From contig CM037783.1 in assembly GCA_021229015.1 (NCBI GenBank), positions 59,867,746 through 59,931,745 on the forward strand: DNA of 64,000 bases, in the 5' to 3' direction. This document shows, piece after piece, positions 1 through 64,000 of the stretch. Each line of letters starts with the position of its first letter. The stretch's first letter is position 1. This DNA comes from Solen grandis. Its lineage: Eukaryota; Mollusca; Bivalvia; Adapedonta; Solenidae. Under the pieces are notes generated by a model, which worked only from the letters and a program-made list of their open reading frames with translations, was not told where the DNA came from and did no database searches. A program made the translations under genes and the position numbers.

Positions 1-1358
1 TCCTAGGTTACTTTCACTTTGTAGTGTCTAAACTATCCACTGTGCTTTCATTTCATTCTCAGAACTACACATATGTTTTATTTTTTTAAAGAAAAAACAT
101 TTAAATACCAGCTTATAAAATCACAAAATCCAAAGTTCCTCTGAGTACAACAACATGTAGGTCACAACGTATCAATAAATTTATCTTGTTCAATATTCCC
201 TTTAACAGACCTCAATCCTACTTCACTATCAGCCCATTATCCATTTTACGACCACCAAACTCTTGATTTTGTTGCCACATGTTTGCCTAAATCCCATATA
301 AAGCCCACCAAATTCCAGACCATCCAGAGCTCCAAAACCAATATCTGCACACCCCAACTCTGGGCGCCCTGTTATTTTTATACCTGTTTGTATTGCTCCA
401 CTAAATCATGGCCTCCCCCCCAATAAAACCTGTGTTCGTCACAGGGATCGTGATAATGATTTTTCCTGCATGCCTCACCACTCGATTCACCCACTGTATT
501 GTATTATTACCTTGGTGAAAACTTATACACTGTAGATAGTATGTAGATACAGGGGGATCAAAGTTTATACGTCTTTTGCCCTGAATGATGGGGTAACACG
601 GGCAGTATGGAGATATTCAAGACCCAGGGGAAAGATACAGGTTAGAGCATGTCACACAGCCACCGGCGGGAAATGTTCAAATATTTGTGGATGTTTTGTC
701 ATGGATAACAATGGCTAGTATACAGGGATGATATTATGGCCATTCCAATATGTTAAATTGAATATTGCATTGACTATTGATTAGATCAAATGATCTCTAT
801 CACATACTCTTCATTGATTTGAAAACCAGTGAGAGATATAAAGTTTACAGTATAAACAACACCATATTAACTTAGCACAGTGCTTTTGTCCATATAGTGA
901 CATGCAATGACTCTAAAAGTTTCCCAATCTTATTTCTATACAACATAAAGGTTTAAATACATCAAATGTTTTATACAAGTACTTATTTCGTTTGCATAAA
1001 AAGTGAAATTTCAAAATAAAAAGTTATTTCTAATGACATGTGTTATGAAGCTTGTCAAGAACAATAATAACAATTTTCACAGATTCTGTCTCCTGACATC
1101 AATAAATAACTTGAAGGTATTAAGTGTCTAGGTAAGTTGAATACACCACTAACTGTGTTACTATTTTCTAGCACAGCAGTCACAGGCTGTTTGGATAGTA
1201 TCAAATTACTGATATGAAATATTGGAGCTGTTATGTCTTAAATATTTGATGATGATGATATAGGAGGATGGTGGTGATGATGATGATGATGATGATGGGA
1301 ACAGAACATAAATTGATTTTAAAATTTTATAACAAATGCTCAATGGGCCTAATAAAAC
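1..1358. other. AT-rich non-coding sequence
   Basis: No coding signal on either strand. A GAT/ATG trinucleotide run lies at about 1244-1295. No transposon ends were recognised. Confidence 0.6.
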
Positions 1359-1453
1359 GTGTGTCACCTGCTGAAGCGTGATGGACAGATGGACTAACAA
1401 ACCACGGAAAAGTGATCCCTATGTGTCACTTCTGCTTACAGCAGGTGACACAA
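1359..1453 (-). mobile_element. Miniature hairpin element (GTGTCACCTGCTG family), copy 2
   Basis: Reverse-oriented relative of 27481-27608: minus strand starts TGTGTCACCTGCTGTAAGC, includes GTGACACATAGGGATCAC and ends CTTCAGCAGGTGACACAC. It is about 95 bp. Confidence 0.6.
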
Positions 1454-1689
1454 AAAGAGGAATAAAGACTGATGTTAATCATTGCTGGAAAGAATGTTAT
1501 TCAAGGTACTTGAAACATCTTGGGCTGTTTGTACCAGCTTATCTATCTGTATTGACTATCCCTGTGATTAATTCTGACATAAGCCCCAGTATTGAGGACA
1601 AATTACCCATCATATCCTAAGTGTCCCTGTCTCATATTGATAATGGGTCTCTCCCGACATCCCACAGGAAATGTGTATTGGTTTATCAT

Positions 1690-1765
1690 ATTACAGCGTG
1701 GTCCAGTGGTAATCTATCCGACTCTGGACCAGGGGTTGTGGGTTTGAAACTTAATGATATGAAAA
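1690..1765 (+). repeat. tRNA-like head of a SINE or tRNA pseudogene
   Basis: GTGGTCCAGTGGTAATC and GACTCTGGACCAGGGGTTG, GTGGGTTTGAAAC have A- and B-box-like order with a CTG anticodon-like loop. The acceptor stem is not closed and no CCA-proximal pairing is visible, so it is not a functional tRNA gene. Confidence 0.5.
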
Positions 1766-3698
1766 ATGGGGGAAAAAAAGCTTTGTCTTGTTTCATAACC
1801 AGTTAAAACTTTGGAAATGAATATTCATCAAATCATGCACTTATACTTGTGAGGTAGAGTGTTAAATGATGGAAAATACTGCTGGTACACATATCCTATA
1901 AGTCTATGTATTTAAAGCCTGTACAATCTCATTACACCAATAAAATCATTCAATCATGAAATTAAATTACAAGGACTGTGTAACGATAGGATAAGACCAA
2001 TTTCACCAGTGTTACCATTCCTACCACATATACAGGGATAATAATAATGATGAGCAATTAAGAGTTCAAAGAGAAAATAATGACTTTCACAATGCTTCAC
2101 TATAAATGGGTTACAAGTATGTACCTGATATGATAATGTTACTTTTCCCCCAATTAACTTGAAATACATGAGTACACTGGCATTCCTTCACAAGGCGCTA
2201 GTAAAGATAGGATAATGACTATCTGATATCCCAGGGTTAAGGGAAAGCACAGGGTTTTGACAGCTCATGTGTCAATATTGTGTCCGATACACTGACGGTT
2301 AAGCTTGGGTATGTTTACATAGTATATTGCTGATTGGGCGACTCCTGATCTGTTGGGGTGTCAATGTTAATAATACCACAGTGTGAAATTAACTTACAAA
2401 GATAATTATGGGCTGCCATGTGCTGATACATGTATACACAGGTACATGGTTTAGGTGTCTAATCTAATAGAAAATTTATATATCAACTAAGTAAATGATT
2501 TTTTATGAAGCTATGCAGCAGAGAAATTCACAAATATAATCAAAGTAATTTGTTGATTGATACTGCATTTATTTGTTTTCAAATATTTGTACATATTGAT
2601 GACATAATCTGAGAATTGTGGTATATTTGGTCAATGGATTGACTTGATCATGGGAATATGTATATGTAATGACAAGAAACTGTATAATTTATGTCAATAA
2701 AATATACTATTCGTCTGTCTGCCTTAGTCCCTGAATAGTTAAGGTTTAATCTTCCATAAATAACAGGGATTCCAAAAAGTAACATACTTCAAGGCTTGTA
2801 TTTTTAAATTGGGATTAGCAGATAAGAAATCACATCTTCTGTTTAAGAAATTCAAAAAAGACATATTATATAAATACATTTACCTGTATATTCTGACATA
2901 ATAGGAATAATAATTTCAATGAAAATACATCAGAATGTTGTTGACCCTTACAATGCTCCCCATAAAAAGTGAATGGTACAGTCCAAATTGAAGAAAAGGA
3001 CAAGTCAAATCAAACTATGAAACTTAGCATGGTAAGGGTTAAGGAACTAAAAACTAGGCAACATGATAAATAAATTACACAACAGATAGAAAACAGGCTA
3101 TCAATTGGACATATCCATGCACAGTCTTTAACATTTGCATTCAGACCTTTTCATTGCCAGCTGCTGAATCATTAAAGGGAGATAATGAAGGACAAAGTAA
3201 AGCTGGATTTGTGAAGCTGGACTTGCCTCCCTTGGTTTATTCAATCTGCTAAATCCGCCTTGTGAGTAACCTACCTCACTTCAAGAATGCAGCCATTGTT
3301 ACATGTTCATGTTTGTGGAAATAATTAAATACTTCATTATTAAATTCAGTTGGCAGTGTAGGATTAGCCACACTGGACAAGGTCTGACCTCCCCAGGACC
3401 TGGTAATTCACACCAAACCTCGGTTAAATGGCCGTGTCAAATGACCAACACAATACACTTTAATCTTACTACTTGTTGCCAAAACCAACCATTCTAATGC
3501 TACTTACACAAATACTTCCTAATTCAAATAAATGTTGCAAATATTAATTTTACTTGAACAGGTGAACTTGAAACATTTTCATTGTTGTACAAATGTATTA
3601 TTGTATAAAAATGATAGGTACTTGTCAAATACAAACTCAAATATCAAGAAAGTGTAAACAAACCAAATGATGGGAAGTAATTTAATTTCTTTACTTGT
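1766..3698. other. Non-coding sequence, nothing recognised
   Basis: AT-rich with only short chance ORFs. I looked here for the first TRIC exon (an N-terminal helix and an FD-AH-type block) and did not find it. Confidence 0.55.
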
Positions 3699-3798
3699 NN
3701 NNNNNNNNNNNNNNNNNNNNNNNNNNNNNNNNNNNNNNNNNNNNNNNNNNNNNNNNNNNNNNNNNNNNNNNNNNNNNNNNNNNNNNNNNNNNNNNNNN
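3699..3798. other. Assembly gap (100 N)
   Basis: Exactly 100 N, a conventional placeholder, so the true size is unknown. The missing TRIC exon could fall here. Confidence 0.99.
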
Positions 3799-4084
3799 CA
3801 AGTCAAAACATGACAATCTGGATTGTACACACACTGGTGCTTATGCAGAAGCTTGCTAGTAACAAACATTCAAAATCTGAGTGCTGATACACGCTGAGAG
3901 AACAGGGTTTTTAATGTGATGATGTCGCAGTGGATTTCTTTTGTTTATCAAAGTAAATTTAATAAACGATCGCATTTTCAAGCCATGCCAATAAGCCCAA
4001 TGTTATAAACCTGCTTTAATCTTGCTTAAACACGGTCATTAAAAGAAAAGATGAACACGTTATTTGTCTCAGTGGATTGCTAAC

Positions 4085-4215
4085 AATAAGCATATTACAG
4101 TGATATCGCAGGGCAGTGTGGCAACACTATTTCTGTCTCATGCAGACATATGTTTCCAAGTGACTGAAATACTGTTGGTGGGACAATAAACCCATATGAT
4201 ACAAACAAACAATGC
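4085..4215 (+). mobile_element. SINE 3' fragment of the same family
   Basis: Shares AGTGTGGCA, AAGTGACTGAAATACTGT and a CAAACAAACAA tail with the full-length copy at 4558; the tRNA-like head is missing. Confidence 0.65.
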
Positions 4216-4557
4216 TGAAAATTAAAACTCAAATAAGAATTTCCAAACCAAGTTAAGTCTACAACCTAAAAAGGAGCTGCCTTTCAGATCAATAGTAAAT
4301 TATTGTATTGTTCCTGTCATGTCTCTTTGTCTCATAAATTAGCATGTCAGTGTTAAATTTTTAATTATGCTTGTCTTACATGTTTTCTGTCTATAGCCAC
4401 CATGAAAATATTCGAGGAGCATACACAATACAGACCAGTATGGTGTGCCATAGAATATTATAATGTGTTCATAATTTCAGATTAATATGGGTGAATATAT
4501 GTACACGTCCTTATTTAGAGTTCTGTCTCGTCATGATCATTCAGAATAACACGCACC

Positions 4558-4864
4558 GTCCCCAGTGGCCAAGTGGTTAGAGCATCCACCTCAGATGGGA
4601 GGACATGGGTTTGAACCCTGGCCACGACATACTAAAGTCGTAAAGAAATGTTACTGTTATAGCTCACTTGCTTGGCCCTCAGTATATAAAGGTAGTTGCA
4701 GGACTGGTTGACGTCAGGATAATGTGACTGGGTGTGGTTTCATGCCACATGTCTACGGCGTGATAACTTCAGTGTGGCACCACTACGTCTCTCTCAAGTA
4801 GAAATTGTCTCCAAATGACTGAAATACTGTCATTGGGATGTTAAATCCAACAAACAAACAAACA
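4558..4864 (+). mobile_element. tRNA-derived SINE, full length with target-site duplication
   Basis: A tRNA-like head has A-box TGGCCAAGTGGTTAGAGC (4566-4583) and B-box GGTTTGAACCC (4609-4619), followed by a tRNA-unrelated body containing CAAATGACTGAAATACTGTC and a CAAA tail ending about 4864. CAGAATAAC before and CAGAATGAC after look like the target duplication. Confidence 0.82.
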
Positions 4865-5319
4865 GAATGACTTGCAATATCTTTAGTTGCAATGAATAAA
4901 GTAGCAAATCATGATCAGGATTGAACATTCCTAAATTATGTCAGCAATCTCCAAAGATGTGGTAATTAAGTATTTGAAACTAGCATACTAATTACTACTT
5001 TAATAAGTATTAATACTTATCTAAATGGAAGCTAATCTAATGTTATCCACAAGAAATTGGAATTTCTCTTTCATATTCAGCAATGTTGCTGCATTTTCCC
5101 CTTATAATTTAAGCTCAAAAAGGGGATCCTTTTTCTTAATTAAAGAAAAAAGGAACCAGAACAAAATTTGATGGATTATCTTTATTTTATTAATTCATAA
5201 TTAATAAAAAAAAAATGCTGTCCACTTAGGTATATATGTATTTTACTGTGTTTTAACTGGGGTGTTTAAATTTTAATATCCTAACTTAAGTACTGCATAC
5301 AGGGCTCCCTATCTCCTTT

Positions 5320-6904
5320 TTAGCTCACCTGAGCACAACGTGCTCATGGTGAGCTATTGTGATCGCCTTTTGTCCGTCGTCCGTGCGTGCGTGCGTGCGT
5401 CCGTCGTCAACAATTTGCTTTAAACAACATCTCCTCATGAACCGCTGAAGGGATTTTGACCAAACTTCACAGGAATCATCCTTATGATGCCCTCTATCAA
5501 AGTTGTACAAATTATTCAGATTGGTTAAAAAAGTAGGTCACAGGAGCTAAAAATAGATTTTAAAAATGCAAACTTTGAAAATCTTCTTCTGCAAAACTGC
5601 AAGGCCTAGAGCTTAGATATTTGGTATGTAGCATCATCTTATGGGCCATTACCAAGATTGTACAAATCATAGCCCTACGGTGATAAATGACCCCGCACCA
5701 GGGGTCACTTGTTTTACATAGAGTTATATAGGAAAATCTTTAAAATCTTCTTCTAAACGCAAGGCCTAGAGCTTAGATATTTGGTATGTAGCATCATCTT
5801 ATGGGCCATTACCAAGATTGTACAAATCATACCCTATGGTGATAAATGACCCCGCACCATGGGTCACTTGTTTTACATAGAGTTATATAGGAAAAACTTT
5901 AAAAATCTTCTTCTATGAATCCATAAGGCCTAGAGATTAGATATTTGGTATGAAGCATCATCTTATGGTTCATTACCAAGATTGTACAAATCATGACCCT
6001 ATGGTGATAAATGACCCCGCACCATGGGTCACTTGTTTTACATAGAGTTATATAGAAAAAACTTTAAAAATCTTCTTCTATGAATCCATTAGGCCTAGAG
6101 CTTAGATATTTGGTATGTAGCATCATCTTATGGGCCATTACCAAGATTGTACAAATCATAGCCCTACGATGATAAATGACCCCGCACCAGGGGTCACTTG
6201 TTTTACATAGAGTTATATAGGAAAATCTTTAAAAATCTTCTTCTATGAATCCATTAGGCCTAGAGCTTAGATATTTGGTATGTAGCATCATCTTATGGTT
6301 CATTACCAAGATTGTACAAATCATAGCCCTATGGTGATAAATGACCCCGCACCAGGGGTCACTTGTTTTACATAGAGTTATATAGGAAAATCTTTAAAAA
6401 TCTTCTTCTATGAATCCATAAGGCCTAGAGATTAGATATTTGGTATGAAGCATCATCTTATGGTTTATTACCAAGATTGTACAAATCATAGCCCTATGGT
6501 GATAAATGACCCCGCACCAGGGGTCACTTGTTTTACATAGAGTTATATAGGAAAATCTTTAAAAATCTTCTTCTATGAATCCATTATGCCTAGAGATTAG
6601 ATATTTGGTATGAAGCATCATCTTATGGTTTATTACCAAGATTGTACAAATCATGACCCTATGGTGATAAATGCCCCCGCACCAGGGGTCACTTGTTTAA
6701 CATAGAGTTATATAGGAAAATCTTTAAAAATCTTCTTCTATGAATCCATTATGCCCAGTGCTTATATATTTGGTGTGTAGTATTGTCAGGGCTAAAATGT
6801 TTAAGATTGAGTTATATCAGAATTCTTGTCTGTTTAAAAACCTTGTAATCAGTTGTAGCAATGGTACTCAGGTGAGCGATCCAGGGCCATCATGGCCCTC
6901 TTGT
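5320..6904 (+). mobile_element. Helentron-like element, family A, eight 165-bp units
   Basis: Starts TTTTTAGCTCACC with hairpin GCTCACCTGAGCAC / GTGCTCATGGTGAGC, then a GTCC/GTGC-rich tract and a conserved leader (CAACAATTTGCTTTAAA). A core unit recurs at 5581, 5745, 5905, 6070, 6235, 6400, 6565 and 6730, period 160-165 bp and mostly exactly 165, each with CTTAGATATTTGGTATG and CCCCGCACCA-GGGGTCACTTG. The 3' end has CTCAGGTGAGC (hairpin arm repeated), stem-loop AGGGCCATCATGGCCCT and CTTGTTT. It is non-coding. Confidence 0.9.
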
Positions 6905-8710
6905 TTGGTACTGTTAGTGGGCACTATTCCCCCAGCCAAAAAGTATGTTTTTTCCCCCATTTTCAAATAATCAAAAATGCAAGAACTCTTATAAATAAAT
7001 AGCAAGAAAGGTCAAGTGGTAGAACATTGTACAATACAGCTTTACTGTATACTAGATGATTTCCATTTCATTATAACCATTAAAGCTACTAGACAGGAAC
7101 TATTATGTACATTTAAATAAATAATTACTGAATGTTTGTGCAGCAAAAATTGCCTAAACTTCCCCCTACAGCGGAAAACAACTCAAATTCTCCCTCCTGA
7201 AGGTAGAGGTACTGTTCCCTTTCCCTTGTGACATTCATAAGTAATTATTTTCATAAATAAGACTGAGTAATGAAACCCCTCTACTTTTCTCAAAGAACTG
7301 ATTAAAACAGCAGTATTTTGTATTCTGTAACGGCTTTCTTGTACAGAGTACAGGACATAAGTTCAAGGTCATTTGTAAGTAGTATTTCAAGTGTAGCCCA
7401 TTCTGTTAGACCTGCTACAGTAAAGTCTTATAAAACAGAGGTGAAGATGAATGGCTGTTTTATAGTTCAAACAATTGACAGGAACATTCTCATATTTAGT
7501 TGAACTACGGTATCAGAGAATGTAAAGATGAATGAGTTCTATATAATTTCTTTGACGTTAAAGTTAATACATTCATGCCAAATTCTGGTTGGATCAGTAC
7601 TCTACTCTAGGCGAAATTTCTAGAATAAATGCAACACTGGGGTTAAACCCTCAGGCTTTGGCTTCTGGTCAATGTACTAAGCCAAAAGACTAGAACATGG
7701 TGTCCTTACAGAAAACCTTTTAGATACTCCACACATTACAGGACTTGTTAATGGCAAGATTAGCAATGGTAGATTCTCTGTTCATCTGGCGTGTCAGGTC
7801 CATCTGTTTTATACAAACTTGACTGTGGAATCTTAGAAATGAGGGTGCACTGACTTCCCAGGGAGAGAAAATAGCAGTACAATCATAGACCAACTTGCCA
7901 CTCTGTTTGCTGCACACAAGTATTCCTCCAACCTGTATACATACATACATACATACATCTTTCCACTAATTTGCTTGCCTTGCTATTTTCAATGCTCTCT
8001 CACAGGTTTTGTGATTAACAACAGCAGGCTTGTAGACATAGCTAGGTAATCAGTGAAACATTGTGGTTTATATTATGTTATCATGGCTTTCTGTGTATGT
8101 GAAGATGCGAGTTGCAGCAGCAGTACTAGTAGTAGTAGTAGCAGTGTAACAGCCTTTTCCTGATTAGGGGGAAAGTCGGCCATAATAAACCATATTTTAG
8201 GGAAAATTGTGCCATTTTCTTAATTTGGTTAAATACAAATTTAGAGACTATCCCATGAATTTTAAGATTTCTTTTTAGACTCCTGAAGTGATTTAGGGCC
8301 ATCATTGACCTCTTGTTTTTCTTCTTTTGGAAATGGCCCCCTTTCAACAATAATCATTCGTAGGTATCCAAATTATGTTTCAAGTTGTTGTCTATAAGGT
8401 ACTTCTTGATAAAAAGCAAATTTGTTTTGGAATCTTTATATGAATACTGGGATAATTGATGTTTTTTGTCTCAAATTGATGAAGCAAATAAGCTTATTAC
8501 ATTACACTCACATTAAAGATTAATAAGGTGTTGAGGTTTACTGAAATGCACATTTTCCCATATTCAAACATACTACAACAATTGTGCATTCAGTAGATTT
8601 TTTTTTGTAAAATGTTTATTTTGGACCGTTATTTTAAAAGATATATCATGACTGATATTGTACATTGTAATGTATGGCTGAATTATGTATTTTGATTGTA
8701 CAGAACAGCT
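6905..8710. other. Non-coding sequence between two family-A elements
   Basis: Chance ORFs only. It contains a CATA tetramer run (7936-7957) and an AGT/AGC trinucleotide run (8108-8143). No gene or element ends were recognised. Confidence 0.55.
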
Positions 8711-8713
8711 TTT

Positions 8714-9959
8714 TAGCTCACCTGAGCACGAAGTGCTCAAGGTGAGCTATTGTGATCACCTTTTGTCCGTCGTCCGTCGTCCGTCGTCCGTGCGTGCGTG
8801 CGTGCGTGCGTGCGTGCGTCCGTCCGTCGTCAACAATTTGCTTTAAAGAACATCTCCTCCTGAACCGCTGAAGGGATTTTGACCAAACTTCACAGGAATC
8901 ATCCTTATGATGCCTTCTATCAAAGTTGTACAAATTATTCAGATTGGTTGAAAAAGTAGGTCACAGGAGCTAAAAATAGATTTTAAAAACTCAAACTTTG
9001 AAAATCTTCTTCTGCAAAACTGCAAGGCTTAGAGCTTAGATATTTGGTATGTAGCATCATCTAATGGTTCATTACCAAGATTGTTCAAATCATAGCCCTA
9101 TGGTGATAAATGCCCCCGCACCAGGGGTCACTTGTTTTACATAGAGTTATATAGGAAAATCTTAAAAAATCTTCTTCTGTAAATCCATAAGGCCCAGAGC
9201 TTACATATTTGGTATGTAGCATCATCTAATGGTTCATTACCAAGATTGTTCAAATCATAGCCTTACGGTGATAAATGACCCTGCACCAGTGGTCACTTGT
9301 TTCACAAAGAGTTACATAGGAAAAGACCTAGAGCTTAATCTATAGATTTGATGTGAAATATTGTCTAGTGGTCCGTACCCACATAATTCATAGTTATAGA
9401 CCAATCATAAAAAAAATATTTTGCAATATTACTAGTTTGAGAGATTATGACTAGATAATGGTTAAAATTTGGCCCTTGATTGAATCACTTTTTACTTTAA
9501 ATTACATACTTGATATATGTTTTATATTAAAATCAGTATCTACGATTAAATAAAATGATAAAAAGACTAAGAGAATATATTGTGTCAATTGTATATTAAA
9601 TAAAGGTTTTCTTTAAGAAAGATATGAAAGTACAGATAATCGTATTGTTGGTAATAAAAACACATTCGGTCGTTTTAGGTTATAATATTATTAACCAATG
9701 AAAAATTAGGAAACTATTCAGCCCTCCATTTCCGGTTTCAGTTTGGTAGGTATACGATTCTCTTCAGAAATTTCAACGAATTATTGAAGATCATTAATCT
9801 AACAGACCTAAAAAGCGATTGAAAAGTAGGTCAGTAGGTCAAATCTTAGAAAAACCTTGTTTACACACTGGAGGCCACAATTTTGATTCAATCTTCCTCA
9901 AACTGGTCAGCACAAATGTCCTCAGGTGAGCGTCTTTAGGGCCATCTTGGCCCTCTTGT
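8714..9959 (+). mobile_element. Helentron-like element, family A, about two core units
   Basis: Same termini as the 5320 copy (GCTCACCTGAGCACG / GTGCTCAAGGTGAGC; CTCAGGTGAGC, stem-loop AGGGCCATCTTGGCCCT, CTTGTT) and an expanded GTCC/GTGC tract at 8767-8828. Core units start at 9004 and 9169 (165 bp apart). The remaining 3' part (9300-9900) is divergent, AT-rich and distinct from the other copies. Confidence 0.88.
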
Positions 9960-9960
9960 T

Positions 9961-10505
9961 ATCATATGTCTTGGGAAGGAAGAAGCAAATGTAAAGGTGA
10001 AGGCTGAATGATGATAAAAGAAAGGTTTCCATATATTGTCATACCTCTACTATGAAGGGGGAGGGGTTCTAGATTTGCCCTAAAGAATTGTCTGTCAGAA
10101 AATATTGTTTTGCACATATCCCCAAAACTGTTATATTAAGCCATGCATAGCCAGTCCTAAAAATTTTCAGGCATGTTTACCAGAATGTAAAGCTGTGCAC
10201 ATGAAGTTTCATATAGAAATTTATGGAGACATTACAGTGATGACCCTAAATAAGTTAGTGAAAATGGCACAAAGTGGGGGTGTCCATGTTCAATGGTTTT
10301 TCTAGTTTCATGCTGATAACTTAAGGCTTCATTTTGTTTAGCTATTTTAAGAATGTAATCTGTTTTTGTTAAATAATTATGAAATAATCATATTATGGAA
10401 AGCCAATTTGTTTTCAAAAATTGTAATGAGTTTATCATGAGAAAGAAATCTTCATGAGAGAAGCCAGGGGTCATAAAACATTTCAAATTGAGATTTATTT
10501 ATACC
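9961..10505. other. Non-coding sequence
   Basis: Nothing recognised. One short open frame at 10105-10305 has no coding character that I can support. Confidence 0.5.
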
Positions 10506-10509
10506 TTAA

Positions 10510-10655
10510 AGGAATACGCTCGGCTGATAACAACTAGGTTTTAATTGAAAGATATTGATGTAAATAAACCAATTTAATTACTCATTTCATTGAATCAATC
10601 GTAATAAGAAAGAAATTGCAAGTTAAAGACGTCTATTTACACCAATTTGCTCCGA
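10510..10655 (+). repeat. Left terminal inverted repeat of the P2X7-like element
   Basis: Begins AGGAATACGCTCGGCTGAT immediately after TTAA. It is the reverse complement of 11968-12113 with roughly ten mismatches over about 145 bp. Confidence 0.88.
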
Positions 10656-10883
10656 GACATGGGCGCAGACATTGTTTACGTCTCGTGGTCTCGCGAGACT
10701 TTTTTTACAACAATCGTGACGTCACAGACACACTTCCGGTTGCGTACATACATTGAAATATAGAAGGGAATTACGTGTGTTGTGGAGAAATTTTACCCCC
10801 AAAAAGAAACAGGAAGGCAAAAAGTATGAATATGATGAAAATATATTATTAAAAGATTAAACTATGATCATTTTATTGTTTTC

Positions 10884-11186
10884 TTACTCGTGAGTGAGAG
10901 AGTCTGGAGCCCTTGTCCTATGACCTTTGTATGCCAGAATGGTGATGAATGCAACTTCTAAAACAGAATCATTCAGAACTAAGGTGTGAAAGTCCGTATG
11001 GTCCGTAATGCACGTAAGTTCATCAACATAATTTTCCATATTGGATGGCATCATAACACAGTTATCACACAGACAAAAGTCCTCAGCACATAAATATTCC
11101 TCCTCTCGTACGTCATTGTCTTGAAGCAGTTGCAGCTCTTCCTCAGTATATTCGGGCTCAAAGTCGTAAGGAACTATACACTCCAT
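10884..11186 (-). CDS. Truncated P2X7-like (P2X purinoceptor 7 C-terminal-like) domain protein inside a TIR element
   Basis: 100 codons starting at ATG 11186. Residues 6-18 are PYDFEPEYTEEEL, the opening block I associate with the large bivalve family annotated 'P2X purinoceptor 7-like'. C38-C40-C43 form a CxCxxC cluster followed by MP (46-47); residues 59-63 are CITDH and 75-80 VLEVAF, matching the family's CITxH block. The expected second Cys pair (CCxE) and the C-terminal AYRQ-W-G-LGK and LPSC blocks are absent; the frame instead ends AYKGHRTRAPDSLTHE. It is therefore a shortened or decayed copy, or a mini-protein. A minus-strand AATAAA lies within 20 bp after the stop. The family occurs as a zinc-binding-like domain independent of the ion channel; no function is claimed here. 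Confidence 0.7.
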   Translation of the reverse strand: MECIVPYDFEPEYTEEELQLLQDNDVREEEYLCAEDFCLCDNCVMMPSNMENYVDELTCITDHTDFHTLVLNDSVLEVAFITILAYKGHRTRAPDSLTHE

Positions 11187-11967
11187 TTTAAGAAAATTTA
11201 TATCTCAAAAACTTTATTAAACTTCCTGCTATAGTGATCGAACCATAACTAAAGTCAATACCCCTTGTCACGAAATCATTTATGCACATTCTCACAAACA
11301 TCGCTATTTTAATTGCGCAAATCATTACAGCAATTATCAACAATTTTTAAACACTTTTTCAATCAAACATATAAATATATAAAAGGGGCGGTATCATGTA
11401 AGTAGAAATCTAATTGCAATGACGGTAACTGTGAAATACTATAGAGACGAATCAAAGGGACACCGTGTTGTAATTATGATTAACACACCTAATTGCTCGC
11501 AATTTAGCAAAATAATGTAAATTATGCTAACTACTTTCTGTATATCACACTAACATGAGCTCATTGCGATACGATACCTTTACTTATATATATTTATTTA
11601 AACAGACTTTTTCCGTAAAATAGCATAATATAGATTATTATAATATAAAACGTGGATTCAACACTTTTCTTTCATATTTATATAATGCATTTAGTATGTT
11701 TGTGGTGATGATTATACTCTACATGTCCGTTTCAGTAAAACGTGCACATCAATTGTCTGTTGACATGGTGACTCGGTCGCACGCTTCGTTTTATGGCCGT
11801 GTTTTATGGCCCTGAGGTGCGATTTTATATGACGCTTATTCTGTTACAAAGGCTTGCCAGTGATTTCTTATCCAATCAGTTTAACACCACACAACTTTTC
11901 AATAACCGCAGTTGCAAGCATTTCACGGTAAAAATGACAAAGATGTATTATAGAAATAAAAAATATC

Positions 11968-12113
11968 GCGGATCAAATTGGTTTAAATAGACGTCTTTAA
12001 CTTACAATTTCTTTCTTATTACGATTGATGCAATGAAATGAGAAATTTAATTGGTTTATTTACATCAATATCTTTCAATTGAAACCTAGTTGTAATCAGC
12101 TGAGCGTATTCCT
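11968..12113 (-). repeat. Right terminal inverted repeat of the P2X7-like element
   Basis: Ends GAGCGTATTCCT directly before TTAA 12114-12117 and mirrors the left repeat, including GACGTCTATTT and AAGATATTGATG blocks. Confidence 0.88.
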
Positions 12114-12337
12114 TTAATGCTTTTATCACAACCCCTATTAATCGCACTCATCGATCGGGATATGGTTCAATGGGTATTTGTGACGTCACAGAAAGGTAAA
12201 CATGAACAAAGATGGCAGCGGCCATAGCCGATCGAAATCACAAACTTTAAACAGCTATATCTTCACAAATATAGCGTGTATAAAAATGAAAGTCATGTCA
12301 AAGTGATCTACACTAAAAGGTTTGTTGATGGTTAAAT

Positions 12338-12366
12338 TTTCATTTCAGCCGAGCATATTCCTTTAA
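12338..12366 (-). repeat. Extra single terminus of the same TTAA family
   Basis: CAGCCGAGCATATTCCT followed by TTAA at 12363-12366 matches the outer 20 bp of the TIRs at 10510 and 12113, with divergence inside. No partner end was found nearby, so a second, related or nested element is likely. Confidence 0.55.
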
Positions 12367-12970
12367 CTCTAAAATTGTAATGCAGTATCAACATCATTCT
12401 CTTTATTTTGAATATATTGAAGTTGATTATATTTTTGATGACCACTCACATGTCAAACAGTAGAAAAATATATACAAAATTTCTTTTCTCCTTGTCAATA
12501 AATAAGGGACTTCCCTGGATGGATTTTGAGGTTTTTATTCTCTGTTTGAGAAACAGGCCGTGGGTCACCAACCTTAGACCTCTTTTTTTTATCAGAGATG
12601 ACATCTCTACAGCTTGCTCTCAGTCTATGAATATATACATAAATAATGTGGGAGCGGGTTTAATAGGACAAATCTGAAAGCCTCTGTAGAATGTAATTGA
12701 GTCAGATGGATTTTGATTTATTGATATTTTATTCTCCCGTTGTGATGTAAATTCACTGAATTGTTTCCTTACAATTTAATAGAGGCCAATTCTATGCTTA
12801 CAACATCTGACATACTATAATATATATATAACTCACTGGTTCAAATCACTTTAAAGTCACTCAGAGTTTTCATGTGAAGACGCTTGTGAGGTCAATTATT
12901 CTACCCTGATACCTTTGAGCAGAGTTTTGGAGCAAATTACTGGTAGGTGGCAGAGCCCATTTTCCTTATA
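12367..12970. other. Non-coding sequence
   Basis: AT-rich, no recognised gene; a short TATATA run near 12822. Confidence 0.5.
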
Positions 12971-12974
12971 TGTA

Positions 12975-14340
12975 TACGAGAGGTGATTCACAAATTTCGA
13001 AACACTTTGTAACAGCGTATAATTTTAAACTGATATGCATTTTACTGTAACAAATGCTCAATATGTGATCCATGCATGTTGTAAATGAGTCTACATCGCT
13101 TTGACCATGACTGCAAGGTTTTATTTATAACTGTTGGTTCTAATTTTTTCCATTCATCCTTTAATGCTCATTTAAGACCTGCCAAAGTGTATTTTTATAC
13201 GCCCATCTTAAGATGGGGCGTATTATGTGAACACTCACGGCGGGCGGGCGGGTGGGCGTGGAACATTTGTTGTCCGGGTTCTAACTTCAATACCGTTTGC
13301 CCAATCCTTTTCCACACATGTGCATGGCCATAATATCTCGGATGAGTTCGATATCCAGCATTATCGCTTGAAAGACTTAAAAGTTATGGCCCTTGACGTA
13401 CACAAAATACTTGAAATTGTGATTGTCCGGGCTCTAACTTCAATACAGTTTGCCCATTTCTTTTCAAAGTTTTCACACATGTGCATGGTCATAATATCGC
13501 GGATGAGTTCAATATCCAGCATTATCGCGTGAATGACTTAAAAGTTATGGCCCTTGACGTACACAAAATACTTGAAATTGTGATTGTCCGGGCTCTAACT
13601 TCAATACAGTTGCCCATTTCTTTTCAAATTTCCACCATGTGCATGGCATAAATCGCGGATGAGTTCATATCAGCATTATCGCGTGAATGCTTAGAAGTTA
13701 TGGCCCTTGAACACTTGCATAAGTCAAAAGAGACATTTTCCTTCAAATTAATGGAAATGTTTCAACATGATTGTTTTAATAAGTTCATTTACTAATGGGA
13801 TTTAGGAGACAATAGCTTGTTTCTCTGAGCTATTTCTGAGAGTCCCCATACTGTGATGGGCGTATTTTGTGGCAGTCCTGACCCTTGTTTACGTTTTTGT
13901 AAACAAATAGCAAAATCCATTGGTGCAGCATCAGGACTTTTGGGCATTCATTCTTCAGGGGTGTACAAAGTTGATTTTTTGTTGATGCAAGTATGCAAGT
14001 GAGTGTTTTGAGGTATGACTGGATGCACTATCCTGGTGGAAGACCATGTCTTTAATTTGGTCTCCAGGAAACATTCTGGGAAGATCTTTATTGACAAAAG
14101 GCTTCAGAACTTTATTGATATAGAAGTCTGAATTGACTTTTACACCTTTATCAATAATACGGATATTCGTTTTAACATGGAAGCTTAACGCCTGCCCAGG
14201 CCATGAATCCTGGAGCAAACGAATCACGTTTTACAAACTTAAGTTTTGAAACATCATGTACTTCTTTACGGTAATAACAAACCCACCAAGATAAAACATT
14301 GCCTCGTCGGTGGTGACAAAATTTTTCCATTTTCAATTGC
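12975..14340 (-). pseudogene. Mariner-like transposase remnant, interrupted by a Helentron-like element
   Basis: Minus strand, in pieces. Near 14320-14240 it reads FVTTDEAMFYLGGF (first catalytic Asp in TDEA); 14200-13955 includes INKVLKPFVNKDLP and FHQDSASSHTS (second Asp); after a frameshift/stop, 13945-13892 reads SPDAAPMDFAICL (third Asp of an SPD motif, about 31-32 residues on). The C-terminus resumes beyond the insertion at 13192 with LAGLK, KDEWKKLEPTVINKTLQSW and HGSHIEHL, stop at 13042. A probable terminal sequence (GAGAGGTGATTCACAAATTT) lies at 12976-12995. The N-terminal helix-turn-helix half and the other end are missing. The copy is inactive. Confidence 0.85.
13193..13889 (+). 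mobile_element. Helentron-like non-autonomous element, family E (inserted in mariner)
   Basis: The 5' end after a T-run is a near-perfect palindrome (ATACGCCCAT-CTTAAG-ATGGGGCGTAT), followed by a GGCGGGCG-rich tract, about three tandem units of some 152-161 bp each containing GTCCGGG and ATCGCGGATGAGTTC, a 3' subterminal GATGGGCGTAT repeat of the hairpin arm, a weak stem-loop and CCCTTGTTT. It splits a mariner transposase remnant at a T-rich site with no target duplication. Confidence 0.82.
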
Positions 14341-14869
14341 TTTTTGATAGGCTAGATTTATAAAAAAAAGAGTGGGTTTTTACCTATTTTATTTGTGTAA
14401 TTATGCAAATACTCACCTTATCTGTAACATGTTATGACACATGACAGAAATTCTTTTATTACCTCCCCTTTATAATTTTGTTGTCATGAGTTATCTCCCC
14501 TGAAAACTACAAAAAAGTGATTTTCTCCATTTTCCTAAAGTTTAGATGTGTTCATGAAATTTGAATCAGAATGTATCTCTCTACCATTAGTTTTCCTAGA
14601 AAATCAAATTTTTCTATTCACAAAAATTGACTTCAATGTTAACTTAAATACAGATTATCTCCCCTACATTAATAAAACCTGGAAAAACTCTCAGTGAAGC
14701 ATTTTTATATTTGGATGTCTATAAAGTGACAAAGTTTCATAGAAATATTTCCATCCAGTGGTAAGATATGGAATATGGGTATTAGGGGGGTTATATCTTA
14801 ATGTTATTTCAAGACAATTAACTTTGGAAAAAGAAGCTAACTTTTGTATTACTTTGCTTGAACTTTTTT

Positions 14870-15917
14870 TGGCTCACGCTATTAGGATCACGCTCTGTCG
14901 GGTGTCCGTCGTGTGTCGTCAGCAATTCGCTTTAAACGACATCTCCTCTGAAAAGAGGAGGAAATTCAATTAAACTTGGCAGGGATGATCCTGGGGTAAA
15001 CTTTCACAAAAGTTGCTAAAATAAACTTGATCCATGTAGAACTCTGGTTTCCATGGCAATGGAAAGAAAAAAAATATGAAAACTTTAAAAATCATCTCCT
15101 TCAAAACTATTGGCCAGATTTCAAAATGGTTAAGTACAGAATGTTCCTTGGGTATCCCTCTACAAAGATTGCTAAAATTATTTTGATCTGTAAAAAAAAC
15201 ATGGCCGCTAGGGGCAGGGCTAATCAGTACAGATGTTCCTTTGGTAACCTTCTACCAAGATTGCTAAAATTATTCCGATTGGGATAAATAATGGCTGCCA
15301 GGGGCGTGGCTAATTTTCCTTATTTGTATATAGTGAAATCTTTAAACAACATCTCCTCATGAACTGCTGGACAGAATTTGATTAAATTTGGCAGGGATGA
15401 TAATTGGGTGAAGCTTCACAAAAGTTGCTAAAATTATTCCGATCCGTAAAAAAACATGGCCACCAGGGGTGGGGCTAATTTGCCTTATATACATGTATGT
15501 ATTGAAATCTTTTAATGACATCCTGAAACTGCTGGACAGAATTTGATTAAATGTGGCAGGGATGATCCTTCCAAGGGTGAAGCTTCACAACAGGTGCTAA
15601 AATTATTCCGATCCGTAAAAAAACATGGCCTCCAGGGGCGGGGCTCATTTGCCTTATGTATATAGTGAAAACTTAAAACAACCTCTCCTGAAACTGCTGG
15701 ACCTGAGAATTTGATAAAACTTGGGTAAAAGTTGCTAAAATAAACTTTTTCATGTAGAACTCTGGTTGTCATGGCAATGGAAAGAAATGAGTTATGAAAA
15801 CTTTAAAAGTCATCTCCTTCAAAACTACTGGCCAGATTTCAAAATGTTTTAGTACAGATGTTCCTTGGGTAACCCTATACTCAGATGAGCGATCCAGGGC
15901 CATAATGGCCCCCCTGT
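14870..15917 (+). mobile_element. Helentron-like element, family B core, degraded 5' end
   Basis: The 5' hairpin is degraded (GGCTCACGCTATTAGGATCACG), followed by GTGTCCGTCGTGTGTCGTC and a leader CAGCAATTCGCTTTAAACGAC. The core has repeated blocks TTGCTAAAATTATT, AACATGGCCGC-AGGGGC-GGGCTAAT and TTCAAAACTA-TGGCCAGATTTC. The 3' end is CTCAGATGAGCGATCCAGGGCCATAATGGCC, then CCCTGTTT. The termini are those of family A but the core is different. Confidence 0.78.
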
Positions 15918-16169
15918 TTCATTTATAAAAGAAAAAAAATTGATATTGATTAGAGAACAAATTCCCTCCATGGCTTGGGTAGTGGTACATGTGGTCATAA
16001 ATATGCGAAGAAAGTTGAGTATTTTTTAAAAAATCCACCTTTCTGGATGACTGTAAAGTGTATCTTGGACACATCCAGGCAAAGTGGATTACAAATATAA
16101 TCATATCTAAGAAACCAGTAGGTGTATTGCAATCAATCTTCACACACAAGTCTTTCTAGGCACAAAACA

Positions 16170-17247
16170 AACCTAGAGAACCAAGAGGGACAACTCTTGA
16201 TTGAATTTTACTCAAATTATGGGCCTTTTTCAACTTAGAAATTTGCGTTAACATTTTTGGTTAAAGTTTTTCTGCAACTTAAGTTAATATCATAACTCTG
16301 TAACCACTTGGTGTATTGGATTTAAACTTTACACAAGTCTTCCTAAGCATGAAACTAACCTGGACAACTCTTGCTAGAATATTACTTAAATTATGGGCCT
16401 TTTTCGACTTAGAAATTTGCATTAACATTTTTGGTTAAAGTTTTTTGCAACTAAATTAATGTCATTACTCAGTAACCCCTTGGTGTATTGGATTTAAACT
16501 TCACACAAGTCTTCCTAGGCATGAAATGGACCTGCAGAACCAAGATGAATAACACTTGCTAGAATTTTACTCAAATTATGGGCCTTTTTCGACTTAGAAA
16601 TTTGCGTTAACTTTTTTGGTTAAAGTTTTTCTGCAACTAAGTTAATATTATTACTCAGTAAGCACTTGGTGTATTGGATTTAAACTTCACACAAGTCTTC
16701 CTAAACATGAAATGGATCTGCAGAACCAAGATGAACAACTCTTGCTAGAATTTTACTCAAATTATGGGCCTTTTTCGACTTAGAAATTTGCGTTTACATT
16801 TTTGATTAAAGTTTTTTGCAACTAATGTCATTACTCAGTAACCCCTTGGTGTATTGGATTTAAACTTCACAAAAGTCATCCCAGACATGAACCAAACCTG
16901 CAGAACCAAAATTTTAATAAATTTAATTAATTAAATTTAATTAATTAAGTTAATAATAATTATTAGATATTTATAGAAAATTAAAAAATTGCATTAACTT
17001 TTTTATTTAATACAATAACTATTATATATTAATTTAAATAATATTTAATTTAACAAGACAACCAACATATCAAATATGAACTTTTCCTTGAATTTTTTTT
17101 TTTTGAATTATGACCTGAGTTTTACTGAGAATTAAAGAGAACATGCTGCTAAATTGAGTCACATAAATTATTTTAATACCACTTTAATACAATGGTATTG
17201 CGTCACTATCAAATACCCGAATAGTCGAGCAAGCTGTCTTTCGGACA
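16170..17247 (+). mobile_element. Helentron-like element, family F; 3' end clear, 5' end not found
   Basis: Tandem units of about 175-186 bp marked by TCAAATTATGGGCC at about 16210, 16385, 16571 and 16756, with AACTTCACACAAGTCTTCCT and ACTTGGTGTATTGGATT. After an AT-only stretch (16915-17060) the element ends with a strong stem-loop AGCTGTC-TTTC-GGACAGCT and CTTGTTTA. No matching 5' hairpin is visible upstream, so it is truncated or decayed. Confidence 0.7.
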
Positions 17248-17887
17248 GCTCTTGTTTAGTTATTGCCCTTTGCTATTTTTCAGGCTAAATTTTTGTCCAG
17301 AGCATAAGCCAAAAAGTATTTGTGATATCAACTTGATACTTCATAGGTGGATAGATTTCATTGAGGAGGAGTGCAGTGCACGAGGATGATAACTCTTCTT
17401 TTCATAATTTTTGAGTTATTGCCCTTTGTTAATTAAGAAAAATAGTTAAGATGAAGGAAAAATCTGTAAGAGGTCACAGTGACCTTAACATTTTACCTGT
17501 AGACCTCAAAATAGGGGAATTAGTAGGTCTTCAAATGGGTTTCATATCTATAATCACTTCAGACATCAGTCGTCATTACAAAATAATTCAAAAAAAAAAA
17601 AAAAGTGCTAATTCGGCAGGGGATGGCCATGTAAACATGGCTCTAGTTTATTTTTAGTAACGTCATGTGATCTAGTGGGATAACATTTTCATTACTTCAG
17701 TAGATAATTTTCAGTTCATTACATTCTTGATGAAGATCATGTGATGATTGAAACTAGTTGGATAAAAGTCTACCTATAATCATTGTTTTTAGTTTGCACC
17801 TCTTGATATCTTTCGCCTGTCTTGTAAGATATTAAGTAAAATCAATTTAAAGCACAACCTGTCATTATACTTTCCTTTGTATTCAAG
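17248..17887. other. TRIC intron end, with old repeat sequence
   Basis: The first part (TTATTGCCCTTTG, recurring at 17254 and 17413) looks like old repeat units. The remainder is intron with a poly-A run at 17590 and the acceptor pyrimidine tract before 17888. Confidence 0.5.
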
Positions 17888-18041
17888 GACAGCCATTCTA
17901 CCGGAAGCACCCGCTGTCCACATGGATGTCGAGTATGTTGCTGTGTTTCGCGGGGAGCATCATCGCCAATCTTCTCTTGGGAGAGCCGGTCATCACACCA
18001 TTCAAGGACCATAGGAGTGTCCTCATGGCATCTGCTGTCTG
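17888..18041 (+). CDS. TMEM38B: TRIC exon 2 (second transmembrane region)
   Basis: The acceptor follows a pyrimidine tract ending ttcaag at 17887; the donor is CTG|GTGAGT at 18042. The 154-nt exon starts with the last two bases of a split codon, encodes QPFYRKHPLSTW and a hydrophobic helix (SSMLLCFAGSIIANLLLGEP), then VITPFKDHRSVLMASAVW with the final Trp split. It aligns with the TRIC-B segment from the KNP-SSW region to the LLASSIW region. A 57-bp copy of its 3' end recurs at 23583-23639. Confidence 0.93.
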
Positions 18042-21000
18042 GTGAGTGCATCATGGTCACAAAAAATGAAACTGTGAAGAAGATTTCACAAAGACTTGAC
18101 CCTTTTCAGCTGAAACCTAGAGAAATTTGACTATAGTGACCAGGACTTTTTTCCCTTTTTATTTGTGGGCATCCTTCCCTCTGAAATTTCTTAAAATTCA
18201 TTCAAAATGTCCTCAAATTTGTAATAGATTACCAGATTTCTTTCCCAGTGTAAAGAAAATGGTCATTTTCCTTCCATATATGGTATTAAAGCCCCTTTCT
18301 AATCATATAAAAAAGGCATGGTAACTACTGTAGACCCAGATCAGCCTTCAAGTATTGTTCAGGCTGATCAGGTTGTATTCTGTTCACAGCTGCATCTTAT
18401 TGACGTTTTTAAGATTCATGAGGAGACAGTTTGATACTTTAGCTTTCTGTTTGATCAGGCTTTACAAGGGCCCAATGATATTGTGTAAATTGGCATTTTA
18501 TTGAATGCTAATTGGGTAAACATCATCTGGTTTTCATATCTCTAAACCATTTAGGAATGTTTGATGTCTGTGCTAGCTTGTCAGCTAACCTCAGTCGCTT
18601 AATACACATTCTAGCATCATTATTTCTGACATGAAAAACAGCATACATCTGTGTAATATACAAAAAAAAAAGCGATAAAATTGCAAATAATCATGTACCC
18701 ATTAGAATTGTCAAACCGCTTCATGTGTGCTGTGAGAGTATCTAAAAATCAATAAACCGTTACTGACTGAATATAAATGAGACACTTGTCAGTGCGCACC
18801 ATACTTTAGTAACAAATGGTTGGTTTTACATAATCGCTCCACACCAGTTCCACTTCAGTACCATGACACAATTCTAACAAGACAAAAAGTGCCTGTCCAT
18901 CAGTATATTTTTCAGTCAGTTTGGAGGGGTGGGGGGTTCTGAATATCTGAGCAATTGATTCTTAACAGAATGTTTAAACCCCTTTAAACTTTGCTTTGAT
19001 TGGGTTAATGTTTTATTGAATGGTTTTGATCACATCAACCTGATATAGTCACCTTGTATCCATTTTATAACAATTGCTTACTGTTTTTTTTTGTTTTGTT
19101 TTTTTATACAAGACTTAAAGTTGAATGAATCCACTAAACCAGATATATCCACAAACCCATTCTTGTAACATAAACATTTTTAAGAGCACTATGTGATAAT
19201 CAGATCTTGCTTGATTAATGTGTCATTATAAAATGTTACTCAGACTCAAGTATGAGACATTTTGTCCTTTGACCTCACCATTTAAAATCCTATCACTGAA
19301 AAAGCAACTTTTAAGTTGTCTTTGTCATCATTTACAATCTTCAGTTAATTTTCCTTAGAATTCATATCTTAAATGTTCAAGTTGTGCCCTACTTCGGAAT
19401 TATTCAATGTCACTTTGTACGACACATTTATGATAATCAGCAAAAGTTGACATGATACATGCCTTGATTTTGAAGGGCAATTGATAATAAGAAATAAGGG
19501 CCATGATATTGTAAACATGACATGAAACAAAATGTTGTCAGATTTCTAGAAGCAACAAACTGAAACTAGGTCCATATGACCCTCGGTCTCATCACAAAAT
19601 CTTATATTGGGCCACATTTAAAAATATGTTAGTTTACCCTCTCCAGACCCTAGATTTTAAGGTTGGGTAGGTAGGTAGGTAGGTAGGTCAAAAGTTGTTG
19701 TTTTTTCCACCAGAACATTTTATTACAGTTTTCTCTGCCAATTAATAATGCTTTATAAATACTATCAGGTTTGCTTTATTAACTTTAAAATGACCTGCAT
19801 TACTTATTAAATATTTAATTATAGATTATACAATATAAATTTTATCCATGTTGGAAACTAAAAATAAACCTGATAGTGTTTAGCATTGTATAAAATGTAA
19901 AAAAAAAAATGTAAAAAGGAATAAAAATCAAATAAAAATGAGTTCAACTTTATTTTTTCAAATCCCAACAACGTAACATCAACTTTCTTATTTCTATTTT
20001 TAAGTATACCACAATGCATTGGATACCACTTGCACCTGCTCGGCTATACTTTTGTCTGTCATGGAACCTGGGAAGCCATCTCCTGTCTGACTGAAATCCT
20101 CGACAAGGTCGTTGAACAGTTGATCTTTTGCTGAAAAAATGTCACATGTCAGAAATAAATATCCTCCTTGGCCCATAAAATATATAAGAAAAAATGTAGT
20201 GAAACCATAATGATACTTATGCATTACAATCAAGTTTCTTATGGACTTGACTTTCAAACATTTTTTTGCAAAATAAATTTTGAGCGATTTAAGATACATG
20301 TATTGCTTTCTCTCAGCCTTTCATTCCTTTTAAAATATAAAAAAGAAAAGTTGTTCCACTTATCCGAAAAGAACCAAGAAATGAATAATTAATAAATTAT
20401 CATTTTTGGATGTCCTACCTGTGAAGTTGTTAGCTGTTTTGTCCTTTAATTTGGGATTTTTAGAAGCAGCACTAGCATTCATCATAACCGTAAATGCAGA
20501 AATTTCTGTTGATCTATCACTGCATTTTGCATCTCTGTTTTCCAGTCCAACATCCCTATCTCTCCTGATTGTGAAAACTGCATATTTTAAGGATTTGTCA
20601 AAGTCCTTGACAATTCCGATCGTTCCGCCATATCATGTGTGAATGAAACTGTTCCAGACAATTTATTTGACAGCAATAGTGTTAGTTTTATGAAACTTGA
20701 AGTCATCTCCATCCAATACATCATGTAAAACATCATTCCACGTCTCCTCCTCATCGAAAGTGTATAGCCGATTGTTACATATATGTTTACTTTCATCCTC
20801 GCATTTGATGGAACACAGACGAACAAAGCGTGAATGATCGACCGTATTCGATCTTTTTTCTCCCTTGCATGTACACTTAAGAATACGACAGAAAGATACA
20901 TATCGGGAACCAGCTTTGAATACTTCCGAGACTTCCGGTCAGAATTAAATATTGACATAACGGTTCCGGAAGGCTCCGGGTTTGTTTGTTGTTTTTTTCA

Positions 21001-24000
21001 ACAAAAAAGAAGATTTTTAGGCCTAAAAAAAACTTTTGGGTCGCCGGCAAATCATCTCAGTTGGGCGGGCGAGGGGAAACAAACATATTTTTAAATGTGG
21101 CCTTGCACATTTTTCAAAACAGTGTTAGCCATACAACCATATAGGGATGTTCACCCAAAATGCCCGACAGGGTCATTCAGATTTTCATGTGAGGAAGCCT
21201 TCCAGCTGGCTTGCGGTAGGTCGGTGGTTATTCTCGGATGCCTCCATGCATTCGGGGTCTTCCTCCACCTATAATTAGCTGGATGTCGCTATATGACTGA
21301 AATACTGTCGCAGTGATGGTAAACTAAAAAAATCAATCAATCACCCAAAATGAGCCATTTGTGTTCCTGGGGTTAAAACTTATGTTTCAAAATCTATCTA
21401 TTTAAGCAGAGTTAAGGCACCAGTCTGTAAATATGATACAAAGTGGGGGCAGTCATGGACATGCACATTTCTTGCATTACCTGCACGGTTTCTTCAGAAC
21501 TGTGAGAACACATTGTATTTATTACACATAATAATCTGCACATGTTGTTAATCACACATCACTGGTATCCTGCAGTACTTTGCAGTTTTCATCTAATAGA
21601 TGCAGCCTAATCTTTTAAGTCTCACTAATGCAGGTATTTTTTATGTCAGGGTTAGTCACAACTTGTGTAGTAAGTATGTCTACTGTTGAATATGTGAGGA
21701 ATTATTTTTGTTAAAAAAAAAAAAAAATTACCTTAACTCTCTGCCATGAAATTTGAAGTTAAAAGGCTGTCTGCAGATAATTGTTCACTGCATAAAAAGG
21801 ACAAGTTTGAATTCATTTTTATACGCCGCCGGAGGCGGTCGTATATTGGCGTCATCTTCTCCGTCTGTCCGTCCGTCCGTACGTTCGTACGTCCGTACGT
21901 CCATATCTTGTGAACGCAACTCCTCCTACGTTTCTGAATGAATCTTTTCAAAACTTGGTCAATGTCATTACTATAATGGGTAGATGCATGAAGTGGCGAT
22001 TTTCCGGTTCATTGATTTTTACAAGATTTGTGTCCCTTTGAAACTTAGTCTCTGTAGCTGAATGATATTGCAGCCTTGTGAACGCAACTCCTCCTACATT
22101 TCTGAATGAATCTTTTCAAAACTTGGTCAGTGTCATTACTATAATGGGTAGATGTGCATGAAGTGGCGATTTTCCGGTTCATTGATTTTTACATGATTTG
22201 TGTCCCTTTGAAACTTAGTCTCTGTAGTGAATGATATTGCAGCCTTGTGAAGCAACTCCTCCTACATTTCTGAATGAATCTTTTCAAAACTTGGTCAATA
22301 TCATTACTATAATGGGTAGATGTGCATGAAGTGGTGATTTTATGGTTCATTGATTTTTACATGATTTGTGTCCCTTGAAACTAAGTCTCTGTAGCTGTTT
22401 GATATTGCAGCCTTGTGAATGCAACTCCTCCTACATTTCTGAATGAATCTTTTCAAAACTTGGTCAATATCATTACTATAATGGGTAGATGTGCATGAAG
22501 TGGTGATTTTCCGGTTCATTGATTTTTACAAGGTTTGTGTCCCTTGAAACTTAGTCTCTGTAGCTGAATGATATTGCAGCCTTGTGAACGCAACTCCTCC
22601 TACATTTCTGAATGAATCTTTTCAAAACTTGGTCAATATCATTACTATAATGGGTAGATGTGCTTGAAGTGGTGATTTTCCGGTTCATTGATTTTTACAA
22701 GGTTTGTGTCCCTTGAAACTTAGTCTCTGTAGCTGAATGATATTGCAGCCTTGTGAACGCAACTCCTCCTACATTTCTGAATGAATCTTTTTATAACTTG
22801 GTCAATGTCATTACTTTAATGGGTAAATGTGCATGAAGTGGCGATTTTATGGTTCATTGATTTTTACAAGATTTGTGTACCTTGAAACTTAGTCTCTGTA
22901 GCTGATTGATATTGCAGCCTTGTGAACGCAACTCCTCCTACATTTCTGAATGAATCTTTTCAAAACTTGGTCAATATCATTACTATAATGGGTAGATGTG
23001 CATGAAGTGGTGATTTTCCGGTACATTAATTTTTGCAAGATTTGTGTCCCCTGAAACTTAGTCTTTTTAGCTGATTGATATTTCAGCTTTGGGAATGCAA
23101 TTTCTTGTATGTTTCTGACCTAATCTTTTCAAAACTTGGGCAATGTCATTACTATACTGGGTAGATATGCACAAAGCAGGGGCTTTGATGTTCATCAATA
23201 TTTGCAATAGTAATGCCTTTCTAAACATGGTCTCTTTAAAACACAACTCAAGTTTCTAAACAGGTAAAAGTGCATAAGGCAAGGATTTTCTGGTACAGTG
23301 ATTTTTGCAAGAGTTATGGGGAGAAAGAAAAAAGGATTCAAATTGATACTGCTATTTGACCTACTGTCATATTGGAAGCATTTTTAGGGTTCTATCTCTG
23401 TTCAGCTAAATTAATTGGTCTTACAGACTTCATTATGAGGTTATGCTTACAGAAATGTTAAAAGCAATAATTAAAAGACCCCTCTTGGTCTTTATATTTT
23501 GTGGCGGCGTATATTGTGGCATCACTGGCACTCTTGTTCCTCTATTATTTTATATGTGTATATGATCTTTTTCAAACATATTTCATCACACCATTCAAGG
23601 ACCATAGGAGTGTCTTCATGGCATCTGTTGTCTGGTGAGACTGACTTCTTCACTGCTTCTTAACCCTTTCCCTCATAGAGGAAACCATAAAAAGACCTAT
23701 GCGAACAGCATAAAACCAGATCAGCCTGCGAGTAACTCGCAGGCTGATCAGGTTTTATGCTGTTTGCTGCTCCTCAGTGGTCTGGAAATGAGGATTTTGT
23801 AATTAAATTTAGTAAGTCTATATGAGGGAAAGGGTTATTCAACCCTGATAGTGAAAAGGAAAGAAGCAGTCTGTTTTAGTGTATTCAGAATGATGGCAGT
23901 GACATAGCAGTAAGCTGAGATATATTAGAATTATTAACAATTATGTTTCAACCTATTTATTTAGGTCATCATCATTATCCAAAAAGAAATTATATGGACA

Positions 24001-27000
24001 TTTCAGATGCAAAAACTGGCACAAATAAATCAAAAGTAGGTCTATTTTAAACATTGACACATTGGATTTTATCCAAAAATGAACCACTAAGATGTGAAAA
24101 ACAGCAGCAAAAAAACAGAAGCAGACAAAATATGGTATTGATACCAAACAGAACTATTTGTTACAACTTTTTTTGTTGTTAAAATTTACTAGTGCATGTA
24201 TTCCTACTTATTTCCTAGAAGCTCTAATGCAGTATCCTATTTGTATTTCAGAAAGTTTGATGCAATTACACCTTTAAAGTTCATATAATCTTGTTCAGTA
24301 ACACAACAAGACATTCATAATATCACTTAAAGAATAGTTAGTAAAAAACAGAACTGGCAAATGTCTAGTTCATACATACTTGACCAGGGTTGCTTACTGC
24401 TTGTCTTGAAACATGACCCCTTCTTAGACATTGATTTATAGCAAGCCTCACTGAACTTACACATTGCTAATGCAGAATTATTCATTGAATGACAGAGATG
24501 CAATCTTTAACACTGATCTTAGTAGAAGGTCTGTGGCCTCCATGACTCGTGTTTCCCAGACGTAGTTATTAAGCGATGTTGTGATTGATGAGAACTGGTC
24601 GACTGGAGAGAAGAGAAAGATTTACTTCCTAGGTGGAAAAGTTCCGGTTCTAGAAATGAAGAATTGATAGACTTATTAAAGCTTTGACACTCAGATACAC
24701 ATTTTTTCACCATCATTATAAACTGTAAAAAAAACTGAAGTAGACTGAAAAGCTAGTCTGTCAGAAGAAAAAATAATTCATTACCTTCTCAGCTGAAATA
24801 CATTGATAAGTAGCACCCTGTAATAACACCTACATGATACAAACAGGAGAAGACCCAGATCAGACAGCTCCTTTGGGGAGTGGTAATCTCACTTTCACAA
24901 TTAAATTCAGATCAAGAATGGTTTGTGGTTTAGTTTTGCTTTACATGGGCTTAATCCTGTCTAAATTAGGGTAAACACAAAGTATTTAACCAGTATTCTT
25001 GTGTATTCTTGTTTCATTCCAGGTTCCTGATATTTTACTCTCCATTTGACCTGGTATACAAGATAGCACGGTTGCTGCCATTCAAGATGGTGCTGTGCGG
25101 ACTGAAGGAGGTACAGAGAGCACACAAGGTGTACCATGCGGTCAGTCACACGGCCAAGCTCTACCCCAACGCTTACTTGATCATCATCATCGTCGGAACA
25201 GTGAAAGGTGACAGGCCACCATTAGCTATTTCTGATTTTGGGTCAGCTTTTTAGCTCACCTGAGCACCATGTGCTCAAGGTGAGCTTTTGTGATCACCCT
25301 GCGTCCAGTGTCCATCGTCAACAATTTGCTTTAAACGACATCTCCTCTAAAACCGCTGGACAGAATTTGATTAAACCTGGCAGGGGTGAACCTTCACAAA
25401 AGTTGCTAAAATTAACTTGATCCATTTAGAACTCTTGTTGCCATGGCAACAGGAAAAAAAAAAATCATCTCTTTCAAAACTACTGGCCAGATTTCAAAAT
25501 GGTTAAGTACAGGTGTTCCTTGGGTATCCCTCTACAAAGATTGCTAAAATTATTTTGATCTGTAAAAAAAAATGGCCGCTAGGGGCAGGGCTAATCTATA
25601 ATAAGCTAAATGTATATAGTAAAATTTTTAAACGACATCTCTTGAAATCGCTTGACAGAATTTGATAAATCTCAGCAGGGATGATCCTTGGCTGAACCTT
25701 CACAAAAGATGCTAAAACAAAACTTGATCCATGATGAATTCTGGTTGCCATGGCAATGGAAAGAAAAAAATAATGAAAGCTTTTGAAATCATCTCCTTCA
25801 AAACTACTGGCCAGATTTCAAAATGTTTTAGTATGGATGTTTCTTGGGTAACCCCTTACTCAGGTGAGCGATCCAGGTCCTCTATGGTCCTCTTGTTTGA
25901 GGATGTTTCTTGGTCAGACATTTGGTTCTTTTTTGAACAGGTAATGTCAAATGACTTTGTCATGAAGTTTATACATTTTCAGAATTTCTATGTCCAGTCT
26001 ATGAACAGGTTTTTTTATGCCCCCCTTCAAAGAAGAGGGGGTATATTGCTTAGCTCATGTCCGTCGGTCCGTCGGTCTGTCGGTAGACCAGACCTTGTCA
26101 GAGTGATAACTGAAGTTCTATTTGACCTTTAAGTCTCAAACTTCATGTGGTTGTTGCTCATGATTAGTAGATGACCCCTATTGATTTTGGTGTCATTACC
26201 TCAAAGGTCAAGGTCACATGTTGTGTATGTATTAGACCAGACCTTGTCAGAGTGATAACTGAAGTTCTATTTGACCTTTAAGTCTCAAACTTCATGTGGT
26301 TGTTGCTATGATTAGTAGATGCCCCTTGTTTGGTGTCATTACCTCAAAGGTAAGGTCACATGTTGTGTATGTATAATACCAGAACTTGTCCGAGTGATAA
26401 CTTGAGTTCTATTTGACCTTTAAGTCTCAAACTTCTTGTGGTTGTTGCTCATGATTATTGGATGACCCCTAATCGATTTTGGTGTCATTACCTCAAAGGT
26501 CAAGGTCACATGTTGTCTATGTATAATACCAGACTTGTCGAGTGATAACTTAAGTTCTATTTGACCTTTAAGTCTCAAACTTCTGTGGTTGTTGCTTATG
26601 ATTAATAGATGACCTCTATTGATTTGGGTGTCAACATCCAAAGGTCAAGTTCACAATGTCACATGTTGATATATTTTTATTATATAAATGTCTTGCCCAA
26701 GTGATAACTTCTATTTTATTTTTACTCTTAAGGTCCTAACCTAATGTAGTTGTTGCTTATAAATGTAGAAAACCCTGTTTTCAAATTAATAAGTTGGATC
26801 CTTATAAATTTTTTGTACGATTTAAGCACTGTCTGACTAATAACTCAAAATCTCATTGTGTCTGGTTTTATTTCAGTAAATGTTTAGTTCCACATTTTAA
26901 GACATTATATTTTCACTCAAATTTTTGAAGTTTGAGAATTTTTTGTGACAAGCCAACATTATGAAGGCAAACTCCTTGCATGTAATATAGCTATATACAT

Positions 27001-30000
27001 ATTATGGCATATGAGGGGGGCATATATGTTTCACAAACATTTCTTGTTTAAATATGTATTGAAAATTGGGCTTAAAACTTATCTCCAAATCATCTTGGAT
27101 AATCCTGAATTATAATCAGTCAAAATAAGTAAGAACTTATCTATGTATATCCTATTTATGACTAACTTACATTTTTTAATGGGATTTTCTTCCCATTTAT
27201 CAGATTCATTAAGATTTAAACCAAAAAAAAGAGCAAATCTCTAAAAAATATTGCCCCTTTGTTTACTAGGTTTAACATCCCACCAACATTATTTCAGTCA
27301 TTTGGAGACTATGTCAACTTGAAACAGATATATGCTGCCACACTGCAGTATCATGCCGTAGACATGTGGCATACCACACCCAGTCACATTATACTGACAC
27401 CGGGTCAACCAGTCCTGGAACTATCTTTATATGCTGAGCACCTTGAGCAAAGGTCAGGAGCTATACCAGTACTTTTTTTTTGTGTGTCACCTGCTGTAAG
27501 CAGATGTGACACATAGTGATCACTTTTCCATTGTCTGTCTGTCTGTCACACTTTTTCCATCAAGCTTGTCCATCACACTTTTCCGTCACTCTTCAGCTGG
27601 TGACGCATGTGTTCCAAAATAAACTCTTGAATGACTTTGGTATGTCACGGCCGGGAATCAAGCCCACAACCTCCCAATTCATGGGCAGACGCTAAAACCA
27701 TTCTGCCATCGGGTTCCTTGTATCGCATTGTAATATTTGTCATACATAAAGTTCAGGGTCTGGTTAATACGTTCTGGTAATAATATGTTTTCCAGGTGCT
27801 GGAAGCGGGTTGATGAGAAACTTTGAGAGATTGATCCGTGGACTGTGGGTGCCAGGGACCAATGAGATCCTGCAGCCAACTTTGTAAGTACTGGTTTACA
27901 GCATTACAGCAAGGACACCATAAGAGTGAGGCTTTCCCTCAGTAATTTTTTGCTTCCTGACGAGTTTATTAAAATGTTTCATGTAGTGGTGATCAGGGAT
28001 TCACTGGGTGCAAATTTCTGTGCCCTATACATACTAAACATTGATCTGTATGCCAAGTATATGTAAAACCTCACAAAATTTTGGAGCCAAATAGTTTAAA
28101 GCAGAAATTGGTGGTCGCATGTATCCCACAGTTGAGAACGCCTTGATATTCTGCTATTAAGACCACTGCAAGTGGACAAAATTCCTCATCTCCCTATTAT
28201 TTTACCCACGAATGAGACTAAAAGTATATTGGCCAGTCTGAATCTTACTGAAATTTTACTGTTATATCAAGTCTGCATCCCAGGGAATGTTTAGGTCTCC
28301 AGTTTTAAATTCTTACCAGGATGAACATTGCTGATTTTCCAGTCAACAGAGTAAATACACAAAAATGAGTTTAAATCAGTCAGTCAGTCATAATTTACAA
28401 TATGCTTTTTGACAATTCAAAACTTAAACAATAATCAACTAGAAATATCTTTATAAAAGATATTCGTTGTAGATAAAAAGTTGGAAACGTTTGCAGAAAT
28501 GTTTATAAATACAAAGATTATGGGAGGTATTGTGAAGACTATATAACAAAACGGATTCAATTTACAAACTAAAAATAATACTAATCTACCAACTTCCATT
28601 AAATTTTATGCACTTGCTGATTTTTGTAAAGTAAAAATTCATATGTAACCAAGGGAAACCGAAAGATTATAAATCGCATATATCCAATTATTGTTTCCAG
28701 ATCCGCACATTAAACTACACAAGCTCTCTGCAGTAATTATCTCCCCTGAAGGCCGAGTCCACCATTACAAATGAGGGGAAATTTTGGTCTTAAAAAAGAC
28801 ATACGCCTGCTTCTTATTTAGTTGTTTTAAATCATACTGCCAAAGCAGCATTCCTAAATTGAAAAGGAAGTGTTACATTTTCGTTACTATTTTACTTTTT
28901 ATATTTAAACTGTTAAAAGAAACCTTTTATATCAAGGAGAAAGATATATACAACCTGAAACTCCCATTTTAAGTGGGAATATCCAAAATATCCTAAAAAC
29001 AAATTATTCAAGCCAATGATAGCATTGCATTTACTCTGGCTTCATTTGCATACCAACATTTGATCATTGGTTGAAGAAGAGGTCAAAATCAATATTATAC
29101 AGATATGATGAAAAAGGAACTCGAGTACTTAAAATGAACCAAATTGAGTCATATTTTTACCATAATGCAAAATTTTGAATGTTGTGTCATCCATGCCCTA
29201 TTTCAAAAGTGGAAGAAACCAGAAAAAGTATCTGCAAAGAGTGAACAGTGGCGAGTTGCTTATAAAATAGTTTCAATGTAGTCAGGTTCCTGATTGTCAT
29301 TTATAGATAACATAATGTAAGGGGAAGGAACCCCAGCCAAGAACCAGATATTGAACATTATTGGAACATATTGTGTTTGCAACTTGCCCAAGCTTTCTCA
29401 CTTAAAATAACAAGGGAAAATAACTGGATTTGCTTATTTAGAGTCTTTATTATGCCCCCTTCAAAGAAGAGGGGGTATATTGCTTTGCTCATGTCGGTCC
29501 GTAGGTCGGTCCGTCGGTCTGTCGGTGACCAGACTTTCCAGTGAAACTAAGTCTATTTGACCTTAAGTCTAAATTCATTGGTGTGCTCATGGTTGTGATG
29601 ACCCCATGATTGTGCATTACTCAAAGTTCAGGTCACGTTGTGTATTACTACCAACCTTTTCGAGTGATAACTTAAGTTCTATATTGACTTAGTCTCAAAC
29701 TTACTTGTGGTTTTAGCTCAGATATAATGACCCTACGATTGTGTCATTACCTCAAGTCAGTACATGTGGTAAGTTGAATACAACTGTCGAGTGATAACTA
29801 GTTCATTTGACCTTTAAGTCTCAAATTCTTGTGATTGTTGCTCATTGTTAGTAGATGACCTATCGTTTTGGTGTCATCACTCAAAAGTCAAGTCACATTT
29901 TTATGTTAATACCCGACTTCGATGATAATTAAGTTCTATTGACCTTTAAGTTTAAACTTATTGGTTGTTGGGTTATGTTAGATAGACTATCAATTTGTGT

Positions 30001-31258
30001 CAATACTCAAAGGTCAGGTCACAAGTGCATTGTATATATGTTTGATGACTTGGCATTATGAATTCTGCAAAGACCCTTTATTTTATCAAGAAACATAATT
30101 TATTTGTATTTTTTTGTTTTAAAGTTTGAGAATTTGAGGATGATGTATCATTTCTTCATTTGTGGATGTTTTGCTATGGTAGAAGGCTGATTTAATTTAT
30201 AATAAACCTAGAGCACAAGTCTAATGTTTTGTTGTTTATAACGCAATGTTTTCTTTCACTTAAACTTTGTGGCTGTGTAAATATTTATCCAGCCCATTTA
30301 TTTCAGTAAATGTTTAGTTCACATTTAGCACATTATTTTGCATCAAATTTTTGAAGTTTGGAGATTTTTTGTGAAAGCAACCTATGAAGGCAAATCCTTG
30401 CATGAATAGCTATACATATATGGCATATGAGGGGCATATATGTTTCACAAACATTTCTTGTTATTTAGAGTCTTTATATGATATTTATATGACACAGATC
30501 TCCTAAGTGCAATGGATTTCAGGAGAAGTTTCATGTGAGAAAGCCTTCCAGCTGGTTTGTGGTAGGTTGGTGGTTCTACCCAGATGCCTCATGCATTCGG
30601 GGTGTTCCTCCACCTGTAATTAGCTGGACGTTGCTATATGACTGAAATACTGTCGAAGCGATGATAAGCTCAAATAGTCAAGTCAGATCAGGAGAAGTTT
30701 GAGCTAAAGAGGAAATCATGCACTTGAAGCATAATTCTATCTGACATTTCCATTGGTTCATATTCAGTTCTGTAGATCACACAAGCACAACTCCTTCTTA
30801 TTTCACAGAAGTGATTTAATTTCCTATCTAAGCATTGATAAATAAACTTTTAGGCTGATGCTTTAGAACATTATGTACTAAGTTACCAGCTGTTATTTTA
30901 TCATTTTTTTCCTCCAGCCATTTTACAAACTTTACCTATATTTATTTTGTTTTACAGCTTCACCAAGGCATGTGTGGTTGCATCTTGCGTGTTCCTTGCT
31001 GAGAGGTTGAACTACATTCAAGCCCCACACCAGCTGATCTACTTCGGCATCGTTATCTTCTTTGTGTACTTCAAATTGTCAGCATTACTTCTCGGTATCC
31101 ATGACCCATTTGCGCCATTTGAGAACTTGTTCTGTGCAATCTTCATGGGTGGGATGTGGGATGCGATGAAGCGGGCAGTGTTCCCTGAGAAGAAGCCAGT
31201 GGAAGGCAAGGATGCAGACGTGCCAACAAAGAGTAAAGAGGACAAGAAGAGAGACTGA
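17888..31258 (+). CDS. TMEM38B: TRIC intracellular cation channel (TMEM38 family), exons 2-5 of the gene; 5' exon absent
   Basis: Join of 17888-18041, 25023-25207, 27796-27883 and 30958-31258. TRIC channels are homotrimeric K+ channels of the ER/SR membrane that balance charge during Ca2+ release. Every junction is GT-AG and the phases agree (W split TG|G, G split G|GT, F split TT|C), giving about 241 uninterrupted codons plus stop; vertebrate TRIC-B is about 290 residues, so some 50 N-terminal residues are missing. Family signatures seen: HPLSTW before the second membrane helix, LLLGEP, KEVQRAHK (the conserved KEV-R--K lipid-binding motif), NFERLIRG-W-P-TNEIL, and DPFAPFENLF before a lysine-rich tail. 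The protein ends KKRD, a KKXX-like ER-retrieval signal. The acceptor of the first visible exon implies a phase-1 upstream exon; I could not find it in the window, so it lies upstream, in the gap at 3699, or was missed. The TMEM38A/B split is vertebrate, so the symbol names the family. Confidence 0.95.
18042..19606. other. Large TRIC intron, 5' part
   Basis: AT-rich intron. A decayed fragment resembling the TTAA MITE core (CCAGATCAGCC, CAGGCTGATCAGGTT) lies at about 18335-18400. Nothing else was recognised. Confidence 0.55.
19610..21102. mobile_element. 1.49-kb TIR element with TTG target-site duplication, carrying a spliced gene
   Basis: Left end GGCCACATTTAAAAATATG at 19610 and its reverse complement ending at 21102; the repeats match over about 37 bp with some five mismatches. 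TTG precedes (19607-19609) and follows (21103-21105). A 3-bp duplication is compatible with PIF/Harbinger-like or CACTA/Chapaev-like insertion, but no recognised transposase is visible. The interior holds a minus-strand two-exon gene (20000-20130 and 20419-20938) and a GGTA tandem run at 19665-19688. It lies antisense in the large TRIC intron. Confidence 0.75.
20000..20938 (-). pseudogene. Unrecognised two-exon element-borne gene with two in-frame stops
   Basis: Minus strand. Exon 1 (20938 down to 20419) and exon 2 (20130 down to 20000) are joined by a GT-AG intron (ACAG|GTAGGA and a T-rich tract ending CAG), phase 1, completing an Ala codon. The joined frame is about 216 codons. It is open except for TAA at 20663-20665 and TGA at 20633-20635, nine codons apart. 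The N-terminal part is cysteine-rich (CRILKCTCKG, LCSIKC, HICN), then acidic (FDEEETWNDVLHDVLDGDD); the middle has FTIRRDRDVGLENRDAKC and AFTVMMNAS; the end is QLFNDLVEDFSQTGDGFP and NALWYT before TAA. No start codon is evident upstream, where a TGA (20939-20941) closes the frame. I do not recognise a named family. Coding character and the intron argue for a once-functional gene; the TIRs around it suggest that it travels with the element. Confidence 0.6.
21175..21345 (+). mobile_element. SINE-like repeat, body with TCAA tail
   Basis: AGCCTTCCAGCTGGCTTGCG, GGTCGGTGGTT, TTAGCTGGATGTCGC and TATATGACTGAAATACTGTC recur at 30520-30690 and, decayed, at 41940-42070; the shared tail motif links it to the SINE at 4558. 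Confidence 0.65.
21820..23537 (+). mobile_element. Helentron-like element, family D, seven to eight 168-bp units
   Basis: After a T-run: ATACGCCGCCGGAGGCGGTCGTAT hairpin split as ATACGCCGCC / GGCGG-CGTAT, then a GTCC/GTAC tract. Units with AACGCAACTCCTCCTAC and AATGGGTAGATG recur at 21913, 22081, 22250, 22418, 22587, 22756, 22925 and 23094 (168-169 bp). The 3' end has GGCGGCGTATA, an imperfect GTGGCA/TGGCAC stem and CTCTTGTT. It lies in the large TRIC intron. Confidence 0.88.
23583..23639 (+). pseudogene. Partial duplicate of TRIC exon 2 with its splice donor
   Basis: 57 bp match positions 17990-18046 (end of TRIC exon 2 plus GTGAG of the donor) with two C-to-T differences, reading VITPFKDHRSVFMASVVW in the copy. 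Homology stops abruptly on both sides. No AG with a pyrimidine tract lies just upstream, so it cannot be a normal internal exon as it stands. It lies in the same intron, about 45 bp after the 3' end of the Helentron-like element at 21820-23537. Confidence 0.85.
23660..23838 (+). mobile_element. TTAA-flanked piggyBac-like MITE, copy 1 (internally deleted)
   Basis: TTAA, then CCCTTTCCCTCATAGAGG; right end TATGAGGGAAAGGG then TTAT (decayed TTAA). The inner palindrome CCTGCGAGTAACTCGCAGG is intact. About 60 bp before the right end are missing compared with copies 2 and 4. Confidence 0.85.
25023..25207 (+). CDS. TMEM38B: TRIC exon 3 (KEV-R--K motif)
   Basis: The acceptor is cattccag at 25022 and the donor is AAAG|GTGACA at 25208. 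The 185 nt encode FLIFYSPFDLVYKIARLLPF, the KEVQRAHKVYHAV motif known in the family to bind phosphoinositide and line the trimer interface, and the hydrophobic YLIIIIVGTVKG. The distal part has CpG-richer codon use than the surrounding introns, as expected for real coding sequence. A Helentron-like element begins only about 42 bp after the donor. Confidence 0.94.
25249..25896 (+). mobile_element. Helentron-like element, family B core, short copy in a TRIC intron
   Basis: TTTTTAGCTCACC with hairpin arms GAGCACCATGTGCTC and GGTGAGC; B-type core (GTTGCCATGGCAACAGG, AAAATGGCCGCTAGGGGC); 3' CTCAGGTGAGCGATCCAGG, stem-loop and CCTCTTGTTT. The start is about 42 bp after the donor of TRIC exon 3. Confidence 0.85.
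26016..27047 (+). mobile_element. Helentron-like element, family C, copy 1
   Basis: TTTTTTTATGCCCCCC with AGAAGAGGGGGTATATTG hairpin, GTCC/GTCG tract, about four units of some 142-149 bp (GAGTGATAACT, TTTGACCTTTAAGTCTC, CTCAAAGGTCAAGGTCAC), then a diverged 3' region, GAGGGGGGCATATATG, stem-loop ATGTTTCACAAACAT and TTCTTGTTT. It lies in the TRIC intron between exons 3 and 4. Confidence 0.87.
27481..27608 (+). mobile_element. Miniature hairpin element (GTGTCACCTGCTG family), copy 1
   Basis: Begins TGTGTCACCTGCTGTAAGC with a hairpin arm GCAGATGTGACACA, a GTCT-rich tract (27533-27550), and closes with CTTCAGCTGGTGACGCATG, an inverted copy of the start. It lacks core units. The plan resembles the larger Helentron-like elements reduced to their ends. 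Confidence 0.6.
27600..27725 (-). mobile_element. tRNA-derived SINE head, reverse orientation
   Basis: Minus strand reads GATGGCAGAATGGTTTTAGC, GCCCATGAATTGGGAGG, GTGGGCTTGATTCCC: A- and B-box order and an anticodon-like arm of a tRNA. It lies just upstream of TRIC exon 4. Confidence 0.6.
27796..27883 (+). CDS. TMEM38B: TRIC exon 4
   Basis: The acceptor is tgttttccag at 27795 and the donor is TT|GTAAGT at 27884. The 88 nt encode the glycine-rich turn GAGSGLMRNFERLIRGLWVP and GTNEILQPTL, matching the conserved TRIC segment between the fourth and fifth membrane helices. A tRNA-like SINE in reverse orientation ends about 75 bp upstream of this exon. Confidence 0.94.
29449..30461 (+). mobile_element. 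Helentron-like element, family C, copy 2, flanked by a 17-bp direct repeat
   Basis: Same ends as copy 1 (TTATGCCCCCTTC, AGAGGGGGTATATTG; GAGGGGCATATATG, ATGTTTCACAAACAT, TTCTTGTT). The core matches copy 1 but with many scattered small deletions. TTATTTAGAGTCTTTAT occurs both just before (29435-29451) and just after (30461-30477) the element. It lies in the TRIC intron before the last exon. Confidence 0.85.
30520..30690 (+). mobile_element. SINE-like repeat, second copy
   Basis: Same blocks as 21175-21345 (AAGCCTTCCAGCTGG, GGTAGGTTGGTGGTT, ATGACTGAAATACTGTCG). It lies about 270 bp before the last TRIC exon. Confidence 0.65.
30958..31258 (+). CDS. TMEM38B: TRIC terminal exon with stop codon
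   Basis: The acceptor is tgttttacag at 30957. The exon encodes FTKACVVASCVFLAERLNYI, a hydrophobic helix (LIYFGIVIFFVYFKLSALLL), the family motif DPFAPFENLF, FMGGMWDAMK, and a charged tail rich in Lys and Asp ending KKRD and TGA at 31256-31258. Length and order of segments agree with TRIC-B. The 3' untranslated region follows directly. Confidence 0.95.
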
Positions 31259-33746
31259 AGCTGCTGTCTTCTCTAGGTTGTTATTTGTAAGCAATTGCCT
31301 GCCTGCAAACTAAGATGCAAATATGAATATTTCCACTGAGATGAGTGATATGACCGTCCTTGGTATTTTCCTTTTTTTTTTTTTTTCAAACCTGTGATAT
31401 GGAGGTTTCTGTTGCAGTGCATGGCGTGGGTTTTTACCTCGCTCATGCAAGTCTGGCCATGTTTTCCTTTCTTTCTCATAAATTTTAGTAGTCTTACATG
31501 TTAGATTTGGGATTGAGATTGAAATATGAGTTAAAATAGTGGGGAAAAAATCCAAGGAAATGGGGGGGGGAGAGATACCATATACCTTACTAAAGGTAAT
31601 AGACTTGATGCTATTTTGATAATGCATTTTTTTCAGCTAGATTAAGTGATAGGTCTGTAATTTTAGCTTTGGTATTTGTATTTGCATCTAATTATCTCAT
31701 TGTTTGCAGATCAATGGTACTTTTGTCAGTGACATTTGATAAACAGAAAATGGACCTTGATAGAAATGTACAGATTTTTTCTTCTTTTTTAAACAAGGAG
31801 TAATGTACATTTGTCTGATATTATGGATATCACATAGACTTTCGTTGGTGAGAGGGAAAATGCAGCTTGATTTCCATATTCAAGTCACTTAATATGAGTA
31901 AAGGTGTTTCCTATTCTGAAAGGCGGTTTTCCTAAAGGAGTGAAGAGATACAGTTGTTGGACTTCGTGTGTAGATTGAGTGACATTTGAAGTTGCTTCAT
32001 AGAGCTGTTTTAGATCATCTCCATAATTAGGTCGTCATCTGAAAATGTGCACTAAGGATAATGATAAGTGCTTTTTATTTTCCTGCCTGTGATTGGGTGG
32101 GGAGAATCTCTTTGGTGTATTTATTTTGTGGAAGAAAGGAGATAACCAAAAAATATCTTAGTCTTCTCTATACCTTGTTCACGTTTCATTGATAAAATCT
32201 TGAATCTCTTTCAAATAATTTTAGAAATTGAGATTGTATATTGATGCAGTAATAAAAAATAATAGAAATGGTCTATGTGTAGAAGGTCTTAATAATCCAT
32301 CTCATAGATATCAAAGAAAGGTAAACTTGGTAACACATAAAAAAAAGGCTTGAATTGTCTCCCTGTCAGTAGAAAATTCCCACCTTTCAAGAAGAGAAAA
32401 ATTATATTTCATCCATTTTATTTCATGTTCTCAAAAACATGCATGTAATCTTACATTTGAATACTCTTCATTGCTTGGGTGAGTTGTTTTTTAATTAAAG
32501 GTTTTTTAACATTTATTTTTTTAGTTTTTTTTAAATTTTTGCAATTTTTTTCCATCAATATTTAGTCCTAAGTACAAAAAAGGATGATTTATACTTTAAG
32601 CATACTCTCTTTTTTCCTAATTTGTAGTTTTTGTTGTCCATAAGTTTTTGCAAATACATATCATTTTTGTTTTATATATAAACTAGTGCCAATTATATGA
32701 CTTTATCAAAATTATTCTAGAACCACTTGTATTATATTACTACCTTTGTACATTAGCAATCCTAATACTTATTTGTATTTGACAGAGGATGTATGTATAT
32801 GTGTGGTACATTTAAAGGAATTGGAGATTTTATTCAAACTTAAAACATTCTACATGTATTAAAATTAAACACACATTTTTTTTAAGACTCTTTCCCTCAT
32901 GGGGAAGGTGTAAGGTTTTTTCTTTTGGAAAAATTAAAACTTTTTTGATTTTGATGTTTTTTTTTTTCTTCTGCTGTTATATATATAGGGCAGTTTATTT
33001 TATAGACTCTTTTTTGAACTTGTCAAATTCTTTGTAGAGAGCATGTATGAATATTTTCTAATAATTTTGACCCATTCCAAGTAGCTCTTGACTAATTGGT
33101 CTTCTGGTCAGGGGTTGCTTTGATCTGACTGATCTAATGATGTCATGTCTTATACATCTGAACACTTATCATATTAATGGGAAAAAAACTTATTTATTTT
33201 CACTTCATTTATAAGAAAAGAATATCACAGAGAAATGAACATTAGTATTTTTTACATCGTATTTTTATCATATTTTTGATGTCTTCAAATTGAGGTTTTG
33301 ATCATTGATAGGATGAAATGATAAAAGTACAAGTTGACTGTGGCCTAATAAAAGTAATAATGTGCTGATAGACTATCTAGAAATTATTTCACTTAAAAAG
33401 TGTTTAATCCATTTCTTAAACAATTTCAAACATTAAAGAAAAGTGTATTGACTAGTATTAATTGTCCATATCAGTTTAAAGTATATGATAATTATATTGG
33501 CCTAGTCATGAGGATTGTAGAGAGAACCCCTAGTCATTCCACCCTTAACAAGATCTGACGTTTAACATATGTTAGGGTGTGTGTTACGTAGTGGTCCCCT
33601 TGTGCCATAGGACAGAAATCAAGGAAATGTTACACTGCACACAATACTAAACCAGATCCGTGAGTCTCTCGCCGGCTGATCAGGTTTTATAATGCTCATA
33701 CTCATCAGTAATTTCAGCGTGAAAATACTTCAGAGAGAGGAAATGG
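31259..33746 (+). other. TRIC 3' untranslated region and downstream sequence, extent uncertain
   Basis: AT-rich, non-coding and largely free of recognisable repeats, with poly-T runs (31371-31386) and a G-run at 31562-31570. Candidate poly(A) signals AATAAA occur near 32251 and AATAAAA near 33348; I cannot tell which is used. Short ORFs here are low-complexity. A degraded fragment of the TTAA MITE lies at about 33640-33700. Confidence 0.5.
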
Positions 33747-33988
33747 TTAACCCTTTCCCTCATAGAGGAAACCATGAAAAGACCTATGCGAACAACATAA
33801 AACCAGATCAGCCTGCGAGTAACTCGCAAGCTGATCAGGTTTTATGCTGTTCGCTGCTCCTCAGTGGTCTGGAAATGAGAATTTTGTAATTAACTTTGGT
33901 AAGGTTTAACTGTGGTTTTCAGCAGATCAGGCTTTATGTGGTACCTATTGAGTGTGTCAAAATGAGTCTATATGAGGGAAAGGGTTAA
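33747..33988 (+). mobile_element. TTAA-flanked piggyBac-like MITE, copy 2 (full length)
   Basis: TTAA at both ends (33747-33750, 33985-33988); TIRs CCCTTTCCCTCATA / TATGAGGGAAAGGG; inner inverted repeat CATAAAACCAGATCAGCCTG...CTGATCAGGTTTTATG around GCGAGTAACTCGC. Confidence 0.9.
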
Positions 33989-34190
33989 GTTGGTTGTGCA
34001 ACATAGTGTAGAATGGTTTATCACAGTGTTGGAGGGAAAGATGGTTGTCTGTGTATTGTAATTCTGGTCATTGTTAGTTACCATGTTGTAGTGTTCAGAT
34101 ATCGTCATTGTCAAATTTTTGTGAGCCTGCTGATATTCTCAGTCTATAGGATTTCTTTTTTCATGTCCTTGACACTTGGTGTCCAAGGCA

Positions 34191-35114
34191 TACTGTAGTT
34201 TCAGTTATTTTCGCGCAGTCTAAATTTCGCGCTACCCTCTCTAAAAACCATTTAGCGCGGTGCTAAATTCGCGCATTTCCCATTTCAAAAAAAAAAAAAA
34301 AAAAGTATAAAAAATAAATATGAATAAATAAAAAAATATCCATTTCGTTCTGAATGACTGATTTGGTGCCCCGGATATCGAATGCTAATTAATTACTGAC
34401 TGATATTTTTGCGCTACCCTCCCCCCAGGTAAGTTACGTCATAGGGGTGGGTTACTGATAAGGGTTACTGGTAAGTTGTTAATTAGCACCGTCTCCTAAT
34501 TGCTGGAGCCAAACTGCCGAAAGATGGCATTTCGTTTGTTATCGACTGCAGCACTTCCGGTGGGGGGGAGTGTGTGTGTACACGTTGTACATCGCTATGG
34601 TACACACTCGTACACATATGGTTTCTGGAAATGTTAACATGATCTTTAACACATTTTGTAACGAAATATTTAAGGAATATAAAATTTTCAAAAATCATTG
34701 TACTTTGCTGAATTTATGCATAAAGGTCAGTGCCTGAATAATGACTCGGCAAAAATGAGTTAACATCACGCAAGCGTAAATTTCATGCACCGGTTCAACA
34801 CCGGTAAAAGGTAAGTTAGAATATACAAAAAAAACTTATTTTAAAAAGAATAACACAGATTATTGATTTGATATTAGTCTCAAATAGAACACGAGTGTAA
34901 AACCCTTGGGAAACTGTTGGTTTTATTGATCTAAGATGGTACTGATTATAAAACAACGCATGAAATTTAGTTGTCAAAATCGGTGTCAAACAAAAAAATA
35001 CCATATACATGTATATTCTTTGATTAGACACAGACTTAATATCGCGCGGTCCTAAATTCGCGGAAGGCCCATCGCGAAAATTAGACCAGCGCGAACAATA
35101 CTGATACTACAGTA
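34191..35114. mobile_element. CpG-rich TIR element with TA target site
   Basis: TA then CTGTAGTTTCAGTTATTTTC with CGCG-rich subterminal sequence (TCGCGC, AGCGCGGTGC); right end GCGCGAACAATACTGATACTACAG then TA (written here in two parts, as GCGCGAAC and AATACTGATACTACAG). The ends are inverted repeats over about 45 bp with mismatches. TA duplication suggests Tc1/mariner-type mobilisation. No credible transposase was seen inside; the interior holds a poly-A run at 34288-34305. Confidence 0.72.
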
Positions 35115-36729
35115 TAGTATTATCCTTGTCCGTCATTCCGAAGTATCATCATTTTCCGGACTTTTTATCTATGCTCTTGGTTGGAAAATGTTCTGATTTT
35201 GGTATGTAGGTGTGTAATTTCATTTTAACAGATCAAGTTTTCATTTCATGGAAATTTGCTGTTTTATGTGGGATTGTGGAAAATATCATTTGTGAAAATT
35301 ATGAAGAGTGGGGGCATTTGTATTTCCTTTTTGATACATTTCAGAAAGAAAGGGCCCTTTTTTTTTTCTTAAAGAAATGTCAAATTAAATATTTACAATC
35401 ATTTGTCCTTTTTTATTAAAAACTTATTTCATGGATATTGATATTTACTAGGATCATTTGATATGAATCTTAAATTTTTACATTACAACTTGTTGATTGT
35501 AAGCTTTTGTTAATTGTATACTATTATGAGAATTGTGTGTGTGTACTTATGTTATTTTGTCTTTCAGTATAAGTTATTTAATCAAGATGAATATTAATCG
35601 AGCGATTGGATATGAATATGTATTAAACAGAATATTAACATATACCTTAATTAGTGACTTGTAAAGCACATTTTTTATTGATTTGGTTAACTGTCTCTAG
35701 CGGTTAGGTATAAAGTATTTGTATAAGAAATAATATTGGTGAATAAGTAAAGGGGCTGTGAGCCTGTCTCAAATTTTTTTAAGGCATTTAAATAGTGAAT
35801 TTTGGGTGGTGTTGATAATGAAATGACAGACTTGTAAAGTAATTGTAACTAAGAAATAAGATGCAAAAGAAGAGAATGTGCTTAGTGCAGAAAGAGAGAT
35901 AGAGAGATGATTGCAGTGAGAAAGAGGGAAGAAGAGCGAGTGCATAGAGAATTGGTTGAGTGAAGAGTAAAATGATTGCAGAAGAGAGAGAATGGGTTGG
36001 GTGAAGAGAGAGTGAGAACAGAGTTCCCCCGAGTGGCTATATTGCCCAATAGACTTTACAGGTTATCTCCCTTACATCAGTAAGCCCTGTTTCTCCCAGC
36101 CAGCGAGAAGGCCTCCCAAGCTAGTAGTGCTATGGTGACAGTAGCACACTGACCTCCAGGTCAAACGTTTGGAAATTTACCCTCTAGAGGTCAGAGTTAC
36201 CAGTCCATAAGTAAAGTTTAGCACAGTCCTATGTGCATAGCATTGGTTCTTCTTATATTTACTAATAAGTTTTGTTGTTTGTTTTTTCTGAGGAAAAAAA
36301 CAACAAAAAACATCAAATTATTTTGATATTAAGCTGATGGTCATTTTCGTTTTCAAACTTTTAAGGAATTAGAGAATTTATTCTATAGAAGTGTTTTATA
36401 GTTTGAGTGACACGGTAGATCCCAATGATTTACTGTAGATGGATTATTTCTAGGGAGAAAGAGAAAATTAGAGCTCAAAGCTTACCCCCCCTTGTAATAT
36501 ACCTCAACAACTATTTATATGGACAGTTAATATTCTGTGTTTTATTTTTTTCCTTTTATTATTTTTTTTTCACCACAATGATGTGTATGTCTTCCAGTGC
36601 TGGGAGTTAGAAATATACCAACCCTGTGTTCAAACTTGTGTCTTTGTTGTTTGTTATGAAACCATTTTCTGAACATGAGTTTGTTTTCTTGGTTTTAATG
36701 TCCACCTATAATACTTCAGTCTTGGGAGT
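35115..36729. other. Non-coding sequence downstream of the CpG-rich element
   Basis: AT-rich with a purine-rich GAGAGA stretch (35870-36020). No gene recognised. Confidence 0.55.
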
Positions 36730-37465
36730 TTTTATTGGTCAAATTTAATGAAACTTGCCTGTGATGTTCCTTACATGATGCTTTACAGAATCTGTTAAAA
36801 TGGTTCTGGTCCATTGCATATCTGGGTCAAAGGAGCTAAAAAAAAAGATTTTAAAAGTGAAATCTTTAAGCAGAAGGACCTAGAAATAAGATATTTTGTG
36901 CATGGCATTGTCTAGTGGAACAGTACCAAGTTTGCTTAATCTTAGCCCTTGAGTCAAAGTTAGCCCCTCTCCAGGGGTCACTTGATTTTACACAGAGTTA
37001 TATAGGAAAAACTTGTCAGAAACCGCAAGGCCTGGAGTTTAGATATTTGGTGAGTGACATGGCCTATTAGACCTCTACCAAGTTGGTTAAAATCGTTGCC
37101 CTGAGATCAAAATTGGGCCAGCCCCTTTGGTCTTTTGTTTTATATAGGCTTTCAAAGGAAAACGATTGGTAAAGTTCTCTTGTTGGAAACCACACGGGTC
37201 TGGAGTTTAGTTATTTGGTGTGTAACATGGCCTAGTGGACCTTTACCAATTTGGTTGAAATCATGGCCCTGGGATCAAAATTGGCCCAGCCCCGGGGTCT
37301 CTGTTTTATATAATAATTTTGAAAAATATTCTTGTTAGAAACCACACAGCCTGGAGTTTAGATATTTGGTGTGTAACATGGCCTAGTGGACCTCTTCCAA
37401 GATAGTTAGAATTATTGCCCTGTGGTCAAAACGGGCTCCGCTCCAGGGGTCACTTAATTTACATA
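36730..37465 (+). repeat. Decayed family-A Helentron core units without recognisable ends
   Basis: Three to four divergent units with TTAGATATTTGGTGTGT, ACCAAGTTGGTTAAAAT and AGGGGTCACTT, the same order of blocks as the 165-bp core at 5581-6890. No hairpin ends were found, and divergence is much higher than in the other copies, so this is an old insertion. Confidence 0.7.
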
Positions 37466-39367
37466 GATTCATGTAGGGAAAAAATCAGATTCATTTAAGT
37501 CAAATAAATAAGATATTATTGTCTTAAATGATTTATTGGTTGGGCTTTGGCTGCCACTTACCCAGGTATCCCACTCCCCCAAGAAATATATATATATATA
37601 TATTTTTTATTTTTTTATTATTTTTTTTTTAATTTATTCAATTTTATACCACAGGTTTTTCATTTCCAATTTCAGACCACATGTACAAGTTATTTATTGT
37701 ATGGAACTTTGATTATTGACCTTGAATGAACCTGATCATAACCCTGTGACCTTTTAGCTATGGCCTTCAAATTAAGACCAAGATACTGTTTGATGTGTGG
37801 AATAAACCTTGACATTTTAATGACCTTGTCGAGGATCTATTTTAGTATTTTTCAAGCAAGGTCTTCAAATTTGGACCACTGGTACAGTTAAGTATATGGA
37901 TGTGGCTAGTATAATTTTTTATAACCTATATATGTTTTAGGCAGATCAGGTTTTATTGTTTTTTTCTGATTTCTTTTATGTTGATCAGAAAGCAAGTTCT
38001 TACAATAAATCCTTGTTGATAGTTCCTGGTTTGGACCAGCAGTGTCTTTCATGATGAGTATGATCTGTATTACTCCGGTTAGCGACACGGCTATCTTGGC
38101 TCTCTTGACTTGTGGCAATGGGTCACACCCAAAACCAATGCTCTTGTTTTCCGTCTCTAAGCAGTTGTTCTCATTGAGCTATTGTAAACTTGGTCTTCCT
38201 TAATGCTAAAGCTGTCCGTCCATCCATCCCAAATTGTCTGCTCCATAGCATTTCTACAGCTGATATTTTGAAATAACTCTCCTGCGCATAGCGCATGTTA
38301 CAATGTCAAGGTCACAATTAGAGACCAAATGTCATTTGACTCTCCATAGATGTTGAACACTGGAAGGATTATGATATGATTCATCACTCAATGTTCACCA
38401 TATTAAGACGGTGTGCAGAGTGTGACTTATATCCAGGTTACTCAAGGTTACGGTTACAGATCAAAGGTTATATGACGGACTTGTTTTTTTACAAAGAGGA
38501 AAGAAAAAAAATAGAACTTGGTTTTATGTCTAGGCTAATTGAGACAGATTAGTAAATCAAACCACATCAAGTCACTTTATCATGATACTGGACCAACCAG
38601 TAGTGGAACTACTTATATAAAATGTGTCCAAGCACCAAGAACAAGGCAAATTATTACTTGGCTGACAGTGAGAGGAGTCCTTTGTAAAGCGGTGATCTTA
38701 ATGATGTTCACCTTCAATATAACCATCATGTATGTATTTATTTGTTATTTGTCTAATAAATTTATAATTGTACTGTTCCATCAACCAAACCAGTCATATT
38801 TTAAAAACGAATTTCAAATGCTTTTGCAATTGTAATTATAAATGGAGAAAATGTTCGATATTTAACTCACATTATAGCATTACAGTTTTATTGGCATATA
38901 GGCAACAGTCGCCTTTGGCCATTTACAACATAGTTTTTGTTACATATGGCCAAGACAAAGCAAACGGTATAATATAAATTTACAATTACTACAAACAGAA
39001 ATGAACATTCATACAGATATAAGCGATAGGTACAGACTAGGATGGTTGGTCTTTTGATTATAATTAATTATGGTAAAATAAAAACAGTCATGAAACAGCG
39101 ATAAACGTCATTTTTTCCTGTTAATTTAGATAAAAAAAAAATAAAAAAAAATTCGACTCGATAATAATAATTTTGAAAACAATGATAAATTTGCCAAACT
39201 TGATTTAATATTATGTTTTCTTCTTATATCTTTATAATCAGGACAACACAGTTAAAATACATTGCAATACATATTTTTAATGCGTTAAAACATCTTAGAA
39301 AATTGTTCAGTCTGGCAACTCAAATACAAAAACATATGTAGACGTAGTTCACACACCTTCAGGGTGC

Positions 39368-39412
<45 letters not shown>

Positions 39413-40503
39413 ATGTATAAATCACGTGCAGTAAAGAAATTCATGGTCTGATTATTAATCAGTGGACGGTCAATTATGCTGAAACTTGGTATGTTTATAT
39501 TTCAATTTAAGTGCAACATTTGGATTAATATAAACATGCTTGCTTCAATAGTTTGCTTGAATAAGTATATACCTGTACAATAAACGTGAATCCTGTCCAG
39601 TAGTTGTGAGTCGTTCACTGCCTTTGTGGTCCTTTAAATATAGCTTAAATGTATCTTGAAAACGAAATCACTTCCTATATGATTATATGCATTTCAACAT
39701 TTTTTTATCAGTTGTTAATTTTATGTTTTATAAAGTAAATATAATTATGATATACATTAGATGGACTCCTTCGTATTTCGTTTTCGCGTCAAGAAAACCC
39801 CATATAACACAGGCGTGTGTTTTCAAAGTCTTAAGGTATATTTTATTTTATACTTATTTGAGTTTTTCTTCCTGCGTACAAAGACAAAAAATTATTTCTG
39901 TGCATATTGTATAAATCTAAAAGGATACTGGTAGATAAAGCAATTCTTCATGTGATAAGGTTATTTGATAAATCAATCTGGCAATCATTTCCATCTCAAA
40001 AACCTATTCAGCTTGCCAAATGCTCGCTTCTTCGTTCACCAACAGTTTAAATGAGAAGGCAATTTATGTCGGATTGTATGATTTTTAAATGAATAATTCT
40101 TTTACGCATTTACTGGGTATGGGGTTTTCATAGACTGCAGTTTTGTAATGGCTGAAAGACGGGATACTTATGGGAAAACAGTGTATATAGTATTGAAAAA
40201 CGAGCAAGCAGATCTAACACATTTTAGACGCTGTTTCCGGTTTCGTATAACCATCACATATTTCTTTTATCTAATGATTTTCGATAAGATATAATTCATA
40301 TCTAACTGTTGAAACTGAGTGTGATATAGAATTTTGGTTCCCTATCTGTACATTGAAATATATTGCAAAGTAGAACGTAAAACGGATAAAGATTTCCATG
40401 ACGTCATGGTAATAAAGTCAACGTGATTTGGCGCTTTTTTGGTCATGTTTGACTAGTTAATTCAAAATCTATAGAAAACAAAACATAAGTTAAAAAAGAA
40501 AAT
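37466..40503. other. Repeat-derived and AT-rich sequence
   Basis: An old HINE-like stretch (GTCCGTCCATCC near 38213) and a decayed SINE-like block at 38555-38690 (ACTGGACCAACCAG, also seen at 27395-27420) are recognisable. A TA run passes into a TG run at 39369-39411. No gene. Confidence 0.5.
39369..39411. repeat. TA-to-TG compound microsatellite
   Basis: About 12 bp of TA followed by about 30 bp of TG. Confidence 0.95.
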
Positions 40504-40660
40504 TTGTTTGTTTTGAGTGAATATGGAATATATCTCATCTCGAAGTGAAACAGTTTTCACAATTTTACTCGCGCTACGTAAGCGTTCGTGAAAATATTGT
40601 AATTGTCACACTTTTCGGTGAGATATATTCCATATTCACTCGAAACAAACAAACTACATA
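40504..40660. repeat. Foldback (long inverted repeat)
   Basis: Left arm from about 40505 reads TTTGTTTGTTTTGAGTG, AATATGGAATATATCTCA; the right arm ends TGAGATATATTCCATATT, CACTCGAAACAAACAAAC. The arms pair over about 70 bp, weaker towards the centre (CTCGCGCTACGTAAGCG). Confidence 0.82.
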
Positions 40661-41357
40661 TAAATTTTAGGACGAATTACATCACTTCGCGTCATGTACA
40701 CGCGTGTATTCTATATATATGCATAGTGTGTTGAACTCGAACAGCTGGATGATGCAACTAACTTTGATCAAAAAGATGCATTATTCATATGATGTTAAAA
40801 TATATGAGAAATACACACGTTATTTAAACGTTATTTTCAGTTATTATTTGAAACTATTTATTTATTTTTTTTTTTTTTTTTTTGGCATTTGGTTACAAAT
40901 AGTAATTTGTTACACCTTTTTTTTTTTTGTTGTTCGCGATTTACTGCCAGGTCATATGATAAAAGTATCTGACATGAATTGTCTCACTTAGTAACATTTT
41001 CATGAACTCGTTTAGCAAAAAAAAAAAAAAAATGATATGAAATAACAATTCACGTCAGATCCTATGTACGGTATACAACAGTGAAACATTGATTCAATGT
41101 TTATCCAGTAATGTGTGGTCTCTCAACTTTCTAAGGCATTGGCATCTTTGAGGCTATTCAGGACTTAGATTTATCAATACTATCTACTCATTTTGATAAC
41201 ACATATGCTTTTTTTTTTTTTACTTTTTATCAGCCATATGAGTGGAAACTGTGGAATCTGGTATACGATACTCGCAATACTAAATTACTTAGGAAAAGGT
41301 CACCATGTAAACGCGGTCACATAATATAATGTAAATCTGTTTTCGACTTTCGATGTG

Positions 41358-41563
41358 TTAACCCTTTCCCTCATAGAGGAAACCATGAAAAGACCTATGC
41401 GAACAGCATAAAACCAGATCAGCCTGCGAGTAACTCCTCAGTGGTATGGAAATGAGGATATTGTAATTAAATTTGGTAAGGCTTAACTGGTTTTCTGCAG
41501 ATCAGGCTTTATGTGATACCTATTTAGTGCGTCAAAATGAGTCTATATGAGGGAAAGGGTTAA
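41358..41563 (+). mobile_element. TTAA-flanked piggyBac-like MITE, copy 3 (one hairpin arm deleted)
   Basis: TTAA at 41358-41361 and 41560-41563 with the family TIRs. The sequence jumps from GCGAGTAACT directly to CCTCAGTGG, removing the right arm of the inner hairpin. Confidence 0.9.
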
Positions 41564-41879
41564 ATAATAAACATTTAAAAACAATATGCTGTATCATTAG
41601 CATCTAGAAAGTTCTCATGGTGAATATGTCCCGTGTATTTCTCATGTAGAGACAGTCTCAAAATGGCTGAAATACAGAGGGTGGCACGTTGTTAAAACAA
41701 ACAGAAAAATACAGTAATATTGCTTAATTTTAACATCAAATTACATGCATCAAAATGATAGTCTTCTAAAATTTGACGTCAATGTATAAATGATGAATGT
41801 TCATGAATTAGAAATATACATAAACGCAAACAATTATTGAAATACGGAGAGACAAAAAGCACTACTATATTTTTATGCT

Positions 41880-42085
41880 TATTAAACATGGTTTAACCCA
41901 TTGTCGTTGTAGGTTCGAGTCCCAGACAGTTCATCCGATTTTTCTTTTCATTTCAGAAATGTTCCAGCCGGCTTGCGGTAGCTTGGTGGTTCAGATGCTT
42001 CTAGTACTTAGGATATACCTCCGGTAACTGTACTTAGCCAAAAGAACCGAAATACGTCCAAAAAGTGGACACCTACATTGAATTA
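41880..42085 (+). repeat. Decayed SINE
   Basis: A B-box-like GGTTCGAGTCCC at about 41912, then a degenerate body (CCAGCCGGCTTGCGGTAG, GAACCGAAATACGTCC) related to the repeats at 21175 and 30520. Confidence 0.55.
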
Positions 42086-42266
42086 AAAATAAGTCATGTA
42101 TTCGTTCATCATTCAATACTATACTTTTAATGGACATTACACAAAATGTTGCGAGTTTATGTTCAACTATAATAAAATAATGACAGTTCAACGAAAAAAC
42201 ACTATCAGAGGTGCGGCGCAGTTAAGGACGTTTTTTCGGGTTACAGCTGATTTAGATTTTAGATTC

Positions 42267-42270
<4 letters not shown>

Positions 42271-42311
<41 letters not shown>
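42271..42311. repeat. T homopolymer
   Basis: About 41 T; length in the assembly is unreliable. Confidence 0.9.
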
Positions 42312-42312
<1 letters not shown>

Positions 42313-45300
42313 TAATTTCTCATTTATTTTATATAGAATGATAGGAGAAAGTCTAAATTTTAAGATTCACGTGTTAAGAATATCATCAAAAGTGTATTTG
42401 CCAAATTTTGAAGTACATTACATTTTAGTGTTTTTATGTAAAATTGGCTAAAATTTGAATAAAAAAATCAGTTTTAGTTAAAAAAAAAAATCTGGTGAAG
42501 TATGTATTTTTTTCATTTTCAGAAAGCAACTATATCAGAGAACTGACTCTGGAAAAATAAAAGAAATCTGTCCGTTGAAAAAAAATATGTAGAAAAATAT
42601 ATATAAAAATTCACAGTTTTGGAATAGTTTTTGATTACATTTTGGTCCGGGCACAAATGAGATTTTATGCCCGTTTTATATTTTCAATGCATAATTGACA
42701 GTATTTTTATCTGTAACTTATATAATACATTATAAGTTACAAATGGTGATAAAAATACTTTAAAAATATCTTTTTAACATGCTGTTACAGTATTTAGAAA
42801 CGAAATCTTTCTTATTTTTAATGCCATGTTTTTTCAACAAATTTTAGCAAATAGTGATACTCTACCATAAGCTTGATCTCTAAACAAGCACGGTGACCCC
42901 CTGTTTTTAATTCATATATCTTTTAGTTTAAGTCTAAAGTACTTATATGCAAATTTTTAGAAAAATCTGTCCGTTAAAAAAAAACAACGCTCAAACGCCT
43001 TTAAAATGGCTTTGCGACGTCGACGTCAAAATAACGATAAAGTTATGAGAGGTATAGACACTTCGGATTTTCTTTTCTTCAGACTAAAGTCGTGACACCC
43101 ATCTTGCGCATACCTTGGTCATACCCAGATTCTGAAAGCGTACACTCAGCATGCCTGTAAATAAATGACTTACGAAGTAGATAACATAATGAGTGACTTT
43201 CGCGAAAGGTTTTTTATGTTGCGTTGCAGCATTTTAGGATCGGTCGTGGGAACCTGAATACCGGATATACAAATCCAATGCCCTCTAGCGAGCACGCAAT
43301 ACGCGCACCTGTTTGCACGTAACATCGTTATACAACAGATACATATGCTTGCATGACGAGCTCCAGTTTAGGCAAGTGGCATTTTTTAAATATCTTATAT
43401 GAAGAAAATGCACTACAATAATCTTTGTATGATTTTTATCGTTGTCACGGCACATAACGAACGATAACTCTGCAACGATGCGTAAGCGGGAAAATACCAT
43501 GAATGAAATTGTGTGACGTAAGCCAGAGGCGCGCTTTACAATTCTCATACCCCTGGCATGTAATATTTCCTTAGTAATCAAATAGGCATTTCAATGAAAA
43601 ACAAGTGTTCGGCCCTCAAAGTAAAATGATATAATAGCTACAAGATCCATTTGATGTAGAAAATCAATAAAACATTTCCAAATTTCAAGCCACTTGACTT
43701 TCCTGTTTAAGGCTATTCTTAATGCAACATTAGGACTTTCAGTCCTTTGATTTAATTAATAGGAAAACAAATAAATTGAAATACGTACTAAAATATTACT
43801 TAGCGATGATTTGTGGAATAAGTGTATCTTCCTAACTGACGTAAATTATTTTAAGTTTAGACTTATCAGGTGCTCACCATGCTTGAACGATTTTTTCAAC
43901 TCCCAAAGTGCTTGAATAGGAGACCTACGACTGGCCAGCCTGGCGTCACGGTAACGTGACTGGTCGTTGTATCATGCTATACTGCAGTTTGGCAGCTCTC
44001 TATCGGCATCTTTTTGACTGTCTAAATAACTATGACTCTAAGACAAAAAAAAAATCATTTACGAAATTATCCTATACACGCGCCTTTCAACTTTGTTTGG
44101 AAATAATACACTTAGACGTAAGTCATGAAAGTGTGGTTTTAATTCACGTCACAATCAATTAAAACATTTCTTCCTACGTAGATCGAGAATCGAGTTCTTA
44201 TGACTTATTCTGATCCCTATCGAGGGTTCTTAGATTGGGCTATTTTGGGATTGAGAAAGTAATGAAAGATATTTGCTTCCGGCGGGTTTCGAAACAATAA
44301 CCATCCTAACTGTGGTAACGTTCACCTCAGTGACACTCCCTGATAACTGTAGTATTTTAATATGGGGAAATCTGGTACAGTTTCTCCATAAATCAAAATA
44401 TGAATTGTGGAACATCAATGGCCGCATAGCTGCTAATGAACAAATAAGTAGGTAATAAGTAATACCTAATTATATTATTCTTTCAAGCTAGTGTTCGTAC
44501 AGTAGATGGTTTCATCCCCGGTCAATGGTTTTATTCGTAAATCCTGTATTAACAGCCGAGACATGCCATATACATGACTCAAGTAACCCTCGCAGGTACT
44601 TAATTTTACAACTGGGTGGAGTGGAAAAATTTGAGGTTAATTTCTTGCTTAAGAACATTAGTGGTAACCAGACCAAAATTCGAACCAAGGACCCGTGACC
44701 CTACCCATTGACTATCCTTCTCCTCAAAAACCAGAAACCTTGCACTCTGTCAAACCTGCCTGATGCGTCTAATGGGGTTTAATAACAGAAAAAGACCGCT
44801 TAATCAAGATGACCTTTAAATGGAGGTAAACCATTTATCGATTTTTAATGCTGGCAGCATAAACACAGGTGTCTGCTTACAGGTATACCACTATACGTGC
44901 AAGTAAGGAACTTCGGGCCGTTTCATTTACCTTCAAAGAATAAATTTGATCTTTGTCGTATTTATTTTGTCCTACATTCTTATTTGTTCAATTGGTGACC
45001 CATTACAATACTAATTGTGAAAAAAAATCAGTAATATCATTTTACATCTATAAAATTCGAACATTTAGAGATTTTTTTCAGGGCCAAAACAAAGAACACG
45101 TGAACAACACCATCAACCAGAAGATTTCCATTAAAGATACCGCTCCAACAAATGGTTGTAACGTTATATATATAATAAATAAAGATACACAAAATAACCT
45201 ACTATCCGTAAAATTTAAGAGATGACCATGTGTGGCACAACAGCTCACAGTCATAATATTTCATTATTTTCATTCAAATTAAATAAATAAATAAATAGAG

Positions 45301-45350
45301 AAAATAAAATATTACAAAGTATCTTAAAGCGTATGCTTCAGTTTTTTTTG

Positions 45351-45353
<3 letters not shown>

Positions 45354-45384
<31 letters not shown>
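45354..45384. repeat. GT microsatellite
   Basis: About fifteen GT units. Confidence 0.95.
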
Positions 45385-45388
<4 letters not shown>

Positions 45389-46574
45389 TGTCGTTGTTTT
45401 TTCCGTGAAAAGAATTTTGTGATATTCACTTATATAATGTAAAAAATACACAGAATACGAAAATCAAAAAATCGTTTTCGTCACTGTGCTCATTTTATTT
45501 CTACGTTTATATATCTATGGCCGTTTTTTAATAAATAGTTAAAATATACTTGTCTCGTGAAAAGGAAAAAGAAGTGAAAATTCTACAGATAGAAGACACA
45601 TACATACTAACAGTTAATTCGTGATAGCTCATTATATCTGAATAAATAGTTAAAATAACCTCGAGTTTTTCATTTTTTATAGACATGGATCGTGAAAATC
45701 CCATAGAATATTTGGAAATGGAAAAAAAAAATAGCTTTATTTTCTAACATTTTTGAAATTTACAGAAAATCCATCATTATATTTTTCCCATTTTTCTTTT
45801 AGATAGTTTTAATGGTTACTTGATGAAACTATGAAAAATAAGTATAGGTTACTGAGTTCTTTTCAAGTTCGAGCTACTGAGGTGTTTCTATGGTAACTGT
45901 CTAATGCTAAACACAAAAACAAGTTTAAAATCTATAAAACATACTTAATTCATTTCAAAGTAATAAATTTTTCGAAAAGGAAATGTTATAAATACAAGCA
46001 GATGTTTTTTAATGACAAAACAACCTTAAAATGTAGTTGTGCTGACATTATGACAGCTTATATCCAATTATTTGGAAGATCCGAAATACGTGACACTTGA
46101 CATATCCGAAACATTGCGATCGTAAACTGTAATATAAGCCGTATTACTTATGTACAAAAAAAAAAGGTTTCTGGAAGAGGATATTTTACTTTACCTTTCA
46201 TGTTTACATGTAATTGTACTCACTTTTTACGAAAAGGTCTGTATAATATAAAAGTATGAATAAATGTTTTTTTGAAAAAATTTTTCAACTAAAAGTCTAA
46301 ATAAAATGAAAAAACAGGAGAGGAAACAACCGACCGGATTTAATTTTGAGCGAGGCTGTCACGGTTATTTATATAAATCCTTAGGTATGTCGGATAAATC
46401 TTTGAAGATGGTAAAATATTTTACAGTTGGTAATTTATCATTTAAGTTGGGAAACAAATTGTTTCTTTATGTTTGCTCCGTTATATAGGAGCGATTGACG
46501 CATATTCGTAAAATGTAAACTAGTAAGAAAGGAATGCTAACTGTTATATATGGGTACACAAGAATATAATGGTG

Positions 46575-47270
46575 ATAGAACAATATTTTTTGAATGGAGG
46601 TGAGAAGTAAGTGCGCTACTGTGTGTCCTTAGCCTTGTGTGTAGAACTTGAAGTTTGCGTTGTAGAATGGACATCGGTTTGAGATACAATTTGAAAGTAG
46701 AAAAAAATTGGCATTCTTTTATAGATCGGGGGAGTTCATTCTATTCACGCAACGATGACGGAAGGAGAGACGAATTATAGGATGAAGATCAAGATAAAAC
46801 TGTTTGTGAATTTAGGGCATTTCTGAGTGGATAGTTATCAGATCCGACCGTACGTTGAACTAGAGAATTATAGTTAGATATTCTGAAACTAATTGTGTTT
46901 CATTTAAAAAAAAAGGAACATAATTCATGTTTGTGCCGTCCTGCGGCTAATGTGGGCCGGCAGTTATTTATTCAAATCAGATATTGAGATAAGTTAAGTT
47001 GCACTACATGCAATGCGATCAGCTTCTAAAATAGGTCGTCTAAATGAAAAGTACCGGGTATGTGATTTCCGAAAAGTTTTACGATCATTACGAAACTTAA
47101 GTTTTCTGAGACCACCAATTCTTTAAATGCTTTTTCTTGTATTAATTGAAAATGATTATGCCATGTGCAATCACTAGACAATAAAACACCTAAATGTTTC
47201 TGAGAAGAAGATTCAGATATTGTTTGAATGAAAGTGATGGAAGCAATATTCTTTATTTCAATATCATACT
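46575..47270 (-). pseudogene. Second LINE fragment (RT C-terminal half), degenerate
   Basis: Minus strand, several frames: SSQKHLGVLLSSDCTWHNHF near 47180, LKFRNDRKTF and RPILEADRIACSAT near 47080-47000, then NELPRSIKECQFFSTFKLYL and LHTRLRTHSS near 46740-46600. These match the HLGV, LRPxLEY, WNxLP and LHTRLR blocks of LINE C-termini. No ends were identified. It is a dead fragment older than the one at 58568. Confidence 0.78.
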
Positions 47271-48932
47271 CGTATTTATATACGTGGATATTTCTAAATA
47301 AATTAATATAAATATGCAGGAAAAGTCACATAAATCCCGCACACGGAATAAAGAATAATACATTTTTAAGCTCCAAGCATTATTTATATAAAACTACCAA
47401 CTATTGTATTATTTCACACAAAGGGAAATCAGTATCTTCTCCTACTTTTTATACACATTTCTACTGACCCAATGAGTTCTTGTACTTATTTTAACAATCC
47501 TTTGTACAGTTTTATCAATCTATATCGATTCATCACCTTTATTTATCGCCTTTCAATTTGAAAATACATTAAACGCATACAAGAGTAATATCAATGACTC
47601 ACGCTGTGAAATTCTTCTTTGTTTTACACTAAATTCAAGTAGGGAAACGGTATCAGGTATAGTACGTAAGTCTATATTTGAGGCTCGTGAACAGTCATAC
47701 AATAATTTTGACCATCCCAACGAAAATCAATCGTGAAAAACACTCCTTAATTCAACCGCATATCGTCATTACGAATCACAAAGTAAATACAGTTTTGGTG
47801 AGACCATTCTATTAAGCACGAGTCCTGTATTATCTCTCTATATATATAATATATTGGTTTCTTTTAACGTGAGCACTTTTCATGGCCTTAGATATCTCTA
47901 TGTCACATTGCAGTACACTGTTTTATCAACTTATGCACATGTATAAATGTAGTTTGACCGTCAAATAGGAATGATTTTAGCATTTTTACATTTTTTACTC
48001 CTTTACAATTTTCCCCAGTAAAACTAGGATTCTGCATGGCACAATAAATACATGTTAAATTAGGTATTGTTGATTTTTCGTCAGTAAACGAATGTTTTAT
48101 GATCCATTGACAAGGAACGAAAAGAATTAAAGTTCCTTTTTTTTTCAAAATAACGATACAAGAACATTGAAAATCAATATTTTTTTTAATTTCTACCACA
48201 CTAAACATTCCGCCAAGCCAATATATAGGGGCTTCATAAATTTTGCAAACAGAAAAAAAGTTTTGTTCTTTTTTTTATATAAATTGTGTAAGTTCCAAGG
48301 TATGTTTCCAGCTGAATTTTTGAAAAAAAAAAGAAAATATTATATTATATTATATTATCCTTCAAAATTGCCAATAAGCTTATCAGTACATTTTGCTTTT
48401 TTTAACGTTTTACATACAGTTTTTGTATACATGTATAAATTATGAATAATTGTAGCGTTGTGTAATAAAAAGGAGAACAAATGTTGGTTTCTTTCGGGTT
48501 TTAAACCAATGGCTCAAATATATGAAAAAAAATAAAATAAAAGATTGGCAGTCCTGCGCTTTACATAATATTTTACGTCAAAAATGAAAATGTTTTCATT
48601 AAGAGGTTACAACTTTAAATGTTGCATTAATATTCCATCAACAAAATAGCAGGTAAGATGGTTATATCAGCATTCTGTGTATGGGTTTTTATGTCAATGA
48701 ATTAATATTCTGCACCTTTAGTTGGTTTCATTCAATCACAGTTAAGAAATGTAAAATAAAACAATAATGAGATATGCACAACATATTTTTTTTATTTAAT
48801 AAGGAAAAAATGTATACATGAATAAATAGAGGAGAGAATAAATAAAGTCAAACTTTTTATTAGCCGTGACCTCTGTATGACAGTGACTGTTATGTTTGAA
48901 GCTGTCCAAAAGATTTACATAATGGCATCCTT
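47271..48932. other. AT-rich sequence, nothing recognised
   Basis: Non-coding on both strands as far as can be seen; a short ATATT pentamer run lies at about 48338-48358. Confidence 0.5.
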
Positions 48933-49174
48933 TTAACCCTTTCCCTCATATAGACTCATTTTGACGCACTCAATAGGTACCACATAAAGCCTGATCTGCA
49001 GAAAACCACAGTTAAACCTTACCAAATTTAATTACGAAATCCTCATTTCCAGACCACTAAGGAGCAGCGAACAGCATAAAACCTGATCAGCCTGCGAGTT
49101 ACTCGCAGGCTGATCTGGTTTTATGCTGTTCGCATAGGTCTTTTCATGGTTTCCTCTATGAGGGAAAGGGTTAA
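48933..49174 (-). mobile_element. TTAA-flanked piggyBac-like MITE, copy 4 (reverse orientation, full length)
   Basis: TTAA at 48933-48936 and 49171-49174. It is the reverse complement of copy 2 with few differences, including TGAGTCTATATGAGGG and a perfect GCGAGTTACTCGC palindrome. Confidence 0.9.
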
Positions 49175-50585
49175 ACCTGTTATTACTGAATCAGGTTTTT
49201 ATGCGTAAATTGTTTGTATTTCTAGATAATTTGCCTTTAAACAGTCAGTGCCATCCTAATTATATAGACACAGAGAAAACATTCTGATATAGTCATCACT
49301 CTGGAAGTATGTCACTTAGTTACCAATTTAATTTTGATCTGATGCTCTGCTGTTTTTTTTGTTTTTTTGTTTTTTTTTGTTGTTTTTTTTGTTTTGTTGT
49401 TTTTTTGAGTGACTTGCTATTTAACGTGGTCTACTGGCTACTTGAAAAATGGTTCTATCGTTTTAGTATTTTTTTATATTTTTGTCGTGTTAATGTTGTA
49501 AACATGTAAATAGTGGTAATCACAAGGATCCGTTCAGAGGCACCTTGAGTCAAATCCCCTCTCTCTCTCTCTCTCTTTACTGTACATGTTTTGTTGTTAT
49601 AATTTTTCATTATGAACATTTTTAAGCCTTTGTTCAGCATTTGAAATGTAGGGGAAGGTCTGACTCTAAGTTGGTAGAACTTGTAGTCCAACCCCATTTC
49701 ATTTATTATATAAAATAAAATATGTTTAAACTAATAACAGAAAACCTGTGCAAGAAGACGAGTTTTCAGTTATCTGTCATCTGTTAACAGAACTGTGATA
49801 AAATAATAAACAAATTAACCAAATGGCAGTTGTTTACAGTTTTGATAAAAAGAATTCAACAACAGAACAGTTGCCATTTCGAGTTGCCCCCATAGCTTAT
49901 AGTTATTTAGTCACTAAAAACAACTTTTTTAATAAATCTTTAAAAATGATTAGATATGTTGGTGAACATTGGTGAATGTCGGCATCAATAAAATATTTGC
50001 TTTCTTCAAAGGTTCGACGTCGTTCAAACGAAATGAAAATAAAGTATGTCGATTTTCACTCTAGACCGTGACGCGTGATTGTATTTTGCTTTGATTTAAC
50101 GTTCTACCGACAGTATTCCAATCATGACCATGTTTACTTGAGACAGATATATGGTTAATCTATAGTGACACCACGAATATCAAATCCATGACCTCCAGGG
50201 TTCAAAGGTGGATACTAAGGGTACGGATCACCACACGAGTTGATACAACTTGCATGTATTTTGATATCAGTAGGCATTAATTTCAAATTGTCTATTTTGT
50301 ATTTGTACGACCAGGTTAGAACTCGGTGCTTAGCTATACTCAAAATCTTAAACAAAGTAAGAACTCATTCCGCAAATATTATCTTGCAAAAAAATTAAGT
50401 AAATGAATAAATTGTCATGCATAGTTAAGATATGGATTAACTATGATTTGGCTAATAAATGAAATATATTCCAAAGCATTTTACCAATGCTGGTGTAATT
50501 GTGGCATATAAAACGTTACACAATAAAATCATATGCCTATCAGTAATTTACTATTGCTTTCAGATTTTGCTTTTTCTATGATTTG
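49175..50585. other. AT-rich non-coding sequence
   Basis: T/G-rich low complexity at 49350-49405 and a TC run at 49558-49576. No gene. Confidence 0.5.
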
Positions 50586-51304
50586 TCAGGGGTGGTGGTC
50601 TGTGGACGGGAGCTCAGTCCAAAATGTTTTTGTTTTTTTGTTTTTGTTTTTGTTTTTTTTAATGGTATTTCGCGCCCTGTCCCAGTTCTGAACTTTTCCA
50701 ACCAAGAAACGGAGGAAACATATAAAAAAAACGGCTTTCCAATCAATGTAAAAATACATTGCAGTATAACTTGGTTTTAAACAGAGTAAATGAGACCTCG
50801 TTAGGTCAGGGAGAAAGCCGTTCTGTATTACGGCTTTAATCTTAGCTTCATTTCCCATAAAAGAAAGTTCATGGTTACTCATTTCAGGCACATACTCCTT
50901 AATCCCTTTTCTTGAACTATCTACTAAAATATTCATGACAGTCGAAGAGATGATGGCATTACAGAAAGTTCCTAATACACCTAAATACAATTCACGGAAA
51001 TATCCGAACGCACTCAAAAAACTTCGACCGCTTTATACTTCGTACTATGAGTGGTGTCCGGGAATTCCCATAGGACGGAATAACCGGGTAAGTAGCCTTT
51101 AATCTCTATAACGAGATACCATATTATGTTTCTCCGCTTTGCAACACACACAAAAAAGCATGCTCTTTCCATGACTGCAGTCAGTAACAGGCGGCAATCT
51201 TGATTAATTGACGATTTTTCTTTGATTGGGATTTTTATGGAGTTTCCACAACTACACGCGACAGAAGCGAGGCTAACATCACGTGACGGCCGTCTTTCTC
51301 CCAT
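50586..51304 (-). CDS. Candidate exon(s) of an unrecognised minus-strand gene (weak)
   Basis: Two adjoining open frames on the minus strand: 51304-51014 (MGERRPSRDVSLASVACSCG... to KYKAVEVF) and 51017-50586, whose first part (FGYFRELYLGVLGTFCNAII, STVMNILVDSSRK, NHELSFMGNEAKIKAVIQNG) has a coding-like composition and one hydrophobic stretch. The 3' half of the second frame runs into low-complexity sequence and is not coding. The region is more CpG-rich than its surroundings. I recognise no family and no clear splice sites; it may be chance. Confidence 0.25.
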
Positions 51305-52734
51305 AATTCCATGTTCATTACTTCCTTTTATTGCAATAAGATATTCGCCTAATTTGTTTGGTTGTTAAAAAGCTGTGCGTGTGATACAAATCAAACTGGT
51401 CGCTACATTTAACGATTTTCGGTACGGTGTTTTTGACGTCTGAAGATATCTTAAATTATTTTCAATTAAAGCGGGACCTTGGAAAACGAGTTATTGAAAG
51501 AAAATTATGGCTTTGAAGAGTGACTTATTTTCGATTCATATTGATCGCCAAACTGTTTCATTCTTCTTCATCCTTTGTCTTTGTCTCAATATCCTTTTTT
51601 GACCACCACCGCCATATGATGATGATGATGATGATGATGATGATAAGCATCACTATTATCAACAACAGTAACATCATTATCAAAAGCAATTGCCAGATCT
51701 TCAAAATATGATATCTATTTTCCCCATTCTTAAAATTACAAATAAAAAATAAGAAAGTAGAAGAAAAGATACGCTATATACGTATATCTATTATACATTT
51801 TATTCTTCCCGTCATTAAAACATCCTCCTATAAAATATTACCCAGTATATTGTTATATACGTGTGCAGGGTATACTACAGTTAATGTAAAATATTGCTTC
51901 GAAGTAAATGCAATTCATTGATATATTAGACAAGCACGTGCCTATAAACTGTTTAGTTTATATACATGTAGAGAGAAGAAACAAAAGAGATAATGAAAAT
52001 AATTAGTGGAAAAAGTAGCATAAATTTACAAAATAGAATAAACATGAGAAAAAAAAGTGAAAAAATGCATGTGCTGCCACGATGATTTAATACATATATG
52101 CACATATATATCACTGGACATTTAACAATATACATTTGTATTTTTACCATTTTGAAAACGTTCATATAATGTTTTACCGTATTTTACGAGCACACGACTT
52201 TAATCATATTACAACTTTATCATACTTAGAATATCAATTGCGAATCAATACACCTGGGAATCCATTGATGAATGGCCGATATAAGATCTGATAATGAAAC
52301 CGTAATTTGTTGAACGTAATTTTCTAAATGCTTTTTTTAACGTGGAGTTTGCAATTTACCTTTGTCATTATAATCGATTCAGTTTAACATCAGAGGCTCT
52401 CTGATTCGCGCATGCGTCATATTTATGTATCTAGTTATTAACAACATGCTACTCAAAATTTGACAAATAACACTGAGTCGAATTCTATTTATTTCGATTA
52501 CCAATTGTCTTTTTTAATTAATTATATTCAACCCAAACACGTTTCAGATTTCAGATTTTTTTTCGGTTTATCTTTAGCATTTCCTCGCAGATTTGGTTTA
52601 TATTAACAACCAATACATTTACTCACTACTACTGATCAACTGTAACCTTGACCTTCTTATGACGTACCTTTTCCAATCAGTTATCGTTTATTATTTTTGT
52701 CTGATTTTATGATATGATGTAGTTTATAGGGGCA
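51305..52734. other. Non-coding sequence
   Basis: ATG trinucleotide run at 51616-51643 and many short A/T runs. No gene or element ends recognised. Confidence 0.5.
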
Positions 52735-53215
52735 CCACGGCTGAGCGGTTTGTAGATATAGAGGCATTAAGAGTGCAGTTTTCCACTCGACTACGAATCC
52801 AAAAGTTGTGAGGTCGAACCCCGTTTCCGTTTGGGCAAGAGTTTTTCGTGACCTTATTCTGTGCAAAGCACTGGTTCAGCCAGGAACCGTCTGGAAGTAT
52901 TAGTATACGATGTAAGAACTTGTTTCCCAGTCGACATAAAAACAAATTTAAACTAAGTGGTTATAGTCTCCGATTAAGTAACACAGACCCCCTTACTGAT
53001 GTGGGTTGGATTCCCAGTGCGGAAGTTGACAGCTGACTTCCGGTAGGTCGGTACTTCAACAAACGTCCCTCTGTGCCCTGGCTGTTCACTAATGTAACCC
53101 GGGTTCGACCCGAGGTCGGTCTGTTGTTGTATATGAAACAGTTTGGTTCGGAAGGCCACCAGCAATGTCAATAAGATTTTCATATAAGCGATATAACCTT
53201 CTATCCAGTCGTTGC
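52735..53215 (+). mobile_element. tRNA-Ser/Leu-like SINE and attached repeat body
   Basis: GGCACCACGGCTGAGCGGTT (A-box region), CACTCGACTACGAATCC, GAGGTCGAACCCC (B-box) at 52738-52823, then a non-coding body with TTGGATTCCCAGTGCGG, ACTTCCGGTAGGTCGG and GGTTCGACCCGAGG to about 53130. The body resembles the other SINE bodies (GGTAGGTCGGT). Exact end unclear. Confidence 0.55.
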
Positions 53216-53798
53216 AAAATAAAGTTAAAGCATGTGTTTACTTGAAGTCTTCTCCCAAAATGTCGCTTTATGACTGTGCCACTGTCAACGCCATTGTTTG
53301 TTATATGGAATTTGTATATATACTGCATGCACTGTTCTTTATTATATAACATGCATGCTTTATTCGACATAAAACTGAAAAAAGGAGAACTGTTTATTGA
53401 AACCATGACGTGTTGCATTACATGAGCTTTGTATTTCTCATTTAGTCTGTAAACTGCAATTTCGGATGTAATTTATCGACACAATTTACATTTAAACTTG
53501 AACGTTTTCTTTCATATTTTACCCCCGTTAGCAATTATCCCATGCCTGCAAGACTTAAAAACAGAAAGAATTGTGTTATGAAATATAGCCTACACAAAAT
53601 AAAGCTTCCAAATTTACGTACGGATCACATGACTTAGTCTTGGGCGCAGTGCATGTCTGCATATCCTTCCGCTTGGCACTATTTTCCTAAAAGCGCTATA
53701 TGCGATATCATTCAAGCATTCCGTGATTCTCCGTCTCTCTGCATCTAGAACCGCTTGCTATCAAAATCCGTCCAAAAGCGTGCCTCAATCCCCTAGTC

Positions 53799-53898
53799 NN
53801 NNNNNNNNNNNNNNNNNNNNNNNNNNNNNNNNNNNNNNNNNNNNNNNNNNNNNNNNNNNNNNNNNNNNNNNNNNNNNNNNNNNNNNNNNNNNNNNNNN
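53799..53898. other. Assembly gap (100 N)
   Basis: Exactly 100 N; sequence on either side is not obviously contiguous. Placeholder gap. Confidence 0.99.
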
Positions 53899-55599
53899 GC
53901 CATGTCATTCATTCATCATTTCATACATTTCTGTTATACATTTCATTCATTTTATTCATTTTCTTTCATTTTCTTTAGGCACTTTGTTTCTATCGTAAAT
54001 GGCGAAAGCCATACGCTTACCTTTGTCTGTTTTATTTATTTGATAAAACCCCCAATCTGTGTGCTTGCAGACCAAGAGGAACTCACACGCCGTGAGGCGT
54101 TACATTGGTGGCCAGTGTGACTTTTGGTCTTCCATCTCGACACAAACTATTTATTTTGTTCGAGCTTTGTTGCTTCGTACCGGAAGCAGGGATCCAGCCA
54201 TTGTTGGAAGGAACCAGCCGGATGTCAACAAATACTGACCGGACTACTTTTGTGTATACATGTATATCTGTTTTGTACATAATCCATATATTGTCACATT
54301 GCTGGTTTTCCCAAACGTTGTTTAAACCACACCACACAAAACACTACCTGTGACAGGTAAATAGACCTAGCGGCAAATAGCATTTTCTCTCTTTTCAGCG
54401 GTGATAATTTCTTTAGGCACATACTAGAATCACAAACAGTCAATTTTATTATTACAGTGATGCAGACTATTTAGATAATATATATAAATAGTGGTCAATT
54501 ATTAAAGTGGCGATAAGTGTATAAATCCGTGTTGTTTACATCAAACATTTTAAGGATTTAACTGTAAGAAGCATGATAAATAAATCAACATCGGACAATG
54601 AGCTGGTTTTCGTAAACACTTCCACAATCTATGGAAACTGCAGGCAGGTAGGAGTAAATTTTAGCAAACTTATAACGAAAAGGACTTTAAATTATGGAAT
54701 TTTATAAAATTTTGCATCATTTTCAGTCAAAACAACCAAGATGTAGAATTGACAAAATGTAGAGGACAAAATTAAGGTAATATAAGGTGTGTAAATTATT
54801 TTGTAAGGTTAGCTGATGTGCTCCTGTGTGGCATATAATCGGCACAAAAAAATATATATTTTTTCAATAGCATATACAGACAAAGTGTCCTACAAGAAAA
54901 CAGATTTGAATTCTGGCAAGCAAAAATAATTATGTAATACGAGTACAAAGTATGTCAATATTGTCAAAGCAAAAATCCTCTTTAACATTTATACTGGTCC
55001 ACATCATTTAGGACTTGAATTGATTTTAATTTTCTCTGCTTCCTTTAATCCAATCTTGGTATTATTGTTATTTCTATGAAATTAAGATGTTTCTATCAAA
55101 TCATCTTACAACTTATTAGCCCAGTTATTAGTCCTAACTATATCTCTTCATATATGTGTTAAATTATAGTATACCTTTAACAATATGAAATTAATTGTCA
55201 AAAGAGGTATTCTTATCATGTGCCAAAGATATTGTTGTTTTTTGTTGTTGTTTTTTTTTAAATGAATAATGTCTTTCAATTATTATAGGTGTATTATAAA
55301 TGTATTTATCAATTCCACTGCTCTATTCCATATATTCTAGTTTGCGATTTACTAATTAATCATCATTATTTTTTTATTAAGTACCTGATTCAATATTTGT
55401 AATTTATCTTTAAACGATCCTAATTTACCATACAGATTATTACCTACATTTGTCTTTCATTGTCTACTTCATCTTTGATGAAATATTTGACATGTGATAT
55501 AATTATGATGATAATATATAACTGTCAGGTAACACTATTTCAAAGGACCACGGTGGAAATAAGAGTTTTCAGTAACTCTTTCCTGTGTCATCCTTAACA
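53899..55599. other. Non-coding sequence after the gap
   Basis: TTCAT/ATTCA low complexity at 53903-53975. A stretch around 54095-54115 (GTTACATTGGTGGCCAGTG) faintly resembles an LTR end with a primer-binding-like site, but no partner was seen. The rest is AT-rich. Confidence 0.4.
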
Positions 55600-55742
55600 T
55601 TTATTGTTTGATGACATGGCTATATTTATCCATACACCTGTTAATAGCTATTGTATGTTATGATATATATACAATGTAGATACTTAGTATGCCATGCAAT
55701 TGTACATTATATTTTGAATAAAATCTATCTATCTATCTATCT
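55600..55742 (+). repeat. Probable LINE 3' end with ATCT tetramer tail
   Basis: AT-rich sequence ending TTTTGAATAAAATCTATCT followed by five or so ATCT repeats to 55742. The combination of a poly(A)-like hexamer and a short tetramer tail is typical of non-LTR 3' ends; no coding part was recognised upstream. Confidence 0.4.
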
Positions 55743-56112
55743 TATTCCGGAAACTACCAAAATCCGATTTTTTTTGCCGAGCCTACGTGTGATTTCAGAA
55801 CAGAACAAAACCGTCTTTACTCAAGCATATCAAGTATACAGCAAGGGGATACTGCTCTACCTATATCACGAGAATATATATGTATCTTAATACATGTTTA
55901 CCTGAGATTCTGAAAATAAAATATAAATTTATCATATGTTATGTTTAAATTGTAGTACATATATATACATTTTTTTTTATTTCCAGTCAGAAACTAAACT
56001 TTGACAGGTAGGAAGATGAGAGCAAAGACTTTTATTTAAGAAATTAGAAATATTAAACAGTTCATAAAATTAATTAGTATTAGAAGGCTGGAAGATTCAA
56101 TATATATAGATT

Positions 56113-56163
<51 letters not shown>

Positions 56164-56946
56164 ACCTTAAGGTAATCTATCCATCATTAATTATAATCAT
56201 GGTCCTTCAAGCGCTTCAAGGCTAAGAAAAAAAAAGATTATTTTCACGTTATGGTAAAAACAAAGACATAACAGATTCAAGATACTGTAAAATCATTGAT
56301 TTTCGTTGACATTAAATTTCGTTGATCATATACCTAAAGGAATTTCTTGGGTACATTTATTCGTGGATCTATGTTCTAGAAGCACTGTCAGAAGCGAAAG
56401 TTAAAATGTGTTAATAATAAAGTCAATCCCTTTCATTTTTTGTGGTATGCAGGTAAAAAATAAGGGAAGTTAAATCTTATTTACAAAAAGCAAGTAAGAT
56501 AGATTATGGATCATGGTCTCAAAAAAATTGAATAAGGAATAGTGGTTCTTAGTATTGATCCTCTTAATGAATTTGCTGCAGACAGGTATAATTTTAATAG
56601 AAAAGCAAGAAATGGGACAAGATAAAGTTATTGTTCTATGTCACTTCACACCCTGAATGATATCAATTTCTACAATAATTCTAGAAAAGCATAATTTCAC
56701 CATACAAGTAAGTAATCGCGATGAAGCAAGATAGAGTTATTGTTCTTATTAAGTAAAGTTTGACCATTGTATAAAGTATATACTCAATCCCTAAAGTACT
56801 TTCTGAGTTGTGACATACAGATGCGACTAGAGACACAACAGTCATTTGAGACTCTAACAAGAAAAGATTAATGTTTCTATTGACGGCTTACATTAAACAT
56901 ACTGTCCCCCTCTCATATCTACTGTTTTGACCTTATAACCGAACCT
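55743..56946. other. AT-rich sequence with TA dinucleotide run
   Basis: TA run of about 47 bp at 56114-56160. No gene recognised. Confidence 0.5.
56114..56160. repeat. TA microsatellite
   Basis: Uninterrupted AT dinucleotides, preceded by shorter imperfect runs at about 56097-56113. Confidence 0.95.
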
Positions 56947-56953
56947 GTCTATG

Positions 56954-57026
56954 CACAGGGCCCTCATATTATAAAATCGATATCTCTATAATTTGTTTAT
57001 AAATAGAGAGGTCGATTTTTTCTTAA

Positions 57027-57061
<35 letters not shown>

Positions 57062-57081
57062 ACTAAAATGAGGGTCCTGTG
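56954..57081. mobile_element. Small hAT-like MITE with 7-bp direct repeats
   Basis: TIRs CACAGGGCCCTCAT / ATGAGGGTCCTGTG (13 of 14 paired), flanked by GTCTATG at 56947-56953 and 57082-57088. Inside are a hairpin (AAAATCGATATCTCTAT / AATAGAGAGGTCGATTTT) and a T-run of about 32. CAGGG-type ends fit hAT, whose usual duplication is 8 bp. Confidence 0.7.
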
Positions 57082-57088
57082 GTCTATG

Positions 57089-58519
57089 ATTTAAATCAAA
57101 AGAACCAAATACAAATTAACAAATGCAAAATAATGGATGTATAAAAACTAGAATAAAAAATTCTAAACATATAACCCAAGAATAAAAAAAAAAAAATAAG
57201 TATTACAAAAAAGAAAAAGAAAAAAAGGTCTCTGCTGGAATAGAACTTTTCCACGAAAATTAATTTCAAAGTATAAGACTTCACTTGTTTTTTATATCCG
57301 TTCCAGTCGTTAGTAGACCTACATGTACCGCGATACGAGAGAACTCCATTCTAATGGCAAATGTTGGGCTATTAATTATTTATAGTCTTGGATTAACTTA
57401 TATAGGAGAACATTTTACTTCTATCTCATTCAATACCTATGTAGCAACATTTAGGCGTCGTACGAGGGTTGTCCAAGAAATACGTGAACTTTTCTTGTAA
57501 CTTCCATATTCAAATGTACATTCACAAACATGTGCAAGTTGGTGGTTTAAACATTTTTTTCTGCAATATAAAACACTACTGACCCGTATTATGTCGTAAG
57601 TATATATGTACCGTATTGCTATAGAAACGCATTCGAGCTATCCCGGGGCAGGGGTCTTTACTTTATTATACATTTATAACTAAGCAAATTGCCTCCCGAT
57701 TTAACAGTTTGTTGTTCTTGAACCCAGACCCAACTCCGTAACCTCGAACGGTTACCTGAACGATACAATCATACTGCTTTTTCTTCATTTTCTATTTCAT
57801 AATAACAGTATCCTTATATTTATGCTATGAAAAGTAAAGTGCTTTATGTACCTTATAATATCACGTGCTCCTACAAGAAAAAAATGTCGTTTTTAGGCGG
57901 CGCATCCGTCTTATGCTGGAATCGCTGATTTGCATATTTTCCACGGCAAGTTTAACTGTACCTCTCCGCGCTTTGTACGGATCCATGCAATGCAATTCTG
58001 CACTAATGAATACGAGTGGAATATGTTACAATGTTATAATGTATTATTGTTTGTTAACATGTTTTCTTTTACGATTATTTTGCACTAGAAACATCTATTT
58101 TGAGCGTGAACAAAATATCAGTGACATTTCTTAAATAGAACAGCAACTCATCTTACAGACACGATGATCTACTCCTGTAAAAAGAATCAAAGCGCTGAAG
58201 GCACTGAAGTTGTTGTGTGTGTCTCAAATGAAAGAGTGTTTGAAGAGTGAGTACCCCCCCCCCGTGTCCACTGATGTTCTCTTCCACGACAAGTGTTAAA
58301 TATTACCGTCGTCGTCTTCTCAAATCCCCCGTGAAACATTTTCAAGCTCAAGCTTTAATCCGTCACTATTAATTCCAGTGCCTCGCAATATTGACAGTCA
58401 ACTAGAAAATTTTTCATCATCAGGTATAGTGTAAAAAGTGATTTTAACCAGAAATGTGTTAATCTTATTTCAGAAAGTGGCAGTTCTCTTGTTAGCAAAA
58501 AGGTCTTAAATACGCCAGC

Positions 58520-58521
<2 letters not shown>
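57089..58521. other. Non-coding sequence before the LINE
   Basis: Short open frames at 57285-57500 and 57865-58134 lack family signatures. A C-run lies at 58253-58263. Nothing supported as a gene. Confidence 0.5.

Positions 58522-58566
<45 letters not shown>
58522..58566. repeat. T homopolymer before the LINE
   Basis: About 45 T directly upstream of the LINE. It may be the reversed poly-A tail of another insertion; length unreliable. Confidence 0.9.
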
Positions 58567-58567
<1 letters not shown>

Positions 58568-58667
58568 TGCCAAGTATGTTTTGATAAGCCATGTTCATCA
58601 ACAAAACTATTCTGTGAGCATTTTCAAGCAGGTAATCAACAGCAATCCCAAGTAGGTACGTCGGTCG

Positions 58668-59873
58668 TTGACCAAGGTGACTGTATGTTGTGACCAAGAT
58701 TCATCATCTGATATGTCTTATGACACCTCTGACCCGTGTGATGCTGGTATTGTTACTGTAACCTCTAGACAGGACTCTGTATTATCATCATCATCTGAAA
58801 GTATAGAATATAAATTAAGTACTGATAGCATTAAGATTGGAACTTTAAATGTATGTGGTTTAAAAGCCAGATTAAATAATCCAGAATTTGTTACAGAAAT
58901 TAATAAATATTCAGTATTCTGTGTTACCGAGACAAAAGTTGATTGTTCAGATATTATTAATGTTTCAAATTACACCTTTTACTCAAAACCTAGATCAGAA
59001 AAGTATAAAAGGAAGTCTGGGGGTATTGATGTTGTTGTTTTTTGTGCATGAATCACTAAGTCAACTGTATAGAAATACTTGAATCTAAGAATGAGTATAT
59101 TTATATATATTATAATTATTGGCTGAAATTGTCAGACCAACATCAGAATTATATAATCATAGGTGGTATGTATGTGCAATCTCGTTTTTATTATGAAAAT
59201 GAGTATTATTTATTTGAGAATGACATAGCTAGTAAATGCAATCAGTATGATCATGTATTGATAACTGGAAATGTCAATGGTTACACTTCAACCCTTCCGG
59301 ACTATGTTGAATTTGATAGCTTTTTATCCGATCATCTCAATTTGTGTAATGAAATATGTAACGAAATGAATTCTTTCCAAATTCTACCAAACCTTGGTTT
59401 GCCTAAAGACAGGAAATCAAAGAGTCACAAAATCAATAAACTTGAACGTATACTTCTAGATAAATCTTGACATCGCGAATGGACGTGTCAACCCAGACGT
59501 TGACGGAGAGATGACATTCCGTAACATATCACTTATAGATTATACTATATGTTCATTTAAATGTCTCAGTTTATTGAAATATTTCAAAATCATTGAGCTA
59601 GATACGCTGTTTTCTGATGGTCACTGTCTATTGTCTATGGAAATTTTCAAACCGCCAAACGTGAGAGTCATCCCCCCTATAATGACTACAGAAACTTCTT
59701 GCATTAAATGGGACAGTTCAAAATGTAAAGCATTTATTAATTACGTAAGTGAAACTCTAGATTTAGATGCATTTCACAATGTTTCTAATGATGACGTCAT
59801 TTCTATTAAACAAATGATAAACTATATTACAAATAATATTTCTGAAACATTTTTAACATTTGCAAATAAATAA
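58668..59873 (+). pseudogene. LINE endonuclease (APE-like) remnant
   Basis: Acidic/serine-rich start, then KIGTLNVCGLKARL (N-motif) and CVTETKVD (catalytic Glu block) near 58820-58945. After a frameshift, 59129-59470 has HVLITGNVNGYTS where the family has a GDFN motif (Asp apparently changed to Asn). After another break, ANGRV, LIDYTICS and FSDGHCLL (59490-59630) match the domain's end, the last corresponding to the SDH motif. At least three frames are needed. Confidence 0.82.
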
Positions 59874-60199
59874 TTCCCCGAAAGACACAGTTGTCACTAT
59901 ATTCAAAAGGTAAATGGTAAACCATGGTTTGGGCCTCAATGTAGAAAAGCACGGAATTCTTATCAAAAATCACGCAAGAAATACCAACTGAATAATCCGA
60001 CCTAAATAAACACCAGCTTAAATAGCTAGTAAACATGCACATTTTCTTAAACAAACATAAACATTCCAATGAACGTATACTGCGAAGCATGAGCACCACC
60101 GTCCAAGTGCACTTAATAATTTAGGGAATAAAAACAATTACCAAGTACAGATGATTTTTACAATTATTTTAAATCAGTTAACCAATCAACCCTAAGTGA

Positions 60200-61440
60200 T
60201 GAGCAATGCCCCGAACTTGACGATTCGTATAATCCTCATAACTATACTTGTGATGATCTGGACAGAACTATTACCGTCAACGACATTAGCCAAGCTATTT
60301 CAAAATGTAAACATAATAAGGCCACATCCCAATTTGATAAAATTTTGAATGAGTACATAAAGACCATTATGTTGCCTACCTACCATAAATTATTCAATAA
60401 AATATTTGATACTGGCATTCTACCTGATGTTTGGTTAACTGGAACAATTCAACCAATCTATAAAAACAAAGGTTCTCAGCTAGATCCAAGTAATTATAGG
60501 CCAATCACAATACTAAGTTGTTTAGGTAAAGTTTTTACAGCCATACTAAACAAACGAATTAACGACTTTCTATCATCAAATAACTTACTTTGTGAAAACC
60601 AGGCGGGATTCAGGGAAAAATACTCTACTATGGATCATATATTCACACTTCATTACCTAATTGAGAAACTTAGATTACAAAAAAAAGAAAATGTTCACGT
60701 TTGTGGAGAGCTGCATTATGGACTAAACTGTTTAAAATCGGGATTAGAGGAAAAGTGTTTAAGGTTATCCAAAATATGTATTCTGATATAAAATCCTGTG
60801 TTTTTAACAAAGGTCAAATTTCTGAAATGTTTCATAGTAACTGTGGCGTTAGACAAGGCCAAAATCTCTCCCCCATATTATTTTCAATCTACCTGAATGA
60901 TTTTTAGTACCAGTAATGAAGGAATAAATATTAGCATTAATGAAAAAAATACTCATGCATATCTTAAACTGCTAATTCTGCTTTATGCTGATGATACAGT
61001 ACTATTTGTTGATAATGATATTACATTTCAGGATAGTCTACATATATTTAATGAATACTGTCAAAATTGGAAACTGAATATTAATTACAGTAAAACAAAA
61101 GTTATAGTCTTTGGTACAAACAGGCCTAAAAAATCAATTTTTATGTTAATGGAAAGCTCATTGAAACAGTCAGTGATTACAAATACCTTGGGGTTTATTT
61201 TTCAACATCTGGTGAATTTCTTTCATGTAGAAATCATGTAGTAGTACAAGCAAAAAAGGCTTTGCAACAGCTCTTTGTTAAAATTGATAATCTAAACCTA
61301 CCTTTGTATATCCAAATCAAATTATTCGATCACACAATTTTACCAATATTAACATATGGGAGTGAAATATTTGGCTTTGAACATTTAGATATGTTAGAAC
61401 AAGTGCAGTGTGATTTTTTAAGAAGAATTTTTAAGTGAAA
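60200..61440 (+). pseudogene. LINE reverse transcriptase remnant
   Basis: Successive frames contain TIQPIYKNKGSQLDPSNYRP and ITILSCLGKVF (60445-60540), ENQAGFREKYSTMDHIFTL (60595-60650), CGVRQGQNLSPILFSIYLND (60842-60900), LLYADDTVLFV (60980-61010, the YADD catalytic box) and YLGVYFSTSGEF (61188-61215), LPILTYGSEI. The stretch that should hold the FxDxxKAFD box (catalytic motif A) is missing between LRLQKKENVHV and LWRAALWTKL, around 60700. Stops follow at about 61437. The copy is inactive. Confidence 0.9.
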
Positions 61441-61703
61441 GAAAAGTATCCCTAGATACAAGCTATAAGGGGAATTTGGGTGTTGCCCCATTTATATACA
61501 CATTAAGTCTAAAATGATAGGATTCTGGTCAAAGCTTATTTAAGCTAATCCCTCAAAAAATTCTCATCAATGTAATAACAGCATGCTCAATGATTATAAA
61601 AGTTATAAATGGATGCTATGCATCGAGAATATATTGAATACAACCGGGTACTCTACTTACTGGCTTAACCAGTCTGGATCACAACTAACCTGCATAAATC
61701 AAT
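61440..61703 (+). pseudogene. LINE post-RT region up to the nested insertion
   Basis: Continuation of the LINE frame with stops (IGFWSK, MLNDYKSYKWMLCIENIL, NTTGYSTYWLNQ) ending at CINQYK, where the reversed Helentron-like element begins at 61704. The reading continues after 63060. Confidence 0.7.
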
Positions 61704-63060
61704 ACAAGAGGCCCATGATGGCCCTAAATCGCTCACCTGAGATAAATAGGTTGACCCAAGGAACATCTGTTCCAAAATCTGGCCAGTAGTTTTGAAGAAG
61801 ATGATTTTTAAAGTTTTCATTTTTTTTTTTTTGTTGCCATGGCAACCAGAGTTCTACATGGATCAAGTTTATTTTAGCAACTTTTGTGAAGGTTGACCCA
61901 AGGATCATTCCTGCCAAATTTGATCAAATTCTGTTCAGTGGTTTCAGAGGAAATGTTGATTAAAGTGTTCCCTATATACATATAAGACAAATAAGCCCCG
62001 CCCCTGGCGGCCATGTTTTTTACGGATTGGAAAATTTTTAGCAACTTTGGTAGAGGTTGACCCAAGGAACATCTGTACCAATTTATTTTAAAATCTGGCC
62101 AGTAGTTTTGAAGAAGATGATTTTTAAAGTTTTCATATTTTTTTTCTTTTTGTTGCCATGGCAACCAGAGTTCTACATGGATCAAAATTATTTTAGCAAC
62201 TTTTGTGAAGGTTCACCCAAAGATCATCCCTGCCAAGTTTAATCAAATTCTGTCCAGTGGTTTCAGAGGAGATGTTGTTTAAAGGTTTCTCTATATACAT
62301 ATAAGGCAAATAAGCCCCGCCCCTGGCGGCCATGTTTTTTTACGGATCAGAATAAATTTAGCAACTTTGGTAGAGGTTGACCCAAGGAACATCTGTACCA
62401 ATTTATTTTAAAATCTGGCCAGTAGTTTTGAAGAAGATGATTTTTAAAGTTTTCATTTTTTTCTTTTTGTTGCCATGGCAACCAGAGTTCTACATATTTC
62501 AACTTTATTTTAGCAACTTTTGTGAAAATTGACCCAAGGATCATCCCTGCCAAGTTTAATCAAATTCTGTCCAGTGGTTTCAGAGGAGATGTTGTTTAAA
62601 GTTTTCCCTTCTGTCCAGTGGTTTCAGAGGAGATGTTGTTTAAAGTTTTCCCTATATACATATAAGGCAAATAAGCCCCGCCCCTGACGGCCATGTTTTT
62701 TTACGGATCGGAATAATTTTAGCAACGTTGGTAGAGGTTGACCCAAGGAACATCTGTACCAATTTATTTTAAAATCTGGCCAGTAGTTTTGAAGATGATT
62801 TTTAAAGTTTTCATTTTTTTTTCTTCTTTTTGTTGCCATGGCAACCAGAGTTCTACATGGATCAAGTTTATTTTAGCAACTTTTGTGAAGGTTGACCCAA
62901 GGATCATTCCTGCCAAATTTGATCAAATTCTGTTCAGTGGTTTCAGAGGTGATGTCGTTTAAAGCAAATTGTTGACGACGGACGACGCACGACGGACGAC
63001 GCACGACGACGGACGACGGACGCCGGACGGAGGGCGATCAGAAAAGCTCACCTTAAGCAC
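61704..63060 (-). mobile_element. Helentron-like element, family B core, nested in a LINE (reverse orientation)
   Basis: Read on the minus strand it begins within the 5' hairpin (right arm GTGCTTAAGGTGAGC only), has a GTCC/GTCG-rich tract (62972-63030 reversed), three B-type core units spaced 320-360 bp (plus-strand GCCCCGCCCCTG at about 61993, 62313, 62673), a small internal duplication at 62607-62650, then CTCAGGTGAGCGAT, stem-loop AGGGCCATCATGGGCCT and CTTG at 61705-61708. It interrupts the LINE ORF. Confidence 0.87.
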
Positions 63061-63560
63061 TTTAATCTAATTGATCAATTTAATCAGGAATGGTTTTCAA
63101 AACTTTCAGAATCTAATAAAAGTATTTCATATAGTTATCTTAAGACAAATCTAGAATTTGAACCTTATTTAAACATCTTACCGACAGCTTTAAGAATCCC
63201 TTTACTCCATCTTAGAACTGGTAATCATAGCTTTCCTATCGAAGTTGGACGCTGGAAACAGCAATTCATAACACACTCAGACCGAAAATGCTTACTATGT
63301 AGTTCGAAAGAACTAGGGGACGAACTACACTATTTGCTATCAAGCCAATATTTCAGTTATAAACGACAACTTCCTTACTATGTCTACATTGTTAACTAAT
63401 TCGACTCGTTTTGCACGTGAACAAACAAGTTTGTCCTGTGCCGCAAATTTTTCCAAGAGCACGTGGACGGAATGTTGTATCTGGTTATTAAGGCTATTTT
63501 TAACTGAACTAAAATTAGATGACGAAATTATGTACATTTTTTCTATTTTTCTTTCTGTGT
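63061..63560 (+). pseudogene. LINE C-terminal cysteine/histidine region
   Basis: Resumes with LIDQFNQEWFSKLSES, then LRIPLLHLRTGNHSFPIE, GRWKQQF and CLLCSSKELGDELHYLL. This is the C-x2-C...H zinc-knuckle-like block seen after the RT in many APE-type LINEs; the last Cys is apparently lost (SS). A frameshift/stop follows. Confidence 0.8.
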
Positions 63561-64000
63561 CTTTTGTGAATGTGACATTTATTTTTCTTCATTCATTTAT
63601 CAGTATAGATCTACACTTTTTTTCTTTCTCAAACTTTTATATTGCTTATGATGGAAATGTTAACTATCGTATTATTTTGAAATGTACAGAACACATGTAC
63701 TAATGGAATCATGTCATTGTTGTTGATTGTGTTTAGAGAGAGGATGAGAGAGAGGGATTCAAAAACTGACATAAGCAATCGATAAATCGCGTAAATATGA
63801 TATCTTTTTTTTACTTTTTTTTATTATATTCTAAATAATATTAATTTAACCTTTAATCCACTATCCCCACTGATCATCACTCATCGTTGATAATTGTATA
63901 ACCGTATTCATTATGTTCAATCCACATGTTGTTACATCTTGTAATCTGTAGTTGCAAATAAAAGATATGTTCTGTTCTGTTCTGAGCCGAAAGTCGATAA

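What the first reader, a model, noticed from the sequence alone, without database searches (positions are those of the whole stretch)
19610..21102. Mobile element carrying an intron-containing gene of unknown family, antisense inside the TRIC intron
Matching ends GGCCACATTT..., a TTG duplication, and inside a two-exon frame of about 216 codons with a phase-1 GT-AG intron, a cysteine-rich N-terminal part and a distinctive RRDRDVGLENRDAKC block. The two in-frame stops (one could come from a CGA-to-TGA change) imply a once-intact protein. I can assign neither the gene nor the element to a known superfamily.
Basis: partly seen in the sequence, partly recalled or inferred. Interest (0 to 1): 0.75.

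Follow-up and report, generated by a model that had tools for sequence, protein, structure and literature searches.

The report
Internally deleted ISAzo13/Zator-like DNA transposon relic
A decayed, internally deleted copy of a cut-and-paste DNA transposon sits in an intron of an ion-channel gene of an animal (probably a bivalve), and its "mystery gene" is the front end of that transposon's own transposase, which is distantly related to a bacterial transposase family.

Summary
The element is real: 19610-21102 has 40-nt inverted repeats (88%), a 3-bp TTG duplication and, on the minus strand, a broken two-exon frame. It is not an unassignable gene in an unassignable element. The same genome holds many copies with these ends, among them a 6,420-bp element (L009) and a 6,241-bp one (L029) whose six transposase stretches carry no stops. 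The window frame equals residues about 23-201 of that roughly 1,095-aa transposase; the rest, catalytic domain included, is deleted. So it is a non-autonomous, internally deleted derivative, one of several with different breakpoints. The transposase has a DD43E core, an RNase H-like fold with Mos1 as best match, and profile similarity to bacterial ISAzo13 transposases. Target duplications are 3 bp (12 of 17 two-ended copies), as reported for Zator and ISAzo13. The in-frame stops lie in a frame-shifted stretch, not at a CGA-to-TGA change. Exon 1 is broken in 13 of 14 other derivatives compared. Placement among named Zator families could not be tested. New member of a known kind; modest interest.

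The parts
19607..19609 (.). left target-site duplication TTG
19610..19649 (+). left terminal inverted repeat (starts GGCCACATTT)
   Evidence: 40 nt, 88%; first 97 bp 84.5% identical to the left end of L009
19610..19895 (.). left end region, 71% like the ends of copies L006 and L007
19707..20006 (.). stretch lying where the bulk of the transposase gene is in L009; no match to L009 or L029 beyond a simple-repeat match and one 32-bp match
20007..20130 (-). 5' part of transposase exon 2 (AKDQLFNDLVEDF...NALWY), 76% identical to L029; similarity stops at 20007 and a stop codon follows at 20002-20000
20131..20418 (-). intron 1 of the transposase gene (GT-AG, phase 1), same position as in L029
20419..20845 (-). 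transposase exon 1, decayed (several indels; stops in a frame-shifted stretch); about 68% identical to L029 exon 1
21028..21102 (-). right end, 87% like the gene-proximal end of L009; includes right terminal inverted repeat 21063-21102
21103..21105 (.). right target-site duplication TTG

Best explanation
19610-21102 is a non-autonomous, internally deleted and decayed copy of a cut-and-paste DNA transposon of the ISAzo13/Zator type. A complete relative is about 6.2-6.4 kb, has GGCCACATTT ends, and encodes a roughly 1,095-aa transposase in about six exons: an N-terminal part, a DD43E RNase H-like core and a Cys-rich C-terminus. In the window copy about 4.7 kb of the L009 layout, from exon 2 to near the left end, is missing, and other copies lack other stretches. 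Inferred mechanism: transposase supplied by a more complete relative bound the retained ends, cut the element out and inserted it at a 3-bp target, duplicating TTG. The internal deletion most likely arose by interrupted gap repair or a similar error. The copy then decayed; the residual exons are leftovers, not a selected product. Shown by sequence: the ends, the duplication, identity of the exons with the transposase 5' end, the deletion, related copies. Inferred: supply in trans, the gap-repair origin, the absence of function.
Against: The window's own subfamily has no complete copy found: nearest exon 1 relatives are 67-69% and exon 2 relatives 76% identical, so the parent of this exact copy is inferred. 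PF07592 is carried by only 3 of the 120 homologues listed, and I put all three into the alignment of 48; L029 and P0005 match neither the Pfam nor the NCBIfam ISAzo13 model where scanned. A direct genome search with PF07592 gave nothing, though the tool's 14 controls were silent too. 5 of 17 two-ended copies lack an exact duplication, including L009 (TCA/TAA). No copy is shown to be active. The empty-site test was tried and never answered.
Confidence: 0.88

Rival explanations
1. The truncated frame is itself a kept product: an N-terminal transposase fragment acting as a transposition repressor, as KP does for the P element (KP recalled).
For: The 14 derivatives compared keep exon 1 while lacking the catalytic part.
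Against: Exon 1 is uninterrupted in only 1 of those 14 (L011), and the window copy is broken too. Shared ancestry explains the kept region: eight of the 14 share one 11-base loss in exon 1. The shortest copy looked at (L021) keeps only the ends. L027 and L031 were not tested.
Confidence: 0.05
2. It is a PIF/Harbinger element: GG-type ends and a TWA duplication would fit (both recalled).
For: Ends start GGCC; 4 of 11 exact duplications are TAA or TTA, and so are the 3 of the sister families.
Against: 7 of those 11, and L029 (CCA), are not TWA. No Harbinger-type transposase domain was reported by Pfam for the seven L009 pieces or the 48 aligned proteins, while the core aligns with ISAzo13 and its best fold match is Mos1.
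Confidence: 0.03
3. The complete relatives form a separate superfamily, sister to Zator, that arose from ISAzo13-like bacterial elements and is not represented in current collections; the window copy is its deletion derivative.
For: 117 of 120 listed homologues carry no Pfam label; the protein is about 1,095 aa against 296-413 aa for the ISAzo13 proteins listed (that search admits only lengths near its query); relatives with names include a cnidarian, a hemichordate, an echinoderm and a glomeromycete fungus.
Against: 3-bp duplications and the ISAzo13 link are exactly how Zator is described in the passages I read; no named Zator sequence was available, so it may simply be Zator.
Confidence: 0.25

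Closest known systems
Zator superfamily of eukaryotic DNA transposons
   Same: 3-bp target-site duplication and an ISAzo13-related transposase (PMC10045372 part 1 of 5; PMC5718144 one passage). Reported as almost exclusively bivalve among molluscs (PMC10294476 passages).
   Different: Not compared with any named Zator sequence. The Pfam model PF07592 (its role in defining Zator is recalled) is carried by 3 of 120 listed homologues.
Bacterial ISAzo13 family transposases (PF07592, NF033519)
   Same: DDE core in the same order, with aligned DxK, LDHD, DGG and NPxE blocks.
   Different: About 26% identity in the profile alignment; the animal protein is about 1,095 aa, with added N-terminal and Cys-rich C-terminal parts.
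Tc1/mariner (Mos1, Sleeping Beauty)
   Different: These elements generally make 2-bp TA duplications (PMC10045372 part 1); here they are 3 bp.
Internally deleted elements such as Ds or KP (recalled)
   Same: Keep both ends and lose internal transposase sequence.
   Different: No mobilisation or repressor activity is known here.

Membership tests
ISAzo13/Zator type | 3-bp target-site duplication | tested here: met
   11 of 16 two-ended copies exact, mismatched-pair control 23 of 240; with L029 12 of 17; 3 of 3 two-ended sister-family copies, out of 9 regions looked at
ISAzo13/Zator type | transposase core homologous to ISAzo13 (PF07592) | tested here: met
   At family level only: 3 of 120 listed homologues carry PF07592, above its cut-off; profile-profile E 3.3e-7 and 8.1e-8 with permutation control. 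L029 itself gives no match.
ISAzo13/Zator type | DDE catalytic triad in an RNase H-like fold | tested here: met
   (predicted structure)
Zator superfamily | groups with named Zator transposases in a phylogeny | not testable with these tools
   No Repbase Zator sequence available
Non-autonomous internal-deletion derivative | keeps both ends and lacks the internal part of a known complete element | tested here: met
   the complete elements compared are of another subfamily (exon 1 67-69%, exon 2 76% identical)
Tc1/mariner | 2-bp TA target duplication | tested here: not met
   3-bp duplications, most not containing TA; a 2-bp match in 1 of 16 copies only
PIF/Harbinger | TWA target duplication (recalled) | tested here: not met
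   4 of 11 exact duplications are TWA
Academ | helicase and nuclease domains beside the transposase (recalled) | tested here: inconclusive
   No such Pfam domain reported for the seven L009 pieces or the 48 members of A1

The most novel reading that the evidence does not exclude
The complete relatives define a distinct animal and fungal transposon superfamily that descended from ISAzo13-like bacterial elements separately from named Zator elements, marked by GGCC ends, 3-bp YNR targets, and a roughly 1,100-aa transposase with a possibly ubiquitin-like N-terminal domain and a Cys-rich C-terminus.
Probability: 0.25. Interest if true: 0.5.

Novelty: new member of a known kind. Interest (0 to 1): 0.3.

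Why it matters
It turns an unassignable gene into a recognisable fragment and ties a large set of 'uncharacterized' or 'hypothetical' animal proteins to a transposase type. 117 of the 120 homologues listed carry no Pfam label, so such proteins can pass as host genes. Naming them would clean up gene counts and gives one more bacteria-to-eukaryote transposon link that a tree with named Zator elements can test.

Tried and rejected
IS481EU was considered after the first paper search; its duplications of about 4, 15 or 25 bp do not fit. Academ was considered because it is common in bivalves; no helicase or nuclease domain was reported. The PDB sequence search with the family profile gave nine rows, best E 0.095, none a transposase. 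A scan of viral contigs found no relative: 31 stretches matched a pattern, none was confirmed. The direct genome search with PF07592 gave nothing, but its controls were silent too.

The repressor idea was tested by exon 1 integrity and not supported. The apparent split of one copy by about 50 kb on contig C9 coincides with two 100-N runs, so it looks like an assembly gap rather than an insertion.

Copies left out of the duplication count: L022, L023 and L032 (shared flanks; other end with 5 of 21 mismatches; no 3-bp match); copies with one end found (L013, L027, L031); L019/L020, one copy across an assembly gap (its outer flanks are TTA and TTA); records of places already counted (L002-L008); and places listed but never fetched whole (on C723, C19, C10, C14, C16, C17 and C419). 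L029 was first taken as single-ended because of its shortened repeat and was added. For the sister families only 3 of 9 fetched regions had both ends.

Full report
Observation. The inverted ends (40 nt, 88%), the TTG duplication and the minus-strand two-exon frame are in the sequence. The 20-mer end occurs at only these two places in the window, against 0.02 expected.

What the gene is. The window's own genome (1.32 Gb, unnamed) gave 96 matching pieces to the element, a lower bound because 40 of 68 candidates were scored. I fetched 24 regions around such places, two of them overlapping (L013, L029). L009 is 6,420 bp from end to end and holds a long interrupted frame. L029 is 6,241 bp from end to end, with one inverted repeat shortened and CCA on both sides; it holds the same gene, the largest open stretch being 696 codons. 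The two agree at 99.7% over 4,344 bp. A 1095-aa protein of the bivalve Sinanodonta woodiana (P0005; taxonomy) aligns to six stretches of L029, together from its residue 1 to 1094, and none of the six holds a stop. In the window it aligns only over residues 23-161 and 158-201. Intron 1 sits at the same place and phase in both.

What was lost. Similarity to exon 2 ends at 20007 and resumes only near the left end, so about 4.7 kb of the L009 layout is missing. Other copies lack other stretches, by position in L009: L010 and L028 share one pair of breakpoints; L011 has another; L014-L018, L024-L026 and L030 a third; L027 and L031 a fourth; L019 and L012 two more. The window copy belongs to a separate subfamily: the nearest exon 1 relatives are 67-69% and exon 2 relatives 76% identical.

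Decay. The two in-frame stops fall in a short stretch shifted by an 8-base loss and restored by a net 1-base loss; the conserved residues there are read in another frame. Among 14 other deletion derivatives compared, only L011 has an uninterrupted exon 1. That argues against a selected truncated product.

Target duplications. 11 of 16 two-ended copies have an exact 3-bp duplication, four more agree at two of three bases and one at one; left and right flanks taken from different copies agree in 23 of 240 pairs. L029, added later, has CCA/CCA, making 12 of 17. All 12 exact targets fit YNR. In sister families of the same genome (40-43% identical in protein to L029) the ends also begin GGCC, and the 3 two-ended copies among 9 regions have TAA or TTA on both sides. 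The passages I read pair Zator with ISAzo13 and give both 3-bp duplications (PMC10045372 part 1 of 5; the pairing also in one passage of PMC5718144). The original description of Zator is recalled, not read. Other papers seen as passages only: PMC10294476, PMC7386202, PMC8533490, PMC4455052.

How it works. By analogy with DDE cut-and-paste elements, transposase from a more complete relative would bind the ends, excise the element and join it to a staggered 3-bp target; this is inferred, not shown. The deletion probably arose during repair after excision, also inferred.

Spread. Homologues with names include bivalves, gastropods, Ptychodera and Asterias, Clytia and Rhizophagus. Names are as written by the sources; contamination was not checked.

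Verdict. An ordinary kind of object, a decayed deletion derivative, with a useful identification. The open point is whether the host family is Zator proper or a sister lineage. Five paper searches showed no title or abstract start describing this family; only listings and the passages above were seen, and Repbase was not available.

Noticed in passing
L055-L060 (G000 contigs C6, C15, C16, C14): A sister transposon family: six copies about 98-99% identical to each other in long blocks, four of the six with the matched transposase stretch free of stops (open frames of 935-958 codons), which suggests recent activity.
   Followed up: partly
L019 1994-2093 and L020 5661-5760 (contig C9): One element copy is split exactly at two 100-N runs about 50 kb apart, with TTA on both outer sides, which looks like misplaced contigs in the assembly.
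   Followed up: yes
L029 (reverse complement) about 6300-6341: The left inverted repeat of L029 is shortened by an internal loss but keeps its outermost AAATGTGGCC and an exact CCA duplication.
   Followed up: partly
window 19756-19777 and 19861-19882: A short internal inverted repeat (22 nt, 86%) in the left part of the element.
   Followed up: no
L014-L018, L024, L025, L030: Eight derivatives share an 11-base loss in exon 1 and a stretch of roughly 600 bp that L009 lacks, so that group multiplied after the deletion.
   Followed up: partly
P0268, P0296 (Rhizophagus irregularis): Fungal proteins related to the animal transposase, a possible case of wide spread or horizontal transfer.
   Followed up: no
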